Assembly: GCF_000819565.1 (NCBI RefSeq) | Contig: NZ_CP004393.1 | Location: forward strand, 1,922,001 to 1,986,000 | Length of the DNA stretch: 64,000 bases | DNA from: Celeribacter indicus | GTDB taxonomy: Bacteria; Pseudomonadota; Alphaproteobacteria; Rhodobacterales; Rhodobacteraceae | Direction of reading: 5' to 3' | Part shown: positions 1-64,000 of the stretch, piece after piece | Numbering within the stretch: position 1 is the first letter of the stretch | How the letters are laid out: each line of letters begins with the position of its first letter | Notes under the pieces: generated by a model | What the model was told of the DNA's origin: nothing | The model's database searches: none | The model's input: the letters and a program-made list of their open reading frames with translations, nothing else | Made by a program: the position numbers and the translations under genes

Positions 1-377
1 ATCGTGGTGACCAGCGGAGCCTTGTTTTGGACGAGCTCTAGAAGGTGAGCCCCGCTCGTCGCGCGGATCGGCTCGAGATCACAGGACTTGAAGGTATCTT
101 TGATCTGCTTGTCGAGATCATCGCGGTCCGTGACTATGATGATCCGCGGGTTCTCGATGCTGCGCTCTAAGGCGAAGGAATACTCGCGACCCCGATGGGT
201 AAAGCGGTTGATGCGCATCAGCTGCTCGGCAAGAACATCGTCCAGCACGACGTTACGGAGGCGCCCGCCACGGAGGCGGAGGGCCTCCTCCTGCGAGAGC
301 GGCGTGAACCCGAGCGCGACCAGCAGCTGAAGTGCCGGGACCTGGGATTGGTGTTTCTCAGCGGCGATGAAAGTCAT
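1..377 (-). pseudogene. hsdR: Type I restriction enzyme HsdR, internally deleted, runs off window
   Basis: The reading frame starts at 377 and stays open to the left edge (about 125 codons). Residues 1-67 resemble the extreme N-terminus of one HsdR subfamily (QVPALQLLVALGFTPLSQ, then VVLDDVLAEQLMRINRFTHR). Residues from about 75 resemble a much later part of HsdR, the helicase stretch just after the Walker A block (PRIIIVTDRDDLDKQIKD). The nuclease domain and Walker A motif that normally lie between are absent, so an in-frame deletion near position 170 is inferred. The start codon overlaps the kinase stop in an ATGA, indicating translational coupling. As it stands it cannot be a working restriction subunit unless the missing parts are supplied elsewhere. 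The match is from family memory, not a search. Confidence 0.75.
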
Positions 378-1450
378 TTGCCGGTCACCACGAATTGCTT
401 GAAGTCCGCGACGACCTTTTCCGCCTGCTTTTGGGTGACACCACGCTTGCAGAACTGGGTGACGCGCTGATTATTGCCTGAGACCACATTGCGCTTGCTG
501 CAGGTCACGTCGAACTTCCCGCCTGCTACCGGCGAGACCGAGTGCGAGAACTCGTGGGTCCTGCATATGCCGACTTCGCTGCCGGCGGCGTCGACTGTCC
601 AGTGCCCGGGGTAGTTCAGCTTTTCAAGCGCTCGCCGCATCTCGAGAGCGCTGGTGTACCGCTGGACCGGATCAGGATGGACAGCCTTCAGGATGACGCG
701 ACGAACTGCTGCTGGGATGTGGCACCCGAAGTCCTTCGCCTGAAGCAGCTTCCCAGACGCTATGTCCTGTTCGTACTGCGCCGTGCCGATGCTGGCGCGA
801 ACTGCCCGCAGATGGTCCATGTGAATAAGCAACCGTGCGAGGGTCATGCCGACCTGGAAGATGTCCGAACTGACGCCGATGTTGCCCGTCGTAAGGACTT
901 CCGGTGCACGGTGGAGAACGTAGGCGTTCGGGGCCGCTACCGGGGCACCGTTCGATGAAACGCCCGTAATCCCGTAGTCCGACAGCATGGCCTGCTGCTG
1001 AGACCCCAGCAGAATGTTCCCCGGCTTGATGTCGTTGTGATAGAAGCTGCGCGCATGGAGATACTCCAGCCCCTGCAGGATATCTCGTGCGATCCGCAGG
1101 ACGGCGGGAAGCGGCAGATAGCCCGCCGGATTTGCCAGGGTCTCGACCGAGCCGTTCGGCTGGTAGTCCATGGCGAGGATGACGGCATGCTCCCCCGACA
1201 CCGGCACGACATCGGCCTGGTGGACGTACACGAGGTTGTTGTGCTCGAGCCGGTTGCCGATCTGGGCCTCACGCAGCCGCTCGTCCACGGACACCCCTGG
1301 CTGGAGGATCTTGACCGCGTACTCTCGCTGCACGGCAAGATCATGCGCCAGCCAGACCTCTCCGAAGCTGCCTGCGCCGATCTTGCTGACCAACCGGTAC
1401 TTGTAGAGGGTCATGCCGGGCGTGAGGGTGACAAGGACAAGCTGGTTCAT
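374..1450 (-). CDS. Ser/Thr protein kinase, restriction-operon associated
   Basis: This is a 358-residue protein with a eukaryotic-like kinase domain in its first 270 residues. The glycine-rich loop GAGSFGEVW (25-33) and the VAIK-type lysine in YAVKIL (K47) are present. The catalytic loop is HNDIKPGNILL (138-148, an HND variant of HRD), followed by DYG (158-160) in place of DFG and an APE motif near 182. A basic tail of about 80 residues follows; it contains two cysteines, has no membrane segment and was not recognised. I chose the start at 1450 because its ATG overlaps the stop of the upstream gene (ATGA); an in-frame ATG at 1471 is possible. The same 4-base overlap links it to the hsdR remnant, so the three genes form one coupled unit. 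A regulatory or defence role is inferred from context; the substrate is unknown. Confidence 0.85.
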   Translation of the reverse strand: MNQLVLVTLTPGMTLYKYRLVSKIGAGSFGEVWLAHDLAVQREYAVKILQPGVSVDERLREAQIGNRLEHNNLVYVHQADVVPVSGEHAVILAMDYQPNGSVETLANPAGYLPLPAVLRIARDILQGLEYLHARSFYHNDIKPGNILLGSQQQAMLSDYGITGVSSNGAPVAAPNAYVLHRAPEVLTTGNIGVSSDIFQVGMTLARLLIHMDHLRAVRASIGTAQYEQDIASGKLLQAKDFGCHIPAAVRRVILKAVHPDPVQRYTSALEMRRALEKLNYPGHWTVDAAGSEVGICRTHEFSHSVSPVAGGKFDVTCSKRNVVSGNNQRVTQFCKRGVTQKQAEKVVADFKQFVVTGK

Positions 1451-1914
1451 GGCCGGCGCAGCCCCCACCATGCCGCATTCACGGCGTCGGCCATCTTGTT
1501 GTCCCAGTATTTGTCGGTCTTTCCGACCCGGGTGTCAGCGTGCTGCTTCGTCTCCTTGCTCGTCGTGGGCATGGATGAGTAGATCTTCAGCTCGACAGGG
1601 ATCCCACGATGCGCACAGGCGAGCACGACGGCGGCATCGGCATGAGCCGACTTCCGCTTCGCCTTGGTATCGCTCTGCGTGTATTCGTTCTGCTTGATCA
1701 TCACTTTTGCGATGCCGGGATGGGCATCGAAGATCGCCAGAACTTCGCGGTACAGCCAGTCCAGCCGCTCGGCATCGGCGTCCTCCCCGATCGAGGCAGG
1801 GACGGACAGCTTGTTGTCGCTGGCCGCGTTCTCCAGCGTGTAGGCGCCGCCCACTTCCGACACGACTGCGTAGCGGGGGGCCTTCGGGTCGCCGCGAAAT
1901 CCAAGAACCTTCAT
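1447..1914 (-). CDS. Small RNase H/RuvC-fold-like protein, first gene of kinase operon
   Basis: I do not recognise the family with certainty. The 155-residue protein starts with a beta-strand pattern (MKVLGFRG then RYAVVSEV), has a central strand around KVMIKQNEY, a helix ADAAVVLACAHRGIPV and a C-terminal KMADAVNAAWWGLR. This order resembles RuvC/RNase H-fold proteins and DUF3010-like proteins, but the first catalytic aspartate is not in its usual place. A longer in-frame start at 1950 exists; 1914 is preferred because the core fold begins there. The stop overlaps the kinase start. About 30-60 bases upstream the sequence switches to prophage remnant, so the operon's native upstream genes (possibly hsdM and hsdS) are missing. 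Confidence 0.6.
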   Translation of the reverse strand: MKVLGFRGDPKAPRYAVVSEVGGAYTLENAASDNKLSVPASIGEDADAERLDWLYREVLAIFDAHPGIAKVMIKQNEYTQSDTKAKRKSAHADAAVVLACAHRGIPVELKIYSSMPTTSKETKQHADTRVGKTDKYWDNKMADAVNAAWWGLRRP

Positions 1915-1975
1915 GCCAATACCTTCTCTAAATTCACGCGCCACTGCCATTCACGCAGGAGGCGCGTGCCGGTGA

Positions 1976-2182
1976 GGCGCCAAGCGCGCGCTCGCCGATG
2001 TCGGTCTCGACGGCGACGAGGCCGCGCTCGACATCCGCGATCTGCGCTCGCTCGTCGACTGCATCCGGCTGGTGCGCCGCACCGCGATGCAGACCGCCGT
2101 CCGCATGATCACCACCGCCGTCATGCTCGCGCTGCTCGCCGGCATCGCCATCAAGCTCAAGATCTTCGGCGGCAGCCCGTAG
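1976..2182 (+). pseudogene. Prophage small membrane protein (DUF6127-like), 5' truncated
   Basis: Frame 2 is open from just after an in-frame stop at 1973 to the TAG at 2180. It encodes a leader with a charged stretch (LDIRDLRSLVDCIRLVRR) followed by a single membrane segment (MITTAVMLALLAGIAIKL). Small proteins like this sit just upstream of endolysin genes in Rhodobacterales prophages. There is no start codon or ribosome site at the left edge, so the 5' end was cut where the kinase island begins. Identification as DUF6127-like is from memory of the family and is moderately secure. Confidence 0.5.
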
Positions 2183-2337
2183 CCGCTCACCACCCCGTTA
2201 GCCTAACCGTGACCAGCCCTGGTGGCGGGGTGAGCCGCGGTCTGTCTGTCAGGCAGACGGGAAGGTCCAGTGGACATTCCCGAGCGGCGAACGCACAGAG
2301 CCCTGCGAGGGGCCGGAAACTCGTTTCGGAGGACCCC

Positions 2338-3012
2338 ATGACCACGACCTTCCACCGCCACTGGCGTGACGTACCGGAGAGCACCTGGCGCTGGCCCAAC
2401 TTCTCCCCCGCCGAGATCGCCTGCCGGGGCACCGGCAAGCTGCTCATCAACGAGCCCGCGCTCGACAAGCTGCAGGCGCTGCGTGACCGGCTGGGCAAGC
2501 CGCTGATCGTCCGCTCGGCCTATCGCAGCCCCGAGCACAACCGCGCCGTGGGCGGCGCGACCCGATCGAAGCACCTCGACGGCGCCGCCTTCGACATCGC
2601 CATGGCGAACCACGACCCGGTGGCCTTCGAGGCCGCAGCGCGCGAGGTGGGGTTCCTCGGCTTCGGCTTCTATCCGCGCTCGGAGTTCATCCATGTCGAT
2701 CTCGGGCCGGCACGGCAGTGGGGCGAGCGGTTCCCGGCGCGTGCCGTTCCCTTTGCCGCCGAGACCCCGCCGCAGCGCGAAGTCCTGGCGCAGAGTCGGA
2801 CCATGAAGGGCGGTGGCGCGGCGGGCGTCGCGACGCTCGGAGCAGCCGGAGTCGAGGTGGCGGAGCAGGTGCTCACCGAAACCCAGACCGCGATCCTGCC
2901 GCTCGTCCCGTATCTCGACACCCTGCGCTGGGTGTTCATCGCGGTCGCCCTCGGCGGCATCGCGGTCACGATCTACGCCCGCCTCGATGACTGGAAACGA
3001 GGACAGCGATGA
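2338..3012 (+). CDS. Phage endolysin, peptidase M15 family, with C-terminal membrane anchor
   Basis: This 224-residue protein resembles M15 D-alanyl-D-alanine peptidases used as phage endolysins. The zinc-site signature is visible as SKHLDGAAFDIAM (about residues 80-92), with FIHVDLG further on (about 120). Near the C-terminus is a hydrophobic segment (TLRWVFIAVALGGIAVTIYA) before a short basic tail, suggesting membrane tethering or signal-arrest-like release. The start at 2338 follows a ribosome site (GGAGG at about 2329). Its stop overlaps the next gene in an ATGA. The expected role is cleavage of peptidoglycan cross-links at the end of the phage cycle; in this broken prophage it is probably not used. 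Confidence 0.85.
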   Translation: MTTTFHRHWRDVPESTWRWPNFSPAEIACRGTGKLLINEPALDKLQALRDRLGKPLIVRSAYRSPEHNRAVGGATRSKHLDGAAFDIAMANHDPVAFEAAAREVGFLGFGFYPRSEFIHVDLGPARQWGERFPARAVPFAAETPPQREVLAQSRTMKGGGAAGVATLGAAGVEVAEQVLTETQTAILPLVPYLDTLRWVFIAVALGGIAVTIYARLDDWKRGQR

Positions 3013-3163
3013 TCGCTGCGCTCCTGACCGGTTTCGCCGCCAGCCCGTGCATGCGGGTGGCGCTACGCTACTGCGCCGTCGTGCTCGCCGTGATCCTGTT
3101 CCTGCTAGCGCTTCGGCGGTCCGGCGAACGCACGGGCCGCCTCGCCGAACGCCTTGAGACTAG
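3009..3163 (+). pseudogene. Rz-like (i-spanin) gene, 5' part, split by IS427-type element
   Basis: This starts with an ATGA overlap on the endolysin gene. The N-terminus has one membrane segment (YCAVVLAVILFLLAL) and then a charged helix (RRSGERTGRLAERLET), the layout of an inner-membrane spanin. At 3160-3163 the CTAG target is followed by an IS terminal repeat. The matching 3' part resumes at 5445, and joining the two across one CTAG restores the frame (LET then REKANDVQRRMLEAAARR). The visible 70-codon frame running into the IS is therefore an artefact of insertion. Confidence 0.75.
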
Positions 3164-3186
3164 GCTCAGGACTTCGGTAACGGGGG

Positions 3187-3491
3187 CGTCCCAGTCAAGC
3201 GGTTTTGCGCACAACAATTGACCCGCCGTAGAGGTTACTTTGATATACTTGGTGCCGGTCCTGGCTTCCTTCGCGGCCTATAGCTGAGATCCTTGGGGAA
3301 CATGCTTCGGTTCGTGGTCAGCGCGATGGCTGCCAACATGATGCTGGTTCGATGTAATTCCGATGTGCCCATCTCATAGGCGTGCTTGGCAAAAACCAGC
3401 GACAGTCCTGACCACGGCATCATCGGAACCACGTCCCTGCGGGACCTCAAAGGCCTGCGATCAGGCAGGCAACGGGTGGGGTGTCATCCTG
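3187..3491 (-). other. Non-coding end of IS110-type element, candidate bridge RNA region
   Basis: About 300 bases downstream of the transposase stop hold no convincing gene; a 71-codon frame here (3235-3450) matches nothing I know. In IS110-family elements one non-coding end encodes a structured bridge RNA that pairs with both target and donor DNA; in the IS1111 branch it lies downstream of the transposase. Position and length fit that, but no RNA fold was computed. Confidence 0.35.
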
Positions 3492-4521
3492 TTAGGCAGG
3501 GTTTGGCGCCGCATCTGATTGGAAGGTTGTGCCATCGACCCAAATCCGATGCAGTATGACAGCGATGCGGCGTGCGAGGGCGACCATCGCAACTTTGCGT
3601 CCGCGCCGCTGCACGAGTTGGGCTCCCCACGTTCTCAGCCAAGTCGATCGGCCACGGTTCATCATGACAGTTGCAGCCTGGCACAACGCCCTTCTCAGAT
3701 TGACATCGCCAGCTTTGGTTATACCACCCGACACGTCCCGTTCACCGGACTGGTTGCGTGAAGGCGTCAAACCAACCCAGGGTCCGACCCTTTTCGAAGA
3801 CCGAAAGCGGGCCGGATCATCGACCGCAGCACGAAATGTCAGTGCTACGACGACACCGATTCCTGGCATCGACATAAGGCGTTGGCAAACCGGATCATCC
3901 CAGGCCAACCGCCGCACGCACTTTTCGAGATCGGCCAGTTCCTGGTCGTAGGGACGCTCGGGCCCGCAGCATCGGTTCAGTCGCGGCTTCCAGCATCGGA
4001 TTGCCATCTGCCAATTCCCGAATGCGTGTCTCGAACTTGCCGCGGGAGATCGCACCGACCTTGAGGCCAAAGTTCCGCAGCAATCCGCGCACCGACATTT
4101 CCAGAGCGATCATGTTCTGCTGGATAGCCTTTCGAGCGCCGAGAACTGCCCGGGTTTCCTGAGCAGAGACGGATTTACAGTGAACCGGGCGGAACCAGCC
4201 GAGATGAAGAAGGCGTGCAATCCCTTCTGCATCGCGGCGATCCGTCTTGATCGGCATCGCCTTCAACGCTCCTTTCACCTGGCGCGTTTCCATGAGCACC
4301 GCTTCCAGTCCAGCTTCGGTCAGCCCTCTGTGCAGCCATTGCGACAGTGGCCCGGCCTCCAGGCCAATCGCTGCGATACTGCCGTCAAGTTCGTCCAACC
4401 AATGCGCCAAAGCTTCCGGTTCACTTTCAGTCTCCGCCTCTTTGACGATCTGGCCATGCTCGCTGACCACACAAACTGCGGTCTTCGCCAACGACACATC
4501 CAATCCAATAAATAGCTTCAT
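3492..4521 (-). pseudogene. IS110-family transposase, frameshifted
   Basis: The N-terminal half (4521 down to about 3960) carries the DEDD RuvC-like domain, starting MKLFIGLDVSLAKTAVCV with later KTDRRDAEGIARLL. The C-terminal half continues in another frame (about 3955 to 3492) with the Transposase_20 region SMPGIGVVVALTF and FRSSKRVGPWVGLTP. The frames switch near 3955-3960, after RARASL and before YDQELADLEK, where a few bases appear lost. The start at 4521 has GGAGG eight bases upstream; an ATG at 4536 is less likely. Both halves look well preserved, so the lesion is recent or is a sequencing error. Confidence 0.8.
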
Positions 4522-4623
4522 CCCGTCATCCTCCATCTGGGTTCAATACGGGAATGGCGACAGCGCGGTGCTGATCTGACAAGTGGCAACGGTCGTGCGT
4601 GACGCAGGCCCCGTTACAGCATC

Positions 4624-5384
4624 TCATAGCCAGAAAAGGACGGTTGCGGCGAGGGCGATGGCTGAGAGAAAAACCTTCGGGCACCTGTCGTAGCGGGTTG
4701 CAACGCGCCTCCAGTCCTTCAGTCTGCCGAACATGATCTCGATCCGGTTGCGGCGCTTGTAGCGTCGCCGATCGTATCGGACTGGTGTCTTCCGTCCCTT
4801 TCGGCCCGGGATGCAGACCCGCAAGCCCTTGTCTTGCAGACTTTCTCTGAGCCAATCGGCATCATAGCCGCGATCGCCGAGAAACCACTTCGCAGGTGGG
4901 AGATCGCGCAGCATCGCCCGTGCGCCGGTATAGTCGCTCACTTGGCCCGCGGACATGAAGAAGCGCAGGGGGCGGCCCTCGCCGTCAGTGACCGCGTGGA
5001 GCTTTGTGTTCATTCCGCCTTTCGTTCGGCCGATGAGGCGTCCGCGCCCCCCTTTTTTGCTCGCAGGCTGGATGCCGTGCGATGCGCCTTCAGGTAGGTT
5101 GCATCGATCATGATGGTCTCGGGCTCAGGGGCCTCCGCGGCCAGCCCCTCGAAGATCCTGGCAAAGACACCGAGCTCGCTCCATCGCTTCCAGCGGTTGT
5201 AGAGCGTCTTTGGAGGCCCATACTCCGAAGGCGCGTCACACCACCTCAAGCCGTTGCGATTGATGAAGATAATGCCGCTCAGGACACGACGATCATCAAC
5301 GCGAGGGCGCCCATGGCTCTTTGGGAAGAAGGGCCGAAGGCGCTCCATCTGCGCCTCCGTCAACCAGAACAAGTTGCTCGTCAT
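4624..5384 (-). CDS. IS5-family (IS427 group) transposase, two frames joined by -1 frameshift
   Basis: OrfA (5384-5010) starts after a strong ribosome site (AAGGAGG) with MTSNLFWLTEAQMERL, carries the N-terminal DUF4096-like region and the first DDE aspartate (IMIDATYLKAH). OrfB (5013-4624) supplies the rest of the DDE domain (FLGDRGYDADWL and RIEIMFGRLKDW). The frames overlap at an A_AAA_AAG heptamer followed by a G run (5052-5058, minus strand), the usual programmed slip site of this group. Slipping gives a continuous RAKKGGRGRLIGRTKGG junction. The gene looks functional, but its left terminal repeat is now 1.4 kb away because of the IS110 insertion. Confidence 0.85.
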
Positions 5385-5444
5385 ATCGGCCTCCTTGCGG
5401 AGCCGTGAATCACGACAAGCCCGACAAATCAATGGGTCCTGAGC

Positions 5445-5551
5445 CTAGGGAGAAGGCCAATGATGTCCAACGCCGGATGCTGGAAGCCGCCGCTCGCCGC
5501 CCTCGCGATCGCAACGAGCTTGCTGAGCGGCTGTGCGACGGTCGGTTCTGA
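5445..5551 (+). pseudogene. Rz-like (i-spanin) gene, 3' part
   Basis: After the second CTAG copy (5445-5448) the reading frame encodes REKANDVQRRMLEAAARR and ends in a stop at 5549-5551. It continues the charged, coiled-coil-like helix of the 5' fragment at 3009-3163. The Rz1-like lipoprotein gene starts inside this fragment in another frame, which is the classical nested Rz/Rz1 arrangement. Confidence 0.75.
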
Positions 5552-5717
5552 GACGGGCGAGTTCGGGACTTGCCCACCCGTCGTCGAATATAGCTGGGAG
5601 TTTCAGGCCAGGGCTGCCGAGGAACTGGCTTCGTTGCAGCTTGGCCCGGCCGTTGGCGAGATGCTGAGCGACCACGCTGTCATGCGCGACCAGGCGCGTA
5701 CGTGTCTTCGGCCCTGA
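5460..5717 (+). CDS. Rz1-like outer-membrane lipoprotein (o-spanin)
   Basis: This 85-residue protein has a lipoprotein signal: a hydrophobic stretch (ALAIATSLLSGC) with a lipobox LLSGC, so the mature chain begins at Cys. The rest is short and predicted soluble and periplasmic (CPPVVEYSWEFQARAAEELA). It begins within the Rz-like gene in a different frame, as in many phage lysis cassettes. The Rz partner is broken by an IS, so the spanin complex cannot form from this locus although this gene is whole. Function is assigned from layout and features, not from strong sequence identity. Confidence 0.7.
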   Translation: MMSNAGCWKPPLAALAIATSLLSGCATVGSETGEFGTCPPVVEYSWEFQARAAEELASLQLGPAVGEMLSDHAVMRDQARTCLRP

Positions 5718-5743
5718 TCACGCGCCAAACAGCAGCACCAGGA

Positions 5744-6217
5744 TCAGGCAGCCGCATAGATTGTGAAAACTTCGGTCGACCCACTGCGCCGGATCAGGAA
5801 CACCTCGTACGCCTCGCGCTCGCTTTCCGGGCCCATGCCGGGCGACCCGTAGGGCATCCCGGGCACGGCGAGACCGATGGCGTCCGGGCGTTCCTCCAGC
5901 AGCGGCCGGATATCGGCGGGCGGAACATGACCTTCGATCATGTAGCCCGCGATCCTGCCTGTGTGGCACGAGGCCATTTCCTGCGGGATGCCGTTGTCGA
6001 GCTTGTAGCGGGCGAGCAGCGTCCCCATGCTCTCCTCGACCGTCACATCGAACCCGTCGGCCCGCACAATCTCGACCCAGGCCGAGCAACATCCGCAATT
6101 GAGATCCTTGAGGACATGGAGCGCAGACCCTGCGATGGCCATTGCGGGGACAGCACCGGCAACCGAGGCAGCGCATGCGCCCAGCACGAAGCCTCTTCGG
6201 GAAAGTATCAGTTGCAT
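5744..6217 (-). CDS. DUF411 metal-binding protein, exported, copper module
   Basis: This 157-residue protein has a Tat/Sec-like signal (SRRGFVLGACAASVAGAVPAMA) followed by the DUF411 signature with a cysteine cluster, KDLNCGCCSAW (about residues 37-47). Later conserved parts include CHTGRIAGYMIEGHVP and a terminal FLIRRSGSTEVF. DUF411 proteins accompany copper and other heavy-metal resistance genes and are thought to bind metal in the periplasm. It lies just downstream of copA on the same strand, 119 bases after its stop, so it is probably cotranscribed. The exact role in copper handling is not established. Confidence 0.85.
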   Translation of the reverse strand: MQLILSRRGFVLGACAASVAGAVPAMAIAGSALHVLKDLNCGCCSAWVEIVRADGFDVTVEESMGTLLARYKLDNGIPQEMASCHTGRIAGYMIEGHVPPADIRPLLEERPDAIGLAVPGMPYGSPGMGPESEREAYEVFLIRRSGSTEVFTIYAAA

Positions 6218-6336
6218 GTCTTCCTCCGTTTCTCAGACGTTCTCTGCAGCGCTGCGGGTCATGTGTTTCCGACGTTCTTGCCTGTCTATCGCAGACAGCC
6301 AATCCGTGCCATGCGGCAGCATTTCCCAGTTCCTCA

Positions 6337-8835
6337 TCATCGACCGACGTCAGCCATCGGAGCCCGGAAGCGCTTCAGTCTCAGCGCATTGCCCAACACG
6401 AACACACTCGACATCGCCATGGCACCGGCCGCCAGGACCGGCGACAGGAGCCACCCGAAGGCGGGATAGAGCGCCCCGGCTGCAACCGGGATGAGCGCAG
6501 TGTTGTAAGCGAAGGCCCAGAACAGATTCTGCCGAATGTTCCGGATCGTCGCCTTTGACAACGCGATCGCATTCGGAACGCCCTTGAGGCTGCCCGACAT
6601 CAGGACCACGTCGGCGGCCTCGATGGCGATGTCGGTGCCGGTGCCGATGGCAATGCCGACATCCGCCTCGGCCAATGCGGGCGCGTCGTTGATGCCGTCC
6701 CCGACATAGGCAAGCCCACCATGTTGGTGCTTCAGCGCCCTGACGGCCTCCACCTTGCCGTCCGGCAGCACCTCGGCCACGACCTCGTCGATCCCGAGCT
6801 GTCGTGCGATGGCTTGCGCCGTGCGCCGGTTGTCACCAGTAATCATCGCCACCTTCAGTCCGAGATCGTGCAGGGCTCGGATGGCCTCCGGCGTGGATGG
6901 CTTGATCGGATCGGCGACGGCGATGATCGCGGCAAGCTCGCCGTCGACGGCGGCGTAGAGCGGCGACTTGCCCTCGTCGGCCAGTCGCGCGGCGATTGTC
7001 GCGAATTCACCGACATCGAGCCCGAGCTTCTCCATGAAACGATCGGCGCCGATCTCGACGCGGCGTCCGCCGACATCAGCGCTGACCCCATAGCCCGTCA
7101 CGCTGTCGAACCGGGACAAGTCGGACAGCTTCAGCCCGTCTGCCTCGGCGGCTTCGACGATGGCGCGCGCGATCGGATGCTCCGATTTCACCTCGACGGA
7201 GGCGACCAGTGCCAGAACATCGTTACGGGCATGACCGCCGGTGGTCTCAAGGTCGGTGAGGGTGGGCTTGCCTTCGGTTAGCGTCCCGGTCTTGTCGAGC
7301 GCGACGACGCGGGCGTCCTTGAGCGACTGCAGCGCTTCGCCCTTGCGGAACAGCACGCCCATCTCCGCGCCGCGCCCGGTTCCGACCATGATCGACGTGG
7401 GTGTCGCGAGTCCCATCGCGCAGGGGCACGCGATGATCAGCACGGCGACGGCATTGACGAGCGCGAAGGTGGTCGCAGGCTCCGGCCCGAAGATCGCCCA
7501 GACAAGGAAAGTGAGCGCGGCCGCCGCCATGACGGCAGGCACGAACCACAGCGTCACGCGATCAACGAGCGCCTGGATGGGAAGCTTGGAGCCCTGAGCC
7601 TCCTCGACCATACGGATGATCTGCGCGAGCATGGTGTCGGCGCCGACCGCGGTTGCGCGGAAGGTGAGTGCGCCGGTCTGGTTGACGGTTCCACCCACCA
7701 CGGTCGCGCCAGCCTGCTTCTCGACCGGCACCGGCTCTCCGGTGATCATGGCTTCGTCGACGAAGGACACGCCCTCGACGACCTCGCCGTCCACGGCGAT
7801 CCGCTCCCCGGGTCGGACATCGACAAGGTCGCCTGTCACGACGTCGCCAAGCGCCACCTCGACAACCTTGTCATCGCGGCGGACGCGGGCCGTCTTCGGC
7901 TGGAGACCGACAAGGCGCTTGATCGCTTCCGAGGTCCTGCCCTTGGCCCGAGCCTCCAGATAGCGGCCGAGAAGGATCAGCGTGACAATGACGGCAGCCG
8001 CCTCGAAGTAGACGTTCACCGTTCCTGCGGGCAAAATCTGCGGCGCGAATGTCGCGACGACCGAGTAGGTCCAGGCGGCCAGCGTGCCGACCGCGACCAG
8101 CGAATTCATGTCCGGGGCGCCCCTGATGAGCGCCGGCAGGCCGATCCGGTAAAACCGCAGGCCCGGCCAGAACAGCACCACTGTCGTCAGAACGAACTGC
8201 AGGTACCAGCTTTCGCGCATGCCGATGGTGGTCATGACGAGCTCATGGACGGCCGGGATCAGGTGCGAGCCCATCTCCAGCACGAACACCGGCAGCGTCA
8301 GGATGGCCGCGATGGCGACGTCGCGACCCAAGGCAGCTTGCTCCGCCTGCTTGCGGGACGCCTGCGTCTCGTCGTCATCGTTTCCACTTACCGTCCGCGC
8401 CTCATACCCCGCAGAGGCGACTGCAGCGACAAGATCGCGATCCGCGACAGTGCCGGACGTCGAAAGCGAAGCACGTTCGGTCGCAAGGTTCACGGTGGCG
8501 GATACGACGCCCGGAACTGCGAGCAGCGCCTTTTCCACGCGCGCCACGCAGGACGCGCAGGTCATGCCATCGATGGCGAGCGTGATCGCGCGACCTGGAA
8601 CCTCGTAGCCTGCGTCTTCGATCGCCCGGACCAGCCTGGCCCGATCGACAGGCTGGACCAAGGTTACATCGGCACGCTCGGTGGCGAGGTTGACCGTCGC
8701 CTTTCCCACGCCTTCAACGCGGTTCAAGGCCTTCTCGACTCGCCCGACGCAGGAAGCACAGGTCATCCCGATGACCGGTAACGAGACAGTGGCGTGTCTT
8801 GGTGTCGGGTTGGAAGCGATCTCGTGGACGTTCAT
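6337..8835 (-). CDS. copA: Copper-exporting P1B-type ATPase CopA
   Basis: This 832-residue ATPase has two N-terminal heavy-metal-associated domains, each with GMTCASCV and a following RVEKAL. Next come the phosphatase motif TGEP, the transmembrane CPC site ([12 protein letters not shown]), the phosphorylation motif DKTGTLTEG and the hinge [16 protein letters not shown]. The C-terminus ends after the last membrane pair. CPC with two CxxC domains indicates Cu(I) export from the cytoplasm. The start at 8835 has GGAG seven bases upstream; an ATG at 8847 is the alternative. Transcription runs from a CueR-type operator at 8878-8892, divergent from copZ. Confidence 0.95.
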
Positions 8836-8877
8836 CGTCAACTCCATTGGCGAGTGCTGTTGGATCTCTTCTGCTCT

Positions 8878-8892
8878 TTCCAGTCACTGGAA
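8878..8892 (-). promoter_or_regulatory. CueR-type operator of copA
   Basis: On the minus strand TTGACC is followed by the dyad TTCCAGTGACTGGAA in a 19-base spacer and then CAGAAG. The long spacer with a centred dyad is the hallmark of MerR-family promoters that the regulator untwists on metal binding. Two near-identical sites lie at 8931 and 10266. Confidence 0.75.
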
Positions 8893-8930
8893 GGTCAACC
8901 CCCGATTTCGTCTGATATCGCCCCTTGACC

Positions 8931-8945
8931 TTCCACCAAGTGGAA
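8931..8945 (+). promoter_or_regulatory. CueR-type operator of copZ
   Basis: TTGACC at 8925-8930 is followed by a 19-base spacer containing the dyad TTCCACCAAGTGGAA and a weak -10 (CATCTT). It lies about 39 bases from the copA operator, so both divergent genes can respond to the same regulator. Confidence 0.75.
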
Positions 8946-8993
8946 GCCCCATCTTGTAGGAACCTAGGAAGCAGAACCCTTCAGGAGAGTGCC

Positions 8994-9191
8994 ATGCAGT
9001 TCCAGATCGACAACATGACGTGCGGCGGCTGCGCCAGGAGCGTCACCAAGGCGATCCATTCGGTCGATCCGCAGGCGAAGGTCGACGTCGATTTGCCCCA
9101 GAAGCGGGTGACCGTGGAATCGGGCGTCGATCGATCTGCTGTTGCGTCCGTGCTCGAGGACGCCGGGTTCTCGCCTCGCCCTGCGGCATGA
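8994..9191 (+). CDS. copZ: Copper chaperone CopZ (HMA domain)
   Basis: This 65-residue single-domain HMA protein starts MQFQIDNMTCGGCARSV, with the Cu(I) site MTCGGC. Its length and ferredoxin-like pattern match cytosolic copper chaperones that hand metal to CopA. The start at 8994 follows AGGAGAG by five bases; an ATG at 8925 lies inside the operator and is rejected. It is the first gene of a plus-strand group with its own CueR-type promoter. Confidence 0.9.
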   Translation: MQFQIDNMTCGGCARSVTKAIHSVDPQAKVDVDLPQKRVTVESGVDRSAVASVLEDAGFSPRPAA

Positions 9192-9289
9192 CGCTCGGGC
9201 AATAGTCAGAAGCAGCGTCAAGAGGAACGCGCTGACTTGAAGCGGGTTGTAATTGCTGAGGCAGCGTCTTCCCTGGTGGATAACCATTG

Positions 9290-9667
9290 ATGAAAAAATC
9301 AGCGCTGATTTGGAACATGGCAACTGCAGCGGTACTGGCGCTGGCATTCGCCTTCATCTGGCCGCCTGCCAGCTTTGGCTCCCCATTATCCTATGATCAC
9401 GCGGCGCAAGCGGAAGCCCATACTCACCAGGCTCATGCCAAACCGCGCGGCCAGCACAGCTTTCTCACCGTTCAGATGGACGCCGACTGTGATGCTGCGG
9501 CAGCAGGCTGTTGCATGATGGCTCATTGCTGTCCGGGGATTTCAGTCGGAGCGCATGAAATTACGACCGTTACGACCAGCGACGAGACGACGGCTGCGAC
9601 GCCGGTGCCGGGCTTGGGAAGCGATCCTGGGGTGATCCTCCCCCCTCCGCGACGTCTGTGGCTCTGA
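9290..9667 (+). CDS. Small exported Cys/His-rich protein of copper module
   Basis: I do not recognise a named family. The 125-residue product has an N-terminal signal (MATAAVLALAFAFIWPPASFG), then a His-rich mature start (YDHAAQAEAHTHQAHA) and a cysteine cluster (DADCDAAAAGCCMMAHCC). It ends in a proline-rich tail ILPPPRRLWL. The metal-ligand residues and position between copZ and a DUF305 gene suggest periplasmic copper binding or sensing, in the manner of CopL-like proteins, but that is inference. The start could be 9287 or 9290 (two ATGs in tandem). Confidence 0.6.
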   Translation: MKKSALIWNMATAAVLALAFAFIWPPASFGSPLSYDHAAQAEAHTHQAHAKPRGQHSFLTVQMDADCDAAAAGCCMMAHCCPGISVGAHEITTVTTSDETTAATPVPGLGSDPGVILPPPRRLWL

Positions 9668-9702
9668 TCGCTCGACAAATCATACATTCAGGAGAACTCA
9701 AG

Positions 9703-10197
9703 ATGACTATCGCAAAGACGATCCTCGCCGCGGCTATCGCTGCAACCGCGTTCTCAGCGCCCGTCATGGCGCAGGACGCGGAATTCCAGCTCCCCGAGCA
9801 GTGCACGACAGCGGCTGCCTCGGGTGGCATGGATCACTCGGCCATGGGTCATGGCGGCATGCACGGCAATCAGGGCGGCGGCATGAACGCGGGCATGATG
9901 GAAATGATGGGTATGGGAGGCATGGACCTCGAATCCATGCCCGAGCATGTCCAGGAGAACATGCGCAAGATGATGATCACCATGCCGGCCATGCACGAAG
10001 GCATGATGATGGAGGATGCCGACGTGGCCTTCGCCTGTGGAATGATCGCCCACCATCAGGGCGCCATCGACATGGCTGAGGTTTTGCTCGAGCACGGCGA
10101 CGATCCGCAGATGCGCGCGCTTGCCGAAGAGATCATCGCGGCGCAGGGCCCCGAGATCGAGCGGATGACCACCTGGCTGGCTGAGAACGCCAACTGA
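9703..10197 (+). CDS. DUF305 (CopM-like) periplasmic metal-binding protein
   Basis: This 164-residue protein has a signal peptide ending AAIAATAFSAPVMAQ. A long Met/His-rich linker (HSAMGHGGMHGN, MEMMGMGGM) precedes the DUF305 core, with AFACGMIAHHQGAIDMA and a terminal EIERMTTWLAEN. Members such as CopM bind Cu(I)/Cu(II) in the periplasm and contribute to resistance. The start at 9703 follows AGGAGA. It is followed by a strong hairpin terminator at 10205-10234, so the copZ transcript probably ends here. Confidence 0.9.
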   Translation: MTIAKTILAAAIAATAFSAPVMAQDAEFQLPEQCTTAAASGGMDHSAMGHGGMHGNQGGGMNAGMMEMMGMGGMDLESMPEHVQENMRKMMITMPAMHEGMMMEDADVAFACGMIAHHQGAIDMAEVLLEHGDDPQMRALAEEIIAAQGPEIERMTTWLAENAN

Positions 10198-10204
10198 GAC
10201 CACA

Positions 10205-10234
10205 GTGGCCGCGCGGTGCAGACCGCGCGGCCAC
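10205..10234 (+). terminator. Hairpin terminator after DUF305 gene
   Basis: A perfect 13-base-pair stem (GTGGCCGCGCGGT with its complement) closes a GCAG loop and is followed by TTCTGT. It lies eight bases after the DUF305 stop and ahead of the cueR promoter. Confidence 0.75.
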
Positions 10235-10259
10235 TTCTGTCCGCTCACCTCGAATTCAC

Positions 10260-10290
10260 TTGAGCTTCCAGCGACTGGAACCCCTATGTT
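10260..10290 (+). promoter_or_regulatory. CueR-type promoter/operator of cueR
   Basis: TTGAGC at 10260-10265, a 19-base spacer carrying the dyad TTCCAGCGACTGGAA (10266-10280) and a good -10 TATGTT (10285-10290). It is the best MerR-type promoter of the three and implies autoregulation of the cueR operon. Confidence 0.8.
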
Positions 10291-10317
10291 GGCGGAAGAA
10301 GCTACGGAGATGCCGCC

Positions 10318-10716
10318 ATGAACATCGGAGCAGCCGCCAGGCAATCGGGCCTTCCGCCCAAGACGATCCGCTACTACGAGGACATCGGTCTGCTGACCGC
10401 CGACCGGGCTGCCAACGGGTACCGCGACTATTCCAACGAGGACGTCCACCGGCTGCGCTTCGTCCAGCGGTCCCGCAGCCTCGGGTTTTCGGTCGAGGAA
10501 TGTCGGCAGCTGCTCTCCCTCTATACCGACCGCGACCGCGCCAGCGCGGATGTGAAGGCGATCGCCACCGAGAAGCTTGGCGAGATCGACCGCAAGATCG
10601 CGGAACTGACCGGGTTGCGGGAGATGCTTGGGCATCTTGTCGAGAATTGTCACGGCGACGCCCGCCCGGACTGCCCGATCATCGACGGGCTGGCGGGAAA
10701 GACGCGCGACCACTAG
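10318..10716 (+). CDS. cueR: MerR-family copper-responsive regulator CueR
   Basis: The 132-residue protein starts MNIGAAARQSGLPPKTIRYY, the MerR winged-helix motif, followed by the long dimerisation helix (ADVKAIATEKLGEIDRKIAEL). The metal loop CHGDARPDCP carries two cysteines with the spacing of CueR, pointing to Cu(I)/Ag(I)/Au(I) sensing rather than Hg or Zn. Three operators with the same dyad (8878, 8931, 10266) form its likely local regulon. The start at 10318 is the only one keeping the full HTH. Confidence 0.92.
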   Translation: MNIGAAARQSGLPPKTIRYYEDIGLLTADRAANGYRDYSNEDVHRLRFVQRSRSLGFSVEECRQLLSLYTDRDRASADVKAIATEKLGEIDRKIAELTGLREMLGHLVENCHGDARPDCPIIDGLAGKTRDH

Positions 10717-10738
10717 CACTCAGGAGATCGGAACGGTG

Positions 10739-10843
10739 ATGGACGGCGGCATGATGTGGGGAATGGGGCTGTGCGGCGCCGTGGTCGCCAGTCGCGTGGT
10801 GCTCGTCATGGCGGCACTGGTCAAATACGTCGTCTTTCGCTGA
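10739..10843 (+). CDS. 34-residue single-pass membrane peptide of copper operon
   Basis: The frame encodes MDGGMMWGMGLCGAVVAS, then a hydrophobic run ending KYVVFR. The Met/Trp-rich start and single membrane helix ending in a short basic tail resemble tiny proteins that recur beside copper genes in proteobacteria. It has AGGAG 15 bases upstream and its TGA overlaps a possible start of the next gene (TGATG). Function unknown; methionines could be copper ligands. Confidence 0.55.
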   Translation: MDGGMMWGMGLCGAVVASRVVLVMAALVKYVVFR

Positions 10844-10875
10844 TGGGAGAGTCGTGGCGCAGACGGGGGCACCAG

Positions 10876-11343
10876 ATGCGGCTCAGACCGCTCTTGCCCG
10901 GTCGGCGTCTATTGCCTGCATTCTCCCTGATGATCGGGCTCATGCCGGTTCCGGCTGCGGCGTTCCTCCACGCGTCCGAGACGGACACCGACTCCGGCCG
11001 CGCGCTTTACGTCAAGCATTGCGCGGCCTGCCACGGCGTCGATCTCGAGGGACAGCCTGACTGGCGCAGCCCCGACGCCAACGGCTTCTATCCGGCGCCG
11101 CCACATGACAAGACGGGCCACACGTGGCATCACGATGACGCCATGCTCATCGACTACATCACGCGAGGCGGTCAGGCCGTTCTGGACGACATGGGCGTGA
11201 CCTTCACGTCGGGCATGCCGGGCTTCGGCTCCGTGCTGGACCAAGGCGAGATCGAAGCCATCCTGGACTACATCAAGTCAACGTGGCCCGAACACATTCG
11301 CGACACGCAGGCGCAGCGGTCCAACGCGGCCGCTGCCGATTGA
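10876..11343 (+). CDS. Periplasmic c-type cytochrome, copper operon
   Basis: This 155-residue protein has an N-terminal signal (LPAFSLMIGLMPVPAAAF), one haem-attachment motif CAACHG (about 49-54) and a likely methionine ligand in GMPGFGSV (about 115). This is the class I cytochrome c pattern. Its place after cueR and the membrane peptide suggests a link to periplasmic copper oxidation state, but this is inference. An in-frame ATG at 10843 overlapping the previous stop is an alternative start that would add 11 residues to the signal. Confidence 0.8.
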   Translation: MRLRPLLPGRRLLPAFSLMIGLMPVPAAAFLHASETDTDSGRALYVKHCAACHGVDLEGQPDWRSPDANGFYPAPPHDKTGHTWHHDDAMLIDYITRGGQAVLDDMGVTFTSGMPGFGSVLDQGEIEAILDYIKSTWPEHIRDTQAQRSNAAAAD

Positions 11344-11360
11344 CGATCTCCCGACATCCG

Positions 11361-11978
11361 TCAGACCTTCCGAAAGAGCCCGAAATGGAACCGCTGCACG
11401 CTGCCCCACGGCGTGCGGTGTTCGTGGCTCAGCGATCGGACGAGCTGGTATCCGCTGCCCAGCCGTTCGGAAAGCAGGGCCCCATCATAGCGAGCGACCG
11501 GCAAACCGCTGCACGAGGCCGGGCCATCTGGCGCGAATGTCCCGATGATGGCGTGACCGCTGGGGACAAGGGCCCGATCCATGACACGCAGATAAGCGTC
11601 CTGATCGGACGCCTCGGTCAGGAAGTGGAACGCGGCCCGATCATGCCAGAGGTCGAAGCGGCCGGAGGGCTGCCAGTGCAGGACGTTCGCCGCCACCCAC
11701 TCAACCGGCGCATCTGGCGAAAGCCGCGCGCGCGCCATGCGCAAGGCGGTTTCGGAGAGATCGAGAACCGTTATCCGGCGGAACCCTTGCTCCAGAAGGC
11801 AGTCCACCAGCCTCGATGAGCCGGCACCGACATCTACGATGGCCGCATCCTTGCCCGCGCCGGTCTCGGCGATGAGGTCGAGCGATACCTGTGGACGGTC
11901 CTCGAACCAGCTTGTCTCAGCCTCCTCCTTGCTCTGGTAGACGCCTTCCCAGCGGTTCGGTGTTTCGGCCATCGTCAA
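11361..11978 (-). CDS. Class I SAM-dependent methyltransferase
   Basis: The 205-residue protein carries the SAM-binding motif I as AAIVDVGAGSSRLVDCLL (about residues 45-62) and acidic motif II in ITVLDLSETAL. The N-terminus WEGVYQSKEEAETSWFE resembles small methyltransferases of the thiopurine/tellurite type. The substrate cannot be told. It is convergent with the cytochrome gene and stands alone. The start may be 11978 or 11972 (two in-frame ATGs). Confidence 0.8.
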   Translation of the reverse strand: MTMAETPNRWEGVYQSKEEAETSWFEDRPQVSLDLIAETGAGKDAAIVDVGAGSSRLVDCLLEQGFRRITVLDLSETALRMARARLSPDAPVEWVAANVLHWQPSGRFDLWHDRAAFHFLTEASDQDAYLRVMDRALVPSGHAIIGTFAPDGPASCSGLPVARYDGALLSERLGSGYQLVRSLSHEHRTPWGSVQRFHFGLFRKV

Positions 11979-12043
11979 TCCCTTACAACTCGTTCGGCCT
12001 GAGCCGTAGGACGTGGGTGATCACCGAACCCTTGCCATGACGC

Positions 12044-12412
12044 TCAGCCCGCTTCGCAACCGTAGAAACCGCGGTAGCCCACGCTGAGGCCCTGATCAAG
12101 CTCGAACACCAGCTCCGCGTTCTGGCGCCAGTCGACCTCGTCGCCGAGCAGCCGCACGGCCACCGTGGTGCCGGGCGCCGAGAACGTCGCCGCACCCTCC
12201 TGCGGATCGCCCTGCGCTTCCAGACCGACAAGGACACCGTTCAATTTCATCGCAGCCGCACCGCCTTCACTCGCCCAGAGGATCGGATCGGATTCCGGGC
12301 TGCGGTTGAAGGTGCAGGGAGCGGCGGTCCCAAGCACACGCTGGGCCTCGGCCTCGGGCATCGGCAAGCCCTGTCGAAGGCGCAGCTTCCGGATCACGTT
12401 CAGTAGTCCCAT
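12044..12412 (-). CDS. Uncharacterised protein (DUF6692-like), possible IS21-derived 5' end
   Basis: The C-terminal 100 residues have the look of a small uncharacterised alphaproteobacterial family (SDPILWASEGGAAAMKLNGVL, then ELVFELDQGLSVGYRGFYGC). The N-terminus MGLLNVIRKLRLRQG and the bases ahead of it look like the start of an IS21 IstA gene. If so, an insertion or deletion has given the gene a foreign start and promoter. A longer frame begins at 12469. No function is known for the family. Confidence 0.45.
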   Translation of the reverse strand: MGLLNVIRKLRLRQGLPMPEAEAQRVLGTAAPCTFNRSPESDPILWASEGGAAAMKLNGVLVGLEAQGDPQEGAATFSAPGTTVAVRLLGDEVDWRQNAELVFELDQGLSVGYRGFYGCEAG

Positions 12413-12603
12413 GTCGATCACTCCATTGACCCCCTCGTACTTCGCTCGGGGCAGGGTCACATGGCTCAAATCTCAATGGAAATCGTCGGCCGGACCGGGT
12501 CACCTCTCAGCGCAATTCAACACATCTGCCGCCTTGATTGGCTCATCGCGATCCCGGAGGTGAGCAGACTTGAACGCTTCGCTCTTCGCCCTGAGACGCG
12601 AAG

Positions 12604-12840
12604 CTTCAACACCGCCACGTCGATGGGGCGGCTGTCGCCGAACATCCTGCTGTCCTTCGCCCAGTTCGAGCGCGAGGTGACGGCCGAGCGCATCCGCGAC
12701 AAGGTCGCCGCCAGCCGGAAGAAGGGCATGTGGATGGATGGTGCGCCACCCTACGGCGATCGCGTCGACAGTCGGAAGCTGGTGGTCGACGAGGACGCCG
12801 CCGAGCATGTCCGCTGGATCTTCACCCACTTCCTCGAAGT
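12604..12840 (+). pseudogene. Serine recombinase fragment
   Basis: About 79 codons read SFNTATSMGRLSPNILLSF, then AQFEREVTAERIRDKVAAS and GMWMDGAPPYG. This matches the end of the catalytic domain and the start of the Recombinase domain of large/medium serine recombinases. Both ends are missing: the left meets unrelated sequence near 12600 and the right passes directly into an hsdR fragment at 12841. It cannot encode an active enzyme. It may be the trace of a lost mobile island. Confidence 0.75.
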
Positions 12841-12948
12841 CGGGTCATCATCGTGACGGATCGCGATGATCTCGACAAGCAGATCAAGGATACCTTCAAG
12901 TCCAGTGACCTCGAACCGGTTCGAGCGACGAGCGGGGCTCCCTCGGCT
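12841..12948 (+). pseudogene. hsdR internal fragment, second copy in the window
   Basis: About 35 codons encode VIIVTDRDDLDKQIKDTFK then SSDLEPVRATSGA, the same HsdR stretch as at 1-140 (minus strand). The two differ at many third positions, so this is a separate homologue, not a recent duplicate. It is fused in frame-shifted fashion to the recombinase fragment on the left and to unrecognised sequence on the right. Confidence 0.75.
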
Positions 12949-13017
12949 TCATCTGCATCCACCTGTGGCTCACTGCTGGTGGTGCAGGCCGCGGAGGATG
13001 CGGCCCATCACCATGTT

Positions 13018-13992
13018 TCAAAGCGCTACTTGGTCCTGTCCAAAGGTCGCCAAGCGGTTGACAAACCCATCGACAAATCGATCTACGTTTACATCGACAC
13101 AAACGGCGGCATTGGGAATGGTCGTTCCGGTTCGCCGCCGATCTGGAATGACTTGTCCTCGAGTTAATTCTCCCGCGCATTCCACGTCGATTTGCATTGG
13201 CTCCAGCGTCACTAGCGTCGGATCATGCGCGACGGCAACGGCGAGTGGATCGTGTAGCGCACAGCCAGTAATGTCGGGATACTGATCGCGATAGGCTGCA
13301 AGATAGAAGCGACTTGCTTCCGCGCATTTCCGCGAAGCGAAGCCGCCTTGCTTTTCAATCCGGTCCATCATGGCATCAGTGAAAAGCGTCTTCATTGTCA
13401 CGTCCATGCCTACGAGGATGATGTCGGCTCCGGATTGGAGAACGATCCGCGCAGACTCTGGGTCGTTGAAGAAGTTGGCGTCGGCCATCGGACTCGGGAT
13501 GCGGGGCACCCCAGGATGCCAGATGCTGCCGCCCATAATGACGATACGCTTGAAGAGCGTGGCAATTTCCGGCGCCTTCATCAGGGCAAGCGCAACGTTG
13601 GTGATTGGCCCTGTTGGCACGAGCGTCAGTTTCCCTGGATGCTTATGCGCCATTTCGATCAGCAGGTCGGGCGCCCATGTGTCAAGAGCAGTGCGCTCTG
13701 GGCTCGGCAAGTCGATGCCACCAAAGCCGTTAGGGCCGTGGATGCGGCTTCCCCTCTTGTTATAAGGCCGTGTGAGTGCGCGTTTTGCCCCTGCCGCGAC
13801 GGGCACGTCCAGACAATCCGCTGCCTGCAGCAGCGCAAGCGTGTTCAGAGTCGCCTGCTCCACGTCGACATTCCCGTAGGTTGTGGTCACCGCCTCGAGC
13901 GTGATTTCGGGATGAGCAAGTGCGTAAACGATGGCCAGCGCATCGTCGATGCCGGTGTCCACGTCAAGGATGATGCGGCAGGGTTCTGTCAT
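13018..13992 (-). CDS. Inosine-uridine-type nucleoside hydrolase
   Basis: The 324-residue protein begins with the calcium-binding signature ILDVDTGIDDALAIVYA (residues 8-24) of nucleoside N-ribohydrolases. It has the conserved NFFNDPESARIVL and HDPLAVAVAHDP elements. It should hydrolyse nucleosides to base and ribose in the cytoplasm; base specificity is not predictable by eye. Its ATG overlaps the rpiR-type stop (13989-13992), so the two genes are cotranscribed, divergent from the ABC transporter operon starting at 15070. Together they suggest nucleoside uptake followed by cleavage. Confidence 0.9.
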   Translation of the reverse strand: MTEPCRIILDVDTGIDDALAIVYALAHPEITLEAVTTTYGNVDVEQATLNTLALLQAADCLDVPVAAGAKRALTRPYNKRGSRIHGPNGFGGIDLPSPERTALDTWAPDLLIEMAHKHPGKLTLVPTGPITNVALALMKAPEIATLFKRIVIMGGSIWHPGVPRIPSPMADANFFNDPESARIVLQSGADIILVGMDVTMKTLFTDAMMDRIEKQGGFASRKCAEASRFYLAAYRDQYPDITGCALHDPLAVAVAHDPTLVTLEPMQIDVECAGELTRGQVIPDRRRTGTTIPNAAVCVDVNVDRFVDGFVNRLATFGQDQVAL

Positions 13993-14942
13993 GTCTTGTC
14001 CTTCTTTCGACTAGATTTGGAATTTGCAGGTTTTGCGTCTGACTCCTGCTCCGGGTAGGCGAACCAGTAGAAGCCAGTGTCCGCAAAGCGCTGAGCAGCA
14101 TCGGCTGCGCCAGGCCGCTTGTTTGCTACGCCCGCAACTAGCGCCTCCAGCACAGCAAGGACGGCGGCGTCCGAGGTGGAGGCGAAGCTCCGGCGGGCCT
14201 GTGCATAAAGCACGACAGTCCCAATCTTGGCGAGTGGCGAAGTCTGATTGTCGGTGACAACGAGGATAGGGATACCATGCTGGTGGGCAAACCGACTCAT
14301 AGCGACCGTATCACGGAGATAGCGCGGGAAGGTGATCGCGATTACCAGATCCTCGGGGCCCAGACTCGTCAGATGCCGTGCGACTGAAATTGTTCCCGCA
14401 CCGCTCTCCACGGTGCGGACATCGCAGCCTACCGCCTGCAGCCGGTGCGACAGGATCAATGCGAGACCAGCGGCACTGTCAAACCCAAGGATGAAGATGC
14501 GGCGCGCAGCACTGATCATGTCCACTGCCTGTTCACAGCGTGCAGGATCGAGATTGGCCATAGAGCCATGAAGGTTCGCGGCATCCTCTGCCAGCGAGGC
14601 TTGAACTACCTCAATGGTGCTGGAAGCTTCGGATAGCTTGCGGCGGAGCTTCTCTACCGGCTCCTGCGCCGGGGCTAAGCCGCGAAGAAGCTCTGCGCGG
14701 AACTCGGCGTAGCCGGGAAACCCCAGCTTTCGCGCAAATCGGTTGGCGGAAGCAACGGAGACTCCTGTCACCTCGACCGTATCATTAATGGAAAGCCCCG
14801 CAACTTTCAGTGGAGAGCGTAGCACGAAGTCCGCGAAGGTCCGTAGCGCCTGCGAGAGCTCAGGATAAACCGCTTCAATTCGCTCCGCGACAACCGAGCC
14901 TGGTGGCAGCGAGTCAGGAGCAGGTGCGCCTAATACTGCCAC
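13989..14942 (-). CDS. RpiR/MurR-family transcriptional regulator
   Basis: The 317-residue protein has an N-terminal HTH_6 domain (VAGLSINDTVEVTGVSVAS, NRFARKLGFPGYAEFRAEL) and a C-terminal SIS domain (IFILGFDSAAGLALILSHRL, AITFPRYLRDTVAMS). SIS domains of this family bind phosphorylated sugars. Here a ribose phosphate produced from nucleosides would be a logical effector, which is inference. It lies first in a two-gene unit with the nucleoside hydrolase and divergent from the transporter. A palindrome at 14990-15003 in the shared promoter is the likely operator. Confidence 0.9.
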   Translation of the reverse strand: MAVLGAPAPDSLPPGSVVAERIEAVYPELSQALRTFADFVLRSPLKVAGLSINDTVEVTGVSVASANRFARKLGFPGYAEFRAELLRGLAPAQEPVEKLRRKLSEASSTIEVVQASLAEDAANLHGSMANLDPARCEQAVDMISAARRIFILGFDSAAGLALILSHRLQAVGCDVRTVESGAGTISVARHLTSLGPEDLVIAITFPRYLRDTVAMSRFAHQHGIPILVVTDNQTSPLAKIGTVVLYAQARRSFASTSDAAVLAVLEALVAGVANKRPGAADAAQRFADTGFYWFAYPEQESDAKPANSKSSRKKDKT

Positions 14943-14989
14943 GATCCGACTCCATTTTGAGGTTGTAAGTATATTTTCATGTGATACAC

Positions 14990-15003
14990 CTTATTGTAAT
15001 AAG
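14990..15003. promoter_or_regulatory. Candidate operator between rpiR-type gene and ABC operon
   Basis: CTTATTGTAATAAG is a near-perfect dyad (six-base arms, two-base centre) in an AT-rich divergent intergenic region (14943-15069). The location fits a binding site for the adjacent RpiR-type regulator; no experiment supports it. Confidence 0.45.
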
Positions 15004-15069
15004 AGGTTACAGCGCTGGTTGCAAGCCGGTATGCCAGAACCCGCGATCTGCACCAACAGGAGTCGCTTG

Positions 15070-16104
15070 ATGATACCTTCCTCATTGTGTCCGCTGTCTC
15101 GACGCCGCTTCCTTGCCGCTGGAATAGGCGCGTTGGGTGTTGCAGTCTCTGCTCCTTCACTTCGTGCGGAGTCCAAGTTAATGCGGGTAACCACCGCGCA
15201 TGGGTGGGTCTCCAACATCCAATATGCGGGGTTCTTTCTTGGCCTCAGCCGCGGCTACTTTGCTGATCATGGGGTGGAGGCGGATTTCATTGCAGGGGGA
15301 CCAAATGCGCCCGACACGCTGGTTTCACTTGCTGCGGGGCGTGCACAGGTTTGCACGGCAAACTGGAACCCCTTCCTTGATGCCCGTGCCCGCGGCAACG
15401 ACTTCGTGCTGATCGGTGCGCAGTGGAAGGTGAGTCCGTCGGCCATCATCTCCCTCGCCGGGCGCCCTCTGCACCGGCCGGAAGACATGGTGGGGATGCG
15501 TATTCTTACTCAGAATCCCTCTGACAGCCTTATCCTCGATACAATCTTTGACAATGCGGGCCTCCCACGCGATTACACCGCAGTTCCGACCGGTTTTTCA
15601 CCGGAACCGCTGCTCGCCGGTGACGGCGACGCTTATCTCGCCTTCGCAACAAACCAGCCAATCACGCTCGAACAGATGGGGTTGGTGGAGGGGCAGGATT
15701 TCCACGTCACCCTTCTGACCGATCTCGGATACAGGGTGATGCAAGGCCTCTATCTTACTCGTCGTGACTTTTTGGATAAGAACCGCGATGCAGTGACGGG
15801 CTACATGGCCGGCATGATCCGAGGGTGGCGCGCCGCCGTGACGGAACCCGACGCCGCGCTCGACCTGGTGCTAAATGAGTATGGGGCCGATCTGGGCCTC
15901 GATCCTCAGCAACAAGCTAGGCAGAATGAGTTGCAGATCCCCCTCGTCGCTCCGACGCCGGAAGCAGATCTCTTTGCGCTTGACGCTGAAAGCCTGACGG
16001 GCCCCATGACCGAGGTCGCTCGGGCCACGGGCCGCGAGGTCCCGCCGTTACACGAAATGGCTGATTTGGAAGTCGTTCCCGAGGCCTTGGCTCTCATCTC
16101 CTGA
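15070..16104 (+). CDS. ABC transporter substrate-binding protein, NMT1/THI5-like (first copy)
   Basis: The 344-residue protein has a Tat signal (SRRRFLAAGIGALGVAVSA) and an NMT1/SsuA-like fold: HGWVSNIQYAGFFLGLSRGY at the start of the mature chain, a ligand-loop GGPNAPDTLVSLAAG and FATNQPITLEQMGLV. The start at 15070 follows CAGGAG; 15019 upstream is rejected because it adds residues before the Tat motif. Proteins of this type bind pyrimidine or purine-like heterocycles, sulfonates or nitrate. The surrounding nucleoside genes favour a nucleobase or nucleoside. It is paralogous to the next gene. Confidence 0.88.
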   Translation: MIPSSLCPLSRRRFLAAGIGALGVAVSAPSLRAESKLMRVTTAHGWVSNIQYAGFFLGLSRGYFADHGVEADFIAGGPNAPDTLVSLAAGRAQVCTANWNPFLDARARGNDFVLIGAQWKVSPSAIISLAGRPLHRPEDMVGMRILTQNPSDSLILDTIFDNAGLPRDYTAVPTGFSPEPLLAGDGDAYLAFATNQPITLEQMGLVEGQDFHVTLLTDLGYRVMQGLYLTRRDFLDKNRDAVTGYMAGMIRGWRAAVTEPDAALDLVLNEYGADLGLDPQQQARQNELQIPLVAPTPEADLFALDAESLTGPMTEVARATGREVPPLHEMADLEVVPEALALIS

Positions 16105-16131
16105 CCTTTTACTTTCGAAAGGATTTTTCCA

Positions 16132-17133
16132 ATGCTCCGCCCCCTATTTTTCTCTGCCGCGCTCTTGGCGGCGGGTTCTCCCATATTGGCCGATACTCCT
16201 CTACGCGTTCAGCTGGGCTGGATCGCCAATGTTCAATACGGGGAACATTTCATTGCGCTTGAAGACGGCCTTTTCGCCGAGCGTGGCCTTGATGTTCAGA
16301 TCGCGCCAGGCGGCCCCAACGCACCGAACGCACTTACTGCAGTAGCTGCGGGCGAGGCTGATATCGGCTACACTAGTTGGCTGCCCTTTCTGGACGCTGT
16401 CGCCCGTGGCAACGACTTCGTGCTGATCGCTGCAGCGATGCAGACCTCTCCGCTTGGCATCATCTCTCTGCCTTCGCACCCGATCCTCCAGCCGGTGGAT
16501 ATTCAAGGCGCACGTATCTTGGCTCAGGGACCGGCCGAGAAAACTGCAATAGAGGCGACGCTGAGTCTTGCGGGTCTGCCCACGGATGACTGGACAATGG
16601 TGCCGGGCGGCTTCTCTCCGGAGCCGCTGCTGGCGGGCGACGGTGACGGCTACACTGCATTCGCTACTAATCAAGCCATCACGCTAGAGCAGATGGGGCT
16701 GGTGGCCGAGGAAGATTTTTACTTTCGCAGTTTTGATGATCTCGGCCTCGAGGGCTACGCGGGGCTCGCATTTGTGTCTCGGCAATTTCTAGAGGAGAAC
16801 CGCGAAACCGTCCTAGCTTATCTAGAGGCCGTCGTCGCCGGATGGATCCGGAGCGAGGAAGATCCGGCCTATGCCGCTCGCCTAGTCGTGGACAAATACG
16901 GTCGCGACTATGGTCTCGAGCTGGATCAGCAAATCCGCCAGAACGAGGTGCAGGCGCAGTTCTTCCGTCCAAATGGAGATCCAGACTACCCCATATACTC
17001 ACTAGATTTAGAAAAAGTGGCTGGCCCGATGATGAATGCTGCCCGCGCATCCGGTCGCACCGAATTGCCTGATCCCGCTTCTTTGATTGCACCCGAGCTT
17101 GCGCTGGAAGCGCTGGAGAATGTGAAGAATTAA
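16132..17133 (+). CDS. ABC transporter substrate-binding protein, NMT1/THI5-like (second copy)
   Basis: The 333-residue protein has a Sec signal (FFSAALLAAGSPILA) and shares blocks with its neighbour: LGWIANVQYGEHFIALEDGL, GGPNAPNALTAVAAGEAD and FATNQAITLEQMGLV. A tandem pair with different export routes (Tat and Sec) feeding one set of permeases suggests two related ligands or two affinities. It lies 27 bases after the first copy and 13 bases before the amidohydrolase gene, within one operon. Confidence 0.9.
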   Translation: MLRPLFFSAALLAAGSPILADTPLRVQLGWIANVQYGEHFIALEDGLFAERGLDVQIAPGGPNAPNALTAVAAGEADIGYTSWLPFLDAVARGNDFVLIAAAMQTSPLGIISLPSHPILQPVDIQGARILAQGPAEKTAIEATLSLAGLPTDDWTMVPGGFSPEPLLAGDGDGYTAFATNQAITLEQMGLVAEEDFYFRSFDDLGLEGYAGLAFVSRQFLEENRETVLAYLEAVVAGWIRSEEDPAYAARLVVDKYGRDYGLELDQQIRQNEVQAQFFRPNGDPDYPIYSLDLEKVAGPMMNAARASGRTELPDPASLIAPELALEALENVKN

Positions 17134-17146
17134 AGGACCTCCTACA

Positions 17147-18544
17147 ATGAACGCTCCCAAGACCGCGCCAGAGTGCGCCGATATCCTGATCCGACGTGCC
17201 CATGTCGTAACGCTGGATCCTGAGAACCGCGTGATCAGTCAAGGCGCTATCGCCATCTCGGGCAACCGCATTGCTTGGATTGGAAAGGATTCTGATGCCG
17301 CGAAGATTCAGGCAAAGGAGGTAATCGACGCCAACGACCAGATCGCCATGCCCGGGTTGATCGACGCGCATTTCCACACGGGGCAGCAGCTTCTACGGGG
17401 CAAGCTGCAGGCTATCGCTCGGAGCCGGCCGTTGAAGTTGCCGGTCTGGAAAAACTACTTGATCCCTTGGGAAAGCTGCCTCGATCCCGAGGATGTTCAT
17501 CTTTCCGGTCTTGTCGCCTATACAAACATGATCCAAGTAGGAACAACCTGCTTTGCCGAAGCGGGCGGACCCCACCCCGATGAGATGGGACGCGCGGCAT
17601 TGGAAGTTGGGATACGCGGCTTCATCTCCCAGTCTACTGTGGACCAGTCGGAGAACATCGGCGCGACAGTGCCGCCCAACATGCTGCTCACGCATGACGA
17701 GGCGCTTGAAAAGAATACTTCTTTGGTAGACCGGTGGAAGGATGGGGATAGGGTGAAGGCGTGGATGTCACTGCGCCAAGTCATCGTGTGCTCTCCCGAG
17801 TTGATACGAGACATCACCGTCGAGGCGCAGAGCCGAGACGTGAAGATCCACACCCATCTCTGTGAAGGCTCTTACGAAATCGACTATACTGCAGAGAAGT
17901 TTGGAATGCGTCCAACTGAGTGGCTGGAGAGCATGGGCGTGCTGTCACACCGTTTGCACTGCGCACACTCTGTCCTCCTTTCTGATCGAGAACTGGACCT
18001 TTACGAGCAGCATAGCCTTTCTGCTTGCCACTGCGGATTCGGCAACTACTCGATTGGCCACCCGCGTCTGATTGAAATGTGGCGTCGCGGTATCGACATT
18101 GGCCTTGGCACCGACGGACCTGGCGGGGGCGGCACGATTGACCTTTTCCAGGTGGCACATGTGGCCCGGGTCGGTCAGCAGGCAATCCATTCCTCCACCC
18201 TGCACTGGAAGGACCCGATCTCTTCCGAGGAGCTGCTAAGGGTGGCAACGCACGGAGGCGCCCGGGCGCTTGGCATCTTTGACCACGTCGGCTCGCTTGA
18301 GGTAGGTAAGAAGGCAGATATTCTTCTGGCTGACACGAGCCGGATGGATCACCGGCCCATGCAGGACCCGCTCTTCATTGCAGCCTCCGTTCTCGTTGGC
18401 CGGGACATGGACACCGTGCTTGTCGATGGTCGTGTTGTGATGCGCAAGCGAGAGATGGTCGGCATCGACGTCGAACGCATCAACGCACGCCTAATCGAGC
18501 GTATGCCCATCATTTCGGAGCGGTTTGAGAAGTTGGTCGGATGA
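17147..18544 (+). CDS. Amidohydrolase, nucleobase/nucleoside deaminase type
   Basis: The 465-residue protein has a beta-sandwich start (ADILIRRAHVVTLDPENRV) and the metal ligands of the cyclic-amidine deaminase branch: LIDAHFHTGQQLL (HxH), KIHTHLCEG, LHCAHSV and GLGTDGPGGGG. Relatives deaminate guanine, 5'-methylthioadenosine/SAH, triazines or other ring compounds. It sits inside the ABC operon, its stop overlapping the ATPase start by four bases, so it probably acts directly on the imported compound. The exact substrate is not readable from the sequence. Confidence 0.85.
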   Translation: MNAPKTAPECADILIRRAHVVTLDPENRVISQGAIAISGNRIAWIGKDSDAAKIQAKEVIDANDQIAMPGLIDAHFHTGQQLLRGKLQAIARSRPLKLPVWKNYLIPWESCLDPEDVHLSGLVAYTNMIQVGTTCFAEAGGPHPDEMGRAALEVGIRGFISQSTVDQSENIGATVPPNMLLTHDEALEKNTSLVDRWKDGDRVKAWMSLRQVIVCSPELIRDITVEAQSRDVKIHTHLCEGSYEIDYTAEKFGMRPTEWLESMGVLSHRLHCAHSVLLSDRELDLYEQHSLSACHCGFGNYSIGHPRLIEMWRRGIDIGLGTDGPGGGGTIDLFQVAHVARVGQQAIHSSTLHWKDPISSEELLRVATHGGARALGIFDHVGSLEVGKKADILLADTSRMDHRPMQDPLFIAASVLVGRDMDTVLVDGRVVMRKREMVGIDVERINARLIERMPIISERFEKLVG

Positions 18545-19332
18545 ACAGCGCAGGTGCAAAAGGCGCGGAGATCCTGCTGGATCACGTCGGCAAGGACTTT
18601 GCCATGGACAACGGTCAAACCGTCGTCGCAGTGGAAAAGGCACGGCTCGAGATTGGGGCAGGGGAGTTTGTCGCACTCATCGGCCCCTCGGGCTGTGGCA
18701 AGTCCACGCTGCTGAGGATGCTGGCAGCACTGGAGCAGCCGACACGAGGTCGCGTCACGGTCGATGGGCACGCACCTGAGGAACTCGCACGTGCGCATCG
18801 GCTTGGCGTGGCGTTCCAGGATCATGCGCTTCTGCCCTGGCTCTCGGTAGAGCAGAACGTAGCCTTGCCCTTCCGTATCTCGCGCCGCCCCGTCGACCGC
18901 GACCGCATTCGGGAACTGATAGCTCTCGTCGGCCTCTCGGGTTTTGAGAAAGCGCGGCCCAGCCAGCTCTCAGGCGGGATGCGGCAGCGGGTGTCTATCG
19001 CCCGCGCGCTTGTTCTGCGTCCAGATGTTCTGCTGCTCGATGAGCCTTTCGGAGCGCTGGATGCGGTGACACGGCGGCAGATGAATCTAGAACTACAACG
19101 GATATGGCTGGAGCAGAACATTTCCACCCTTTTGGTTACGCACTCGGTTGACGAAGCCCTTTTTCTCGCCGACCGGGTCGTGGTGATGAGCGGTCGTCCA
19201 GGGCGCATCCTGCGAGAGGCAATCGTCCCGTTCGGGCGCCCCCGTGCGCCGGAGGTTATGCGTTCCCCAGAGTTCCATCAACTCGAGGATGATCTGACCG
19301 AGGCACTGGAACAGCCGGAGACAAGGCCGTGA
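18541..19332 (+). CDS. ABC transporter ATP-binding protein (SsuB/TauB-like)
   Basis: The 263-residue ATPase carries Walker A GPSGCGKST, the signature LSGGMRQRVSIARAL, Walker B VLLLDEPFGALD and a switch histidine in LLVTHSVDEAL. It belongs to the nitrate/sulfonate/taurine/pyrimidine group of importers. It overlaps the upstream deaminase gene (ATGA) and the downstream permease (GTGA), showing tight translational coupling. Confidence 0.93.
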   Translation: MNSAGAKGAEILLDHVGKDFAMDNGQTVVAVEKARLEIGAGEFVALIGPSGCGKSTLLRMLAALEQPTRGRVTVDGHAPEELARAHRLGVAFQDHALLPWLSVEQNVALPFRISRRPVDRDRIRELIALVGLSGFEKARPSQLSGGMRQRVSIARALVLRPDVLLLDEPFGALDAVTRRQMNLELQRIWLEQNISTLLVTHSVDEALFLADRVVVMSGRPGRILREAIVPFGRPRAPEVMRSPEFHQLEDDLTEALEQPETRP

Positions 19333-20087
19333 CGTTGAGCCGCGAACGGGCACAGGATGTATTCTATGGGGTGCTGGGGATCGTGCTCTTTCTCGCTGCT
19401 TGGGAATACATCGGGCAGAACCAGCTCGCAGGGCTGACATGGCCGCCGCTGACAACTGTCATCGCCTATCTCACTGATCCCGACCGTCGGCCGCTCTTCC
19501 TGCGGGCAACGAGTGCGACCTTCTCCATGGTCGGCCTAGGTTATCTGCTTGGGGCTCTTCTGGGGGCGCTAGTGGCGGGGCTGGCACACCTGGTGCAACC
19601 CATGCGCGAAGGATTGGGCCGCCTCTCCTCCGTTATCAATGCAGTGCCGTCAATCGCACTCGCCCCACTTTTCATCGTGCTGCTTAGCCAAGAATGGACG
19701 GGCATGGCTATCGCGACGCTCAACGTCTACTTCGTCATCTTTGTCGCCGCCGGCTCGGGACTTAATGCTGCCTCTACGGCCCACCACGATCTCTTCACAA
19801 CCTTCGGATCAAATCGTTTTCTTCGTTTACTCCAGCTGGAGCTTCCGGCGGCATTGCCTGCCCTGGTCTCGGGCCTCAAATACGCGGTCCCGGCATCCTT
19901 CATCGGCGCGATCATCGGGGAATGGTTTGGATCTTCGCGCGGATTAGGCCTCCTCATGGTCTCTTCGATGCAGAATTTTCAAATCCCCCTTCTATGGAGT
20001 GCAGTCGTCATTGCCGCAGCAGGCTCCCTCTCGGCCTTTGGGTTGATGGGGCTGATCGAACGCTTCGTTTATGGGAGGTTCCGCTGA
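19329..20087 (+). CDS. ABC transporter permease (SsuC-like), first
   Basis: The 252-residue protein starts at a GTG inside a GTGA overlap with the ATPase gene. It has about six hydrophobic segments and the cytoplasmic EAA loop (SNRFLRLLQLELPAALPAL) typical of binding-protein-dependent permeases. It pairs with the next permease, whose start overlaps its stop (TGATG), to form a heterodimeric channel. Confidence 0.9.
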   Translation: MTLSRERAQDVFYGVLGIVLFLAAWEYIGQNQLAGLTWPPLTTVIAYLTDPDRRPLFLRATSATFSMVGLGYLLGALLGALVAGLAHLVQPMREGLGRLSSVINAVPSIALAPLFIVLLSQEWTGMAIATLNVYFVIFVAAGSGLNAASTAHHDLFTTFGSNRFLRLLQLELPAALPALVSGLKYAVPASFIGAIIGEWFGSSRGLGLLMVSSMQNFQIPLLWSAVVIAAAGSLSAFGLMGLIERFVYGRFR

Positions 20088-20845
20088 TGACATCGCTCAT
20101 AAACGTCCTGCGAACGGGGATCTCCCGCTACTGGGGAGTTATCCTTGTGCTCGGGATCTGGCAGCTCTGGGTGAGCGTCACGGGTGTCAACGCGATAGTT
20201 ATGCCCCGGCCGCTCGATGTCCTGCGGGACCTTGTAGGAAATCCAAGCGTCTATCTCCACAACGGCGGCCAGACCCTTGGCCTGGCCGTTGCAGGACTCG
20301 CGGCCGGAATGGCGCTTGGCACCCTGATTGCGGCGGTTGCGTGGTTCTCGCGGCTTCTCTCAGGGATGCTGGTGCCGCTGGCAATGATCTTTTCTTCAAT
20401 TCCTGTAGTAGCACTCATCCCGGTAATCGCCCGCATTCTTGGCTACAACCTCACAACTGTTTTCGCGATCATTGTAATTATCTCGTTCTTCCCCGCCTTC
20501 GTCTTCACCTCCGCGGGCTTGAGAGCGTTGCCCCGCGGGTCGGAAGACCTTTTTCATGTCCTTGGGGCTAACAAGATGTCCAAGTTCCTGCATCTGGTTT
20601 TGCCTGCGGCTGTGCCAAACTGGATGATCGCGCTACGCCTCGCGGCACCTTCGGCTATTCTCTCGGCTATGGTAGCAGAGTTCCTCATGGGTCAGAGCGG
20701 GCTCGGGTATCTCTTTAGGCAGTCCGCAGGCGACTTCGATACCGAGAGGGCCTTCGGCACTTCTGTCGTGGCCACGATGATCTCTGTCATCTCTTTCACT
20801 CTTTCTCTGCAGGCGGAGCGCCGCGTCTCCGCACGTTGGAGGTAG
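20087..20845 (+). CDS. ABC transporter permease (SsuC-like), second
   Basis: The 252-residue permease starts MTSLINVLRTGISRYWG with hydrophobic segments throughout and an EAA loop (ANKMSKFLHLVLPAAVPNWM). The start at 20087 shares bases with the previous stop; a longer frame from 19922 is a shadow of the upstream gene. Two distinct permeases, one ATPase and two binding proteins make up the importer. Confidence 0.9.
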   Translation: MTSLINVLRTGISRYWGVILVLGIWQLWVSVTGVNAIVMPRPLDVLRDLVGNPSVYLHNGGQTLGLAVAGLAAGMALGTLIAAVAWFSRLLSGMLVPLAMIFSSIPVVALIPVIARILGYNLTTVFAIIVIISFFPAFVFTSAGLRALPRGSEDLFHVLGANKMSKFLHLVLPAAVPNWMIALRLAAPSAILSAMVAEFLMGQSGLGYLFRQSAGDFDTERAFGTSVVATMISVISFTLSLQAERRVSARWR

Positions 20846-20849
20846 ACAA

Positions 20850-21434
20850 ATGGGCAATCGTTCAATCTATCTTGCAGGGCCAGAAGTCTTTCTTCCAGAC
20901 GCGCGCGACGTAATGCGTGAGAAGCGCCGCCTCGCCCGTGAGTATGGCTTCGAGCCGACAGGCCCCGGCAGCGACGAGGCCGAAGCTCCCGCAGGCCCGG
21001 TTTTCGCATCAGCAATATATGCCCGAAACGATGAAGCAATGCGAAGATCCGCTTTCTGCCTTGCAAACGTCACCCCCTTCCGCGGTATTAGCGCCGACGC
21101 GGGCACCGTTTATGAGATAGGCTTCATGATCGCGTTGGGACGGCGGGTCTGGGCCTATACAAACGACCCGCACGATTATGGCGAGCGTGTGCGAGCGAGT
21201 TGGTATGGCGGCCACGTTGACATATTTGAAGGCGGCCTCGTTCGCGGGTCTGACGGGTTAATGATTGAAAGCCATGGGAAGGCTGACAATCTGATGATCG
21301 ACGCGGGCATCGAGAGGCAGGGCGGAAGGGTCCTACGGAACACGAGGGCCGCCGCCGCAGTATCCGATCCCGCACGCGATCTTTCCGTCTTCGAAAAGTG
21401 CCTGCAAGAGATGGCGTTGCAAATTCACGAGTGA
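20850..21434 (+). CDS. Nucleoside 2-deoxyribosyltransferase family protein
   Basis: The 194-residue protein starts IYLAGPEVFLPDA and has the catalytic-glutamate region DAGTVYEIGFMIALGR of the nucleoside deoxyribosyltransferase fold. Members swap or hydrolyse the glycosidic bond of deoxynucleosides. As last gene of the importer operon it strengthens the nucleoside assignment. Its stop codon TGA is also the first three bases of a terminal repeat of an IS3-type remnant (TGACCTGCCCCCC), so the C-terminus may be slightly shortened by that insertion. Confidence 0.85.
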   Translation: MGNRSIYLAGPEVFLPDARDVMREKRRLAREYGFEPTGPGSDEAEAPAGPVFASAIYARNDEAMRRSAFCLANVTPFRGISADAGTVYEIGFMIALGRRVWAYTNDPHDYGERVRASWYGGHVDIFEGGLVRGSDGLMIESHGKADNLMIDAGIERQGGRVLRNTRAAAAVSDPARDLSVFEKCLQEMALQIHE

Positions 21435-21583
21435 CCTGCCCCCCGGTCGTCCCTCGTTCATAACGAGAGTCCTTGGGTTGATAGTGGTCGGTTTCGGGCT
21501 GGGCAAGCGCGCCGGGCGCGGAGCCCTCAGATTGCTCAAGCGCCCGGCGCGCTTCTGCTGGCGTCTTGTTGCCCAGCGAGGAA
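21432..21583 (-). pseudogene. C-terminal remnant of an IS3-family transposase
   Basis: The minus-strand frame reads HSSLGNKTPAEARRALEQ at 21583 and on to the element end, the conserved C-terminus of IS3 OrfB. The tip TGACCTGCCCCCC at 21432 is its terminal repeat. The upstream part of this transposase is not present on the other side of the intact IS3 (24235 onward), so the element was already decayed. Confidence 0.65.
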
Positions 21584-21622
21584 TGAACCGCTCCGGGTTT
21601 GCCGGAGGCTGTTTGGTTTAAG

Positions 21623-21739
21623 TTATGCGGCTATGGTCTTAGTTACCAGAGCTGCGTAGAAGTTTGCCTCTGCTTCCGCTGGTGGGATGTTCCCGATGGG
21701 CTCGAGGAGGCGGCGATTGTTGAACCAGTCGACCCATTC
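21623..21739 (-). pseudogene. IS3 OrfB C-terminal segment, cut off by IS256
   Basis: The frame encodes EWVDWFNNRRLLEPIGNIP, then EAEANFYAAL and a TAA at 21623-21625. It continues OrfB exactly where the IS256 entered (YATLEW then VDWFNN). Confidence 0.8.
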
Positions 21740-23068
21740 GGGAGTGTCATGAACTATGTGTATCTGGCCCGGCCCATGCGGTTTCAGATACTCAAGCGTC
21801 GAAGCGCTCGCCGAACATTATGGCGAACTGGTTGCGGGCTGCAAACCATTCCCGGACATTTCGGCCATCCTTTTCGAATTTGCGGATTGCCAGATAGATC
21901 AACTTGGTTGCGGCCTCGTCGGTCGGGAAGGAGCCCCGCGTCTTGATCGTTTTCCGGATCACGCGGTTCAAGCTTTCTATGGCATTCGTGGTGTAGATGA
22001 TTTTCCGGATCGCGGGATCGAAACCAAAGAACGGGATCACCTCCTGCCATGCCCGGCGCCAGGCCGGGGCGATGGAGGCGTATTTCCCGGCCCATTTCTC
22101 CTCGAAGGCATCGAGCTCGGCCTCGGCCATATCGGCGGTCGGGGCACTGTAAATCCGGCGTAGGTCCGCAGCCACGGCCTTGCGGTCCTTCCAAGAGCAG
22201 AAATTCAGGGAATGGCGCACCAGATGCACGATGCAGGTCTGGACCATGGCGTCCGGGAACGCGGCGGTGATGGCCTCAGGAAAGCCCTTCAGCCCGTCCA
22301 CGACCGCGATCAGGATGTCCTGCACGCCCCGGTTCTTCAACTCGTTCATCACCGAGAGCCAGAATTTGGCGCCCTCGTTCTCGGCGGTCCACAGGCCCAG
22401 AACCTCACGGCTCCCATCACGGGTGACGCCCAGGGCGACGTAGACGGCCTTATTCTTCACTGTCCGGCTGTCGGCGTCACGGATCTTCACCCGTAGAGCG
22501 TCGAAGATCACGATGGGATACATCCGATCCAGCGCGCGGGTCTGCCATTCCCTGACCTCGTCCAGCACCGCATCGGTGACGCGGCTGATCAGGTCGGGCG
22601 AGACCTTCAGGCCGTAGAGATCAAGCAGGTGAGCCTGGATGTCCCGGACCGTCAGCCCGGCCGCATAAAGCCCGATGATCTTGTCATCGATCCCGTCGAT
22701 CCGGGTCTGGCCCTTCTTCACCAGCTCGGGCTCGAAGCTGCTGTCGCGGTCGCGAGGCACCGCCAGCGGCAGTTCGCCGTCTTGGCTCTTCAGCACCTTG
22801 CTCGAGGCGCCATTGCGGCGGTTGGTCTGGCCGGGTGGAGCGTCTTTGCCTTCCTCGTAGCCAAGATGCGCCGTCAGCTCCGCGCCCAGCATTCGTTCCA
22901 TGAGCTTGATCTTCAGCTCTTTCATCAGCCCGGCATCGCCGAGCAGATCCTCAGGGCGCTCCACACCCTTAAGCAGTTCGTCCAAGATGTCTTTCGAAAT
23001 AGTCATTCATGCTTCCTTTCGGTGCAGCATGAACCGGATCAGCCATACACAAAAGGTCGGACACTCTC
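21740..23068 (-). mobile_element. IS256-family element inside IS3 OrfB
   Basis: Imperfect inverted ends share GAGTGTC and, about 10 bases further in, GTGTAT. They are flanked by CCCATTC copies (21733-21739 and 23069-23075), a 7-8 base target duplication. The length of 1329 bases is normal for the family. Confidence 0.8.
21792..23006 (-). CDS. IS256-family transposase
   Basis: This full-length 404-residue mutator-type transposase starts MTISKDILDELLKG. It contains the DDE region with PIVIFDALRVKIRD, LIAVVDGLKGFPEAI and the C-terminal glutamate block TNAIESLNRVIRK. No interruption is visible, so the element is probably active or only recently silent. It interrupts the IS3 OrfB. Confidence 0.95.
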   Translation of the reverse strand: MTISKDILDELLKGVERPEDLLGDAGLMKELKIKLMERMLGAELTAHLGYEEGKDAPPGQTNRRNGASSKVLKSQDGELPLAVPRDRDSSFEPELVKKGQTRIDGIDDKIIGLYAAGLTVRDIQAHLLDLYGLKVSPDLISRVTDAVLDEVREWQTRALDRMYPIVIFDALRVKIRDADSRTVKNKAVYVALGVTRDGSREVLGLWTAENEGAKFWLSVMNELKNRGVQDILIAVVDGLKGFPEAITAAFPDAMVQTCIVHLVRHSLNFCSWKDRKAVAADLRRIYSAPTADMAEAELDAFEEKWAGKYASIAPAWRRAWQEVIPFFGFDPAIRKIIYTTNAIESLNRVIRKTIKTRGSFPTDEAATKLIYLAIRKFEKDGRNVREWFAARNQFAIMFGERFDA

Positions 23069-23858
23069 CCCATTCCAGAGTGGCGTATTCCACGGCGTCC
23101 AGACTGCGCCACGGGCCACGGCGGTGGATGACCTCCGCCTTGAAGAGACCATTGATTGTCTCGGCCAAAGCGTTGTCATAGCTGTCACCGACGCTGCCGA
23201 CCGAGGGTTCGATTCCTGCCTCGGCCAAGCGTTCGGTGTATTTTATCGCCAAGTATTGCGATCCGCGGTCTGAGTGATGGATCAGTCCCACACCAGGCTG
23301 CCGCTGATGAACAGCCTGTTCCAAAGCGTCGAGAACGAAGCCTGTGTGAGCCGTGCGGCTGACGCGCCACCCAACGATCCGGCGCGCGAACGTGTCGATC
23401 ACGAATGCCACATAAACGAACCCTTGCCAGGTGGCGACATAGGTGAAATCGCTGACCCAGAGCATGTTCGGTGCCGGCACCCGGAATTGCCGGTTTACCT
23501 TGTCCATCGGGCACGGCTGCTTCTTGTCAGGGATCGTCGTTTTATGCGGCTTGCCCCGGATGACGCCCTGCAGGCCCAAATCCTTCATCAACCGGGCTAT
23601 CGTGCATCGGGCCACATCAAATCCTTCCCGCCGCATCTGGCGCCAGACTTTGCGCACGCCATAGACCTTGTAATTCTCATCGAACACGCGCTCGATCTCG
23701 GGGCGAAGCTCGTCGTCGCGCTTGAACCGATCCGAGCGCAGATCAGGGTCGGCCCGTTTGGCCAGATGATCGTAGTATGTGGACGGGGCAATCGGCAGGT
23801 GCTTGCAGATCGGCTCGACCCCGAGCTCTCCACGATAATCGTCGATAAAGGCGATCAT
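23007..23858 (-). pseudogene. IS3-family OrfB transposase, truncated by IS256
   Basis: The 283-codon frame holds most of the rve integrase domain: [35 protein letters not shown] and SVGDSYDNALAETINGLFK. The last codons after YATLEW belong to IS256 sequence; the true C-terminus lies at 21623-21739. The start overlaps the OrfA stop in ATGA. Confidence 0.88.
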
Positions 23859-24181
23859 GACTTCGGTCGGCGGTCGAGCTCCGCCATCGCAAAATACGCC
23901 GACGCCTTCCGCAGGATCTCATTCGCCTGCTTGAGTTCGCGGTTCTCGCGCTCCAGCGCCTTCATCTTCTCGGCCATCTCGGTACTGACCCCAGCACGGT
24001 CGCCACGATCAATCTCTGCCTTTTTGACCCAGTCATTCAGCGTGTTCGTCGAACAGCCTATCTTCGCCGAGATCGATACGATCGCTTGCCAGCGGCTCTC
24101 ATGCTGACCGGCGTTGTCCAAAACCATACGAACCGCTCGCTCGCGCACTTCAGGGGAATATTTGTTCGTTGTCTTGCTCAT
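23855..24181 (-). CDS. IS3-family OrfA (HTH protein)
   Basis: The 108-residue protein starts [19 protein letters not shown], with a helix-turn-helix ([16 protein letters not shown]) and a leucine-zipper-like helix ([17 protein letters not shown]) that joins OrfA to OrfB. It is intact, but its OrfB partner is disrupted. Confidence 0.9.
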
Positions 24182-24334
24182 GATGCTCCATCCTACTCAA
24201 GAGTTGGAGCCTCCGGCAAACCCGGAGCGGTTCAGAATGCCCGGAATGTAGCACCCAAATTCGACAAAATCGCGGAGGGGGCCAACCGCCGAAGGGGGCC
24301 ATACGGCGTAGCGTATGGTTACGACGTGGCGCGA

Positions 24335-25840
24335 TCAGTCGAAAAGCGGCACCGTGACGTCTGCCGTCTCGAACAGATAGTCGCGCGAGGCGACGATCTG
24401 GTTGCGTAGGGCGGCAATGTCATGCCCGACGATGGCGCCTTTCCATTTCTTGATCTGGCCTGCCACCAGCACGCTTTCCACGTTCGAGCGTTCCATCAGT
24501 GTCACCACCGCACCAGCGGCGTTGTTCAGCGGCGCCACGTTCAGCGCGTCAGCGTCCAGCAAAATGATGTCGGCCTCCTTACCGGGCGTCAACGATCCGG
24601 TCTTGTGGTCCAGCTTGAGGCCCGCAGCGCCATTGATCGTGGCGAAGGTGATCGCCTCGCGCACGCTCATCAACGCGGGTGCCGCCTCGGGCCCCTGTTC
24701 CAGCGCGGTCTGGTTCGCCATCATCCGCTGCACGGTCATCAGGCCGCGCATCTGGGTAAAGAAATCCGCCGTCATGGTGCATTCGACATCCACCGACAGC
24801 GACGGTGCCATACCCATGTCGATCGCCTTCTGGATCGGCGGCATCCCATGGCGCATCTGCATTTCGATTGGCACCGCGAGCGAGACATGCGCGCCCACCT
24901 CTTGCGCACGGGCCCAAGCCGCATCGGACATGCCGGTCATGTGGATGAACAGGTGCTTGTCGGTGTAATGCGGGATCAGCGCATCCATCGTCTCGCGCAT
25001 GCCCAGAGATCCCACCACATGCAGGCCGATCATCAGGTCCAGGTCCTGCGCCAGCCGCCACAGGTCCAACGGATCGACGCCGGGCAGATAAACCTCGCCC
25101 CCCATCAGCATGGTCAGCAACTGGTCGTCGGAGGCGAAATACGTATCGCGCAGCCGGCGCGCGTCGCCCGGATAAGCGAGGTCGGGGCCATAACCTTCAA
25201 AGTAACCAAACACGCCGCGGCGGCCCACGGCCTGCATCCCGGCGATCACCGCATCGGAATGGGCCGGGGAATGGTGGATCTGCGACACGTCATGCACCGT
25301 GGTCACCCCGGCATCAAGCTGGCTGAGCCCGCCGAAAAGCTGCGCGATATAGACGTCTTCAGGGCGGTAGAGTTTCGAGAAGATCCCCAAGATATCGTCC
25401 AGATAGGTCGGCTCGCCGGGGCGGGTCGGATCGGCGAACATGATCCCGTTCGGCAGATATGACCGCAGCGATGTCTCGAATTGGTGATGGTGGGTGTCGA
25501 CAAAGCCCGGCATGACGATCCGGCCCGTGGCGTCGATCACCGCCGCATCGGGGGCATCGATCTGCGGGGCCAGCTGCAGGATGCGGCTACCCTCGGTCAG
25601 CACATCGCCGGTAAAATCACCGATCGCGCTGTCTTGGCTCAGGATATGCCCACCCCGGATGAGCGTGCGCCTTCCCGCTTCGCCAACTCCGGCTGGCATT
25701 TCCTGCGCCGCTGCCGGGCGCGTCAGGAAAGCGGGCAGAAACGCCGCCGCCGCCGCAGATGCGAGCGCACCGCGCAAGAACGTCCGGCGCGTGGGGTTGC
25801 TGTGGGATTGCGGGAATCCGGCCTTGCAAAGAGTGCACAT
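24335..25840 (-). CDS. Tat-exported amidohydrolase
   Basis: The 501-residue protein carries a twin-arginine signal (TRRTFLRGALASAAAAAFLP) followed by an amidohydrolase barrel: VMPGFVDTHHHQFETSL, LMIGLHVVG, LFIHMTG and a late acidic site in SLSVDVECTM. It ends with a normal composite beta-sandwich (TPGKEADIILLDADALNV). Most deaminases of this class are cytoplasmic, so export is unusual and suggests a periplasmic substrate. It is divergent from an HxlR regulator 78 bases away, which is its probable controller. The substrate is not predictable. Confidence 0.85.
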   Translation of the reverse strand: MCTLCKAGFPQSHSNPTRRTFLRGALASAAAAAFLPAFLTRPAAAQEMPAGVGEAGRRTLIRGGHILSQDSAIGDFTGDVLTEGSRILQLAPQIDAPDAAVIDATGRIVMPGFVDTHHHQFETSLRSYLPNGIMFADPTRPGEPTYLDDILGIFSKLYRPEDVYIAQLFGGLSQLDAGVTTVHDVSQIHHSPAHSDAVIAGMQAVGRRGVFGYFEGYGPDLAYPGDARRLRDTYFASDDQLLTMLMGGEVYLPGVDPLDLWRLAQDLDLMIGLHVVGSLGMRETMDALIPHYTDKHLFIHMTGMSDAAWARAQEVGAHVSLAVPIEMQMRHGMPPIQKAIDMGMAPSLSVDVECTMTADFFTQMRGLMTVQRMMANQTALEQGPEAAPALMSVREAITFATINGAAGLKLDHKTGSLTPGKEADIILLDADALNVAPLNNAAGAVVTLMERSNVESVLVAGQIKKWKGAIVGHDIAALRNQIVASRDYLFETADVTVPLFD

Positions 25841-25917
25841 TGTGATGTTCCAGTGTGGTTACTATTTGAGACCAAGACACCTAGAGTAAGCGCCGGACCG
25901 CACAAGGAGACACAGAA

Positions 25918-26277
25918 ATGAAACTAGGGAACATGTCTGTGCCCGGGGAATGCGCTCGGATCACGCCGATTCTGTCACGCGTCGGCGACAAGTGGACCGT
26001 GCTGATCATCCTGATCCTGTCCGAGCATCCAAAACGCTTCAACCAGATCCGCCGCGAGGTCGAAGACATCTCGCAGCGGATGCTGACCATGACGCTGCGT
26101 GGGTTGGAGCGGGACGGCTTGGTGGCGCGGAAGGTCTATGCCGACAAGAACCCGCCTTGGGTGGAATACCGGCTGACCGATCTGGGCCAGACGCTTGTGG
26201 CGCCGCTGTTTGCACTTTGCGAATGGGCGGCTGAAAATTGCGACACAATCGACGCCAATGCCGCGCGGGCATCGTAA
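25918..26277 (+). CDS. HxlR-family transcriptional regulator
   Basis: The 119-residue winged-helix protein starts MKLGNMSVPGECARITPIL and has the HxlR pattern: RVGDKWTVLIILILSEHP, RFNQIRREVEDISQRMLT and LVARKVYADKNPPWVEYRL. The N-terminal cysteine (C12) is at the position used as a redox or electrophile sensor in several members. It likely controls the divergent exported amidohydrolase. Confidence 0.9.
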   Translation: MKLGNMSVPGECARITPILSRVGDKWTVLIILILSEHPKRFNQIRREVEDISQRMLTMTLRGLERDGLVARKVYADKNPPWVEYRLTDLGQTLVAPLFALCEWAAENCDTIDANAARAS

Positions 26278-26361
26278 ACGGCGTATTTTGTTGAGAAACA
26301 CTTCCTTGATCGAACCCTGAACTGCTGTTTCAATTCCAGTGGTCGAAGGTGACGATCGGCA

Positions 26362-26578
26362 ATGATGGGGCCTAGGCAGAAGGCTCAGCCGGCGCTGTTT
26401 TACGAGTTCTCGCTTGAGGATCACATTCCACAAGATCACCTACTTCGATCCATCGAGCGGTTCGTCGATCGGAGCAGCATCCGTGCCCATCTTGTAGATT
26501 TCTACAGCCACACCGGCCGTCCCTCCGTCGCTCCCGAACTGATGATCCGGATGCTTCTGGTCGGCTATTGCTTCGGCA
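26362..26578 (+). pseudogene. IS1182-family transposase, N-terminal fragment
   Basis: About 72 codons read QPALFYEFSLEDHIPQDHLL, RFVDRSSIRAHLVDFYSHTG and PELMIRMLLVGYCFG, the conserved start of IS1182-type transposases. The match ends abruptly at about 26578, where it meets the truncated iron-sulphur gene on the other strand. No other part of the element is present nearby. Confidence 0.8.
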
Positions 26579-26850
26579 GGCGTCCTGCACGGCCCGGCCC
26601 TCGGGCGTCGCGCCGATGGCTTCGATGGTGGTGATCTGGCCCTCGCCCACATCGGCGACGGCGATCTGGCAGGAACGGGTGGCCATCCCGTCCAGATGCA
26701 CGGTGCAGGCGCCGACGCCGCAGCCGCACTTGGTGCAGGTCAGGCCCAGGCTTTCGCGCAGGACCCAGAGCAGCGGCATGTCCTCCGGGGCCGTCACCTC
26801 GTGCCGGCGGCCGTTGATGGAAAGAGTGAAGTCGGTCTCGATCTGGGTCT
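26578..26850 (-). pseudogene. (2Fe-2S) subunit of a xanthine-dehydrogenase-type oxidase, 3' truncated
   Basis: The minus-strand frame encodes FTLSINGRRHEVTAPEDMPL, a cysteine cluster TCTKCGCGVGACTVHLDG and QITTIEAIGATPEGRAVQDAC, like IorA/CoxS-type ferredoxin domains. The second half (second 2Fe-2S domain) is missing. The cluster lacks the usual QCG before GAC, so one cysteine ligand is lost, and no canonical start codon is visible. It is a decayed fragment. Confidence 0.7.
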
Positions 26851-26898
26851 CCCTGTTGTGCCGGGGCGGCAGCCGGAGGACCCCGGCTGCCCGCGGGA

Positions 26899-27064
26899 TC
26901 ACGCCGCCTTTGCCAAGGCTACGGCGTCGGCGCCGGCGGGATAGCGCAGCCGGTCCGACGGGTCGGTCGCCGCCAGCCAGACCGCCTCGGCCACATCGCT
27001 TTCGCGGGTCGTCGGGCCGGGGTTGGCGTAGCCCGCGAAGATCGGCGCGGCGAAGTCGGAATAG
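26899..27064 (-). pseudogene. Short-chain dehydrogenase, C-terminal fragment
   Basis: The last 54 codons of an SDR are visible: YSDFAAPIFAGYANPGPTTR, ESDVAEAVWLAATDPSD and PAGADAVALAKAA. The N-terminus with the Rossmann glycine motif and catalytic Tyr-Lys is absent; upstream sequence switches at about 27065 to prophage helicase. It stops 50 bases before the iron-sulphur fragment and was probably its operon partner. Confidence 0.65.
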
Positions 27065-27072
27065 GCCGCGGG

Positions 27073-27331
27073 GATCGGCGATCGCACCGTCTGCCTCGCG
27101 CAGGCCGACGACTGGCTGAACGCCCACGAGAGCGACGAGAGCGCCTTCAAGTCGAAGCGCTGGCTGACCCAGCCGCCGACGGAGAAACAGCTGCAATACC
27201 TCTCGCCCGAACAGCAGCAGGATTACGGGCTCACCCGCTACAGGGCGTCTGCGCTGATCACCTTCCAGTTCAACCGGCGCGACATTCGCCGGCTCGTCAT
27301 GTCGGCCGCGCCTGACCGGAGGGCCGCGTGA
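27073..27331 (+). pseudogene. Phage DEAD/DEAH helicase, C-terminal fragment
   Basis: The frame encodes DRTVCLAQADDWLNAHESDE, SKRWLTQPPTEKQLQYLSPE and LITFQFNRRDIRRLV, which resembles the C-terminus of helicases from Rhodobacterales prophages. The helicase core is missing. Its TGA overlaps the GTG start of the next gene. Confidence 0.6.
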
Positions 27332-27756
27332 ACCATGTCGCGCAAATCCCATCCCCGCCCGCAGAGGCTCCGGATCGACCGCGCTGTGATCGCCTTTGGC
27401 ATCCGCGCCCGGTCCTCTGCGCCGTCTGCACTGCGCGCACCCGCGGCTTCGGCTGGTTTGATCCCCACCGACCGCGTCCAACCCGCACCCGCCGCTGGTT
27501 CTGCTCCATGGGCTGCCAAGCGGCCTTCACCCGCAAAGCGAAGAGAGGACTGAGCATGGTCGATTTCACCGAAGAAGAAACCCAGGCGCTGCCCGCCGTC
27601 ATGCGCGCGCTTGCCCCCGAGATGGAGCGCATCGGCTGGGACCGGCCGCTGGGCCAACTGACCCAGAACGACATGCACCGGCTGATCGTCACCACCGTCG
27701 AGGCCTTCCGCGCCGAGATGGCCGAGATCGCCAGCCAGTCGGAGATTCCGTTCTGA
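27328..27756 (+). CDS. Prophage DUF6511-like protein
   Basis: The 142-residue protein starts at GTG overlapping the helicase stop (GTGA). The N-terminal third has a zinc-ribbon-like arrangement (PVLCAVCTARTRGFGWFDP, then FCSMGCQAAF) and the C-terminal part is a helical region (QNDMHRLIVTTVEAF) ending in EIPF. Such genes lie between helicase and nuclease genes in alphaproteobacterial prophages. No function is established. Confidence 0.6.
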   Translation: MNHVAQIPSPPAEAPDRPRCDRLWHPRPVLCAVCTARTRGFGWFDPHRPRPTRTRRWFCSMGCQAAFTRKAKRGLSMVDFTEEETQALPAVMRALAPEMERIGWDRPLGQLTQNDMHRLIVTTVEAFRAEMAEIASQSEIPF

Positions 27757-28494
27757 TGCTGGACTACAACAAGCGCCCCGGTTTCGCCGAACGGATCAAC
27801 GCGGCCGTGGACGCGGCTCTCGAGGCTGAGCGCGAGGCAACCCCGCCGCGCGACTATCTGGGTGCGTCCCGGCTTGGGCACTCCTGTGAGCGGGCGCTGC
27901 AGTTCGAATTCGCGGGCGCTCCGAAGGACGAGGGCCAGGACTTCTCGGGTCGGTCGCTGCGGATCTTCGCGATCGGGCACGAGCTCGAGGATCTTGCCAT
28001 CCGCTGGCTGCGGGCGGCGGGGCTCGATCTGGTCACCCAGAAGCGGGACGGCGGCCAGTTCGGCTTCTCGGTCGCGGCCGGGCGCATCCGCGGCCATGTC
28101 GATGGGATCGTCTCCGAGGCCCCCGCGGCGCTCGGGCTGCGCACCCCGGCCCTCTGGGAATGCAAGACCATGAACGCGAAGAACTGGCGCGAGACGGTGG
28201 CCAAGGGCGTGACCGCCGCGAAGCCGGTCTATGCCGCGCAGATCGCGCTGTACCAAGCCTACATGGAAGCGACGGTGCCGGGCATCAGCGCGAACCCCGC
28301 GCTCTTCACCGCGATCAACAAGGACACCGCCGAGCTGCACCACGAGCAGGTTGCCTTCGATGCCGACCTCGCGCAGCGCATGTCCGACCGCGGCGTGCGA
28401 ATCCTGCGGGCGACCGATGCAGGCGAGCTGCTCCCGCGCATTGCCGCCAATCGCGACTTCTTCGAATGCCGGTTCTGCCCGTGGGCCGACCGCC
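27756..28494 (+). pseudogene. Prophage RecB-like (PD-(D/E)XK) nuclease, 3' truncated
   Basis: About 246 codons are native: RDYLGASRLGHSCERALQFE, a nuclease site with HVDGIVSEA followed by LWECKTMNAK, and the terminal cysteine motif ECRFCPWADR. This is the exonuclease/Cas4-like arrangement. After CPWADR the frame runs on as nonsense to 29234 because a deletion joined it to a tail gene. The first 246 residues include the catalytic core, so partial activity cannot be excluded. Confidence 0.75.
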
Positions 28495-28497
28495 GCG

Positions 28498-29043
28498 ATG
28501 CGCGAGGCCGGGACCGGGCTGAAATCGGCGTGGCGGCTGCAGATCACCGGCGCGGGACTCGGCACACGGCTCGCCAACTCGATCCGGAGCCAGAACTTCC
28601 CGAGGTCGGGCGAAAGCCTCGACGCCGCGGCGCTGGTCTGGTCCAAGGCCCCGGTCATCGTCGGCGCGCACGACACCGGCCCGCTGATCCGCTCGAAGAA
28701 CGGGTTCTGGCTGGCGATCCCGCTGCCCGCCGCAGGCAAATCCCTGCGCGGCGGCAGGATCACGCCCGGCGAATGGGAACGGCGACGCGGTCTGCGCCTG
28801 CGCTTCGTCTATCGCCGCGCCGGCCCGAGCCTCCTGGTTGCCGAGGGGCGGCTGAACACAAAGGGTCAGGCGGTGGTGTCGCGCTCGAAGACCGGGCGCG
28901 GAAAGGTCACCGCGCCGATCTTCCTGCTGGTGCCGCAGGTCAAGCTGCCGAAGCGGCTGGATCTGGCGCGGGATGCAGATCGGGCGTTGGACAGCGTGCC
29001 GGGGCTGATCGTGGCGAACTGGGTGGAGGCGCGAATGCGTTAA
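28498..29043 (+). pseudogene. Prophage DUF6441-like tail/head-tail protein, 5' truncated
   Basis: 181 codons begin MREAGTGLKSAWR and include AAALVWSKAPVIVGAHDTG, GGRITPGEWERRRGLRL and LLVPQVKLPKRLDLA. The family normally has about 30 more residues at the N-terminus; here they are replaced by the nuclease gene's end. The ATG at 28498 is internal to the original gene and has no ribosome site. Confidence 0.65.
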
Positions 29044-29172
29044 ACGATTGTGGTTTGGGTTACGCAATCGCGCGTCCATTACCATCGGCGATGGAACAGC
29101 GGGTACCCTCGATCATCAATGCTCGTCTGATCTTCGGTTTGGCTGAAGGAGGCTATCGATCGGCGAGGAGAC

Positions 29173-31293
29173 TCAAGTGGAAGCATCTTTTGCCTTGTCC
29201 GCTAGAGCCTTTGATGCATCACCCACCTGAATGACAGAGCGACTCGATCTAAACAAACCTGATATCTGATCGGCAAGTCGTTGCTCCTCGTGATCCTGTT
29301 GCCATTCCCAAACAAGGCATCCAAGCTCATCGATAGGGTTGCTGGTCTGGATACAATCGACGATCACGTACCAGTGCGAGCTTTTGGTGTCGTACTTGTG
29401 CTTTCTGCCAATGCTGCTCGCTGCTGCGCGTGATTTCTCGCTCAAACGGTCAACTACAACGTAAGTCAGGCCTCCAGCCGTGGTTGGGATCGAAAATGCC
29501 TTAAGTGCCTTCCCTGCGGCTACCTCTTCTCGAAGTTCAGTGATATGCGCCGCCATGTCGCGAAGCATCTCACTTGAGAAGTCGTAGAGATCGACCACCA
29601 CCGCGGCGATTTCTGGCCCCTTGGACCTCAGCTCCCTCAGGAGATCGGTGACAATCGGTATATCAAAGCGCTCCAGGATCCCTATCGGGCGGATACCCTC
29701 TACACCCACATCGAAGGGCATCATGAAGTCGTCGACCGGCTGCGCGTAATCCCTGTCGATGACCAGACCGTGGAACTCATCCGGCAGGGCCAGCTTGTGC
29801 GTCAGGTGGAAGCCTATGAAGCAGTGCTCGCTTTCCGACATGACTTGGTCGTACAGGTCCGAGCGGCTCTTCAGGTAGAAGATCATGTCTACCGGGTTCG
29901 GAAAGAGCCGGGCGGCACAGTCCAAGACTCCAAGATCCCAGATGACGGGCGCAATTTCCTTCTCGCGTTCTAGAAGGCTACGGGCCAGCATGGTTACCGC
30001 GGGGAAGTGGTCACTCAGGACCACCATCGGGAACAACCGATTCACACGGCGCACCTCGATCTTGGTTCCGTCAGGCCGAACGCAGGTGGCGCCCGTTCTA
30101 ATCAACCGTGCGCACGTCAGCGCCTGACGGTATGGGGCCTGGATAGCGTCACGGAAATCCCGGCGCAATGCGGCCTTGTCACCTGCCCGAGCCTGCATGG
30201 TGATCCGCTTAGACTTCGCTTGGACGACCAGCACGAACTCTCCGTATGTGACGAGGATGTCGATCTCACCCGCCTTGTCTTTCGTCCCATTGTAGAGGGT
30301 CACGTTCTCATGGACGTTCTCCGGCCCGAACACGGATCGAAGGATGTGCGCTGCGGTAGCCTCAAGGAAAGTGCCGCGGTTAGTCTTCGCGATTTCCATG
30401 TATTTCTCATCCCGCAACATCCAGTAGAAGGGGCTCTCATAGAGCGTTTCGAAGAGCCGATACTGATTAGGAACGTAAAGGAAATCGCCGATCCGAATGA
30501 TCGGGCAAATCATGGTCTCGTTGATCGCAAACGGATCCGTGAAACCGAGATTCGTCGCGGTCACATCGATCGCGAACAGTCGGTCGAACGCGTCCGCCTT
30601 GCCCTTGAACTTTCGCCGAAGGTCCGCGAGCGGGATCATTAGGCTGTTGGTCAGGTCACCGCTATTCAGGGCGGTGCCCGACTTACGGAGTTGACCGACC
30701 ACTGACATCTGTCGGTTGATCCGGTCCGAGATGAACCGGGCGATTTCGATCATCGGGAGGATAGAAATACCCTTATTTCGCAGAAGCCAGTCGCCGTCGC
30801 GCCGGTATCTTTGCCGGATAAACGGTAGGAACTGATGGAGATAGAAACTTTCTGCAGCGTAATAAATGGCTTCGCGGGCCATCGGACCGACAACATCAAG
30901 GGGGTTCTCAACCTCAAGCAGGTTTGCGGGCAGCGCAGACTTGACGTCGATCATGACGCGGTCGTGAAGCTCCCGAAGAAGCCGGTCAGCCTCCGACATG
31001 AAGACCGAGGCGTCGCAGAGCACAGTGTGTGTTCGATCAGACTCAGACTGGACTGCCAATCCCAGCAGGAGCATCAATTCCGGCTTGTTTAGGCGGGAAG
31101 TCGACCAACGGTGCTCCGGATCATCGACAACGGTTCGCTCTTGCGTATCGATCGTATAGACCCAGTCGCGATAGATGATCTCTGAAATACCGTGTAATGC
31201 TCCGTCTGAGGTCGCAAGGCTACGCAAGTCTGCAAAGATTTCCGCTGAAGCACGCGGCTCTGGTTGAAAGTCGGTCATTATCGGTTCCGCCAT
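29173..31293 (-). CDS. Large PD-(D/E)XK-nuclease-like protein, prophage cargo
   Basis: The roughly 706-residue protein (723 from the most upstream start at 31344) is not a phage structural protein. A central block reads KAGEIDILVTYGEFVLVVQA followed by KSKRITMQARAGDKAALRRD. The acidic residue, hydrophobic strand and QxK are the core of the PD-(D/E)XK nuclease fold (about residues 345-385). The N-terminal half is helical and charged; the C-terminal third was not recognised. No membrane segment is seen. Start options are 31344, 31293 and 31278; the last has a weak GGCGGA upstream. It lies opposite to the phage genes with its own promoter space, the usual arrangement for prophage-carried defence genes. 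The defence role is inference. Confidence 0.65.
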   Translation of the reverse strand: MAEPIMTDFQPEPRASAEIFADLRSLATSDGALHGISEIIYRDWVYTIDTQERTVVDDPEHRWSTSRLNKPELMLLLGLAVQSESDRTHTVLCDASVFMSEADRLLRELHDRVMIDVKSALPANLLEVENPLDVVGPMAREAIYYAAESFYLHQFLPFIRQRYRRDGDWLLRNKGISILPMIEIARFISDRINRQMSVVGQLRKSGTALNSGDLTNSLMIPLADLRRKFKGKADAFDRLFAIDVTATNLGFTDPFAINETMICPIIRIGDFLYVPNQYRLFETLYESPFYWMLRDEKYMEIAKTNRGTFLEATAAHILRSVFGPENVHENVTLYNGTKDKAGEIDILVTYGEFVLVVQAKSKRITMQARAGDKAALRRDFRDAIQAPYRQALTCARLIRTGATCVRPDGTKIEVRRVNRLFPMVVLSDHFPAVTMLARSLLEREKEIAPVIWDLGVLDCAARLFPNPVDMIFYLKSRSDLYDQVMSESEHCFIGFHLTHKLALPDEFHGLVIDRDYAQPVDDFMMPFDVGVEGIRPIGILERFDIPIVTDLLRELRSKGPEIAAVVVDLYDFSSEMLRDMAAHITELREEVAAGKALKAFSIPTTAGGLTYVVVDRLSEKSRAAASSIGRKHKYDTKSSHWYVIVDCIQTSNPIDELGCLVWEWQQDHEEQRLADQISGLFRSSRSVIQVGDASKALADKAKDAST

Positions 31294-31366
31294 TGTCGGC
31301 CCATGAATATCTCCGATTCTGGCTCGGATGAGCGCTCGCAACATAGCGAATTATGACAGGTTCGGC

Positions 31367-31786
31367 ATGCTTACCTTCCGCGAAACCATCCTCGCCGCGC
31401 TGCACGCGCGGCTGTCGGCGCTACCCGCCACCGCCCTGCGCGGCGACGTGCTGCCCGAGCGCGTCCCGGCCGAGGGCCTGCTGATCCTGCGCGATGGTGA
31501 GCCGGGGGAGCCGGAGGTGACGCTCTCTCCGCTGCGCTACCACTACCAGCACCGGGCCGAGATTGAGGCCGTCGTGCAGGGCGCTGCACGTGAGACCGCC
31601 TTCGACGCGCTGACCGCCAGCATCGGCACGGCGCTCGCCGCCGACCGCACGCTGAGCGGGCTCTGCGATTGGGTCGAGGCGGAAGCCCCGCGCCCGGTCG
31701 ATCTGCCCGTCGAGGGCGCGGCCAGCCTGAAGGCCGCCGTGATCCCGGTGGTGCTGCACTATTCCACGGCCGATCCGCTCGGCTGA
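31367..31786 (+). CDS. Phage tail completion/terminator-like protein
   Basis: The 139-residue protein starts MLTFRETILAALHARLSALP. It has a beta-rich centre with LSPLRYHYQHRAEIEAVVQG and ends VIPVVLHYSTADPLG. It has the size and position of tail terminator proteins, between the DUF6441-like gene and the tail tube gene. The start at 31367 is preferred over 31328 because the conserved core begins there. Confidence 0.65.
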   Translation: MLTFRETILAALHARLSALPATALRGDVLPERVPAEGLLILRDGEPGEPEVTLSPLRYHYQHRAEIEAVVQGAARETAFDALTASIGTALAADRTLSGLCDWVEAEAPRPVDLPVEGAASLKAAVIPVVLHYSTADPLG

Positions 31787-31810
31787 TCCCGACAACCCGA
31801 GGAGAACACC

Positions 31811-32752
31811 ATGGCACGAGCCCAGGGGGCGCGGGCGCTGATGGCGCTTGCGTTCGAGACGACCTATGGAACGCCGCCCGCCAGCGGCTTCATCCGCATG
31901 CCCTTCGCCAGCACCTCGCTCGGGGCGGAGCAGCCGCTGCTGAACTCCGAGCTTCTCGGCTACGGCCGCGATCCGCTGGCGCCGATCAAGGACGCGGTGA
32001 CGGCCGATGGCGATGTCGTCGTGCCACTCGACGCCGAGGCTTTCGGCTTCTGGCTGAAGGCGGCTTTCGGCGCGCCCACGACCACGGGCGTCGAGGCCCC
32101 GTACACTCACGAGTTCCAGTCGGGGTCCTGGACGCTGCCCTCGATGTCGATCGAGACCGGCATGCCCGAGGTGCCGCGCTACGCGACGTATTCCGGCTGC
32201 GTGCTCGACCAGATCACCTGGCAGATGCAGCGGTCTGGCCTGCTCACCGCAACCGCGCGGCTGGTCGCGCAGGGCGAGACAGTGGGCACGACCACCAGCG
32301 CCGGAACGCCTGCTGCGCTGGAGCTGAAGCGCTTCGGCCATTTCAACGGGGCGATCACCCGGAATGGGACCGCCCTCGGCAACGTGGTCTCGGCCGAGAT
32401 CACCTATGCCAACAACCTCGACCGCATCGAGACGATCCGAAACGACGGCCGCATTGACGGCGCCGACCCGTCCATCGCGGCGCTGACCGGTCGGATCGAG
32501 GTGCGGTTCGCCGACCAGACGCTGGTGACGCAGGCGATCAACGGCGAGGCTTGCGAGATGGAATTCGCCTACGTCCTGCCCTCGGGCGAGAGCTTCACCT
32601 TCACGGTGCACGCCGTCTACCTGCCACGCCCGCGCATCGAGATTTCGGGCCCACAGGGTGTGCAGGCCACCTTCGACTGGCAGGCCGCCCGCGACAGCAC
32701 TGTCGGCCGGATGTGCACGGCAACCCTGATCAACGACATAGAGGTGTACTGA
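31811..32752 (+). CDS. Phage major tail tube protein
   Basis: The 313-residue protein starts MARAQGARALMALAFETTYG, with later LPSMSIETGMPEVPRYATYS, NGAITRNGTALGNVVSAEIT and a C-terminal LINDIEVY. This is typical of long-tailed-phage tail tube subunits. A ribosome site (GAGGAGA) precedes the start. Its stop overlaps the next gene's ATG. Confidence 0.8.
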   Translation: MARAQGARALMALAFETTYGTPPASGFIRMPFASTSLGAEQPLLNSELLGYGRDPLAPIKDAVTADGDVVVPLDAEAFGFWLKAAFGAPTTTGVEAPYTHEFQSGSWTLPSMSIETGMPEVPRYATYSGCVLDQITWQMQRSGLLTATARLVAQGETVGTTTSAGTPAALELKRFGHFNGAITRNGTALGNVVSAEITYANNLDRIETIRNDGRIDGADPSIAALTGRIEVRFADQTLVTQAINGEACEMEFAYVLPSGESFTFTVHAVYLPRPRIEISGPQGVQATFDWQAARDSTVGRMCTATLINDIEVY

Positions 32753-33189
32753 TGCTCGCTCTCGACCTGACGAACGCGCCCCGCTGGCATGACCTCGCGC
32801 CCGGCGTCCGGGTGCAACTGCGCCCGCTGACCACGGCACTGATGGTGGCGACGCGCAGCGACCCGGCCGTCGAAGCTGTGCCGGAGGAGGCTTCCGACGA
32901 GGAACGCGCGGTCGCCTTCGCCAAGGCACTGGCCCGCCGCGCGGTGCTCGGCTGGGAGGGCATCGGCGACGCCGACGGGAAGCCGATCAATCCCAGCCCC
33001 GAGGCCATCGACGCGCTGCTCGACATCTGGCCAATCTTCGAGGCGTTCCAGCTGACCTACGTCTCCAAGGGCCTGCTGCTGGAACAGGAAAAAAACGCCT
33101 CCGCGCTCTCGCCGAATGGTCCTTCGGCGGGGGCGACCGATACTGCGAAGCCTGTACGCAAGCCTGCTCGGACTGCCCGGCGCGGCTGA
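32752..33189 (+). CDS. Tail assembly chaperone, zero-frame product (G-like)
   Basis: The 145-residue product starts MLALDLTNAPRWHDLAPGV and ends in a short lysine/proline tail. Its position after the tail tube gene and the slippery site near its end identify it as the shorter tail-assembly chaperone. In long-tailed phages this protein and its frameshifted extension wrap the tape-measure protein during tail building. Confidence 0.75.
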   Translation: MLALDLTNAPRWHDLAPGVRVQLRPLTTALMVATRSDPAVEAVPEEASDEERAVAFAKALARRAVLGWEGIGDADGKPINPSPEAIDALLDIWPIFEAFQLTYVSKGLLLEQEKNASALSPNGPSAGATDTAKPVRKPARTARRG

Positions 33190-33431
33190 ACCGTCCGGAA
33201 ACTCCGGAGGGTTGGCAGGTCTGGGACCTCGTCGGCCGTCTCGGCGGCCAGCTGCGCGTGCTCCCCGGCGCGGTGATTGGCTGGGACATGTCCGCCGCGC
33301 TGGCGCTCGGTGACGCCCTCGGCGTGCCGCCGCTCGCCATGGCCGAACTGCTGCCCGTCATCGAGGCGGTGATGGTCCGGAAGCTGAACGAGGAGCTGAG
33401 CGCGAATGGCGCCCCGGGTTTCAGGCCTTGA
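32752..33431 (+). CDS. Tail assembly chaperone, -1 frameshift product (GT-like)
   Basis: A canonical A_AAA_AAC heptamer at 33090-33096 lies in the correct phase. Slipping back one base continues as KKRLRALAEWSFGGGDRYCE, then a cysteine-rich CEACTQACSDCPARLN and VWDLVGRLGGQLRVLPG, ending at 33431 (about 226 residues in all). The extension resembles small proteins usually annotated separately in Rhodobacterales prophages, and it has no good start of its own, which supports frameshift expression. Confidence 0.65.
33090..33096 (+). promoter_or_regulatory. Programmed -1 ribosomal frameshift site
   Basis: A_AAA_AAC in phase with the chaperone frame (codons GAA AAA AAC). Both frames downstream encode plausible protein, the -1 frame for 111 more codons. 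Confidence 0.7.
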
Positions 33432-33801
33432 TCTTCTCGATCAGGGTGACGCCGGGCAGCCCCTGGAAATGTGCGTCGCAGGTCAGGAGCGTCGCGCCCT
33501 GTGCGCGGGCGGTTGCGAAGATGATCGCGTCGGCAGTAGCGAGCTTGTGCTCCCGGCACGCCTCCGCCGCCGCCAGCGCGATCTCGGTGTCGAGCGGCAC
33601 CACATGGCAGACCTGCGTGAAGGCGATGACCTGATCGGCTTTGTCCTCGCCGACCTCGCGTGTCAGCCATTTCGCCAGCTCGAGCTGGACCATGGTCGGG
33701 ACGAGCCAGTCGGCCTGTTCGGGCAGATGTTCGGACAGCTTCTCGCCGGTCGGCGAACCGACGAGCCACTCGATCCACGTCGACGTGTCGACGAGGATCA
33801 T
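33421..33801 (-). CDS. vapC: PIN-domain toxin (VapC-like)
   Basis: The 126-residue protein starts MILVDTSTWIEWLVGSPTG and has a PIN-domain acidic set: D5, an acidic residue in the mid helix (LDTEIALAAAEACREH), ADAIIFATAR and the final TCDAHF. VapC proteins cleave RNA, often tRNA or rRNA. Its start overlaps the antitoxin stop (ATGA at about 33801). Its 3' end overlaps the end of the phage chaperone frame by about 11 bases, so it entered right at the prophage edge. Confidence 0.85.
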   Translation of the reverse strand: MILVDTSTWIEWLVGSPTGEKLSEHLPEQADWLVPTMVQLELAKWLTREVGEDKADQVIAFTQVCHVVPLDTEIALAAAEACREHKLATADAIIFATARAQGATLLTCDAHFQGLPGVTLIEKIKA

Positions 33802-34013
33802 CAGAACCGATCCGTCCGGTCGCGATAATCGGTGGCGGACGCCCCTCGCGCGAGCCCCTTCAGCGCCTCCCGCTTGGGCACCGGCACAAGCAGAACGCCC
33901 GTGCCTTTCGGGATGAAGGCGAAGGTCAGCCCGGCCTCCCAGTGCTGGGCGGCCCGGATCGCCTTGGGAATCGAGATCTGGAACTTCGAGGACAGGGTCG
34001 CGGTCTCGGCCAT
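33801..34013 (-). CDS. vapB: AbrB/SpoVT-type antitoxin (VapB-like)
   Basis: The 70-residue protein starts ATLSSKFQISIPKAIRAAQH, the swapped-hairpin AbrB/MazE DNA-binding motif, with the conserved FQISIPKAIR. It would bind the toxin and repress the pair's promoter. The ATG at 34013 or one two codons upstream (34019) begins it. A longer open frame upstream to 34463 belongs to a different truncated gene (drmD remnant). Confidence 0.8.
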   Translation of the reverse strand: MAETATLSSKFQISIPKAIRAAQHWEAGLTFAFIPKGTGVLLVPVPKREALKGLARGASATDYRDRTDRF

Positions 34014-34069
34014 GGTCATACCTTCACTTGATCGATAGCATAAACGTAAGACGCCCATGCGGCGAAAGC

Positions 34070-34391
34070 AAGGAGTCTGGAGCAGATCCCGGTCAGCGGC
34101 TGTCGCGGATCGCCATCGAACTGCCCGGATGTGAGCCGCTAGGACGTCGGCGCTGTCGGGATGACCGACACCAATGCTTGCCCATCGATCCTCGTCGAGA
34201 ACTCTTCTACCAATCTCAGCATCCCATAGGACATCGAGCTGTTCACCCTGGGCGTCGTCTGAGATGCAGGACAAGGCTATTGTGGGAAGGGTGCCGTCCT
34301 CGCCGACCAACGATTCCACCAACCATGGCTTACCTCGGACTTCAACGAAGCTGCCTGGTTGAATAGTTGAGTGCGCAGAGCCGTCGTTCAT
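34070..34391 (-). pseudogene. drmD: DISARM helicase DrmD, N-terminal fragment
   Basis: About 107 codons read IQPGSFVEVRGKPWLVESLV, then PTIALSCISDDAQGEQLDVL and RWRSATAADRDLLQTP. This resembles the start of DISARM SNF2-like DrmD proteins as I remember them. The helicase domains are absent; the sequence switches at about 34070 to the vapBC region. It follows the WYL regulator gene on the same strand, as drmD does in DISARM loci. Confidence 0.6.
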
Positions 34392-34440
34392 TTCGATTTC
34401 CGATCGATATATCTCACTGCAAACATTCGCCCAATCACGC

Positions 34441-35370
34441 TTACCCGTGCACTCCAAAGGCATTTTTGTTGCCGCCTGTCACAGCCTCACGATTTAATAG
34501 AACAATCGGCTGATCCTGTGGGCGCCGCGCGGCCGGGTCTGTGTCGAGCCCAAGCCGCCTTAGCGCGCAATAGAGAAGCGCGCGCCGGACTACGATCTCT
34601 GCCTTGCCGCCACGCATCCCGTAGTCGAGCGAGATGACCTTTGCCTGATTTTCCGAAAGGGCGGGGTGGGGCCCGACCTCCAGCGTGACCTCGGAATGCC
34701 AGTCGCGATCATCGTCGGCTGACGCTTCGCTCTCGCGCGACCCGCGGATGTCGAGGATCCGCGAGAGCAGGAAGTCCTTGAAGCAGTCATCGGTCAAGCA
34801 GAACGCCCGCGTATGCCAGCGGAACCCGTCGAACACGATGGCGTGCGGAGCGATCCAGCGCCACCGCGGCTCCGGGCTCGACAGGGACTGGTACTTAACC
34901 TCGATCGCCTCGGACTGGCGGATGGCACCGACGACTGAGCGAAGTGTCGCCGGCTCAACGCCGCGAACCGGCGTCGGGGCGGATGCGTAGGGTGGCAGGT
35001 CAGGGATCCAGCAGTCGTCGCGCTCCAGCACATCGTCGGCAACCAGGCGGAGCTGGGCGAGGTAATGCGCTGCGTCTGGCGGGCGGAACTTGCAGTCGAA
35101 GTCCGGGCCACGGACATAGGTGCGCGCGCTCTTGTCGTAGACCATGTTGTCCGGCGCCAGCGCGATGTAGCGATTCAGGTCAGAGGATGCCTGGTTCACC
35201 GAAACGCCGAACTGCTGCATCACGTCGATGCGGTTGACGTGCCCCTCCCAGAACAGGCGGAACTCGATGAACTCGAGCCGCTGCTCGATCCCCCAGCGAA
35301 GTTCAGCCTTGTCCCTGTCCACGTCGCGCTCCCGATCAGCCCTGTGCGCACGCGAACTGTGCGCGCCCAA
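34441..35370 (-). CDS. WYL-domain transcriptional regulator, defence-locus type
   Basis: The 309-residue protein has an N-terminal winged-helix (RLEFIEFRLFWEGHVNRIDV, FGVSVNQASSDLNRYI), a WYL domain (IEVKYQSLSSPEPRWRWIAP, GFRWHTRAFCLTDDCFKDFL) and a C-terminal WCX-like part (GPHPALSENQAKVISLDYG). This three-part plan is that of BrxR/CapW-like repressors of BREX, CBASS and DISARM loci. It lies directly upstream of the drmD remnant. It is intact although its locus is lost. Confidence 0.8.
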   Translation of the reverse strand: MGAHSSRAHRADRERDVDRDKAELRWGIEQRLEFIEFRLFWEGHVNRIDVMQQFGVSVNQASSDLNRYIALAPDNMVYDKSARTYVRGPDFDCKFRPPDAAHYLAQLRLVADDVLERDDCWIPDLPPYASAPTPVRGVEPATLRSVVGAIRQSEAIEVKYQSLSSPEPRWRWIAPHAIVFDGFRWHTRAFCLTDDCFKDFLLSRILDIRGSRESEASADDDRDWHSEVTLEVGPHPALSENQAKVISLDYGMRGGKAEIVVRRALLYCALRRLGLDTDPAARRPQDQPIVLLNREAVTGGNKNAFGVHG

Positions 35371-35461
35371 TTTCTGGGCTGGTCAAACGCTATCGAAGCG
35401 GAAAGGTGCCAGCAATAAAAATTGTGCCCGCCAAGGACGGAGAGAGTTCGGTATTTGTTAC

Positions 35462-36648
35462 ACTCCCTCCGCGCATTCTCCTACGCGGGCGAAGCGGATA
35501 TTTTTCGCGAATACGCGCGCCTGTCGGGCATCGCAGGGGGTTTTGGGCTGGATTTTGATATTTCGGCCCTGCGCGACCTGTCAGACGCGGATTACGCGGC
35601 TCTCGCCCCGACGCGCTGGCCGGTCAGTGACACGAAACAGGGTGGCCGGTTCTTTGCGGACGGGAAATTCTATCACCCGGATGGCAAGGCGCGTCTCGTT
35701 GCCACCGCATATCGCGAACCTGCGGCCAGAACCGGCCGTCGCTATCCGTTCCGTCTCAACACGGGTCGCATCCGTGATCAATGGCATACGATGACCCGCA
35801 CGGGCCTCAGCCCGCGCCTCTCGGCACATCTGGCCGAGCCGTTTCTTGAAATTCATCCGACAGATGCCCAGGATCTGGGAATTGCCCCGGCCGATCTGGT
35901 GCAGGCCAGAAGCCCCAATGGCGAAGCAATTCTGCGCGCGCGGATCACGGACAGTGTGCAGCGCGGTCAAGTCTTCGCGCCAATGCACTGGACCGGAGAA
36001 AATGCACCGACGGCGCGTGTCGATGATCTTGTCGCCCCCGTTTATGATCCGATCTCCGGGCAGCCGGAAAGCAAGGCCAGTGTCGTGGCACTCCATCGGT
36101 TTGATGCAAAATGGTACGGTTTCGCGGTGTCATCCCAGCCGATGCGGCCCGATTGCGCCTATTGGGCACATGTCCCGTCGCGGAAGGGCTATCGTGCTGA
36201 ACTGGCTGGCAGATCGGAAATTTCGGATTGGGAAAACACAGCGCTGCGTCTGTTCGGTCTTGAGGATGTGTCCCTGTCCTCGATTGTCGACAACGCACGA
36301 GGCATCGCCCGGATCGCGCTGACCCGCGACGAACAGCTGTTGGCTGCGCTCTTCGTTGCCCCCGAGCCCGTCGCTGTTTCGCGCGACTATCTCGCGACGT
36401 TACCGACTTCGGCTGTGCCGACCGTTCTGTCGGGACGTGTCCCCGCCGATGTCCCCGATCCAGGCCCGGTCCTGTGTTCGTGCTTCAGCGTAGGCGTCAA
36501 CACAATCGTGGACGCAATCGAGACGCAGCATCTCTTTTCGGTCGATGCAATCGGGGCAGCACTTCAGGCTGGCAGCAACTGTGGTTCCTGCCGCCCTGAA
36601 ATCGCAGCGCTGATCCAGACAAGACGCTCGCAAGAGGCCGCCGAGTGA
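35462..36648 (+). pseudogene. nasA: Assimilatory nitrate reductase catalytic subunit, 5' truncated
   Basis: Roughly 395 codons of the C-terminal part of a molybdopterin oxidoreductase are present: RYPFRLNTGRIRDQWHTMTR, HLAEPFLEIHPTDAQDLG, then the MopB C-terminal barrel. A BFD-like [2Fe-2S] domain follows (VLCSCFSVGVNTIVDAI, AGSNCGSCRPEIAAL), the NasA arrangement. The N-terminal 4Fe-4S and most of the Mo-binding domain are missing. The junction is near 35460, where sequence changes from the region upstream of the WYL gene. No native start exists. Confidence 0.8.
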
Positions 36649-36888
36649 TGCGGTGCTCCACCGCGATCCCTGCGGGCTCGAGTGCGGCCATGCGCCCCAC
36701 GCGGGCGCGTGGACCATGCACGCCGCCTATGGCCCGGCCGCCGATTCCGCCTATACCATAGGGCATGAGGCGCCTCGGCGCCGCAGGCAGGCCGCGGCGC
36801 GCCACGTCCCCGAGCGGCGTGACGCGGCACCCGCCCGGCTGTTGTCTCGCGGCCGGGGCCATCGTTCCTGTTCAGAAAGGCTGCTCCG

Positions 36889-37191
36889 ATGCCCGATACC
36901 TCCATCGAAATCTCCTACGAAGATCAAGACACCAAGGGGCGGTACGTCGCCCGGATCGAAGGTATCGACGGGGAAGGTGAACTCACCGTCTCCAAAGTGT
37001 CCGACGTTCTGATCATCGCCGATCACACCTTCGTCCCGGAGACGATGCGGGGCACCGGTGCGGCCTCTGCGCTGGTGAACCGGCTGGTCGGGGACGCCCG
37101 CGCGAAGGGGCAGCGGATCGTGCCGCTCTGTCCCTTCGTGCGTGCCCAGGCGCAGCGCCACCCGGAATGGGCCGATGTCATCCAGACATGA
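36889..37191 (+). CDS. GNAT-type N-acetyltransferase (short form)
   Basis: The 100-residue protein has the truncated GNAT core: GELTVSKVSDVLIIADHTFV and the acetyl-CoA loop MRGTGAASALVNRLVGDAR, ending QRIVPLCPFVRAQAQRHPEW. This is the YjdJ/Gcn5-like small acetyltransferase family found beside stress genes. Bases 36649-36888 upstream hold no gene I can support. It is followed 132 bases later by the pirin gene. Confidence 0.85.
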   Translation: MPDTSIEISYEDQDTKGRYVARIEGIDGEGELTVSKVSDVLIIADHTFVPETMRGTGAASALVNRLVGDARAKGQRIVPLCPFVRAQAQRHPEWADVIQT

Positions 37192-37323
37192 GCCCGGCGA
37201 GGCCGTCCGACCGGATCGACGGTTTGAACCACGGACACCGGATCGACCTCGGTCGGGTGCCGCGGGCATTTTGCACCCCACGATCCGGCCCGCGGGCGGA
37301 TCACCATCGACAGGAGACTGATC

Positions 37324-38268
37324 ATGAGCTGGACACCGATCCAATCCCCCGACTGTCCGGATGCCGGATCCCTGGACTCGATCGAAACCCTGATCATTCC
37401 CCGCACGAGGGACCTCGGCGGTTTCGAAGTGCGCCGCGCGCTGCCTGCGCCGAAACGGCAGATGGTCGGGCCCTTCATCTTCTTCGACCAGATGGGCCCG
37501 GCCGACTTCCTGACCGGGGGCGGGATCGACGTGCGGCCCCATCCGCATATCGGGCTCGCGACCGTCACCTATCTTTATCGGGGGGAGTTTCATCACCGGG
37601 ACAGCACCGGAGCCGACCAGTTGGTCTCTCCCGGCGAGGTGAACTGGATGATCGCCGGAAACGGGGTGACGCATTCCGAGCGCACGAGCGAGGCGATGCG
37701 CAGGCAGCCCGGTTCGCTCCTCGGCATCCAGACCTGGGTCGCGCTCCCGGAACAGGAGGAGGACCGGGAGGCCGCCTTCGAGCACCATGGAAAGGAGGCG
37801 CTGCCCGTCCTCGAGGAGGGGGGCAAGCAGGTGCGGCTGATCCTCGGCTCCGCCTGGGGCGCGCGTGCGCCGGTGAAGACGTTCACGGAGACCTTCTATG
37901 CCGATGTGGCGCTGGCTGCCGGGGCCGGGCTGCCGCTGCCGGACGATCACGAAGACCGCGGTGTCTATGTCGTGGAGGGCAGCATCGTCGTGGCGGGCGA
38001 GACATTCGAGGCGGGCCGGATGATGGTCTTCCGGCCCGGCGACCGGATCAGCCTGAGGGCCGGCGCGCGGGGCGCCCGGATCATGGTGCTGGGCGGCGAA
38101 ACGATGAACGGTCCGCGATACATCTCGTGGAACTTCGTTGCCTCCTCGCAGGAGAAGATCGACGCGGCCAAGGAGGCCTGGGCGCAGGGCGACTGGTCGC
38201 ATGGCCGGTTCCGTCTTCCTCCCGGCGACGAGGAGGACTTCATCCCGCTTCCCGACCGGTTGAAATGA
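37324..38268 (+). CDS. Pirin-family protein
   Basis: The 314-residue bicupin carries the pirin metal site as HPHIGLATVTYLYRGEF followed by HHRDS, with GNGVTHSER further on and a C-terminal Pirin_C domain ending in GDEEDFIPLPD. Bacterial pirins are iron-binding and some have quercetinase activity; here the role is unknown. A ribosome site (GGAGA) precedes the start. Confidence 0.9.
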   Translation: MSWTPIQSPDCPDAGSLDSIETLIIPRTRDLGGFEVRRALPAPKRQMVGPFIFFDQMGPADFLTGGGIDVRPHPHIGLATVTYLYRGEFHHRDSTGADQLVSPGEVNWMIAGNGVTHSERTSEAMRRQPGSLLGIQTWVALPEQEEDREAAFEHHGKEALPVLEEGGKQVRLILGSAWGARAPVKTFTETFYADVALAAGAGLPLPDDHEDRGVYVVEGSIVVAGETFEAGRMMVFRPGDRISLRAGARGARIMVLGGETMNGPRYISWNFVASSQEKIDAAKEAWAQGDWSHGRFRLPPGDEEDFIPLPDRLK

Positions 38269-38766
38269 TGCGGGTGTCGGGCATCCTGCGCAGTTGGGCC
38301 GACCGTGGACCGCGTCGCGGCGGGCGCATCCGACGTCATGGACCGTCCGGATCGGCGCGCGCCGCGGGTTGACTTTGTTCGGGCGTCCGCTTTCGATGCG
38401 TGGCGGATGGATTTATGGCAGGGCGAGGGCGTGACACCTCTTTCCGGCGGCCCGTGCCGCAGGACTTGCGGGAGCCTTTCAGGCCGGGTGGCCGTTTGTC
38501 CGATCCGGGAGGATCGGCGCAGGCGCCGGGAGGGAGCGCGGCGGAGATGAGAGGTCGGGTTCAGCATGACGGGGGCAGGTTGCGCGGTGGTGGCCGGGCA
38601 AGGCGACGCCGCGCGGATCTCGGGACGACGGCCGGCTGATGTCCTGCCGCGGGAATGATCATCTTTTCGTCAGCCGGCAACACTTTGGTGCCGCATGGCT
38701 TCCCTGTGGGCGCCAGATCGCTAAGCTGGGGCAACACAGCCCCTTGCAAGCCGGACATCTCCCGAA
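38269..38766. other. Intergenic stretch without recognised gene
   Basis: About 500 bases of high-GC sequence between the pirin and the permease. Short open frames exist in several phases, none with a recognisable motif or convincing ribosome site. The AI-2E gene promoter must lie in its right part, but no clear -35/-10 pair stands out. Confidence 0.5.
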
Positions 38767-39810
38767 ATGAACGTCGAAATCCGTAACTTCACCTATTTCA
38801 CCGCGCTTGCACTGATGCTGGGATGGTTGCTGCACATCGGCAAGCAGGTGTTGCTGCCGGTCATGGTGGCGATGATCGCGCTCTACGTGCTGTCCTCCGC
38901 CGCGCAGCGGATGCAGCGTCTCCCGCTGCTGGGCCGGCTGGGCGCGCCTTACCGGCGGGCGCTGGCGCTGCTGGTCTTCGTGGTGCTGGTGGCGCTGGTC
39001 TTCACCTACATCATCGACACGATCACCAAGGTGACGACCGTCCTGCCGCGCTATGAGGACAACCTGAACGCGCTGGTGACCCGCGCCGCCCGCATGCTGG
39101 GCATCGAGGACCAGCCGACCTGGGCCACCATTCGCGATGCCACCCTGGGGCAGGTCCGGGTGCAGACCTGGATTTCCCCGGTGCTCTCCTCGATGCAGGG
39201 GCTGGGCGGCATGCTGTTCCTGGCGGTGCTCTACGCCTTCTTCTTCATGGCCGAACGCGGGCGCATGGCGACCAAGCTGGTGCTGGCGCTGAACGATCAG
39301 GAGAGGGGGCAGCGCACGCTGGCCCTCTTGGCGCGGATCAACGCGCGGATCGGGGAATACCTGTCGGTGAAGACGGTGGTGAACATCATCCTCGGCGGCA
39401 TCTGCTTTGCGATCATGTGGCTGTTCGGACTGGAATTCGCGCTGTTCTGGGCGATCATGATCGGCCTCCTGAACTACATCCCCTACATCGGCTCGATGAT
39501 CGGGGTGATCTTTCCGGTGCTGCTGAGCCTCGCGCAATTCGGCAGCCTGGGCCGGGCCGGGGCGCTGGCGGTGCTGCTGACCTCGGCCCAGATCCTCGTG
39601 GCCTCCTATCTCGAGCCGATGATGATGAGCCGCGCCTTCAACCTGTCGCCCTTCGTCGTCCTGCTGGCGCTTGCATTCTGGAGCGCGCTCTGGGGCCTGT
39701 CGGGGGCGATGCTGGCGGTGCCGCTGACCGCCACGCTGATCATCGTCCTGGCGGAGATCGAACCGACGCGACCGCTGGCGATCATGCTGTCGGCGAACGG
39801 CAAGGTCTGA
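38767..39810 (+). CDS. AI-2E family transporter (PerM-like permease)
   Basis: The 347-residue protein has paired N-terminal membrane segments (ALMLGWLLHIGKQVLLPVMV, ALALLVFVVLVALVF) and a soluble middle. A C-terminal membrane half follows, with the family pattern NYIPYIGSMIGVIFPVLLSL and LEPMMMSRAFNLSPFVVLL. The family includes the putative AI-2 exporter TqsA and Na+/H+ antiporters; the substrate here is unknown. Bases 39811-40129 after it contain no gene. Confidence 0.9.
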   Translation: MNVEIRNFTYFTALALMLGWLLHIGKQVLLPVMVAMIALYVLSSAAQRMQRLPLLGRLGAPYRRALALLVFVVLVALVFTYIIDTITKVTTVLPRYEDNLNALVTRAARMLGIEDQPTWATIRDATLGQVRVQTWISPVLSSMQGLGGMLFLAVLYAFFFMAERGRMATKLVLALNDQERGQRTLALLARINARIGEYLSVKTVVNIILGGICFAIMWLFGLEFALFWAIMIGLLNYIPYIGSMIGVIFPVLLSLAQFGSLGRAGALAVLLTSAQILVASYLEPMMMSRAFNLSPFVVLLALAFWSALWGLSGAMLAVPLTATLIIVLAEIEPTRPLAIMLSANGKV

Positions 39811-40129
39811 CGCCCGCCGGGCTGCTGCCGCAGCGGCGCTTACCTGTCGCGGGCGCGTCGCTCGGGCCCGGCATCGTCCTGATGGCAATCTTCCCTGACC
39901 GCACCCGCGAGGCCGCAGCCGGCAGGGTCCGGCATCCGGTTCCCGGAGGGCGGCGCGGACCGAAAAATGGCCTGCGCCGATCCATGATCCCGAGCGTCTG
40001 TTCCCTCAGCGCGGAGTTTTCTTTCCCACAGCGCACGCGCGGCATCGACGGCTTGACCGCCAGATCCCGCTCCAAACCTAATGGCGGGAGCCCGCACGAC
40101 CTTGCAGATGCGGGATGGAGGGAGAAAAC

Positions 40130-41197
40130 ATGAAATACGGAATATTTCTGCCGAACGGCTCCAACGGTTATATCCTGTCCGGCTCGACATCCTTGTACGA
40201 GCCGACCTTCGAGCACAACAAGCAGATATCGGTCGAGGCGGAAGAGCTCGGCTTCGACATGGTCCTGTCGATGATGAAATATCGCGGCTTCGGGGGACGC
40301 ACCGGCTATTGGGACTCGTGCCTCGAGACATTCACGCTCATGGCCGGTCTGGCGGCCGTGACCCGCAAGATCTCGCTGTTTCCCTCCGTCACCCTGCTGG
40401 CGCATCACCCGGCGGTGGTTGCGCGCATGGTGGCGACCATCGACGACATCAGCGGCGGGCGGTGCGGGCTGAACGTGGTGACCGGATGGAACAAGCCGGA
40501 ATACACGCAGATGGGTCTCTGGCCCGACGACAGCTATTATGCGCGCCGCTACGAGCTGGCGAAGGAATATGTCTCGATCCTGAGACAGCTCTGGGCCGAC
40601 GGCCGGTGCACGACGCAGACGGAGCATTACACGCTCGAGGATTGCGCCTGTTATCCGGTGCCCAGACATCAGCCGATGGTCGTCGCCGCCGGGCAGTCCC
40701 CGGCCGGGATGCAATTCGTCGCGGAGGTGGGCGACCGCAATTTCGTGATGGCCTCGGGCGAGACCCTGAAACAGAAGGTCGCGGACCTCAAGGGAACGGC
40801 GCGTGACCTCGGCCGCGAGGTCGGAACCTTCGCCTGCATCCAGATCGTCGCGGAGGCGACCGACGAGGAGGCGGAGGCACATACCCGCAAGATCATCGAG
40901 GATGCCGATCTGGGAGCCATCACCGCGGTGATGGCCAGCGCCACTCTCGATACGAATCCGGCGGGCACCTCGGAACAGTTGAAGAACGCGCTCAACCGCG
41001 ATCCCGCGGACGGCAATGCCGCGTTCATGGGCATGCCGGTGATCCGTGGATCGTATCAGCGCGTGGCCGAGCAACTCGACCGGGTGGCCGAGGAGACCGG
41101 CATCGACGGGGTGATGCTCTGTTTCCCCGATTATCTGAAGGGCATCCGCGACTTCGGCGACAGGATCATGCCGCATCTGTCTTCGGCCTCCCTCTGA
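40130..41197 (+). CDS. RutA-like flavin-dependent monooxygenase (LLM class)
   Basis: The 355-residue protein aligns by eye with RutA along its whole length: MKYGIFLPNGSNGYILSG, FDMVLSMMKYRGFGG, LETFTLMAGLAAVTRKISLF and NVVTGWNKPEYTQMGLWP. RutA-type enzymes use FMN-N5-oxide/peroxide chemistry to open uracil or cleave amides and thioesters. Here no other rut genes besides a cysteine hydrolase follow, so the substrate may be another ring amide. The start at 40130 has GGAGGGA upstream; 40115 is rejected. Confidence 0.85.
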   Translation: MKYGIFLPNGSNGYILSGSTSLYEPTFEHNKQISVEAEELGFDMVLSMMKYRGFGGRTGYWDSCLETFTLMAGLAAVTRKISLFPSVTLLAHHPAVVARMVATIDDISGGRCGLNVVTGWNKPEYTQMGLWPDDSYYARRYELAKEYVSILRQLWADGRCTTQTEHYTLEDCACYPVPRHQPMVVAAGQSPAGMQFVAEVGDRNFVMASGETLKQKVADLKGTARDLGREVGTFACIQIVAEATDEEAEAHTRKIIEDADLGAITAVMASATLDTNPAGTSEQLKNALNRDPADGNAAFMGMPVIRGSYQRVAEQLDRVAEETGIDGVMLCFPDYLKGIRDFGDRIMPHLSSASL

Positions 41198-41392
41198 TCG
41201 GGAAGGGCGGTTCTGCCCTCTGGCGGACTGCCCCGCGCCTGCGGGGCGGCTTCCGGCTGGGACAGCACGTTGCCTCTTGTCCCTGTGGAAAACCGCCTGC
41301 GCAAAGCCGCCCGCCCGGCGGGAGGGACGGCCGGGGACGATGCACATCGTCTCGCGCAGAACCTTGTGAACATTAGGAAAGGAAAATGGTCG

Positions 41393-42043
41393 ATGAGTGA
41401 CACGTCCCACGATGAGCTGGAGTTCTTCCGCAAGCGGGGGTTCGGCGGGGAGATGGGCTTTGGAGACCGTCCCGCGCTTCTGGTGATCGACATCATGAAG
41501 GCCTTCACGGATCCGGACCTGCCTCTGGGCGCGGATCTGAGCGTGCAGATCGGGCATATCAACACGCTGCTGGATGCCGCCGGCGCGGCCTCGGTGCCCG
41601 CGTTCTTCTCGATCGTCAGCTATGAGGAGGCGGATTGCCGCGACGCGGGCGTGTGGGGGAACAAGATGAGCGGGCTGTTCGATCTGGAAACCGGCTCCGA
41701 TGCGGTCCAGCTCGATCCGCGGCTGCGCAAGCCACCGGGATCCTCCGTCTTCAACAAGAAATATGCCTCCTGTTTCTTCGGAACGGATCTCGTCTCCCGC
41801 TTGCAGGCGCGGCGGATCGACACCCTGATCATCACCGGATGCACGACCAGCGGATGCGTGAGGGCGACCGCGGTGGATGCCGTGCAATACGGCTTTCGGC
41901 CGATCGTGGTGGAGGAGGCGGTCGGAGACCGCTCCCGCCCCGCGCATGCCCAGGCGCTGTTCGACATCCAGGCCAAGTATGGCGACGTCAGAGGCCTTGA
42001 CGAGACGGTGGGGCAGCTCGAGCGGCTGGCCCCCGCGGGATAG
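41393..42043 (+). CDS. Isochorismatase-family cysteine hydrolase
   Basis: The 216-residue protein has the catalytic triad regions of the family: LLVIDIMKAFTD (Asp), SSVFNKKYASCFFGTDL (Lys) and ITGCTTSGCVRATAVDAVQ (Cys with the cis-peptide turn). N-carbamoylsarcosine amidohydrolase and RutB belong here. It would hydrolyse the amide or ureide made by the preceding monooxygenase, as RutB does for RutA. A hairpin at 41230-41247 lies between the two genes. Confidence 0.88.
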   Translation: MSDTSHDELEFFRKRGFGGEMGFGDRPALLVIDIMKAFTDPDLPLGADLSVQIGHINTLLDAAGAASVPAFFSIVSYEEADCRDAGVWGNKMSGLFDLETGSDAVQLDPRLRKPPGSSVFNKKYASCFFGTDLVSRLQARRIDTLIITGCTTSGCVRATAVDAVQYGFRPIVVEEAVGDRSRPAHAQALFDIQAKYGDVRGLDETVGQLERLAPAG

Positions 42044-42061
42044 GGCGGATCTTCGCCGGGG

Positions 42062-42079
42062 CGCGGGACCGGTCCCGCG
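42062..42079 (+). terminator. Palindromic hairpin between hydrolase and deacetylase genes
   Basis: An 18-base perfect palindrome CGCGGGACCGGTCCCGCG followed by TCCTCTTTCG, 20 bases after the hydrolase stop. It could act as an attenuator or mRNA-stability element; there is no strong T-run. Confidence 0.4.
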
Positions 42080-42129
42080 TCCTCTTTCGACGACCCCATG
42101 ACGCGACTGAAAACCGGAGAGAGGACACC

Positions 42130-42987
42130 ATGGACAATACCCTTTACGACTATTCGCCGATCGTTTCGCGGCCGAAGCTCACCTGGCCCGACGGGGCCCG
42201 GCTGGCCTTCTATGTCGGGCTCAACATCGAACATTACGAGATCGACAAGCCGTCGACGAGCATCTTTCCGGGCACGGCCGCCCTCGCGCCGGACCCTCTC
42301 AACTACGGCTGGCGCGACTATGCGCTGCGGGTCGGCATCTGGCGCATCATCGAAACGCTCGACCGCCTCAAGCTGCCGGCGACGGTCCTGCTCAATTCCG
42401 ATTGCTGCCGGTTCCATCCGCAGGTGATCGAGGCCGGACGCGACAGAGGATGGGCCTGGCTCGCGCACGGGAAGAACAATTCGATCTTCCAGGCGGGAAT
42501 GACCGTGGACGAGGAGCGCGCCTATCTGACCGAGGTGGTCGGCACCATTGCGGAGGCGACGGGGCAGGAGGTGAAGGGCTGGCTCGGGCCCGCGCTCACG
42601 GAGACGTTCGAGACCCCGCGCCTGCTCAGGGAGCTGGGCCTGACCTATCTGCTCGACTGGTGCGCGGACGATCAGCCGTTTCCGCTGAACATTCCGGGGA
42701 TGATCTCGGTTCCCTATTCGATCGAGCTGAACGACGTGACGATGTTCCTCGGAAAGAGCCTGTCGGGCGAACAGTTCTATCAGATGGTCGTGGACCAGTT
42801 CGACCAGCTCTATGCGGACGGCGAACAGACCGGGCGGGTGATGGCGCTCTGTCTCCATCCGTTCATCATCAGCCAGCCGTTCCGCCACAAGTATCTCGTG
42901 AAGGCACTGGAATACATCGCCGGGCACGAGGGCGTGTGGTTCACCACGGCGGACGACATCGCCTCCCATTACGCGGGGCTGCTGTAG
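42130..42987 (+). CDS. Polysaccharide-deacetylase-family amidohydrolase (PuuE-like)
   Basis: The 285-residue protein starts YDYSPIVSRPKLTWPDGARL, with TVLLNSDCCRFHPQVIEAG, a catalytic-type histidine in AHGKNNSIFQAG and a late FIISQPFRHKYLVKALEYI. This resembles metal-independent allantoinase (PuuE) and other NodB-fold enzymes acting on small C-N bonds rather than on polymers. With the monooxygenase and cysteine hydrolase it forms a likely N-heterocycle or ureide degradation set. Confidence 0.85.
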   Translation: MDNTLYDYSPIVSRPKLTWPDGARLAFYVGLNIEHYEIDKPSTSIFPGTAALAPDPLNYGWRDYALRVGIWRIIETLDRLKLPATVLLNSDCCRFHPQVIEAGRDRGWAWLAHGKNNSIFQAGMTVDEERAYLTEVVGTIAEATGQEVKGWLGPALTETFETPRLLRELGLTYLLDWCADDQPFPLNIPGMISVPYSIELNDVTMFLGKSLSGEQFYQMVVDQFDQLYADGEQTGRVMALCLHPFIISQPFRHKYLVKALEYIAGHEGVWFTTADDIASHYAGLL

Positions 42988-43553
42988 GCGTGCCGGGAGG
43001 CATGGTTCCGGGATGATGCCCCAGGACGCGGCGGGCAGGCATCGTCCGCCGCGTCTTGGGCGGCGGAGAAAACGACGCATCCCGGCGGGCCGACCCTCCG
43101 GCCGGGAGTGTCTGTCCGGCGGCCGCCGGTCGTGGGCCGGAATGATCCGCCGGGCGGCATCGGCAGGCGGATCGCTCTCGCCTTTGCAGGGACACCTCCT
43201 TTTGAGCCGTAAACGATACGATCTGCCTGTTTTGCAGCCCCTCGCAGAGGTTTCCGGGACCGCCGGGCCCTGCCTCTTCCATCCTGCGTTGACGACTGCG
43301 GCGCGAGGTGTTTTGCTTTTTTCATCCGATACGAGAGGACGGCGGATCTGGCTCCCGACGGGGACGGTCACCGATCGACGGCCGTGCCGAGGCCGGAATT
43401 CGAGGCCGGGACACGGGACCGATCCGTTCCCGCCACCCTGCGCGCGGCCGCGGGCATGAGCCCCGCCGGACCCGCCGCGCGGCGTCGATGGACGGGTCCG
43501 GTCCGGGCTCTTGCAGAAGCGGCACCTGTGATATGGCATGGGGAAGTCATGGA
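42988..43553. other. Intergenic stretch upstream of araC-type gene
   Basis: About 565 bases with no recognisable gene; open frames in all phases reflect high GC. It should contain the promoter of the AraC-type regulator and perhaps its own binding site; nothing specific could be identified. Confidence 0.45.
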
Positions 43554-44507
43554 ATGAAGCGGGAAGTGCATCTCCGAAGCGCGACTGACAAGAACACCTA
43601 CAGGGATCTCATCAGCTCTGTCTTTGCGTCCTATGACCTCCGGTTTTCCCCGAACCGGCAGTTTTCGGCAGAGGTCAAATGCGTCGATATCAGGGATTTC
43701 AAGTTCGCCCGCGTTCATGCCAACAACCAGCTCGGGGTCCGGCAGCACAGGCAGGTCGAGAAGGACCAGAAGGATGAACTCGTCCTGTTCACCTCTCTCT
43801 CCGGGACGATCCATCTCACACAGAACAACCGGGAGGTGACGGTCCGTCCCGGAGAACTGGGCCTCTACGACCTGGGCAGCCCGTCCATCTGGAAACACGG
43901 CGATCCGACCGCGGTTCTGAACCTCGTGCTTCCCGGCGAGGTGTTGCGACGGCGGCTGTCCGGTGTGAGCCGGACAACCTCGTTTCCCTATGTGGTCTCC
44001 TCCGGTGTGAGCCGGCTGTCTCACGGATTCTTCGTGGGCCTGTGGAACGAGGTCGAGGCGATCTCCAGTTTCGATGCCGAGCTCTGCACCGGGTATCTGG
44101 CAGATCTGCTGGCGCTTTCCATCGAACGGGGCGAGAAATCCCTCCCGCTCAACAGGCCGTCCGCCCGCAGGGCGCTGTATCATCGCAGCATCGCCTTCAT
44201 CCGGTCGCATCTCGAGGATCCGGACCTCGACCCGCAGGGGATCGCCGAGGCCGTCGGGATATCGGTGCGCTATCTCCACCAGATATTCGAGGAAGCGGGG
44301 CAGAGCGTATGCGCCTGCCTGCGCGATGCGCGGCTCGAGCGGGGCCATGCCGAGCTCTCCCGGCCACGGACACTCGCCTATCCGATCAGCGAAATCGCCC
44401 GCCGCTCCGGCTTTCGCAACCCCTCGCATTTCGCAACGGCCTTCAAGCGCCGATACGGCCTGAGCCCCCGTGAGCAGCAGAACCTCGCCAATTCGCGTGA
44501 GGACTAG
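43554..44507 (+). CDS. AraC-family transcriptional regulator
   Basis: The 317-residue protein has an N-terminal AraC_binding_2-type sensor (FSAEVKCVDIRDFKFARVHA, FTSLSGTIHLTQNNREVTV) and a C-terminal double HTH (DPQGIAEAVGISVRYLHQIF, SEIARRSGFRNPSHFATAFK, RRYGLSP). The start at 43554 is chosen because the domain begins there; a longer frame from 43308 has no family support. Its TAG stop is contained in the CTAG target of the following IS (44504-44507). It probably controls the three enzymes upstream. Confidence 0.88.
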   Translation: MKREVHLRSATDKNTYRDLISSVFASYDLRFSPNRQFSAEVKCVDIRDFKFARVHANNQLGVRQHRQVEKDQKDELVLFTSLSGTIHLTQNNREVTVRPGELGLYDLGSPSIWKHGDPTAVLNLVLPGEVLRRRLSGVSRTTSFPYVVSSGVSRLSHGFFVGLWNEVEAISSFDAELCTGYLADLLALSIERGEKSLPLNRPSARRALYHRSIAFIRSHLEDPDLDPQGIAEAVGISVRYLHQIFEEAGQSVCACLRDARLERGHAELSRPRTLAYPISEIARRSGFRNPSHFATAFKRRYGLSPREQQNLANSRED

Positions 44508-45267
44508 AGCACGTACTCAATTGATCGCAACCAGATCCTTGTTGAGGCGAGGGCGACTGCTGCGAGGAAGTTGACCGCATGCTTTTCGAAGCGTGTGGCG
44601 ATGCGGCGAAACTGTTTGATTTTGCAGAAGTATCGTTCAACGAGATTGCGGCGGCGGTAGAGATCGGGCGGGACGCTGCGTTGCAGGCGGACGCGGCTCT
44701 GGGTCGGGATATGTGCTTCGCCACCCCGCGCCGCCACGCGCTTTACCAAGGCCAGGCTGTCGTATCCTCGGTCTGCGACGACGATGCCGGGGGGCAGGTC
44801 GTCCAAGAGCAACGGAGCCACCGTCTTGTCGGAGGCCTGTCCGGCCGTAATGTGCAGCCGGACCGGCAAGCCGTCCTGATCGACCACGGCGTGGATCTTG
44901 GTGCTCAGTCCGCCACGAGAACGGCCGATGGCGTGAGCCTCGCCCCCTTTTTTCCACCTGCGGCGTGCTGATGGGCGCGGACGATGGAACTGTCGATCAA
45001 CTGCAGCGACTGCGGCGATCGTTGTGCCAGTTCCTCGAACACTTTCAGCCAGATACCGCGCTTGGCCCAGCGGTTGAACCGGTTGTAGACGGTCGTGTAT
45101 GGGCCATATCGCTCCGGCAGATCGCGCCAAGGTGCGCCAGTCCGCAGCACGTGAAATATCCCGTTCACCACCCGCCGGTCATCAACCCGACGCTTGCCCT
45201 TGCCAGGCTTCGGAATGAGCGGCTCCACCAGTTGCCACTCCTCGTCGCTCAGATCGTACCGCGCCAT
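44504..45267 (-). CDS. IS5-family (IS427 group) transposase, two frames joined by -1 frameshift
   Basis: OrfA (45267-44905) starts MARYDLSDEEWQLVEPLIP after GGGAGGG and includes LQLIDSSIVRAHQHAAGG. OrfB continues with GLSTKIHAVVDQDGLPVRL, IVVADRGYDSLALVKR and the glutamate block RRRNLVERYFCKIKQF. The switch uses A_AAA_AAG at 44947-44953. The final TAG stop (44506-44504) uses the palindromic CTAG target itself. Confidence 0.88.
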
Positions 45268-45340
45268 GAAACCCTCCCGCTTTTGGCAGAAGTGAATCAC
45301 AACACGCTACAAACGGAAATACACTTATTGAGTACGTGCC
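44508..45340 (-). mobile_element. IS5-family (IS427 group) element at the araC stop codon
   Basis: Inverted ends share GCACGTACTCAAT (44509 and mirrored near 45327-45339), flanked by CTAG at 44504-44507 and 45341-45344. The element is 833 bases, complete and probably functional. It differs in sequence from the IS427-type element at 3164-5444. Confidence 0.88.
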
Positions 45341-45408
45341 CTAGCGGCCGTGGTCCTCATCAACGGGGGTGCGGCGGTCGTCTTCGGCAAATGTGGCGAC
45401 ATGATCGG

Positions 45409-45801
45409 CTATAAATAGGAGGTCACTTCCGGCTCCCGCTCCTGGGCATCGTGCAGTCCATCCTCGAAACGCACCGGCAAGGCGGCCAGCGCCTGAGGGT
45501 CCAGATCGAGGCACGGAACGCTGATGGCGACAAATTCCATATCGTCCATCGGGACCGTGCCAAACACCTTGACGCCACAGGTTCCGCAGATGCGGTGATC
45601 CACCACCTTGGGGCCGAACCGGTAGGAATGCAGACTGTCCCCGCCACTCAGGAGCGTGAACGCATCAGAGGGCACGATCGTCTTCCAGAACCGGGACTTG
45701 CGGCAGATCGAACAGTTGCATCTGCTCGTCTCGATACGCTCCTCGAACTCTGCCTCGAAGGTGACGGCGCCACAGTGGCAGCTTCCTTTGACGGTGGTCA
45801 T
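45409..45801 (-). CDS. GFA-family (glutathione-dependent formaldehyde-activating-like) protein
   Basis: The 130-residue protein has the zinc/glutathione-site cysteines of the GFA fold: GSCHCGAVTFEAEF, TSRCNCSICRKSRFW and ICGTCGVKVFGT. Family members bind glutathione and zinc; true formaldehyde activation is documented only for Gfa. The ATG at 45801 overlaps the stop of the SRPBCC gene, so it is translationally coupled. Confidence 0.88.
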   Translation of the reverse strand: MTTVKGSCHCGAVTFEAEFEERIETSRCNCSICRKSRFWKTIVPSDAFTLLSGGDSLHSYRFGPKVVDHRICGTCGVKVFGTVPMDDMEFVAISVPCLDLDPQALAALPVRFEDGLHDAQEREPEVTSYL

Positions 45802-46247
45802 CGGCGTCCCTCCCCGAGGCGCGCCCCGAGGCGGTCGAGGCATTCCCGCCAGCCCGCCTCGTGGCTGGTCCGGCTTTCGTCGTCCCGGAAGGGAGACTGC
45901 CGGAAGGTGACGAGAGTCCTGTCGCCTTCCGGCGCGAATCCCACGGTAATCTCGGTGTCCGGGGCATCGTCCTCGTCCCAGCGGAAGGTGAAGGCGATCA
46001 GCCTGTTGGCCTCGATCCGGGTATACCGGCCGCTCTGCCCGTATGAGTGGCCATCCGGTCCGACGATGACGGCCCGCCATGCGCCGCCTTCGCGAAAATC
46101 GTTCTCGAATTGCGTCGCCGTGAAGTCGGCTGGCCCCCACCAGGGTTTCACATGTTCGGCGTCGGTCCAGGCCTGAAAAACCCGGTCCACCGGATGCGGG
46201 TAGCGGCGCTGGATTTCCAACCTGCCCGTATGTGTCTCGTCAACCAT
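45798..46247 (-). CDS. SRPBCC (AHSA1-type) domain protein
   Basis: The 149-residue protein starts VDETHTGRLEIQRRYPHPVD, with the AHSA1 patterns RVFQAWTDAEHVKPWWGP and FAPEGDRTLVTFRQSPF. Such proteins commonly pair with small ArsR-type regulators as here. Ligand unknown. The start at 46247 overlaps the end of the ArsR gene by eight bases. Confidence 0.88.
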   Translation of the reverse strand: MVDETHTGRLEIQRRYPHPVDRVFQAWTDAEHVKPWWGPADFTATQFENDFREGGAWRAVIVGPDGHSYGQSGRYTRIEANRLIAFTFRWDEDDAPDTEITVGFAPEGDRTLVTFRQSPFRDDESRTSHEAGWRECLDRLGARLGEGRR

Positions 46248-46572
46248 TGGGATCCTCTTGAAGATGCGTTGCAAGTTTCGACAGCCCGCCGTCCCAGAAG
46301 GCGCGGTAGATCTCGGCCCAGGCATGGATGTCGCGAAGCGGTTCGGTCTCCAACCGACACCACCGCGCCGGGCCGTTCGCGTTCTTTGAAACGAGGCCCG
46401 CACGCTCCAGGACCTTCAGGTGCTTTGAGACGGAGGGCATGCTCATGTCGAACGGCGCCGCCAGTTGGCTGACCGTCGCCTCACCTTCCGACAGTTGCGC
46501 GAGGATCGCGCGCCGGGTCGGGTCGGCCAATGCGGCAAAGGTCTTGCTGAGCTGATCGGTTGCCATGGCCAT
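46240..46572 (-). CDS. ArsR-family winged-helix regulator
   Basis: The 110-residue protein has TFAALADPTRRAILAQLSEG, QLAAPFDMSMPSVSKHLKVL and an RLETEPLRDIHAWAEIYRAF tail. No metal-binding cysteines are seen, matching the subgroup paired with AHSA1 proteins. First gene of the three-gene unit (ArsR, SRPBCC, GFA). In-frame ATGs at 46572 and 46566 are both possible. Confidence 0.9.
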   Translation of the reverse strand: MAMATDQLSKTFAALADPTRRAILAQLSEGEATVSQLAAPFDMSMPSVSKHLKVLERAGLVSKNANGPARWCRLETEPLRDIHAWAEIYRAFWDGGLSKLATHLQEDPNG

Positions 46573-46805
46573 TTAACCGCTTGTGCAAGTCATGGTTCCA
46601 TCGCCCCCCGATCAAAGGCGTCCTGTGTCGGGGATCTGCGCGCCGCAGGTCAGCACGGGGGAGGGAGGGCAGACCTCGGCAGTTGCGCGACAGGGCCTTC
46701 CGGTTGGGCAACACGTGCTGGGTTTGACGTCCGGCCCTTGCGAGGCCGGCGCCCGCCTTGTCGCGTCGCCGCGTCCGGGGACACGGTTGCGTGGCACGGG
46801 AGCGG

Positions 46806-47600
46806 TCACGTCTCGTCCTTGTCCCGGCGGGGGAGGTGGGGCGGGATGTCGCATCCGAAGGCCGCGGACAGTTTGCGCGACAGTCCCAGAAGGGCTGAGA
46901 CGAGTTCGGCCTTGGGTGGATGTTCGATGTGCTGGACCGAACCGATGAGCCCCACGGCGGCAATGAGCCGCTGCTGATAGTTGAACACCGGCCCGGCAAG
47001 CGCATTCACGCCGAGCAGGGATTGTTCCGGCGCGCTGGCGTAGCCGTCGCGGACCACCTGCGCGATCTCGCGGCGCAGGGCCTCGCGGTCCGTCTGCGTG
47101 CTCCGGGTGATCTTGGGCATGGGCAGCAGGTCGATGGCGCGGCGCTGAAGTTCGTCGCCGAAGGCAAGGAAGATCTTGCCCTGTGCGGAGGCGTGAAGCG
47201 AAAGCTGGCTGCCGGTGCGCACCCCGATCTCGATCGAATGCGTGCTCGGAAGCGCGGTGAGCACAAAGGCGCTTTCCGGAATCGGAATGCTCAGGACGAC
47301 GGCGAGGCCGAGGGCGTTGCGGGCCTCGATCATGATCGGTTCCGCGACGGTGGCGATATCGTCGAGATCCGGCGCATTCCGGCTGAGCAGCCAGGCCTTC
47401 GGGCCGAGGCGGTATCGCTGGGTGAGCGGATCCTGAACGACGAATCCGTGCTGAACGAGCGTCATGAGATGCTTGTGGGCCGCGCTCTTCGCGACGCCCG
47501 CGAACCTTGCGATCTCGGTCACACCGTAGGCCCCGCTGGAGAAGGCGATTCGCTCCAGAATATCGAGGGTTACGCTGCTTGCCTTCACCGTGTCGCTCAT
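46806..47600 (-). CDS. IclR-family transcriptional regulator
   Basis: The 264-residue protein has an N-terminal winged helix (SVTLDILERIAFSSGAYGVT, IARFAGVAKSAAHKHLMTL) and the IclR effector domain (RTGSQLSLHASAQGKIFLAF, LLGVNALAGPVFNYQQRLIA). It is divergent from the TRAP operon. The palindrome GAGAACACTGTTCTC (47686-47700) between them is the likely operator. The start at 47600 keeps the HTH at the N-terminus. Bases 46573-46805 downstream of it contain no gene. Confidence 0.9.
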   Translation of the reverse strand: MSDTVKASSVTLDILERIAFSSGAYGVTEIARFAGVAKSAAHKHLMTLVQHGFVVQDPLTQRYRLGPKAWLLSRNAPDLDDIATVAEPIMIEARNALGLAVVLSIPIPESAFVLTALPSTHSIEIGVRTGSQLSLHASAQGKIFLAFGDELQRRAIDLLPMPKITRSTQTDREALRREIAQVVRDGYASAPEQSLLGVNALAGPVFNYQQRLIAAVGLIGSVQHIEHPPKAELVSALLGLSRKLSAAFGCDIPPHLPRRDKDET

Positions 47601-47685
47601 TCTCCGGGCCCTTTCCGTTTCCGACGTCTTCCATAAGACCGCGATAGGAGGTGGTTGACAAAACCAAAACGACCTATCACCCTTA

Positions 47686-47700
47686 GAGAACACTGTTCTC
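47686..47700. promoter_or_regulatory. Candidate IclR operator for TRAP operon
   Basis: A perfect 15-base palindrome GAGAACACTGTTCTC, with a further half-site AGAGAACAC at about 47705-47713, lies 32 bases before the dctP-type start. A TTGACA at 47655-47660 may be the -35 element, with no convincing -10. IclR proteins bind such dyads. Confidence 0.6.
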
Positions 47701-47731
47701 CAGTAGAGAACACACTCAAGGGAGGAAGTCC

Positions 47732-48715
47732 ATGAAAGTTTTCCATGCCGCCGCGATCTTCGCGGCCGTCTCAGCATCTGCCGCGTCGGCCGATCCGGTC
47801 AGCCTTCGCCTTGGCCACGCCGTGTTCGAAGCGCATCCGAACCACGATACCGCCGCGCGCTTCAAGGAAGCGGTCGAACGCATCTCCGGCGGGGACGTCA
47901 CGATCGACATCTATCCCGCCCGCCAGCTCGGCGACGTGAAGGAGCTGATGGAGGGCGTTCAGTTCGGCACGGTCGACATGACGGTGAATTCGGCGACGGC
48001 GCTGGCGACGCTCGAACCTTCGATCAACGCCTTCCAGCTTCCGGGAGTCATTCCGGACTATGCGGGCTTTGCCGAACTGGCGGTGAGCGACGAGGCGCGC
48101 GCCATCATGGACACGCTCGACAAGCACGGGATGATCGCGCTGGGGCTTTACGACGGCGGACAGCGCCATTTCCTGACCGTGGGGGAGCCGGTCGAGGAAT
48201 TTGCCCAGATGAAGGGCAAGAAGACCCGCGTGCCGCCGGCAAAGCTGTTCGTGGACATCTGGCAGGCCGTGGGCGTGAACCCCACTCCGATGAACTACGG
48301 AGAGGTCTATTCGGCGCTGGAAACCAGTACGCTCGATGCGGTCGAAATAAACCTCACCTCGATCGAGAGCGAGAAGTTCTATGAGGTCGCCGGCGGCGTC
48401 ACGCTCACCGGTCACTATTTCTGGCCGAGCTTCCTGCTGATCAACAAGGCCCGCTTCGACGGTCTGACGGAAGAGCAGCAGGCCGCGATCCGCGAGGCGG
48501 CGAACGAGATCGTCGAACCGCAGGTGATGGCCGTCGCCGAGCTGGACGAAACGGTGAAGGCGAACCTCGCCGACCGCGAAATTCCGGTCATCGAACCGTC
48601 CGCGAGCTTCATGGAAGACTTCAACGCTGCGGTCGCCCCGGTGATCGAAAGCTATTCGCAGGATCCGCTGATCGCCGACTTCGTCGCGGCGGCCAGCGCG
48701 TCCGGGGCGCAATAA
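47732..48715 (+). CDS. TRAP transporter substrate-binding protein (DctP-type)
   Basis: The 327-residue protein has a signal (HAAAIFAAVSASAASA) and the DctP fold: LRLGHAVFEAHPNHDTAARF, DIYPARQLGDVKELMEGVQF and YSALETSTLDAVEINLTSIE. No arginine-rich conclusion on ligand can be drawn by eye, though DctP proteins usually bind carboxylates. First gene of the operon; followed by a strong hairpin at 48737-48756. Confidence 0.92.
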   Translation: MKVFHAAAIFAAVSASAASADPVSLRLGHAVFEAHPNHDTAARFKEAVERISGGDVTIDIYPARQLGDVKELMEGVQFGTVDMTVNSATALATLEPSINAFQLPGVIPDYAGFAELAVSDEARAIMDTLDKHGMIALGLYDGGQRHFLTVGEPVEEFAQMKGKKTRVPPAKLFVDIWQAVGVNPTPMNYGEVYSALETSTLDAVEINLTSIESEKFYEVAGGVTLTGHYFWPSFLLINKARFDGLTEEQQAAIREAANEIVEPQVMAVAELDETVKANLADREIPVIEPSASFMEDFNAAVAPVIESYSQDPLIADFVAAASASGAQ

Positions 48716-48736
48716 GCGCTCTTACTCCCGTGTCAT

Positions 48737-48756
48737 CGGCGGGCCCACGCCCGCCG
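48737..48756 (+). terminator. Intercistronic hairpin between dctP- and dctQ-type genes
   Basis: An eight-base-pair perfect stem CGGCGGGC with its complement and a CCAC loop, 22 bases after the binding-protein stop and without a T-run. It probably protects or attenuates the mRNA so that binding protein exceeds permease. Confidence 0.55.
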
Positions 48757-48784
48757 GCATCCGACGCCGATGGAAGGGGTGCCC

Positions 48785-49273
48785 GTGAAAAAATTCTACT
48801 TGCTCTATCAGACCCTGATCGACGGGCTCGCCATCTTCGGGACGGCGGTTGTGCTCGTCGTCGGAGGGCTTCAGGTCTGGTTCCGCTACATGACGGATGC
48901 CTCTCTCATCTGGTCCGAGGAGGTCATGCGCTACGTCATGCTCTGGCTCGTCATGATCTGCGCCGGACGTGCCTATTCCGCGCGACAGTTTCTCGGAATG
49001 CGCGGCCTGGTCGAACTCCTGCCGCGCCCTGCGGTGCGCGCGATCGACCTCGCCTCGGGCGTCGTGACGATCGTCTTCCTTGGCGTGATCGCCTATTACG
49101 GCGCCGATTTCGCCTGGAGGACGCGCCTCCAGACCGCCTCGACCCTCAACGTCTCGCTGTTCTGGATCCATCTGGCAATCTGTGTCGGGCCGATCCTCCT
49201 GGCTGTGCATGTCCTCGTCGAGGAGGTGCTGGGCTTCAAACTCACGCCGCCGTCCGAGGAGACAAGTTCATGA
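48785..49273 (+). CDS. TRAP transporter small permease (DctQ-type)
   Basis: The 162-residue protein has four hydrophobic segments, with FGTAVVLVVGGLQVWFRYMT and the conserved LIWSEEVMRYVMLWLVMICA. The GTG at 48785 is preferred because GGAAGGGG lies five bases upstream; an ATG at 48770 is possible. Its stop overlaps the large permease start (ATGA). Confidence 0.9.
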   Translation: MKKFYLLYQTLIDGLAIFGTAVVLVVGGLQVWFRYMTDASLIWSEEVMRYVMLWLVMICAGRAYSARQFLGMRGLVELLPRPAVRAIDLASGVVTIVFLGVIAYYGADFAWRTRLQTASTLNVSLFWIHLAICVGPILLAVHVLVEEVLGFKLTPPSEETSS

Positions 49274-50553
49274 GCTGGCTTGCGGGGTTCTTCGTCGTCA
49301 CGCTTCTTGCCGGAATGCCCATCGCCTTCGTTCTCGGGGTCTCGGCGCTCGGCTATTTCTATTTCACCGACCAGACCCAGTTCCTGCTGGTGTTGCCGCA
49401 GCGCATGGTGGCCGGGATGGACCACTTCGTGCTGCTGGCCATTCCTCTGTTCGTGCTGGCGGGCAATATCATGGATGTCGGCGGGCTGACCCGCCGGCTC
49501 GTGGGGGCGGCCAATTCGGTCGTCGGCCGGTTCCGCGGCGGGCTGTCGCTCACCGCCATCTGGGGCGCGTTCCTCTTCGGCGGCGTGTCCGGCTCCGCGG
49601 CGGCGGACGCGGCCGCGCTCGGCACCGTTCTCGTGCCCGACATGAAGCGGCAGGGCTATGACGTGGATTATTCCGCGGCACTCATCGCCGTCTCGTCGCT
49701 CATGGCGCCGCTCGTTCCGCCGTCCATCGCGATGATCATCTACGGTGCCCTGTCCGGCACGTCGATATCGCAGCTTTTCATCGCGGGCATCGTGCCGGGT
49801 GTGCTGCTCGCCTGCGTCCTTTCGATCTATGCGGTCTGGACGGCGCACAGGCACGGCTATCCGCGGACCGAGGCCCTTCCGCTGCGCCGGATCCTCCGGG
49901 GGTTCGGCGAGGCCGCGCCCATTCTCCTGTTGCCGGTGATCATCGTCGGCGGCATCCGGGGCGGGATCTTCACCGCGACCGAAGCGGCCGCCATTGCCGC
50001 GATCTATGCGCTGCTCGTCTCCGGCCTCGTGTACCGCGCGCTGAACTGGACCTTCCTCAGGCAGGCGTTCGTTTCCACCGCGCTCATCACCTCCGCGATC
50101 TACGTGCTGGTCGCTGTGGCCAACATCCTCGCCTTCATCTTCGCCATCGAGCGCGTGCCGCAGATGGTCGTGGAGACCCTCACGACGATCACCGACAATC
50201 CGGTGCTGATCCTGCTGATGGTCAATCTCATCCTGCTCGTGCTCGGCATGTTCCTCGATACGATCGGTGTCCTGATCCTGACGGTGCCGGCGCTGACGGC
50301 GATCGGCCAGACGCTCGGCCTCGATCCGGTCCATCTCGGGGTCATGGTCATCTTCAATGTCCTGATCGGTTTCGTCACGCCGCCGGTAGGGCTCTGTCTG
50401 TTCATCATTTCGGCGGTGACCGGACGGCCGGTCGAGAAGGTCTCCATCAGGGCGCTTCCGATGCTCGGGCTCGCGCTGTGCGTCCTGTTGCTCATCACCT
50501 TCGTGCCTCAGGTGGTCCTCGCCGTGCCGAATCTCATCGGGGGAGCGCACTGA
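49270..50553 (+). CDS. TRAP transporter large permease (DctM-type)
   Basis: The 427-residue membrane protein has about twelve hydrophobic segments and the family hallmarks FVLLAIPLFVLAGNIMDVGG, LFGGVSGSAAADAAALGTV and FVTPPVGLCLFIISAVTGR. It forms the sodium-coupled channel with DctQ. Translational overlaps link it to both neighbours (ATGA before, TGATG after). Confidence 0.93.
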   Translation: MSWLAGFFVVTLLAGMPIAFVLGVSALGYFYFTDQTQFLLVLPQRMVAGMDHFVLLAIPLFVLAGNIMDVGGLTRRLVGAANSVVGRFRGGLSLTAIWGAFLFGGVSGSAAADAAALGTVLVPDMKRQGYDVDYSAALIAVSSLMAPLVPPSIAMIIYGALSGTSISQLFIAGIVPGVLLACVLSIYAVWTAHRHGYPRTEALPLRRILRGFGEAAPILLLPVIIVGGIRGGIFTATEAAAIAAIYALLVSGLVYRALNWTFLRQAFVSTALITSAIYVLVAVANILAFIFAIERVPQMVVETLTTITDNPVLILLMVNLILLVLGMFLDTIGVLILTVPALTAIGQTLGLDPVHLGVMVIFNVLIGFVTPPVGLCLFIISAVTGRPVEKVSIRALPMLGLALCVLLLITFVPQVVLAVPNLIGGAH

Positions 50554-51608
50554 TGGCGTCCACATCCACGAAGATCGGGTCGCTGACCCTCAAGAACCCC
50601 GTCATTGCCGCACCCGGCGAACACCTGATCCCGGAGGCGGGCATCCGGGCGGCGATCGAGGCGGGCGCCGGCGCCGTGGTCGGCAAGTCCACCAATGAAT
50701 CCGACGCCGCGAAGGATCAGCTCTCGCGTGCGGAATACGTGGCGCTCGACACGCGCTGGCGGCCCGTCGACTGGGGGCCGCAGGCGCCGGAGGGGGCGAT
50801 GCTCCTCTCGCGCTCCGGCCTGACGCCGCACCCTTTCGAGGACTGGCTCGAGATGTCGCTGCGGATGCGGGCGCTCGCGCGGGAGCACGACTGCCTTTAT
50901 GTGCCGTCGCTCATCCTGGCGGCCGAAGAGCCTGCCTGCGCCCTGGCGCGCCGGATCGCGGCGGCGGGATTCGAGGTTCTCGAGTTCAACATCGGCACGC
51001 CCTACGCGAGCCAGGCCGCGAAGGGAGCGGTCAGCACGGTGCTCGATCCGGAACGGATCGGACGGCTCACGCGGATGATGACCGCGACCGTCGACATCCC
51101 CGTCTGGATCAAGATCACCGGGCAGAGCGAACGCGTCCCCGATCTTGCCGCGGCCGCGTTCGAGAACGGCGCGGAAAGCGTGGTGATGGCCGGGCGCGCG
51201 CTCGGCATGCTGCCCGATCTCGAGACGCAGGCCCCCGTGCTCTCGACGAGCTGCGGGTTCGGCGGGTTCTGGAACCTGCCGCTGACCTGTCACTGGCTCG
51301 CCAGCAGCCGCGCGCTTCTTGGCGACGGCCCTGCGCTCATCGGCATCAACGGCGCGACCGATGGCGAGGACGTGCTGCGGATGGTCCTCGCCGGGGCCTC
51401 CGCCGTCGGCATGTCCTCCGAGGTCATGCTGCGCGGCTTCGACGTCCTGCGCGACGCGGTGGAGCGTGTCGCATCCTACTGCGCGGCGCATGACACCGAT
51501 CTGTCGGAACTCGTGGGCCGGGCGGCGGACCGGCGCAAGCGGTTCGCGGACATGCCGCAACTCGACGAAAACTGGCGCCGGTACATTCCCGGCGCGTCCA
51601 ACGGCTGA
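50553..51608 (+). CDS. Dihydroorotate dehydrogenase/PreA-like flavoprotein
   Basis: The 351-residue TIM-barrel protein starts STKIGSLTLKNPVIAAPGEH and has the FMN-binding pattern of DHOD class 1 and PreA: AGAGAVVGKSTNE, FEVLEFNIGTPYASQAAKGA, PVWIKITGQSE and a late ALIGINGATDGEDVLRMVLA. No 4Fe-4S domain follows, unlike PreA. It likely reduces or oxidises a ring double bond of the imported compound. The start overlaps the DctM stop. Confidence 0.8.
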   Translation: MASTSTKIGSLTLKNPVIAAPGEHLIPEAGIRAAIEAGAGAVVGKSTNESDAAKDQLSRAEYVALDTRWRPVDWGPQAPEGAMLLSRSGLTPHPFEDWLEMSLRMRALAREHDCLYVPSLILAAEEPACALARRIAAAGFEVLEFNIGTPYASQAAKGAVSTVLDPERIGRLTRMMTATVDIPVWIKITGQSERVPDLAAAAFENGAESVVMAGRALGMLPDLETQAPVLSTSCGFGGFWNLPLTCHWLASSRALLGDGPALIGINGATDGEDVLRMVLAGASAVGMSSEVMLRGFDVLRDAVERVASYCAAHDTDLSELVGRAADRRKRFADMPQLDENWRRYIPGASNG

Positions 51609-51625
51609 ACGAAGGAGGCCCAGAC

Positions 51626-52531
51626 ATGCCCGACAAAGATCCAGACTCCCGCATCGACGCCCTGATGAAGGGGGCGGTCGATCTCCACATCCACTCCGGC
51701 CCCTCCCTGCATCCGCGCAAGATCGACCATATCGAGGCGCTGAAACAGGCGGATGAGGCGGGGATGCGGGCGATCCTCCTGAAGGATCATTACTACCCCA
51801 CCATGCCGATCGCGACGCTTCTCAACGACAATATGGAAAGCGAGACGGAGGTGCTGAGCGCCATCGTGATGAACCACCCGCTCGGCGGGTTCAACCCGTC
51901 GGCGGTGGACTATGCGCTCAAGCAGGGCGCGCGGATCGTCTGGATGCCGACCGCGCATGCCGAAAACCACATCATCAAGACCTCGAAGGATCTCAAGGGA
52001 AAGTTTCCCGAGAACAGCAAGAAGACCGTCGAGGCGGCGGGCCTGCGCCTGGTCGGGGACAACGGCGCGGTACGCGATGACGTCAAGCAAATCCTCGACC
52101 TGATCGCGGAGGCGGACGCCTGCGTGTCCGCCGGCCACCATCACGTCGACGAGGCCTTTCCCTTCTACGAGGAGGCCAGGGCGCGCGGCGTGACCAGACT
52201 GTTCCTCAACCACCCGACCTATGTGAACGGCGGTTCGATGGACCAGATCCGCGATCTCGTGGGCATGGGCGTGATGATGGAACATTCGATCTGCATGTTC
52301 ATTCCCTCGACCTTCCAGCTTTTCGATGACGAACACCTCCGGAACGTCATCGCCGCCGCCGGTGTCGAGAACACCTTCTTCGGCTCCGATCTGGGACAGA
52401 ACGGCAATCCGACGCCCGTGGAGGGGATGCGGGCGATCATCGAGCTCCTGCTCAGGCTCGGCTATCCGGACAGCGATGTCCGCGCGATGACCGCAACCAA
52501 TGCCGCGCGTTTCGTGGGGCTCGCGGAATGA
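51626..52531 (+). CDS. DUF6282-like metal-dependent hydrolase
   Basis: The 301-residue protein has amidohydrolase-like metal ligands: GAVDLHIHSGPSLHPRKID (HxH), ILLKDHYYPTMP, SAGHHHVDEAF, NHPTYVNGG and a late FFGSDLGQNGNPTPVEG. This is the layout of PHP/amidohydrolase-related DUF6282 proteins. It would open a ring or hydrolyse an amide or lactone in the pathway. A ribosome site (GGAGG) precedes the start, and its stop overlaps the aldolase start. Confidence 0.75.
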   Translation: MPDKDPDSRIDALMKGAVDLHIHSGPSLHPRKIDHIEALKQADEAGMRAILLKDHYYPTMPIATLLNDNMESETEVLSAIVMNHPLGGFNPSAVDYALKQGARIVWMPTAHAENHIIKTSKDLKGKFPENSKKTVEAAGLRLVGDNGAVRDDVKQILDLIAEADACVSAGHHHVDEAFPFYEEARARGVTRLFLNHPTYVNGGSMDQIRDLVGMGVMMEHSICMFIPSTFQLFDDEHLRNVIAAAGVENTFFGSDLGQNGNPTPVEGMRAIIELLLRLGYPDSDVRAMTATNAARFVGLAE

Positions 52532-53295
52532 GCGAGCTGCGGCGGCGCATCCGGGCGGGCGAGAGGGTGATCGGCACGTTCGGCAAGATCCCCGATCCGC
52601 ATGTCGTGGAGCTCCTCGGCCTTGCCGGCCTCGATTTCGTGGTCGCGGATCAGGAACACGGGGCGATCGGCACGTCCGCTCTCGATCTCATGGTGATGGC
52701 CGGCCGCGCCACGGGCCTGCCCGTCCTCGTGCGGGGGCGTGACGAGTCGGCGGCCGCACTCTGGCCGGCGCTCGATCTCGGGGCGGGCGGGGTGATGGTT
52801 CCCCACGTCACCTCCGGGGAGCAGGCCGCGGCCATCGCCGCCGCGGTCCGCTATGTCCACGGGGCGCGCGGTTTCTCCCCGTCGGGGCGGGCGGGGCGGT
52901 ACGGCACGATGGGCGCCGCCGCCTACCGCAGCTTCGCGGACGAGACCAACGTCATCCTCGCCCAGATCGAGGACCGCGCGGCGGTGGACAACCTTGCCGG
53001 GATCGCCGCGCAGCCCGACATCGACGTGCTTTTCGTCGGTCCCGTCGATCTCGCCCTCTCGCTCGGGTGCGACGCCGGCTCGCCGGAGCTGACGGAGGCG
53101 ATCGAGGCCGTCATCGCCGCGGCGCGGGCGGCGGGAAAACAGGCGGGGCTGTTCGTGGCCTCGGCGGACGAGGTCGAACGCTGGAGCGCCAGGGGCGTGA
53201 CGGTCTTCGTCGTCGGCGCCGACCAGTCCCTGCTTCTGTCCGGCGCGAAAACTCTCATGCAACAGGCCGCAGAGCGTTCCTGCGGCGGCGAATGA
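52528..53295 (+). CDS. HpcH/HpaI-family class II aldolase
   Basis: The 255-residue protein has the pyruvate-aldolase motifs IGTFGKIPDPHVVELLGLAG, DFVVADQEHGAIG, the metal-site EDRAAVDNLAGIAAQPDID and FVGPVDLALSLG. HpaI-type enzymes cleave 4-hydroxy-2-oxo acids to pyruvate or oxaloacetate plus an aldehyde. The aldehyde dehydrogenase downstream would oxidise that product. Confidence 0.9.
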   Translation: MSELRRRIRAGERVIGTFGKIPDPHVVELLGLAGLDFVVADQEHGAIGTSALDLMVMAGRATGLPVLVRGRDESAAALWPALDLGAGGVMVPHVTSGEQAAAIAAAVRYVHGARGFSPSGRAGRYGTMGAAAYRSFADETNVILAQIEDRAAVDNLAGIAAQPDIDVLFVGPVDLALSLGCDAGSPELTEAIEAVIAAARAAGKQAGLFVASADEVERWSARGVTVFVVGADQSLLLSGAKTLMQQAAERSCGGE

Positions 53296-53311
53296 ACGAA
53301 AGGAGATCGTG

Positions 53312-53656
53312 ATGATCCATCAAATCGACTGGTCGAAACTGGACTGGAAAACCATGCGTCCCGGTGTCGAGCAAAAGGCCTTTTCCGGCGACGGTGCGAC
53401 CATCGCGCTGCATCGTCTTCAGCCGGATCACGAACCCAAGCCGCACAAGCACGAGAACGAGCAGATCGCCTATATCGTCTCCGGCACCGTCGACTTCCAT
53501 GTCGGAGACGAGGTCGTGCGCATGGGGCCGGGCGCGATCATCAGGGTGCCGCCCAACACGATGCATCACGCGGTGGTCGTGGGCGAGGAAGAGGTGATCA
53601 ATATCGACGTCTTCACGCCCGCCCGCCCCGAATATGCTCCGCTGCCCGAGGCCTGA
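53312..53656 (+). CDS. Small cupin protein
   Basis: The 114-residue single-cupin protein has metal ligands in EPKPHKHENEQIAYIVSGTV and NTMHHAVVVGEEEVINIDVF. It resembles small cupins that act as isomerases or ring-related lyases in degradation operons. The ATG at 53312 has AGGAG six bases upstream; a GTG three bases earlier is the alternative. Confidence 0.85.
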   Translation: MIHQIDWSKLDWKTMRPGVEQKAFSGDGATIALHRLQPDHEPKPHKHENEQIAYIVSGTVDFHVGDEVVRMGPGAIIRVPPNTMHHAVVVGEEEVINIDVFTPARPEYAPLPEA

Positions 53657-53700
53657 AGCCGGCGCAGCGCCACCATCTCTCCATCTGAGGACTACTTTTC

Positions 53701-55128
53701 ATGACGCATTCTCTCTTCATCGACGGGTCCTGGCGCGCAGGATCCGGCGGACGCACCGGCGATGTCTTCGATCCCGCGTCCGGGACCAGGATCGGCGACG
53801 TCGCCTTTGCCGAGGCCGCCGATCTCGACGATGCCCTCGCCGCGGCGCATCGCGCCTTCGCCGGATGGGCGAATACCTCCGCCTATGAGCGGGCGAAGAT
53901 CCTGCGCAAGGCGGCGTCGCTCGCGCGGGAGCGCGCCGAGGACATGGCCCAGGCGATCCTGCGCGAGAACGGCAAGCCGCTTGCCGAGGCGCGCATGGAG
54001 GCCGGCGGCGCCGGCGATCACATCGACTGGTTCGCGGAGGAGGCACGCCGGACTTACGGTCGCGTGATCCCGTCCCGCCAGCCGAATGTGGAACAGAAGG
54101 TGATCCTCGAGCCGGTCGGTCCCATCGCGGCCTTCTCGCCGTGGAATTTCCCGGTCGGGCAGTTGGTGCGCAAGATCGCCGGGGCCCTCGCCGCCGGCTG
54201 CACGATCATCGCCAAGGCGCCGGAGGAAACGCCGACCTCCGCGATGCTGCTCGTCGGATGTTTCGAGGACGCCGGCGTGCCGGCAGGCGTGGTGAATCTC
54301 GTCTTCGGGGTGCCGTCCGAGATTTCCGCCCATCTCATCCCTTCGCCCATCATCCGCAAGATCTCCTTCACCGGGTCGGTGCAGGTCGGGTCCCTGCTGG
54401 GCGAGATGGCGGGAAAGCATATCAAGCGCGCCACGATGGAACTCGGCGGCCATGCCCCGTTCATCGTCTGCGAGGATGTCGATCTCGGGACGGTCGTTCC
54501 GCTGGCGGTCGGTCTGAAATTCCGCAACGCCGGTCAGGTCTGCGCCGCGCCGACGCGCTATCTGGTCCAGGGGCCGAAATTCGAGGCGTTCCTCGACGGC
54601 TTCGTTGCCGGTGCCGAGAAGCTGAAGGTGGGGGCGGGGACCGGGGACGGCGTCGACATGGGGCCGCTCACCCATGCCCGCCGGATCGACGTCATGTCCG
54701 AACTCGTCGAGGATGCCGTCGCCAGGGGCGCGGACCTGAAGACGGGCGGCGCGCGGATCGGCAATGCGGGATGGTTCTTCGCGCCGACTGTGCTCGCCAA
54801 TGTCCCGGAAGACGCGCGGATCATGAACGAGGAGCCGTTCGGCCCGATCGCTATCGTGAACCGGTTCGAGACGCTGGACGACGCCGTCGCGGAGGCAAAC
54901 CGCCTGCCGTTCGGCCTTGCGGCCTTCGGGTTTTCCAAGCGCACCGACCGCACGCATGCCATGGCGACACGGATCGAGACCGGGATGATGTCGATCAATC
55001 ACTTCGGCCTCGCGGCGCCGGAAACGCCCTTCGGTGGCGTGAAGGACTCCGGCTACGGAAGCGAGAGCGGCGCGGAAGGCATCATGGCCTATCTCACGCC
55101 GAAGCTCGTGTCGCAACTCAATGGATGA
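53701..55128 (+). CDS. NAD(P)-dependent aldehyde dehydrogenase
   Basis: The 475-residue enzyme shows FSPWNFPVGQLVRKIAGAL, the NAD site ISFTGSVQVGSLLGEMAG, the catalytic glutamate in MELGGHAPFIV and cysteine in FRNAGQVCAAPTRYL. The C-terminus has the PFGGVKDSGYGSESGAEG motif. It resembles succinate-semialdehyde and glycolaldehyde dehydrogenases. It probably oxidises the aldehyde released by the aldolase. Confidence 0.92.
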   Translation: MTHSLFIDGSWRAGSGGRTGDVFDPASGTRIGDVAFAEAADLDDALAAAHRAFAGWANTSAYERAKILRKAASLARERAEDMAQAILRENGKPLAEARMEAGGAGDHIDWFAEEARRTYGRVIPSRQPNVEQKVILEPVGPIAAFSPWNFPVGQLVRKIAGALAAGCTIIAKAPEETPTSAMLLVGCFEDAGVPAGVVNLVFGVPSEISAHLIPSPIIRKISFTGSVQVGSLLGEMAGKHIKRATMELGGHAPFIVCEDVDLGTVVPLAVGLKFRNAGQVCAAPTRYLVQGPKFEAFLDGFVAGAEKLKVGAGTGDGVDMGPLTHARRIDVMSELVEDAVARGADLKTGGARIGNAGWFFAPTVLANVPEDARIMNEEPFGPIAIVNRFETLDDAVAEANRLPFGLAAFGFSKRTDRTHAMATRIETGMMSINHFGLAAPETPFGGVKDSGYGSESGAEGIMAYLTPKLVSQLNG

Positions 55129-55134
55129 GCCGAG

Positions 55135-56715
55135 ATGAGCGATTGCGACTATATCGTCATAGGCTCCGGATCGGGGGGCGCGGTCGTGGCGCGCCGCCTG
55201 ATCGACGCGGGCAGATCGGTGATCCTGATCGAGGCGGGGCCGAGCGACCGCACGCCCTTCATCCATATCCCCGGCGCCTTCGTGCGGGTGATCGGAACGC
55301 ACCGGACCTGGGCCTATGCGACCGAGCCCGAGCCCGGCGCGAACGGCCGCGTCATGCATGTGCCCCAGGGCCGCACCCTCGGGGGCAGCTCGTCGGTCAA
55401 TGCGATGATCTACATCCGCGGCGACGCGGAGGATTACGACGGCTGGGCCCGGCAGGGTGCCGTCGGATGGGGTTATGACGACGTCCTGCCATATTTCAGG
55501 AAGGCGGAGAACAACGCCCGTTTCGCAGATGAATTCCACGGTTCGGACGGGCCGCTCAGGGTGTCGGACACCGCCTACGGGCATCCTCTCGCCTATGCCT
55601 TCGTCCGTGCGGCACAGCAGGCCGGCGCGCCCTATAATGCCGATTTCAACGGGGCGCGCCAGGAGGGCGTGGGCTTCTACCAGTCCACGACCTTCGACGG
55701 ACGCCGCGCCTCTACCGCGGTGACCTATCTCGGGCCGGTGCGCCGGCATCGCAACCTCACGATCCACACCGAGGCCTGTGCCGAACAGCTGACGCTCGAG
55801 GGGGACCGGGTCACCGGTCTCACCTGCCGGATGAAGGACGGCACCCGCAAGAGCTTCACCGCCCGCGAGGAGGTGATCCTGTGCGCCGGAGGGATCGGCA
55901 CGCCGAAGCTCCTGCAACTTTCGGGGATCGGCGATCCTGCCGATTTCTCGCCCCACGGGATCGGGACGCGGCATGTGCTGCCCGGTGTGGGCAAGGGCTT
56001 TCAGGATCATGTCAGCGCCTCGGTCTATGGCGCGACACGCGATCCCGTGAGCCTGTTCGGCGCCGATCGCGGGCTGAAGGCGATGCGGCACGGCGTGCAG
56101 TATCTTCTGTTCCGCACGGGGCTTCTGACCTCCAACGTGATCGAGTCGGGCGGCTTCATCGACACCGCCGGCGCCGGCCGGCCGGACGTGCAGATCCATG
56201 TCGTGCCTTCGCTGGTGGGGGATGCGGATCGCGAGGCGCCGGCGCGGCACGGCCTTTCGCTCAATCCCTGTTGCCTGCGACCGACCTCGCGGGGGAGCGT
56301 GCGGATTTCCTCCGGCGATCCGGAGGCCATGCCCGCAATCCAGGCGAACAACCTGACCACGCAGGAGGATATCGACACGCTTGTCCGCGGCGTCGAATTC
56401 TGTCGCAAGGTTCTCAAGGCGCCCGCGCTTGCGCAAGTCGTCTCCGAGGAGCTCGCCCCCGGTCCCGACGCGACCTCCCGCGAGGCCGTCGAGGACCATT
56501 GCCGCCAGTTCGCCAAGACGGTCTATCATCCCTCCTGCACGGCGCGGATGGGAACGGGGGAGGACGCGGTGGTGGATCCCGAACTCCGGGTCCGCGGTCT
56601 CAAGGGACTGCGCATCGCCGATGCCTCGGTCATGCCGAAGCTCGTGAGCGGCAATACCAACGCGCCCACCGTGATGATCGGCGAGCGCTGCGCGGCGTTT
56701 CTCGGCGCCGGCTGA
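55135..56715 (+). CDS. GMC-family FAD oxidoreductase (choline dehydrogenase-like)
   Basis: The 526-residue flavoprotein starts with the FAD motif YIVIGSGSGGAVVARRLIDA. It has the GMC signature GRTLGGSSSVNAMIYIRGDA and active-site histidine regions CRQFAKTVYHPSCTARMGTG and VSGNTNAPTVMIGERCA. It oxidises an alcohol to an aldehyde or ketone; the substrate is unknown. It lies seven bases after the aldehyde dehydrogenase stop, so the two form an alcohol-to-acid pair. Confidence 0.93.
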   Translation: MSDCDYIVIGSGSGGAVVARRLIDAGRSVILIEAGPSDRTPFIHIPGAFVRVIGTHRTWAYATEPEPGANGRVMHVPQGRTLGGSSSVNAMIYIRGDAEDYDGWARQGAVGWGYDDVLPYFRKAENNARFADEFHGSDGPLRVSDTAYGHPLAYAFVRAAQQAGAPYNADFNGARQEGVGFYQSTTFDGRRASTAVTYLGPVRRHRNLTIHTEACAEQLTLEGDRVTGLTCRMKDGTRKSFTAREEVILCAGGIGTPKLLQLSGIGDPADFSPHGIGTRHVLPGVGKGFQDHVSASVYGATRDPVSLFGADRGLKAMRHGVQYLLFRTGLLTSNVIESGGFIDTAGAGRPDVQIHVVPSLVGDADREAPARHGLSLNPCCLRPTSRGSVRISSGDPEAMPAIQANNLTTQEDIDTLVRGVEFCRKVLKAPALAQVVSEELAPGPDATSREAVEDHCRQFAKTVYHPSCTARMGTGEDAVVDPELRVRGLKGLRIADASVMPKLVSGNTNAPTVMIGERCAAFLGAG

Positions 56716-56727
56716 CCTCTGCTCCCG

Positions 56728-56750
56728 CCGGACGGGGCGGTCCCGTCCGG
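56728..56750 (+). terminator. Hairpin at end of TRAP/GMC operon
   Basis: A nine-base-pair perfect stem CCGGACGGG with its complement and a GCGGT loop, 13 bases after the GMC stop. No T-run follows, so termination efficiency is uncertain. Bases 56751-57007 contain no gene. Confidence 0.5.
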
Positions 56751-57007
56751 TGGAAACCGTGCCGCGTCACCATCCCCTGCCGCCTGTGCACGGTCGGGCA
56801 GCTCGATCGCGGACCGGCGGATCCTGCGGCGGGGCTGCTGTCAGGACATCCCGGCCTCCATCCGGTGCGCCGATCCGGGGCGACTGCCGCTCCGGGCCGG
56901 CTGGCCGGAAAATCTCCGCAATGGCCGCCACGGACGGCGACCGGGTCATCGCCCCTGGCCCGAATTCGCGCTTTCGCCGGGCCGCCGCCCGGAGATCGCG
57001 TCCGGCT

Positions 57008-57943
57008 TCACGCCCTCGGGAGGGGCGTGCCGCTGTGGCGATCGCCGAACAGCTCGACGAGGAAATCGAGGAACAGGCGCGTTTTCGCGGCGATGTAGCG
57101 TCCCTTTACGAAGACCGCGTAAATCCCCGTGTCGAATGTGAAATCCGTGTGGCTCGCCTCGAAGCCGGGCAGGCACTGGACGAGCTGGCCGTTGGCGATA
57201 TAGGGCCGGACGGCCCATTCCGGCAACATGGTCACGCCCAGCCCGGCCAGGGTGAGATCGCGCATCGAGGTTCCGACATTGGTGTTGAAGCGGCCGATCA
57301 CCGGCACGTCTATCCGCTCGCCATGCTCGTCGACGAAGGACCAGATCGAGGACTGATCGTATTGCGTGTAGATCAGGCACTGATGCTCGTGCAGATCGTC
57401 GGGTATCTCGAGCGCGGGTGCCTGCGCGAGATACTCGGGGCTTGCGACGACGACGCGCCGGGTCTCACCCAGCCGCCGCATCGCATAGTTCGAATCCGGC
57501 GGGCGGCCCATACGGATGTCTATGTCGAGATTCTGGTCGTTCAGGTTGAGGTCGGTATTCGACATGATCAGCGAGACGTTGAGCCCCGGATGCCGGCGCA
57601 GGAAGTCCGGCAGGGCGGGGACGATGAGCTGGCTGCCGACGAACATGCGCGAATGCACGCGGATCGTTCCGTGCGGCGCCTTGCCCAGCTCGCGGGTGCG
57701 GTTCTCGGCGGAGTTGACCTGCGGCAGGATCCGCTGTGCGTGCCGGTAATATTCCTGTCCGGCCTCGGTCAGCGTCAGGGACCGGCTCGAGCGGTTGAGC
57801 AGGCGCACCCCGAGCCGGTCCTCGAGCGCGTTGATATGCCGGCTGACGGAGGCCGGCGACATGTTGAGCCGCCTGCCCGCGGCGGAAAAGCTGCCTCCGC
57901 TGACGGACAGCACCAGGAGTTCCATCGAAAGCAAGGTGTTCAT
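57008..57943 (-). CDS. LysR-family transcriptional regulator
   Basis: The 311-residue protein has an N-terminal HTH (SVSGGSFSAAGRRLNMSPAS, VSRHINALEDRLGVRLLNRS) and a C-terminal LysR substrate domain (ALPDFLRRHPGLNVSLIMSN, MRDLTLAGLGVTMLPEWAVR). It is divergent from two monooxygenase genes, with the shared promoter region 57944-58083, and is their likely regulator. Confidence 0.92.
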   Translation of the reverse strand: MNTLLSMELLVLSVSGGSFSAAGRRLNMSPASVSRHINALEDRLGVRLLNRSSRSLTLTEAGQEYYRHAQRILPQVNSAENRTRELGKAPHGTIRVHSRMFVGSQLIVPALPDFLRRHPGLNVSLIMSNTDLNLNDQNLDIDIRMGRPPDSNYAMRRLGETRRVVVASPEYLAQAPALEIPDDLHEHQCLIYTQYDQSSIWSFVDEHGERIDVPVIGRFNTNVGTSMRDLTLAGLGVTMLPEWAVRPYIANGQLVQCLPGFEASHTDFTFDTGIYAVFVKGRYIAAKTRLFLDFLVELFGDRHSGTPLPRA

Positions 57944-58083
57944 GGGCGGTACATCTTTGCAAAAACCGAAAATAAACCCTCCCCAAAATGCCTATAATCA
58001 AAAACATGTATCCTGTCTACGACTATGGGAAAGGGCGGTTCCAGAGGGATCGGACGCCCTTCTCAAGCGGAGGCAGTGTCCTT

Positions 58084-59421
58084 ATGACCGACAAGTTCCA
58101 TCTGGCTTGGTTCACCTGGCAGGGCGCCCGCGACTGGGAAGACCCCGGCCGCGGCGCCTATGGCGCGATGGAGTGGACCAAGCCCAAACAGTGGCAGGCG
58201 ATGGCGAAAGTGCTCGAACAGCGGGCGCTGTTCGACATGATCATCTTCGCCGACGAAAACGCGATCTTCGATACCTACAAGGACTCCATCGAGATCTACC
58301 TGAAATATGCGCTCGAAGGCATGCAGCACGATCCGGTGCCGCTCATGGCGATGATGGCCATGCACACGAGGCACATCGGCTTCGTCTCGACGCTGAACAC
58401 CTCGGTCTATCCGCCTTACCTGCTGGCGCGCACCATCAGCACGCTCGATCACCTGACCGGCGGCCGCATGGGCTGGAACGTCGTCACCGGTGCCAAGAAG
58501 CGCTCGGCGCAGAACCTCGGGCTGTCGCTCGATGTGGGCCATGACAACCGCTACGACATCGCCGACGAATATGTCGAGCTCTGCTGCGAGCTCTGGGAGA
58601 GCTGGGCGGAGGACGCGGTCACCATGGACGGCACGACCGGCCGCTTCGCCGATGCCGCGCGCGTGAGCATGCGCAAGTCCGGCGGACGGTATTTCGACAC
58701 GGCCGGTCCGCTGACCCTGCCGCGCTCGCCCCAGGGCAGGCCGGTGATCGTCCAGGCGGGGGGATCGGACCGCGGGCGCATGTTCGCCGCGACACATGCC
58801 GAGGTGATCATCACCCATCAGAACACGCCGGCCGACATGCGCGCGTTTCGCCAGGACATTCGTGACCGCATGGCGTCCATCGGACGCGATCCGGACAGCG
58901 CCAAGGTGTTCTTCACCATCAAGCCGATCGTCGGCAAGAGCCGGGACGACGCCGCGGCGGTGCGCCAGGCCATCATAAACTCGCCCGCGATCTCGGTCGA
59001 CGTCGGGCTTGCGCAATGGTCGGGCCGGATCGGCAAGGATCTTTCGCCCTTCGACATCGACGAACCGCTGCCGACCGCCGCGCCGGCCGGTGCGAAGAAG
59101 GGCTCGGTCACCGAAGGATATTCCGAGGGGCATTTCCGTCAGCACTACCGCGACGGCAAGGCGCCGCTGCTCCGGGAGATCGCGATGCAGGAGGCGATCA
59201 AGGAGACCTACACCGTCCAGGGCGATGGCAAGGCCGTCGCGGAACAGATGATCGACCTCATGAGGGAGGTCGGCGGCGACGGGCTGGCGATCCGCGGCTC
59301 GATGCTGCCGCGCAACGTGATCACCTTCGCCGACGAGGTCATGCCCGAGCTTCAGCGCCGGGGCGTGGTCCGCGAGTCCTATGTCGACGGCACGCTGCGC
59401 GACAATCTCAAAGCATTCTGA
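58084..59421 (+). CDS. LLM-class flavin monooxygenase (NtaA/SnaA/DszA-like)
   Basis: The 445-residue protein has FDMIIFADENAIFDTYKDS, HIGFVSTLNTSVYPPYLLAR, GRMGWNVVTGAKKRSAQNLG and PQGRPVIVQAGGSDRGRMFA, all typical of two-component FMNH2-dependent monooxygenases acting on chelators, thioethers or alkyl side chains. It would need a flavin reductase, which is not in the window. The start at 58084 has GGAGG upstream; 57988 is rejected because it lies inside the promoter. Confidence 0.9.
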   Translation: MTDKFHLAWFTWQGARDWEDPGRGAYGAMEWTKPKQWQAMAKVLEQRALFDMIIFADENAIFDTYKDSIEIYLKYALEGMQHDPVPLMAMMAMHTRHIGFVSTLNTSVYPPYLLARTISTLDHLTGGRMGWNVVTGAKKRSAQNLGLSLDVGHDNRYDIADEYVELCCELWESWAEDAVTMDGTTGRFADAARVSMRKSGGRYFDTAGPLTLPRSPQGRPVIVQAGGSDRGRMFAATHAEVIITHQNTPADMRAFRQDIRDRMASIGRDPDSAKVFFTIKPIVGKSRDDAAAVRQAIINSPAISVDVGLAQWSGRIGKDLSPFDIDEPLPTAAPAGAKKGSVTEGYSEGHFRQHYRDGKAPLLREIAMQEAIKETYTVQGDGKAVAEQMIDLMREVGGDGLAIRGSMLPRNVITFADEVMPELQRRGVVRESYVDGTLRDNLKAF

Positions 59422-59442
59422 TGCCCAAGCACGAGACAGACA

Positions 59443-60555
59443 ATGGCTGAACAACGCATGTATATCGCCTGGCACGGCCGCAACGGCGCGGCGAGCGAAG
59501 GCTGGAACCATCCCGCCTGGGGGCGGGGGCGTCTCTGGAACCGGGCAGAGACCTATCAGGAAATCGCGCTGCTGCTCGAGCGCGCGCGGCTCGACATGAT
59601 CGTGTTTTCCGATCGCGTCGACATCGCCGGCGACGATCCCGCCGGGGCCGTGGGCCGGATGGATACGCTCGCGGTCTGCGCCACCATCGCCGATGCAACC
59701 CAGTCCATCGGCATCGTGCCGGCGGTTTCGACGGAGCTTTACCGCCCGTTCATGGTGGCGCGGCTGATCTCGACCCTGGATCACCTGTCCTCGGGCCGGA
59801 TCGGCTGGTCGGTACAGCCGATGCTCAGCGATGCCGCGGTCACGGCGGTGGGGCAGGTGCTGCCGATCCCCGAAGCCGCCGAAGACCGGATGCGCCGGGC
59901 CGCGGAATTCGTCGACATCTGCCGCAAGCTCTGGGACAGCTGGGACGAGGATGCGGTCGTCGGCGACCCCGAGACGGCGATCTTCGCGGATCCCGGAAAG
60001 GTGCACGAGATCGACCACGAGGGCGAATTCTACAGCTCGCGCGGGCCCCTCAACACGGTGCGTCCGCCGCAGGGGCAGCCGGTCACCGTGATGGCTCCCG
60101 CGGACGAGGCGGAGCGGCGGTTCGCGGCGCAGGAGGCCGATGTGGTGATCCTTCCGGGCCTTAGCGTCGAGGCGCTCGCCGCCGACTGCGCCGCCCTGCG
60201 TGCCGAGATCGCCGCCGCTGGCCGCACCGGCCGGGTGAAGATCCTGGTTTCGGTCAACCCGGTGGTGGCCGCGAGCGAAGGCGGTGCGAGGATCGCGGCC
60301 GCGCAGCTCGACGAGGCCTATGGCGCGCTGGCGCTGGGCGGGATGCGGATCATCGGAGATTCTTCCCAGGTCTGCACGGCGGTAAAGGCGCTTGTCGCCG
60401 ACACAGGGGCCGACGGCATTTCGATAGATGCCGTCTGGCTCCCGTCTTACGTGATCCAGCTCATGTCCTATCTGGTGACGCCGCTCCAGCGCGAGGGCCT
60501 CTTCCCGGCGACATACGGCGCCGGACTGTTCAAGGACCAGCTCGCGTCGGCCTGA
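59443..60555 (+). CDS. LLM-class flavin monooxygenase, second
   Basis: The 370-residue protein starts MYIAWHGRNGAASEGWNHPA, with GIVPAVSTELYRPFMVARLI, STLDHLSSGRIGWSVQPMLS and YVIQLMSYLVTPLQREGLFP. It is shorter and more divergent than its neighbour (about 75 fewer residues), so the pair may be a heteromeric enzyme or act on successive intermediates. It begins 22 bases after the first monooxygenase. Confidence 0.88.
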   Translation: MAEQRMYIAWHGRNGAASEGWNHPAWGRGRLWNRAETYQEIALLLERARLDMIVFSDRVDIAGDDPAGAVGRMDTLAVCATIADATQSIGIVPAVSTELYRPFMVARLISTLDHLSSGRIGWSVQPMLSDAAVTAVGQVLPIPEAAEDRMRRAAEFVDICRKLWDSWDEDAVVGDPETAIFADPGKVHEIDHEGEFYSSRGPLNTVRPPQGQPVTVMAPADEAERRFAAQEADVVILPGLSVEALAADCAALRAEIAAAGRTGRVKILVSVNPVVAASEGGARIAAAQLDEAYGALALGGMRIIGDSSQVCTAVKALVADTGADGISIDAVWLPSYVIQLMSYLVTPLQREGLFPATYGAGLFKDQLASA

Positions 60556-61003
60556 CGCGTGCGAAAAAAGATCCGCGACCATTGCGGACAACAACAGGGA
60601 AACAAGTCATGTCAACCAAGTGTCTCGAAGACGGGCGCAACCGCCTGAAAAGATGCCGCACCATCCGAAACGGGCGCATGGCCGCGCGTGCGGAGCGGCC
60701 CGGCGCGGCACGAATGTCCGTTGCGCAGGGGAGGGCTTTCGCCCCTCGCGGGTGCCGCTGAAGGTGCCGCGCCCGGCTCGCCTCGGCGTGCCTGCGGGGA
60801 TGTGTCCGCAGTGCCGGGCCGCTGGCCGCTTGCGCTGAATTATTAGCCCTTCCCGTCGCTGGCAGGCTCCGCACCGGGGAGCCGGGGCCGCGCGTGCTTC
60901 CTGCGCCACCGGACATGGTGTTTGGTGATGTCCACGGACCAGGCATGCCGCGCAGCGCGGCGACCGGTCCGGATTTCCAAGGGTTTCTAACGGGGACAAA
61001 GAG
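60556..61003. other. Gap between monooxygenases and ABC transporter
   Basis: About 450 bases. A 50-codon frame at 60609-60761 (MSTKCLEDGRNRLKRCRTIR) has a weak ribosome site but no recognisable feature. A hairpin (TCCGC and GCGGA arms at about 60571-60587) with an A-run on its left could terminate minus-strand transcription. The transporter promoter probably lies at 60900-61000. Confidence 0.4.
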
Positions 61004-61924
61004 ATGACTGATGTCGTTCAACGTCTGCTTCAGGGATGTATCAGCGTATTCATCCTGTTTACCGTGGTCTTTTTTCTGATCCGTCTCGTGCCGGGCGATC
61101 CGGCCGTTCTTCTCGCGGGGCCGACGGCATCGCAGGAGACGATCGAGCTCATCCGCACGCAATTCGGCTTCGACCGCCCGTTCGTCGAACAATACGCGCT
61201 CTTTCTCCAGAACGCGCTTCACGGCGATTTCGGCAGCTCGATCCGGACGCAGCTGCCGGTGATGCGCGAAATTCTGGAGCGTCTTCCCTATACTGCGGTG
61301 CTGGCGCTCGTCGGGATGGGGGTGGCGGTGCTTCTGGGTGTGACGGGCGGTGTCATCGCCGCCATCCGGCGCAACAGCGGCGCGGATGTGGTCCTGACCT
61401 CCACCGCCGTGCTGGCGATCTCGGTGCCGTCCTTCTGGCTGGCGCTGCTGCTGATGAATTTCTTCGCGGTCCGCCTCGGCTGGCTGCCGTCCTACGGCGC
61501 GGGGACCTGGCGGCATTTCGTGCTGCCGGCGGTGGTGATCGCCGCCGCGCAGGTGGGGCTGATCATGCGGGTGACGCGGGGCAGCGTGATCGAAGTGCTG
61601 TCGGCGGACTACATCCGCACCGCGCGGGCCAAGGGCGCGTCCTCCGCGCGGCTGATGATCCATCACGCGCTGCGCGGGGCGATCGTTCCGGTGATCACGG
61701 TGATCTGCCTCCAGATCGGCATCCTCTTCAACGGTGCGGTGGTGACCGAGACGGTGTTCAACTGGCCCGGCATCGGGCGCTTCCTGATCGATTCCGTGCT
61801 GGCACGGGACTACCCGGCGATCCAGGCGCTGGTGCTCGTCTTCGGGGTGATCTTCATCCTGATCAACCTGTTTTCGGACATGCTCAACGCAGTGATCGAC
61901 CCGCGTCTGAGGAGGGCACGGTGA
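61004..61924 (+). CDS. ABC transporter permease (DppB-type)
   Basis: The 306-residue permease has FILFTVVFFLIRLVPGDPAV, the N-terminal DppB hallmark, and a C-terminal EAA loop (ASSARLMIHHALRGAIVPVI) with VTETVFNWPGIGRFLIDSVL. It belongs to the peptide/nickel/opine uptake family. Its stop overlaps the next start (GTGATG). Confidence 0.93.
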   Translation: MTDVVQRLLQGCISVFILFTVVFFLIRLVPGDPAVLLAGPTASQETIELIRTQFGFDRPFVEQYALFLQNALHGDFGSSIRTQLPVMREILERLPYTAVLALVGMGVAVLLGVTGGVIAAIRRNSGADVVLTSTAVLAISVPSFWLALLLMNFFAVRLGWLPSYGAGTWRHFVLPAVVIAAAQVGLIMRVTRGSVIEVLSADYIRTARAKGASSARLMIHHALRGAIVPVITVICLQIGILFNGAVVTETVFNWPGIGRFLIDSVLARDYPAIQALVLVFGVIFILINLFSDMLNAVIDPRLRRAR

Positions 61925-62802
61925 TGGCCGATATCGCTCAGGCTCCCGCCGCCCCCTCGGGCCTTCGCCGCTGGTTCGGCGAGGCGAAATCCCTCGGTGC
62001 CGCCGGTACGATCGGGCTCGTTCTCGTGGGTCTCGTGCTCGCCGGCGTGCTGATCGGGCCGCTGGTCTGGCAGGTCGATCCGGCACAGCAGCAACTCTCC
62101 CAGGCGATGCGCGGCATGAGCGCGGCGCATCCGCTGGGCACCGACCATCTCGGGCGGGATCTGCTGGCGCGGGCGATGCATGGCGGCCGGCTCTCGCTCG
62201 TCATGGGGTTCGGGAGTGTGTTTGCCGCGATGGCGGCCGGTGTCGCCATCGGCGCGACCGCGGCGATGCGGGGCGGCTGGATCGAGGCGGTGCTGATGCG
62301 CCTCATCGACTCGCTGCTGTCGATTCCGGGCATGGTGCAGGCGGTGATCCTCGTCGCCGTCATCGGACGCGGGATCGTGCCGCTGATCGTGGCGCTGGCG
62401 ATCTACAGCATGCCGATCTTCGCCCGCGTGGCGCACCAGACCGCGCGGCAGCTCATGAACAGCGAATACGTGCTGGCGGCGGTGGCCATGGGGTCGGGAC
62501 GGCTGCGGCTGGCCTTCGTCCACATCGTGCCGAACTTCGCCGCGCCCATCATCACCATCGCGAGCTTTCGCGTCGGGGCGAACCTGCTGACCGGCGCCGC
62601 GCTGAACTTCTTCGGCCTGGGGGCGCAGGCGCCCTCGGTCGAATGGGGCCTGATGATCGCCGAGGGCCAGCGCTATTCCTGGCAGGCGCCGATGCTGACG
62701 CTCGTGCCGGGTCTCGCGCTGATGATCACGACGCTGGGGCTCAACCTGCTGGGAGACGGGGTGCGCCACAGGCTCGATCCGAAGACCAGAAACTCACTCT
62801 GA
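61924..62802 (+). CDS. ABC transporter permease (DppC-type)
   Basis: The 292-residue permease has the DppC hallmarks AAHPLGTDHLGRDLLARAMH and APSVEWGLMIAEGQRYSWQA, plus an EAA loop near GSGRLRLAFVHIVPNFAAPI. It is coupled to the DppB-type gene. No ATPase gene follows before the binding protein, so the ATP-binding subunits must be encoded after the window or elsewhere. Confidence 0.93.
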   Translation: MADIAQAPAAPSGLRRWFGEAKSLGAAGTIGLVLVGLVLAGVLIGPLVWQVDPAQQQLSQAMRGMSAAHPLGTDHLGRDLLARAMHGGRLSLVMGFGSVFAAMAAGVAIGATAAMRGGWIEAVLMRLIDSLLSIPGMVQAVILVAVIGRGIVPLIVALAIYSMPIFARVAHQTARQLMNSEYVLAAVAMGSGRLRLAFVHIVPNFAAPIITIASFRVGANLLTGAALNFFGLGAQAPSVEWGLMIAEGQRYSWQAPMLTLVPGLALMITTLGLNLLGDGVRHRLDPKTRNSL

Positions 62803-63223
62803 CCGCGACACAGAAACAGAGGATCCGCCATGCCCGACGCAGACAGCATCCGACCCGCCGCAGACGCGCCCCCGGCGCCGCGCCGGGCCGTGTGCGCGAC
62901 GGGCACGGCCGCGCCGGCGCGGCGGCGCACCGGGGGCGTCGGGACGGGAGGCCGGACGACCGGGGAGGACACGGATATTGGGAGGAGACCCGGACTTGGC
63001 CTGTTCCGGTCCATCGTGACCGGATGCCGGCCCCCCGGCACCGGACGACAGGCCAGGCAGTCGGCTATCCGCCGGCGCAGGCAGGATCGTCCCTTTGCCG
63101 GGACCTGCATCGGGAGGGTCGTCCGAAGACCCGCCCACGCCTTCAGAGCACGCCGCATCCGGTCGTGGCGCGCTCCAATAACCACAGACAGAACGTCTCT
63201 TCCCACTTCGACGAGGTCCAACA
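62803..63223 (+). other. Gap between permease and binding-protein genes
   Basis: About 420 bases. An ATG at 62830 after AGAGGATCC opens MPDADSIRPAADAPPAPRRA, which could be the first residues of a lost ATPase or a chance frame; the following residues are low-complexity Arg/Gly/Pro. No other gene is supported. Confidence 0.35.
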
Positions 63224-64000
63224 ATGAACATGCACACTCTCAGGCCTTCCCTCGGACGGCTCCTCTCCTCTGCCGCTCTGCTCTTCGGGGTCGCGGCGGC
63301 AGCCCCCGCGCCGGCACAGGAAAACGTCCTGCGCGTCGTCGTGCCGTCGAGCATCGAGGCCAAGATCCCCTCCGGCACCGGCCCGGCCTTCAACCAGGGC
63401 TTGCTGCGCAACGTCTTCGAGACGCTGACCGTGGTCTCGCCCGACCAGAAGCTTCTGCCCGGACTGGCGACGGACTGGTCGGTGTCCGACGACAAGCTGA
63501 CCTGGACGTTCCGGCTGCGCGAAGGCGTCTCCTTCACCGATGGCACGCCCTTCGACGCCGATGCCGTGGTCCGGAACATCGACTATATCATGGCGCCCGA
63601 GAACCGCATCCCCTCGCTCGACAATCTCGGGCCGCTGAGCGGGGCGCGGAAGGTCGACGACCACACCGTCGAACTGACCACCTCCGTCCCGTTCAGCGGC
63701 CTGCCGGTGCGGCTTGCGCATACGGTGGCATCCATGGTCAGCCCGGCCTCCTATGACGAATACGGCGCCGATATCCCGCGAGAGATCGCCTCGGGCACCG
63801 GCCCCTTCATGCTCGAGAGCTTCGAGTTGCCGGACCGGATCGTGATGACACGCAACCCCGACTACTGGGGCGGCGCGCCGGAGATCGACGGGATCGACTT
63901 CGACTTCATCAATGACGGGCAGACGCGCCTGGCCGGGCTGCTGAGCGGGCAGGCGGACATGAATTTCTATCTCTCGCCGATCGACCGTCCCCGCGTGGCC
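63224..64000 (+). CDS. ABC transporter substrate-binding protein (DppA/OppA-type), cut by window end
   Basis: At least 259 residues are present: a signal (LLSSAALLFGVAAAAPAPA), then the SBP_bac_5 pattern PGLATDWSVSDDKLTWTFRL, REGVSFTDGTPFDADAVV and IASGTGPFMLESFELPDR. The ATG at 63224 follows an AGGTCC-containing leader. It would capture a peptide-like, opine-like or other oligomeric ligand for the preceding permeases. The C-terminal half lies outside the window. Confidence 0.92.
   Translation, partial: MNMHTLRPSLGRLLSSAALLFGVAAAAPAPAQENVLRVVVPSSIEAKIPSGTGPAFNQGLLRNVFETLTVVSPDQKLLPGLATDWSVSDDKLTWTFRLREGVSFTDGTPFDADAVVRNIDYIMAPENRIPSLDNLGPLSGARKVDDHTVELTTSVPFSGLPVRLAHTVASMVSPASYDEYGADIPREIASGTGPFMLESFELPDRIVMTRNPDYWGGAPEIDGIDFDFINDGQTRLAGLLSGQADMNFYLSPIDRPRVA

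Follow-up and report, generated by a model that had tools for sequence, protein, structure and literature searches.

The window examined here is a 64,000-nucleotide stretch of the Celeribacter indicus genome (contig NZ_CP004393.1, positions 1,922,001 to 1,986,000), and it contains a phage remnant at positions 27328 to 33391 in which one large gene interrupts a run of tail genes (Table 1). An initial annotation had assigned this gene to a prophage. Phage genes do flank it, but the element is not whole: it is a remnant truncated at both ends, and its DNA similarity to the nearest prophage is limited to positions 28492 to 33391. A relative of the left anchor is annotated as a minor tail protein in RcMeacham. 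We found no tape-measure gene after the chaperone in the window, where relatives have one; in a Pseudotabrizicola algicola prophage (L005), a 724-aa open reading frame (ORF) follows the chaperone, at the position of the RcMeacham tape measure gene. This prophage and the viral contig L084 carry the same cargo as the window in the same place, with a protein 96% identical to that of the window.

Table 1. Features of the phage remnant and its cargo gene (window coordinates; residues are those of the 706-aa protein)
Feature	Position	Strand	Remark
Small phage gene, phrog_21342	27328..27756	+	
Cas4-domain exonuclease gene, phrog_1990	27756..28473	+	without 3' part; runs into left anchor
Left anchor, phrog_6367 tail gene	28474..29043	+	5'-truncated here
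Cargo slot between both anchors	29044..31366	.	2323 bp
Upx-like / NERD-like PD-(D/E)XK nuclease gene	29173..31293	-	706 aa; open frame to 31344
C-terminal part, residues 481-706	29176..29853	-	
PD-(D/E)XK nuclease core, residues 301-480	29854..30393	-	fold matches, conserved active site
Active-site motif GEID...VVQAKSK, residues 342-362	30208..30270	-	E343, D345, Q358, K360
N-terminal, mostly helical domain, residues 1-300	30394..31293	-	separate model matches Upx
-10-like hexamer CATAAT, just 5' of nuclease gene	31350..31355	-	putative promoter element
Right anchor, tail terminator, phrog_4204	31367..31786	+	
Minor tail / tail tube gene, phrog_290	31811..32752	+	
Tail assembly chaperone, phrog_313	32752..33189	+	

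Several other features lie near the remnant or elsewhere in the same genome. Where the phage similarity stops, there is a likely toxin-antitoxin pair (33424 to 34463, minus strand), made up of a PIN-domain gene and, upstream of it, an ORF that gave a weak MazE-like match, and a few kilobases to the left of the remnant, ORFs at 21792 to 24181 (minus strand) resemble two insertion-sequence transposase sets by eye. The genome holds two further copies of the tail module (L122 and L123, at G000:C1:1834000-1842000 and 1901000-1909000). Their cargo, a 236-aa ORF with a weak zinc-finger match, is identical in the two copies and unlike that of the window.

The nuclease ORF was confirmed at the stated place, with an open frame on the strand opposite to that of the tail genes. 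Its full open frame runs from 31344 to 29173 (723 aa); the start at 31293 adopted in the initial annotation gives 706 aa, and 701-aa database copies begin at the next ATG after it. The -10-like hexamer reads TATAAT in L005, L084, L006, and L007 and CATAAT in the window. Library searches recognized little of the protein. Pfam NERD (PF08378) scored 22.0 bits against a cut-off of 22.1, although a 95% identical protein (P0001) has a precomputed PF08378 assignment; PADLOC gave a partial match to “Viperin-associated NERD” (E = 9.6e-5), and PHROGs gave a single weak match. We rejected the name of the PADLOC family (PDLC02906) for this protein, as the match covered positions 371 to 455, or 85 of the 542 positions of the profile. 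Homologues at E ≤ 1e-3 numbered 309 in a protein search that scored 8000 candidates. Of the 120 that were listed, four covering the full length are 82 to 95% identical and the remaining full-length ones 50 to 61%; sources with a name include Rhodobacter capsulatus (95%, “NERD domain-containing protein”), Bradyrhizobium, Rhizobium, and Mesorhizobium. Across six copies of the gene, dN/dS was 0.13 to 0.31, and the changes between the window copy and the five others are mainly synonymous (0.15 to 0.27), indicating at the sequence level that the gene is under purifying selection. The initial annotation had called the GEID...VVQAKSK core nuclease-like and the outer two thirds unrecognized. Both descriptions hold: the Pfam NERD and PADLOC matches to the core are weak, but the homologues, the conserved active site and the dN/dS values exceed chance, and no convincing Pfam family covers the outer parts.

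Structure prediction had been suggested as a check. Upx, reportedly described by Gao et al. in 2020 as a large single-gene PD-(D/E)XK protein, was the top fold match (PDB 9wuf) both for the whole predicted model and for the N-terminal domain alone, which matched Upx residues 32 to 289. The whole-model match spans residues 15 to 565 and leaves residues 566 to 706 outside; fold matches ranked below Upx span model residues from about 305 to 480. The predicted model thus has an Upx-type N-terminal domain followed by a PD-(D/E)XK domain, the latter identified by the model match and the conserved site. Upx was absent from the PDB sequence matches listed, from a searched file that may not include 9wuf, and no match under the name Upx was returned by PADLOC (2.0.0), which may lack an Upx model. 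The PDB sequence matches that were obtained (a designed enzyme, a piece of alanyl-tRNA synthetase, and an N-glycosylase) were weak and were dismissed as chance.

The active site was then compared among relatives. E311, E343, D345, Q358, and K360 are invariant in 32 close relatives. In a wider alignment of 78 sequences, comprising the window protein and 77 loci from many phyla down to about 24% identity, D345, Q358, and K360 are kept in 77 sequences (one row is gapped) and E311 in 76, while 68 sequences have E and 9 have D at position 343. The catalytic residues, whose conservation had been named as a test of the nuclease reading, are therefore conserved. The site has the QxK form, known from Mrr-type enzymes. 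Together, prediction and comparison show that an Upx-matching N-terminal domain precedes a PD-(D/E)XK domain whose active site is complete and conserved. Of the 78 sequences, 55 have a SEC-C-like motif at the C terminus, whereas the window protein and L006 to L017 do not; distant relatives thus carry an added SEC-C-like tail that the window clade lacks. One such tailed relative, on the Agrobacterium plasmid pAt (L003, 4624 to 12142), lies head to head with an AAA-domain gene, which is followed by a PLD-domain gene.

We next determined how the junction that holds the gene is occupied in related elements. Of 295 genomes from the family (Rhodobacteraceae), 82 have the tail terminator. The slot was sampled in 60 genome regions and 80 viral contigs (80 of 588 relatives kept), which represent the best tail-terminator matches and not a random draw. 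Four genome regions lacking the upstream left anchor (L145, L149, L173, and L175), one with only a piece of it (L158) and 15 of the 80 viral contigs with no usable left anchor were left out. Removal of L204 as a duplicate of L005 (L005, L085, and L204 are one contig) reduced 123 loci to 122, namely 57 of genome type (55 regions, L005, and L084 from a viral contig), 64 viral contigs and the window; these are not all independent, since several viral contigs probably derive from genomes also in the genome set. The slot was filled in all 122 loci having both anchors, and its contents fell into 75 clusters by nucleotide similarity. The right anchor is 86 to 96% identical to that of the window in the 121 other loci. 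The distance between anchors ranged from 429 to 3372 bp (median, 1040 bp), with uncertain values for L152, L180, and L224, where the left-anchor match ends more than 15 aa early, and for L155, where the edge is unusual. On average, GC content in the slot is 13 points below that of the anchors, and the difference exceeds 5 points in 113 of 123 loci; in the window, slot GC is 0.56, compared with 0.71 in the anchor genes. Cargo orientation was judged by the dominant ORF of each cluster: 45 clusters have it antisense to the tail genes and 19 in the same sense, 10 were ambiguous and one has no such ORF.

At the next junctions of the same loci, interruptions were found in 10 of 117 cases (tail terminator-tube) and 2 of 105 cases (tube-chaperone). 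The former represent a second, rarer insertion site after the tail terminator (L130, L131, L139, L146, L151, L152, L166, L179, L180, and L248), and a third lies after the tube gene (L206 and L213). Among 20 more distant relatives, 4 had an empty slot, with gaps of -1 to -28 nt; the gap is uncertain in L282 and L284, where the start was not found. By annotation, the anchor genes overlap by 4 nt in three isolated phages, of 15 records with a tail-terminator match. Because the anchors overlap in these empty relatives, the insertion sits at the overlap of two genes. A shared insertion motif was rejected as a candidate feature, as none was seen by eye at the slot edges of 59 loci outside the viral set. 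The initial annotation had proposed that the gene occupies a place where temperate phages carry cargo, and the occupancy data bear this out, with 122 of 122 slots filled by 75 clusters.

To describe the cargo, we scanned 93 ORFs, drawn from 141 candidates that included shadow ORFs, in the genome clusters. Among the Pfam families listed (best 25 of 36, and 25 of 25), transport is represented by mercury, chromate, cation, sulfate, and MFS families and defence-type families by RiboL-PSP HEPN (two), Abi_2, QueC, and a protein kinase; other matches include ParD and TacA-like antitoxins and a nucleoside deoxyribosyltransferase. PADLOC matches at E ≤ 1e-3, with one member each, include PsyrT, ShosT, mREase_II, and RmrA in a first set (6 of 6) and PD-T4-6, mad6, and QueC in a second (best 25 of 47); the protein kinase is of the PD-T4-6 type. 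Judged by these matches, the slot takes mixed cargo, part of it of defence type. Metal cargo (MerT/MerR-type, chromate transporter, and cation efflux genes) occurs in L124/L140, L134/L142/L177, and L136, and the GC content of the metal transport cargo is near that of the phage.

The distribution of the nuclease family is very patchy. Its expected association with mobile elements was only partly borne out: among 87 family loci (L005 to L091), any of the four tail genes of the window was found only in L005, L084, and L085, leaving 84 without them. As L085 belongs to the L005 contig, there are, with the window, three independent slot copies. The nuclease gene was present in 0 of 50,697 phage records, and relatives were present in 32 of 72,556 plasmid records, 19 of which are from Agrobacterium. 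A 95% identical 2.2-kb unit without the window tail genes occurs in Gemmobacter tilapiae (L006), genome G283 (L089), and a Rhodobacteraceae metagenome-assembled genome (L007). In L006 and L007, the unit is followed by a 390-aa gene, with a Pfam SMEK_N match in L007 and a REase-type PADLOC match in L006, and in L007, it is preceded by a 1076-aa PLD/ResIII/DUF3427 helicase gene. All three copies have, at the slot edge, a degenerate sequence that matches the tail terminator start. Against a profile of 113 other hotspot starts, this stub is the best place in each locus, scoring -1.7 (L006), 1.1 (L007), and -1.7 (L089), compared with 25 or more for true starts; it counts as at most one event, since L006 and L089 are identical in the nuclease gene and the stub sequence is held in common. 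These non-phage copies appear to retain a short degenerate tail terminator stub, which may point to descent from a copy in the slot.

We then asked what surrounds the homologues. Among 100 of 137 immediate neighbours, 127 PADLOC families matched at 1e-10, a count of families and not of neighbours in which many are redundant. Eight 20-kb regions picked arbitrarily from Rhodobacteraceae genomes served as a control, and 100 of their 160 ORFs gave three PADLOC families with one member each. By this comparison of matches, the neighbours of the relatives are rich in defence-type families. A conserved partner gene was rejected: with four neighbours per side in 77 loci, four clusters recurred in at least three loci, and the largest reached four.

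Our proposed reading, to which we assign a probability of roughly 65%, is that the gene encodes an Upx-like anti-phage nuclease acting as a single-gene system and that prophages carry it as exchangeable cargo. The role in defence, which the initial annotation had put forward for the gene, is predicted from the cargo slot, the conserved active site, the Upx fold match and the defence-rich neighbours. In a lysogen, a promoter belonging to the gene would drive its expression, in the direction opposite to the silent tail operon. When a phage infects, the N-terminal domain, acting as sensor or scaffold, may perceive an infection signal or the invading DNA, and the nuclease, presumably a metal-dependent DNase that needs no partner, would then cut DNA and protect both lysogen and prophage; trigger, substrate and outcome, whether restriction or abortive infection, are presumptive. 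Recombination in the conserved anchor genes would swap cargo between related phages, and cargo may end up in chromosomal islands. We consider the odds about even that the tail-operon junction, occupied in every close relative sampled, is a dedicated one-slot exchange site whose contents are swapped by way of the conserved anchors, and that one of its cargos, a compact and widespread Upx-like family that is undescribed as far as we found, moves between prophages and chromosomal defence islands.

The phage slot itself, together with the relatives on plasmids (32 of 72,556 records) and those near MobA/MobL-type relaxase genes, would also suit a nuclease that serves the element, for instance by excluding sister phages or competing plasmids, instead of broad host defence. 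We regard this as unlikely, given that 84 of 87 homologue loci lack any of the four tail genes and that the homologue neighbours are rich in defence-type families. A nuclease active in DNA repair, or one with some other house-keeping or regulatory task, that reached the slot as chance cargo would be in keeping with the many non-defence genes there and with the first description of NERD, going by the title of that reference, as a DNA-processing-related domain. Such a role is ill suited to the very patchy distribution and the defence-type neighbours and does not sit well with the Upx match, and we think it highly improbable. The reading to which we attach the least weight is that the window copy is an inactive relic of a decayed prophage; the remnant is truncated at both ends, and the hexamer of the window departs from that of the four other copies, but the frame is intact, the active site is complete and substitution against the five other copies has been mostly synonymous.

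A short protein of Upx-like type, whose relatives span many phyla, would allow the core common to Upx, the N-terminal domain and the nuclease, to be studied without about 500 further residues, and a slot with known anchors, filled by 75 clusters in the loci sampled, can be mined for further defence candidates. The slot also raises the question of how tail expression survives 0.4 to 3.4 kb between genes that overlap in empty relatives. Among the titles listed in our literature search, none describes the slot or the nuclease family.

The slot can be compared with the hotspots of Rousset et al. 2022 (PMC9122126). As far as the accessible part of that paper goes, both are small slots of high gene turnover between two conserved phage genes, and on this basis, the slot is a fresh instance of known prophage hotspots. 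That part of the paper places the P2/P4 hotspots by the cos site and a Vibrionaceae hotspot between cI and integrase (PMC9122126), whereas the slot described here belongs to another phage group, prophages of Rhodobacteraceae, and separates the phrog_6367 gene from the tail terminator inside their tail operon. Metal transport genes belong to its cargo, in contrast to the Rousset-type hotspots as presented there. The protein weakly shares the PD-(D/E)XK subtype of NERD defence proteins, which include Mokosh type I and Nhi-like proteins (PMC10952713). Unlike these, the window gene stands alone, with no viperin or helicase partner within the window, and its product has Q in place of E at an active-site position and a different N-terminal domain. 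The match obtained to Shedu (SduA) covers just the nuclease core (model residues 302 to 465). With Upx, which Table 1 of PMC10855318 counts among nuclease-type antiphage systems, the match at the fold level extends over both the N-terminal domain and the nuclease. Upx has 1212 aa (9wuf) and the window protein 706 aa, but the two have the large single-gene PD-(D/E)XK build in common, and by predicted fold, the window protein is a compact relative of Upx.
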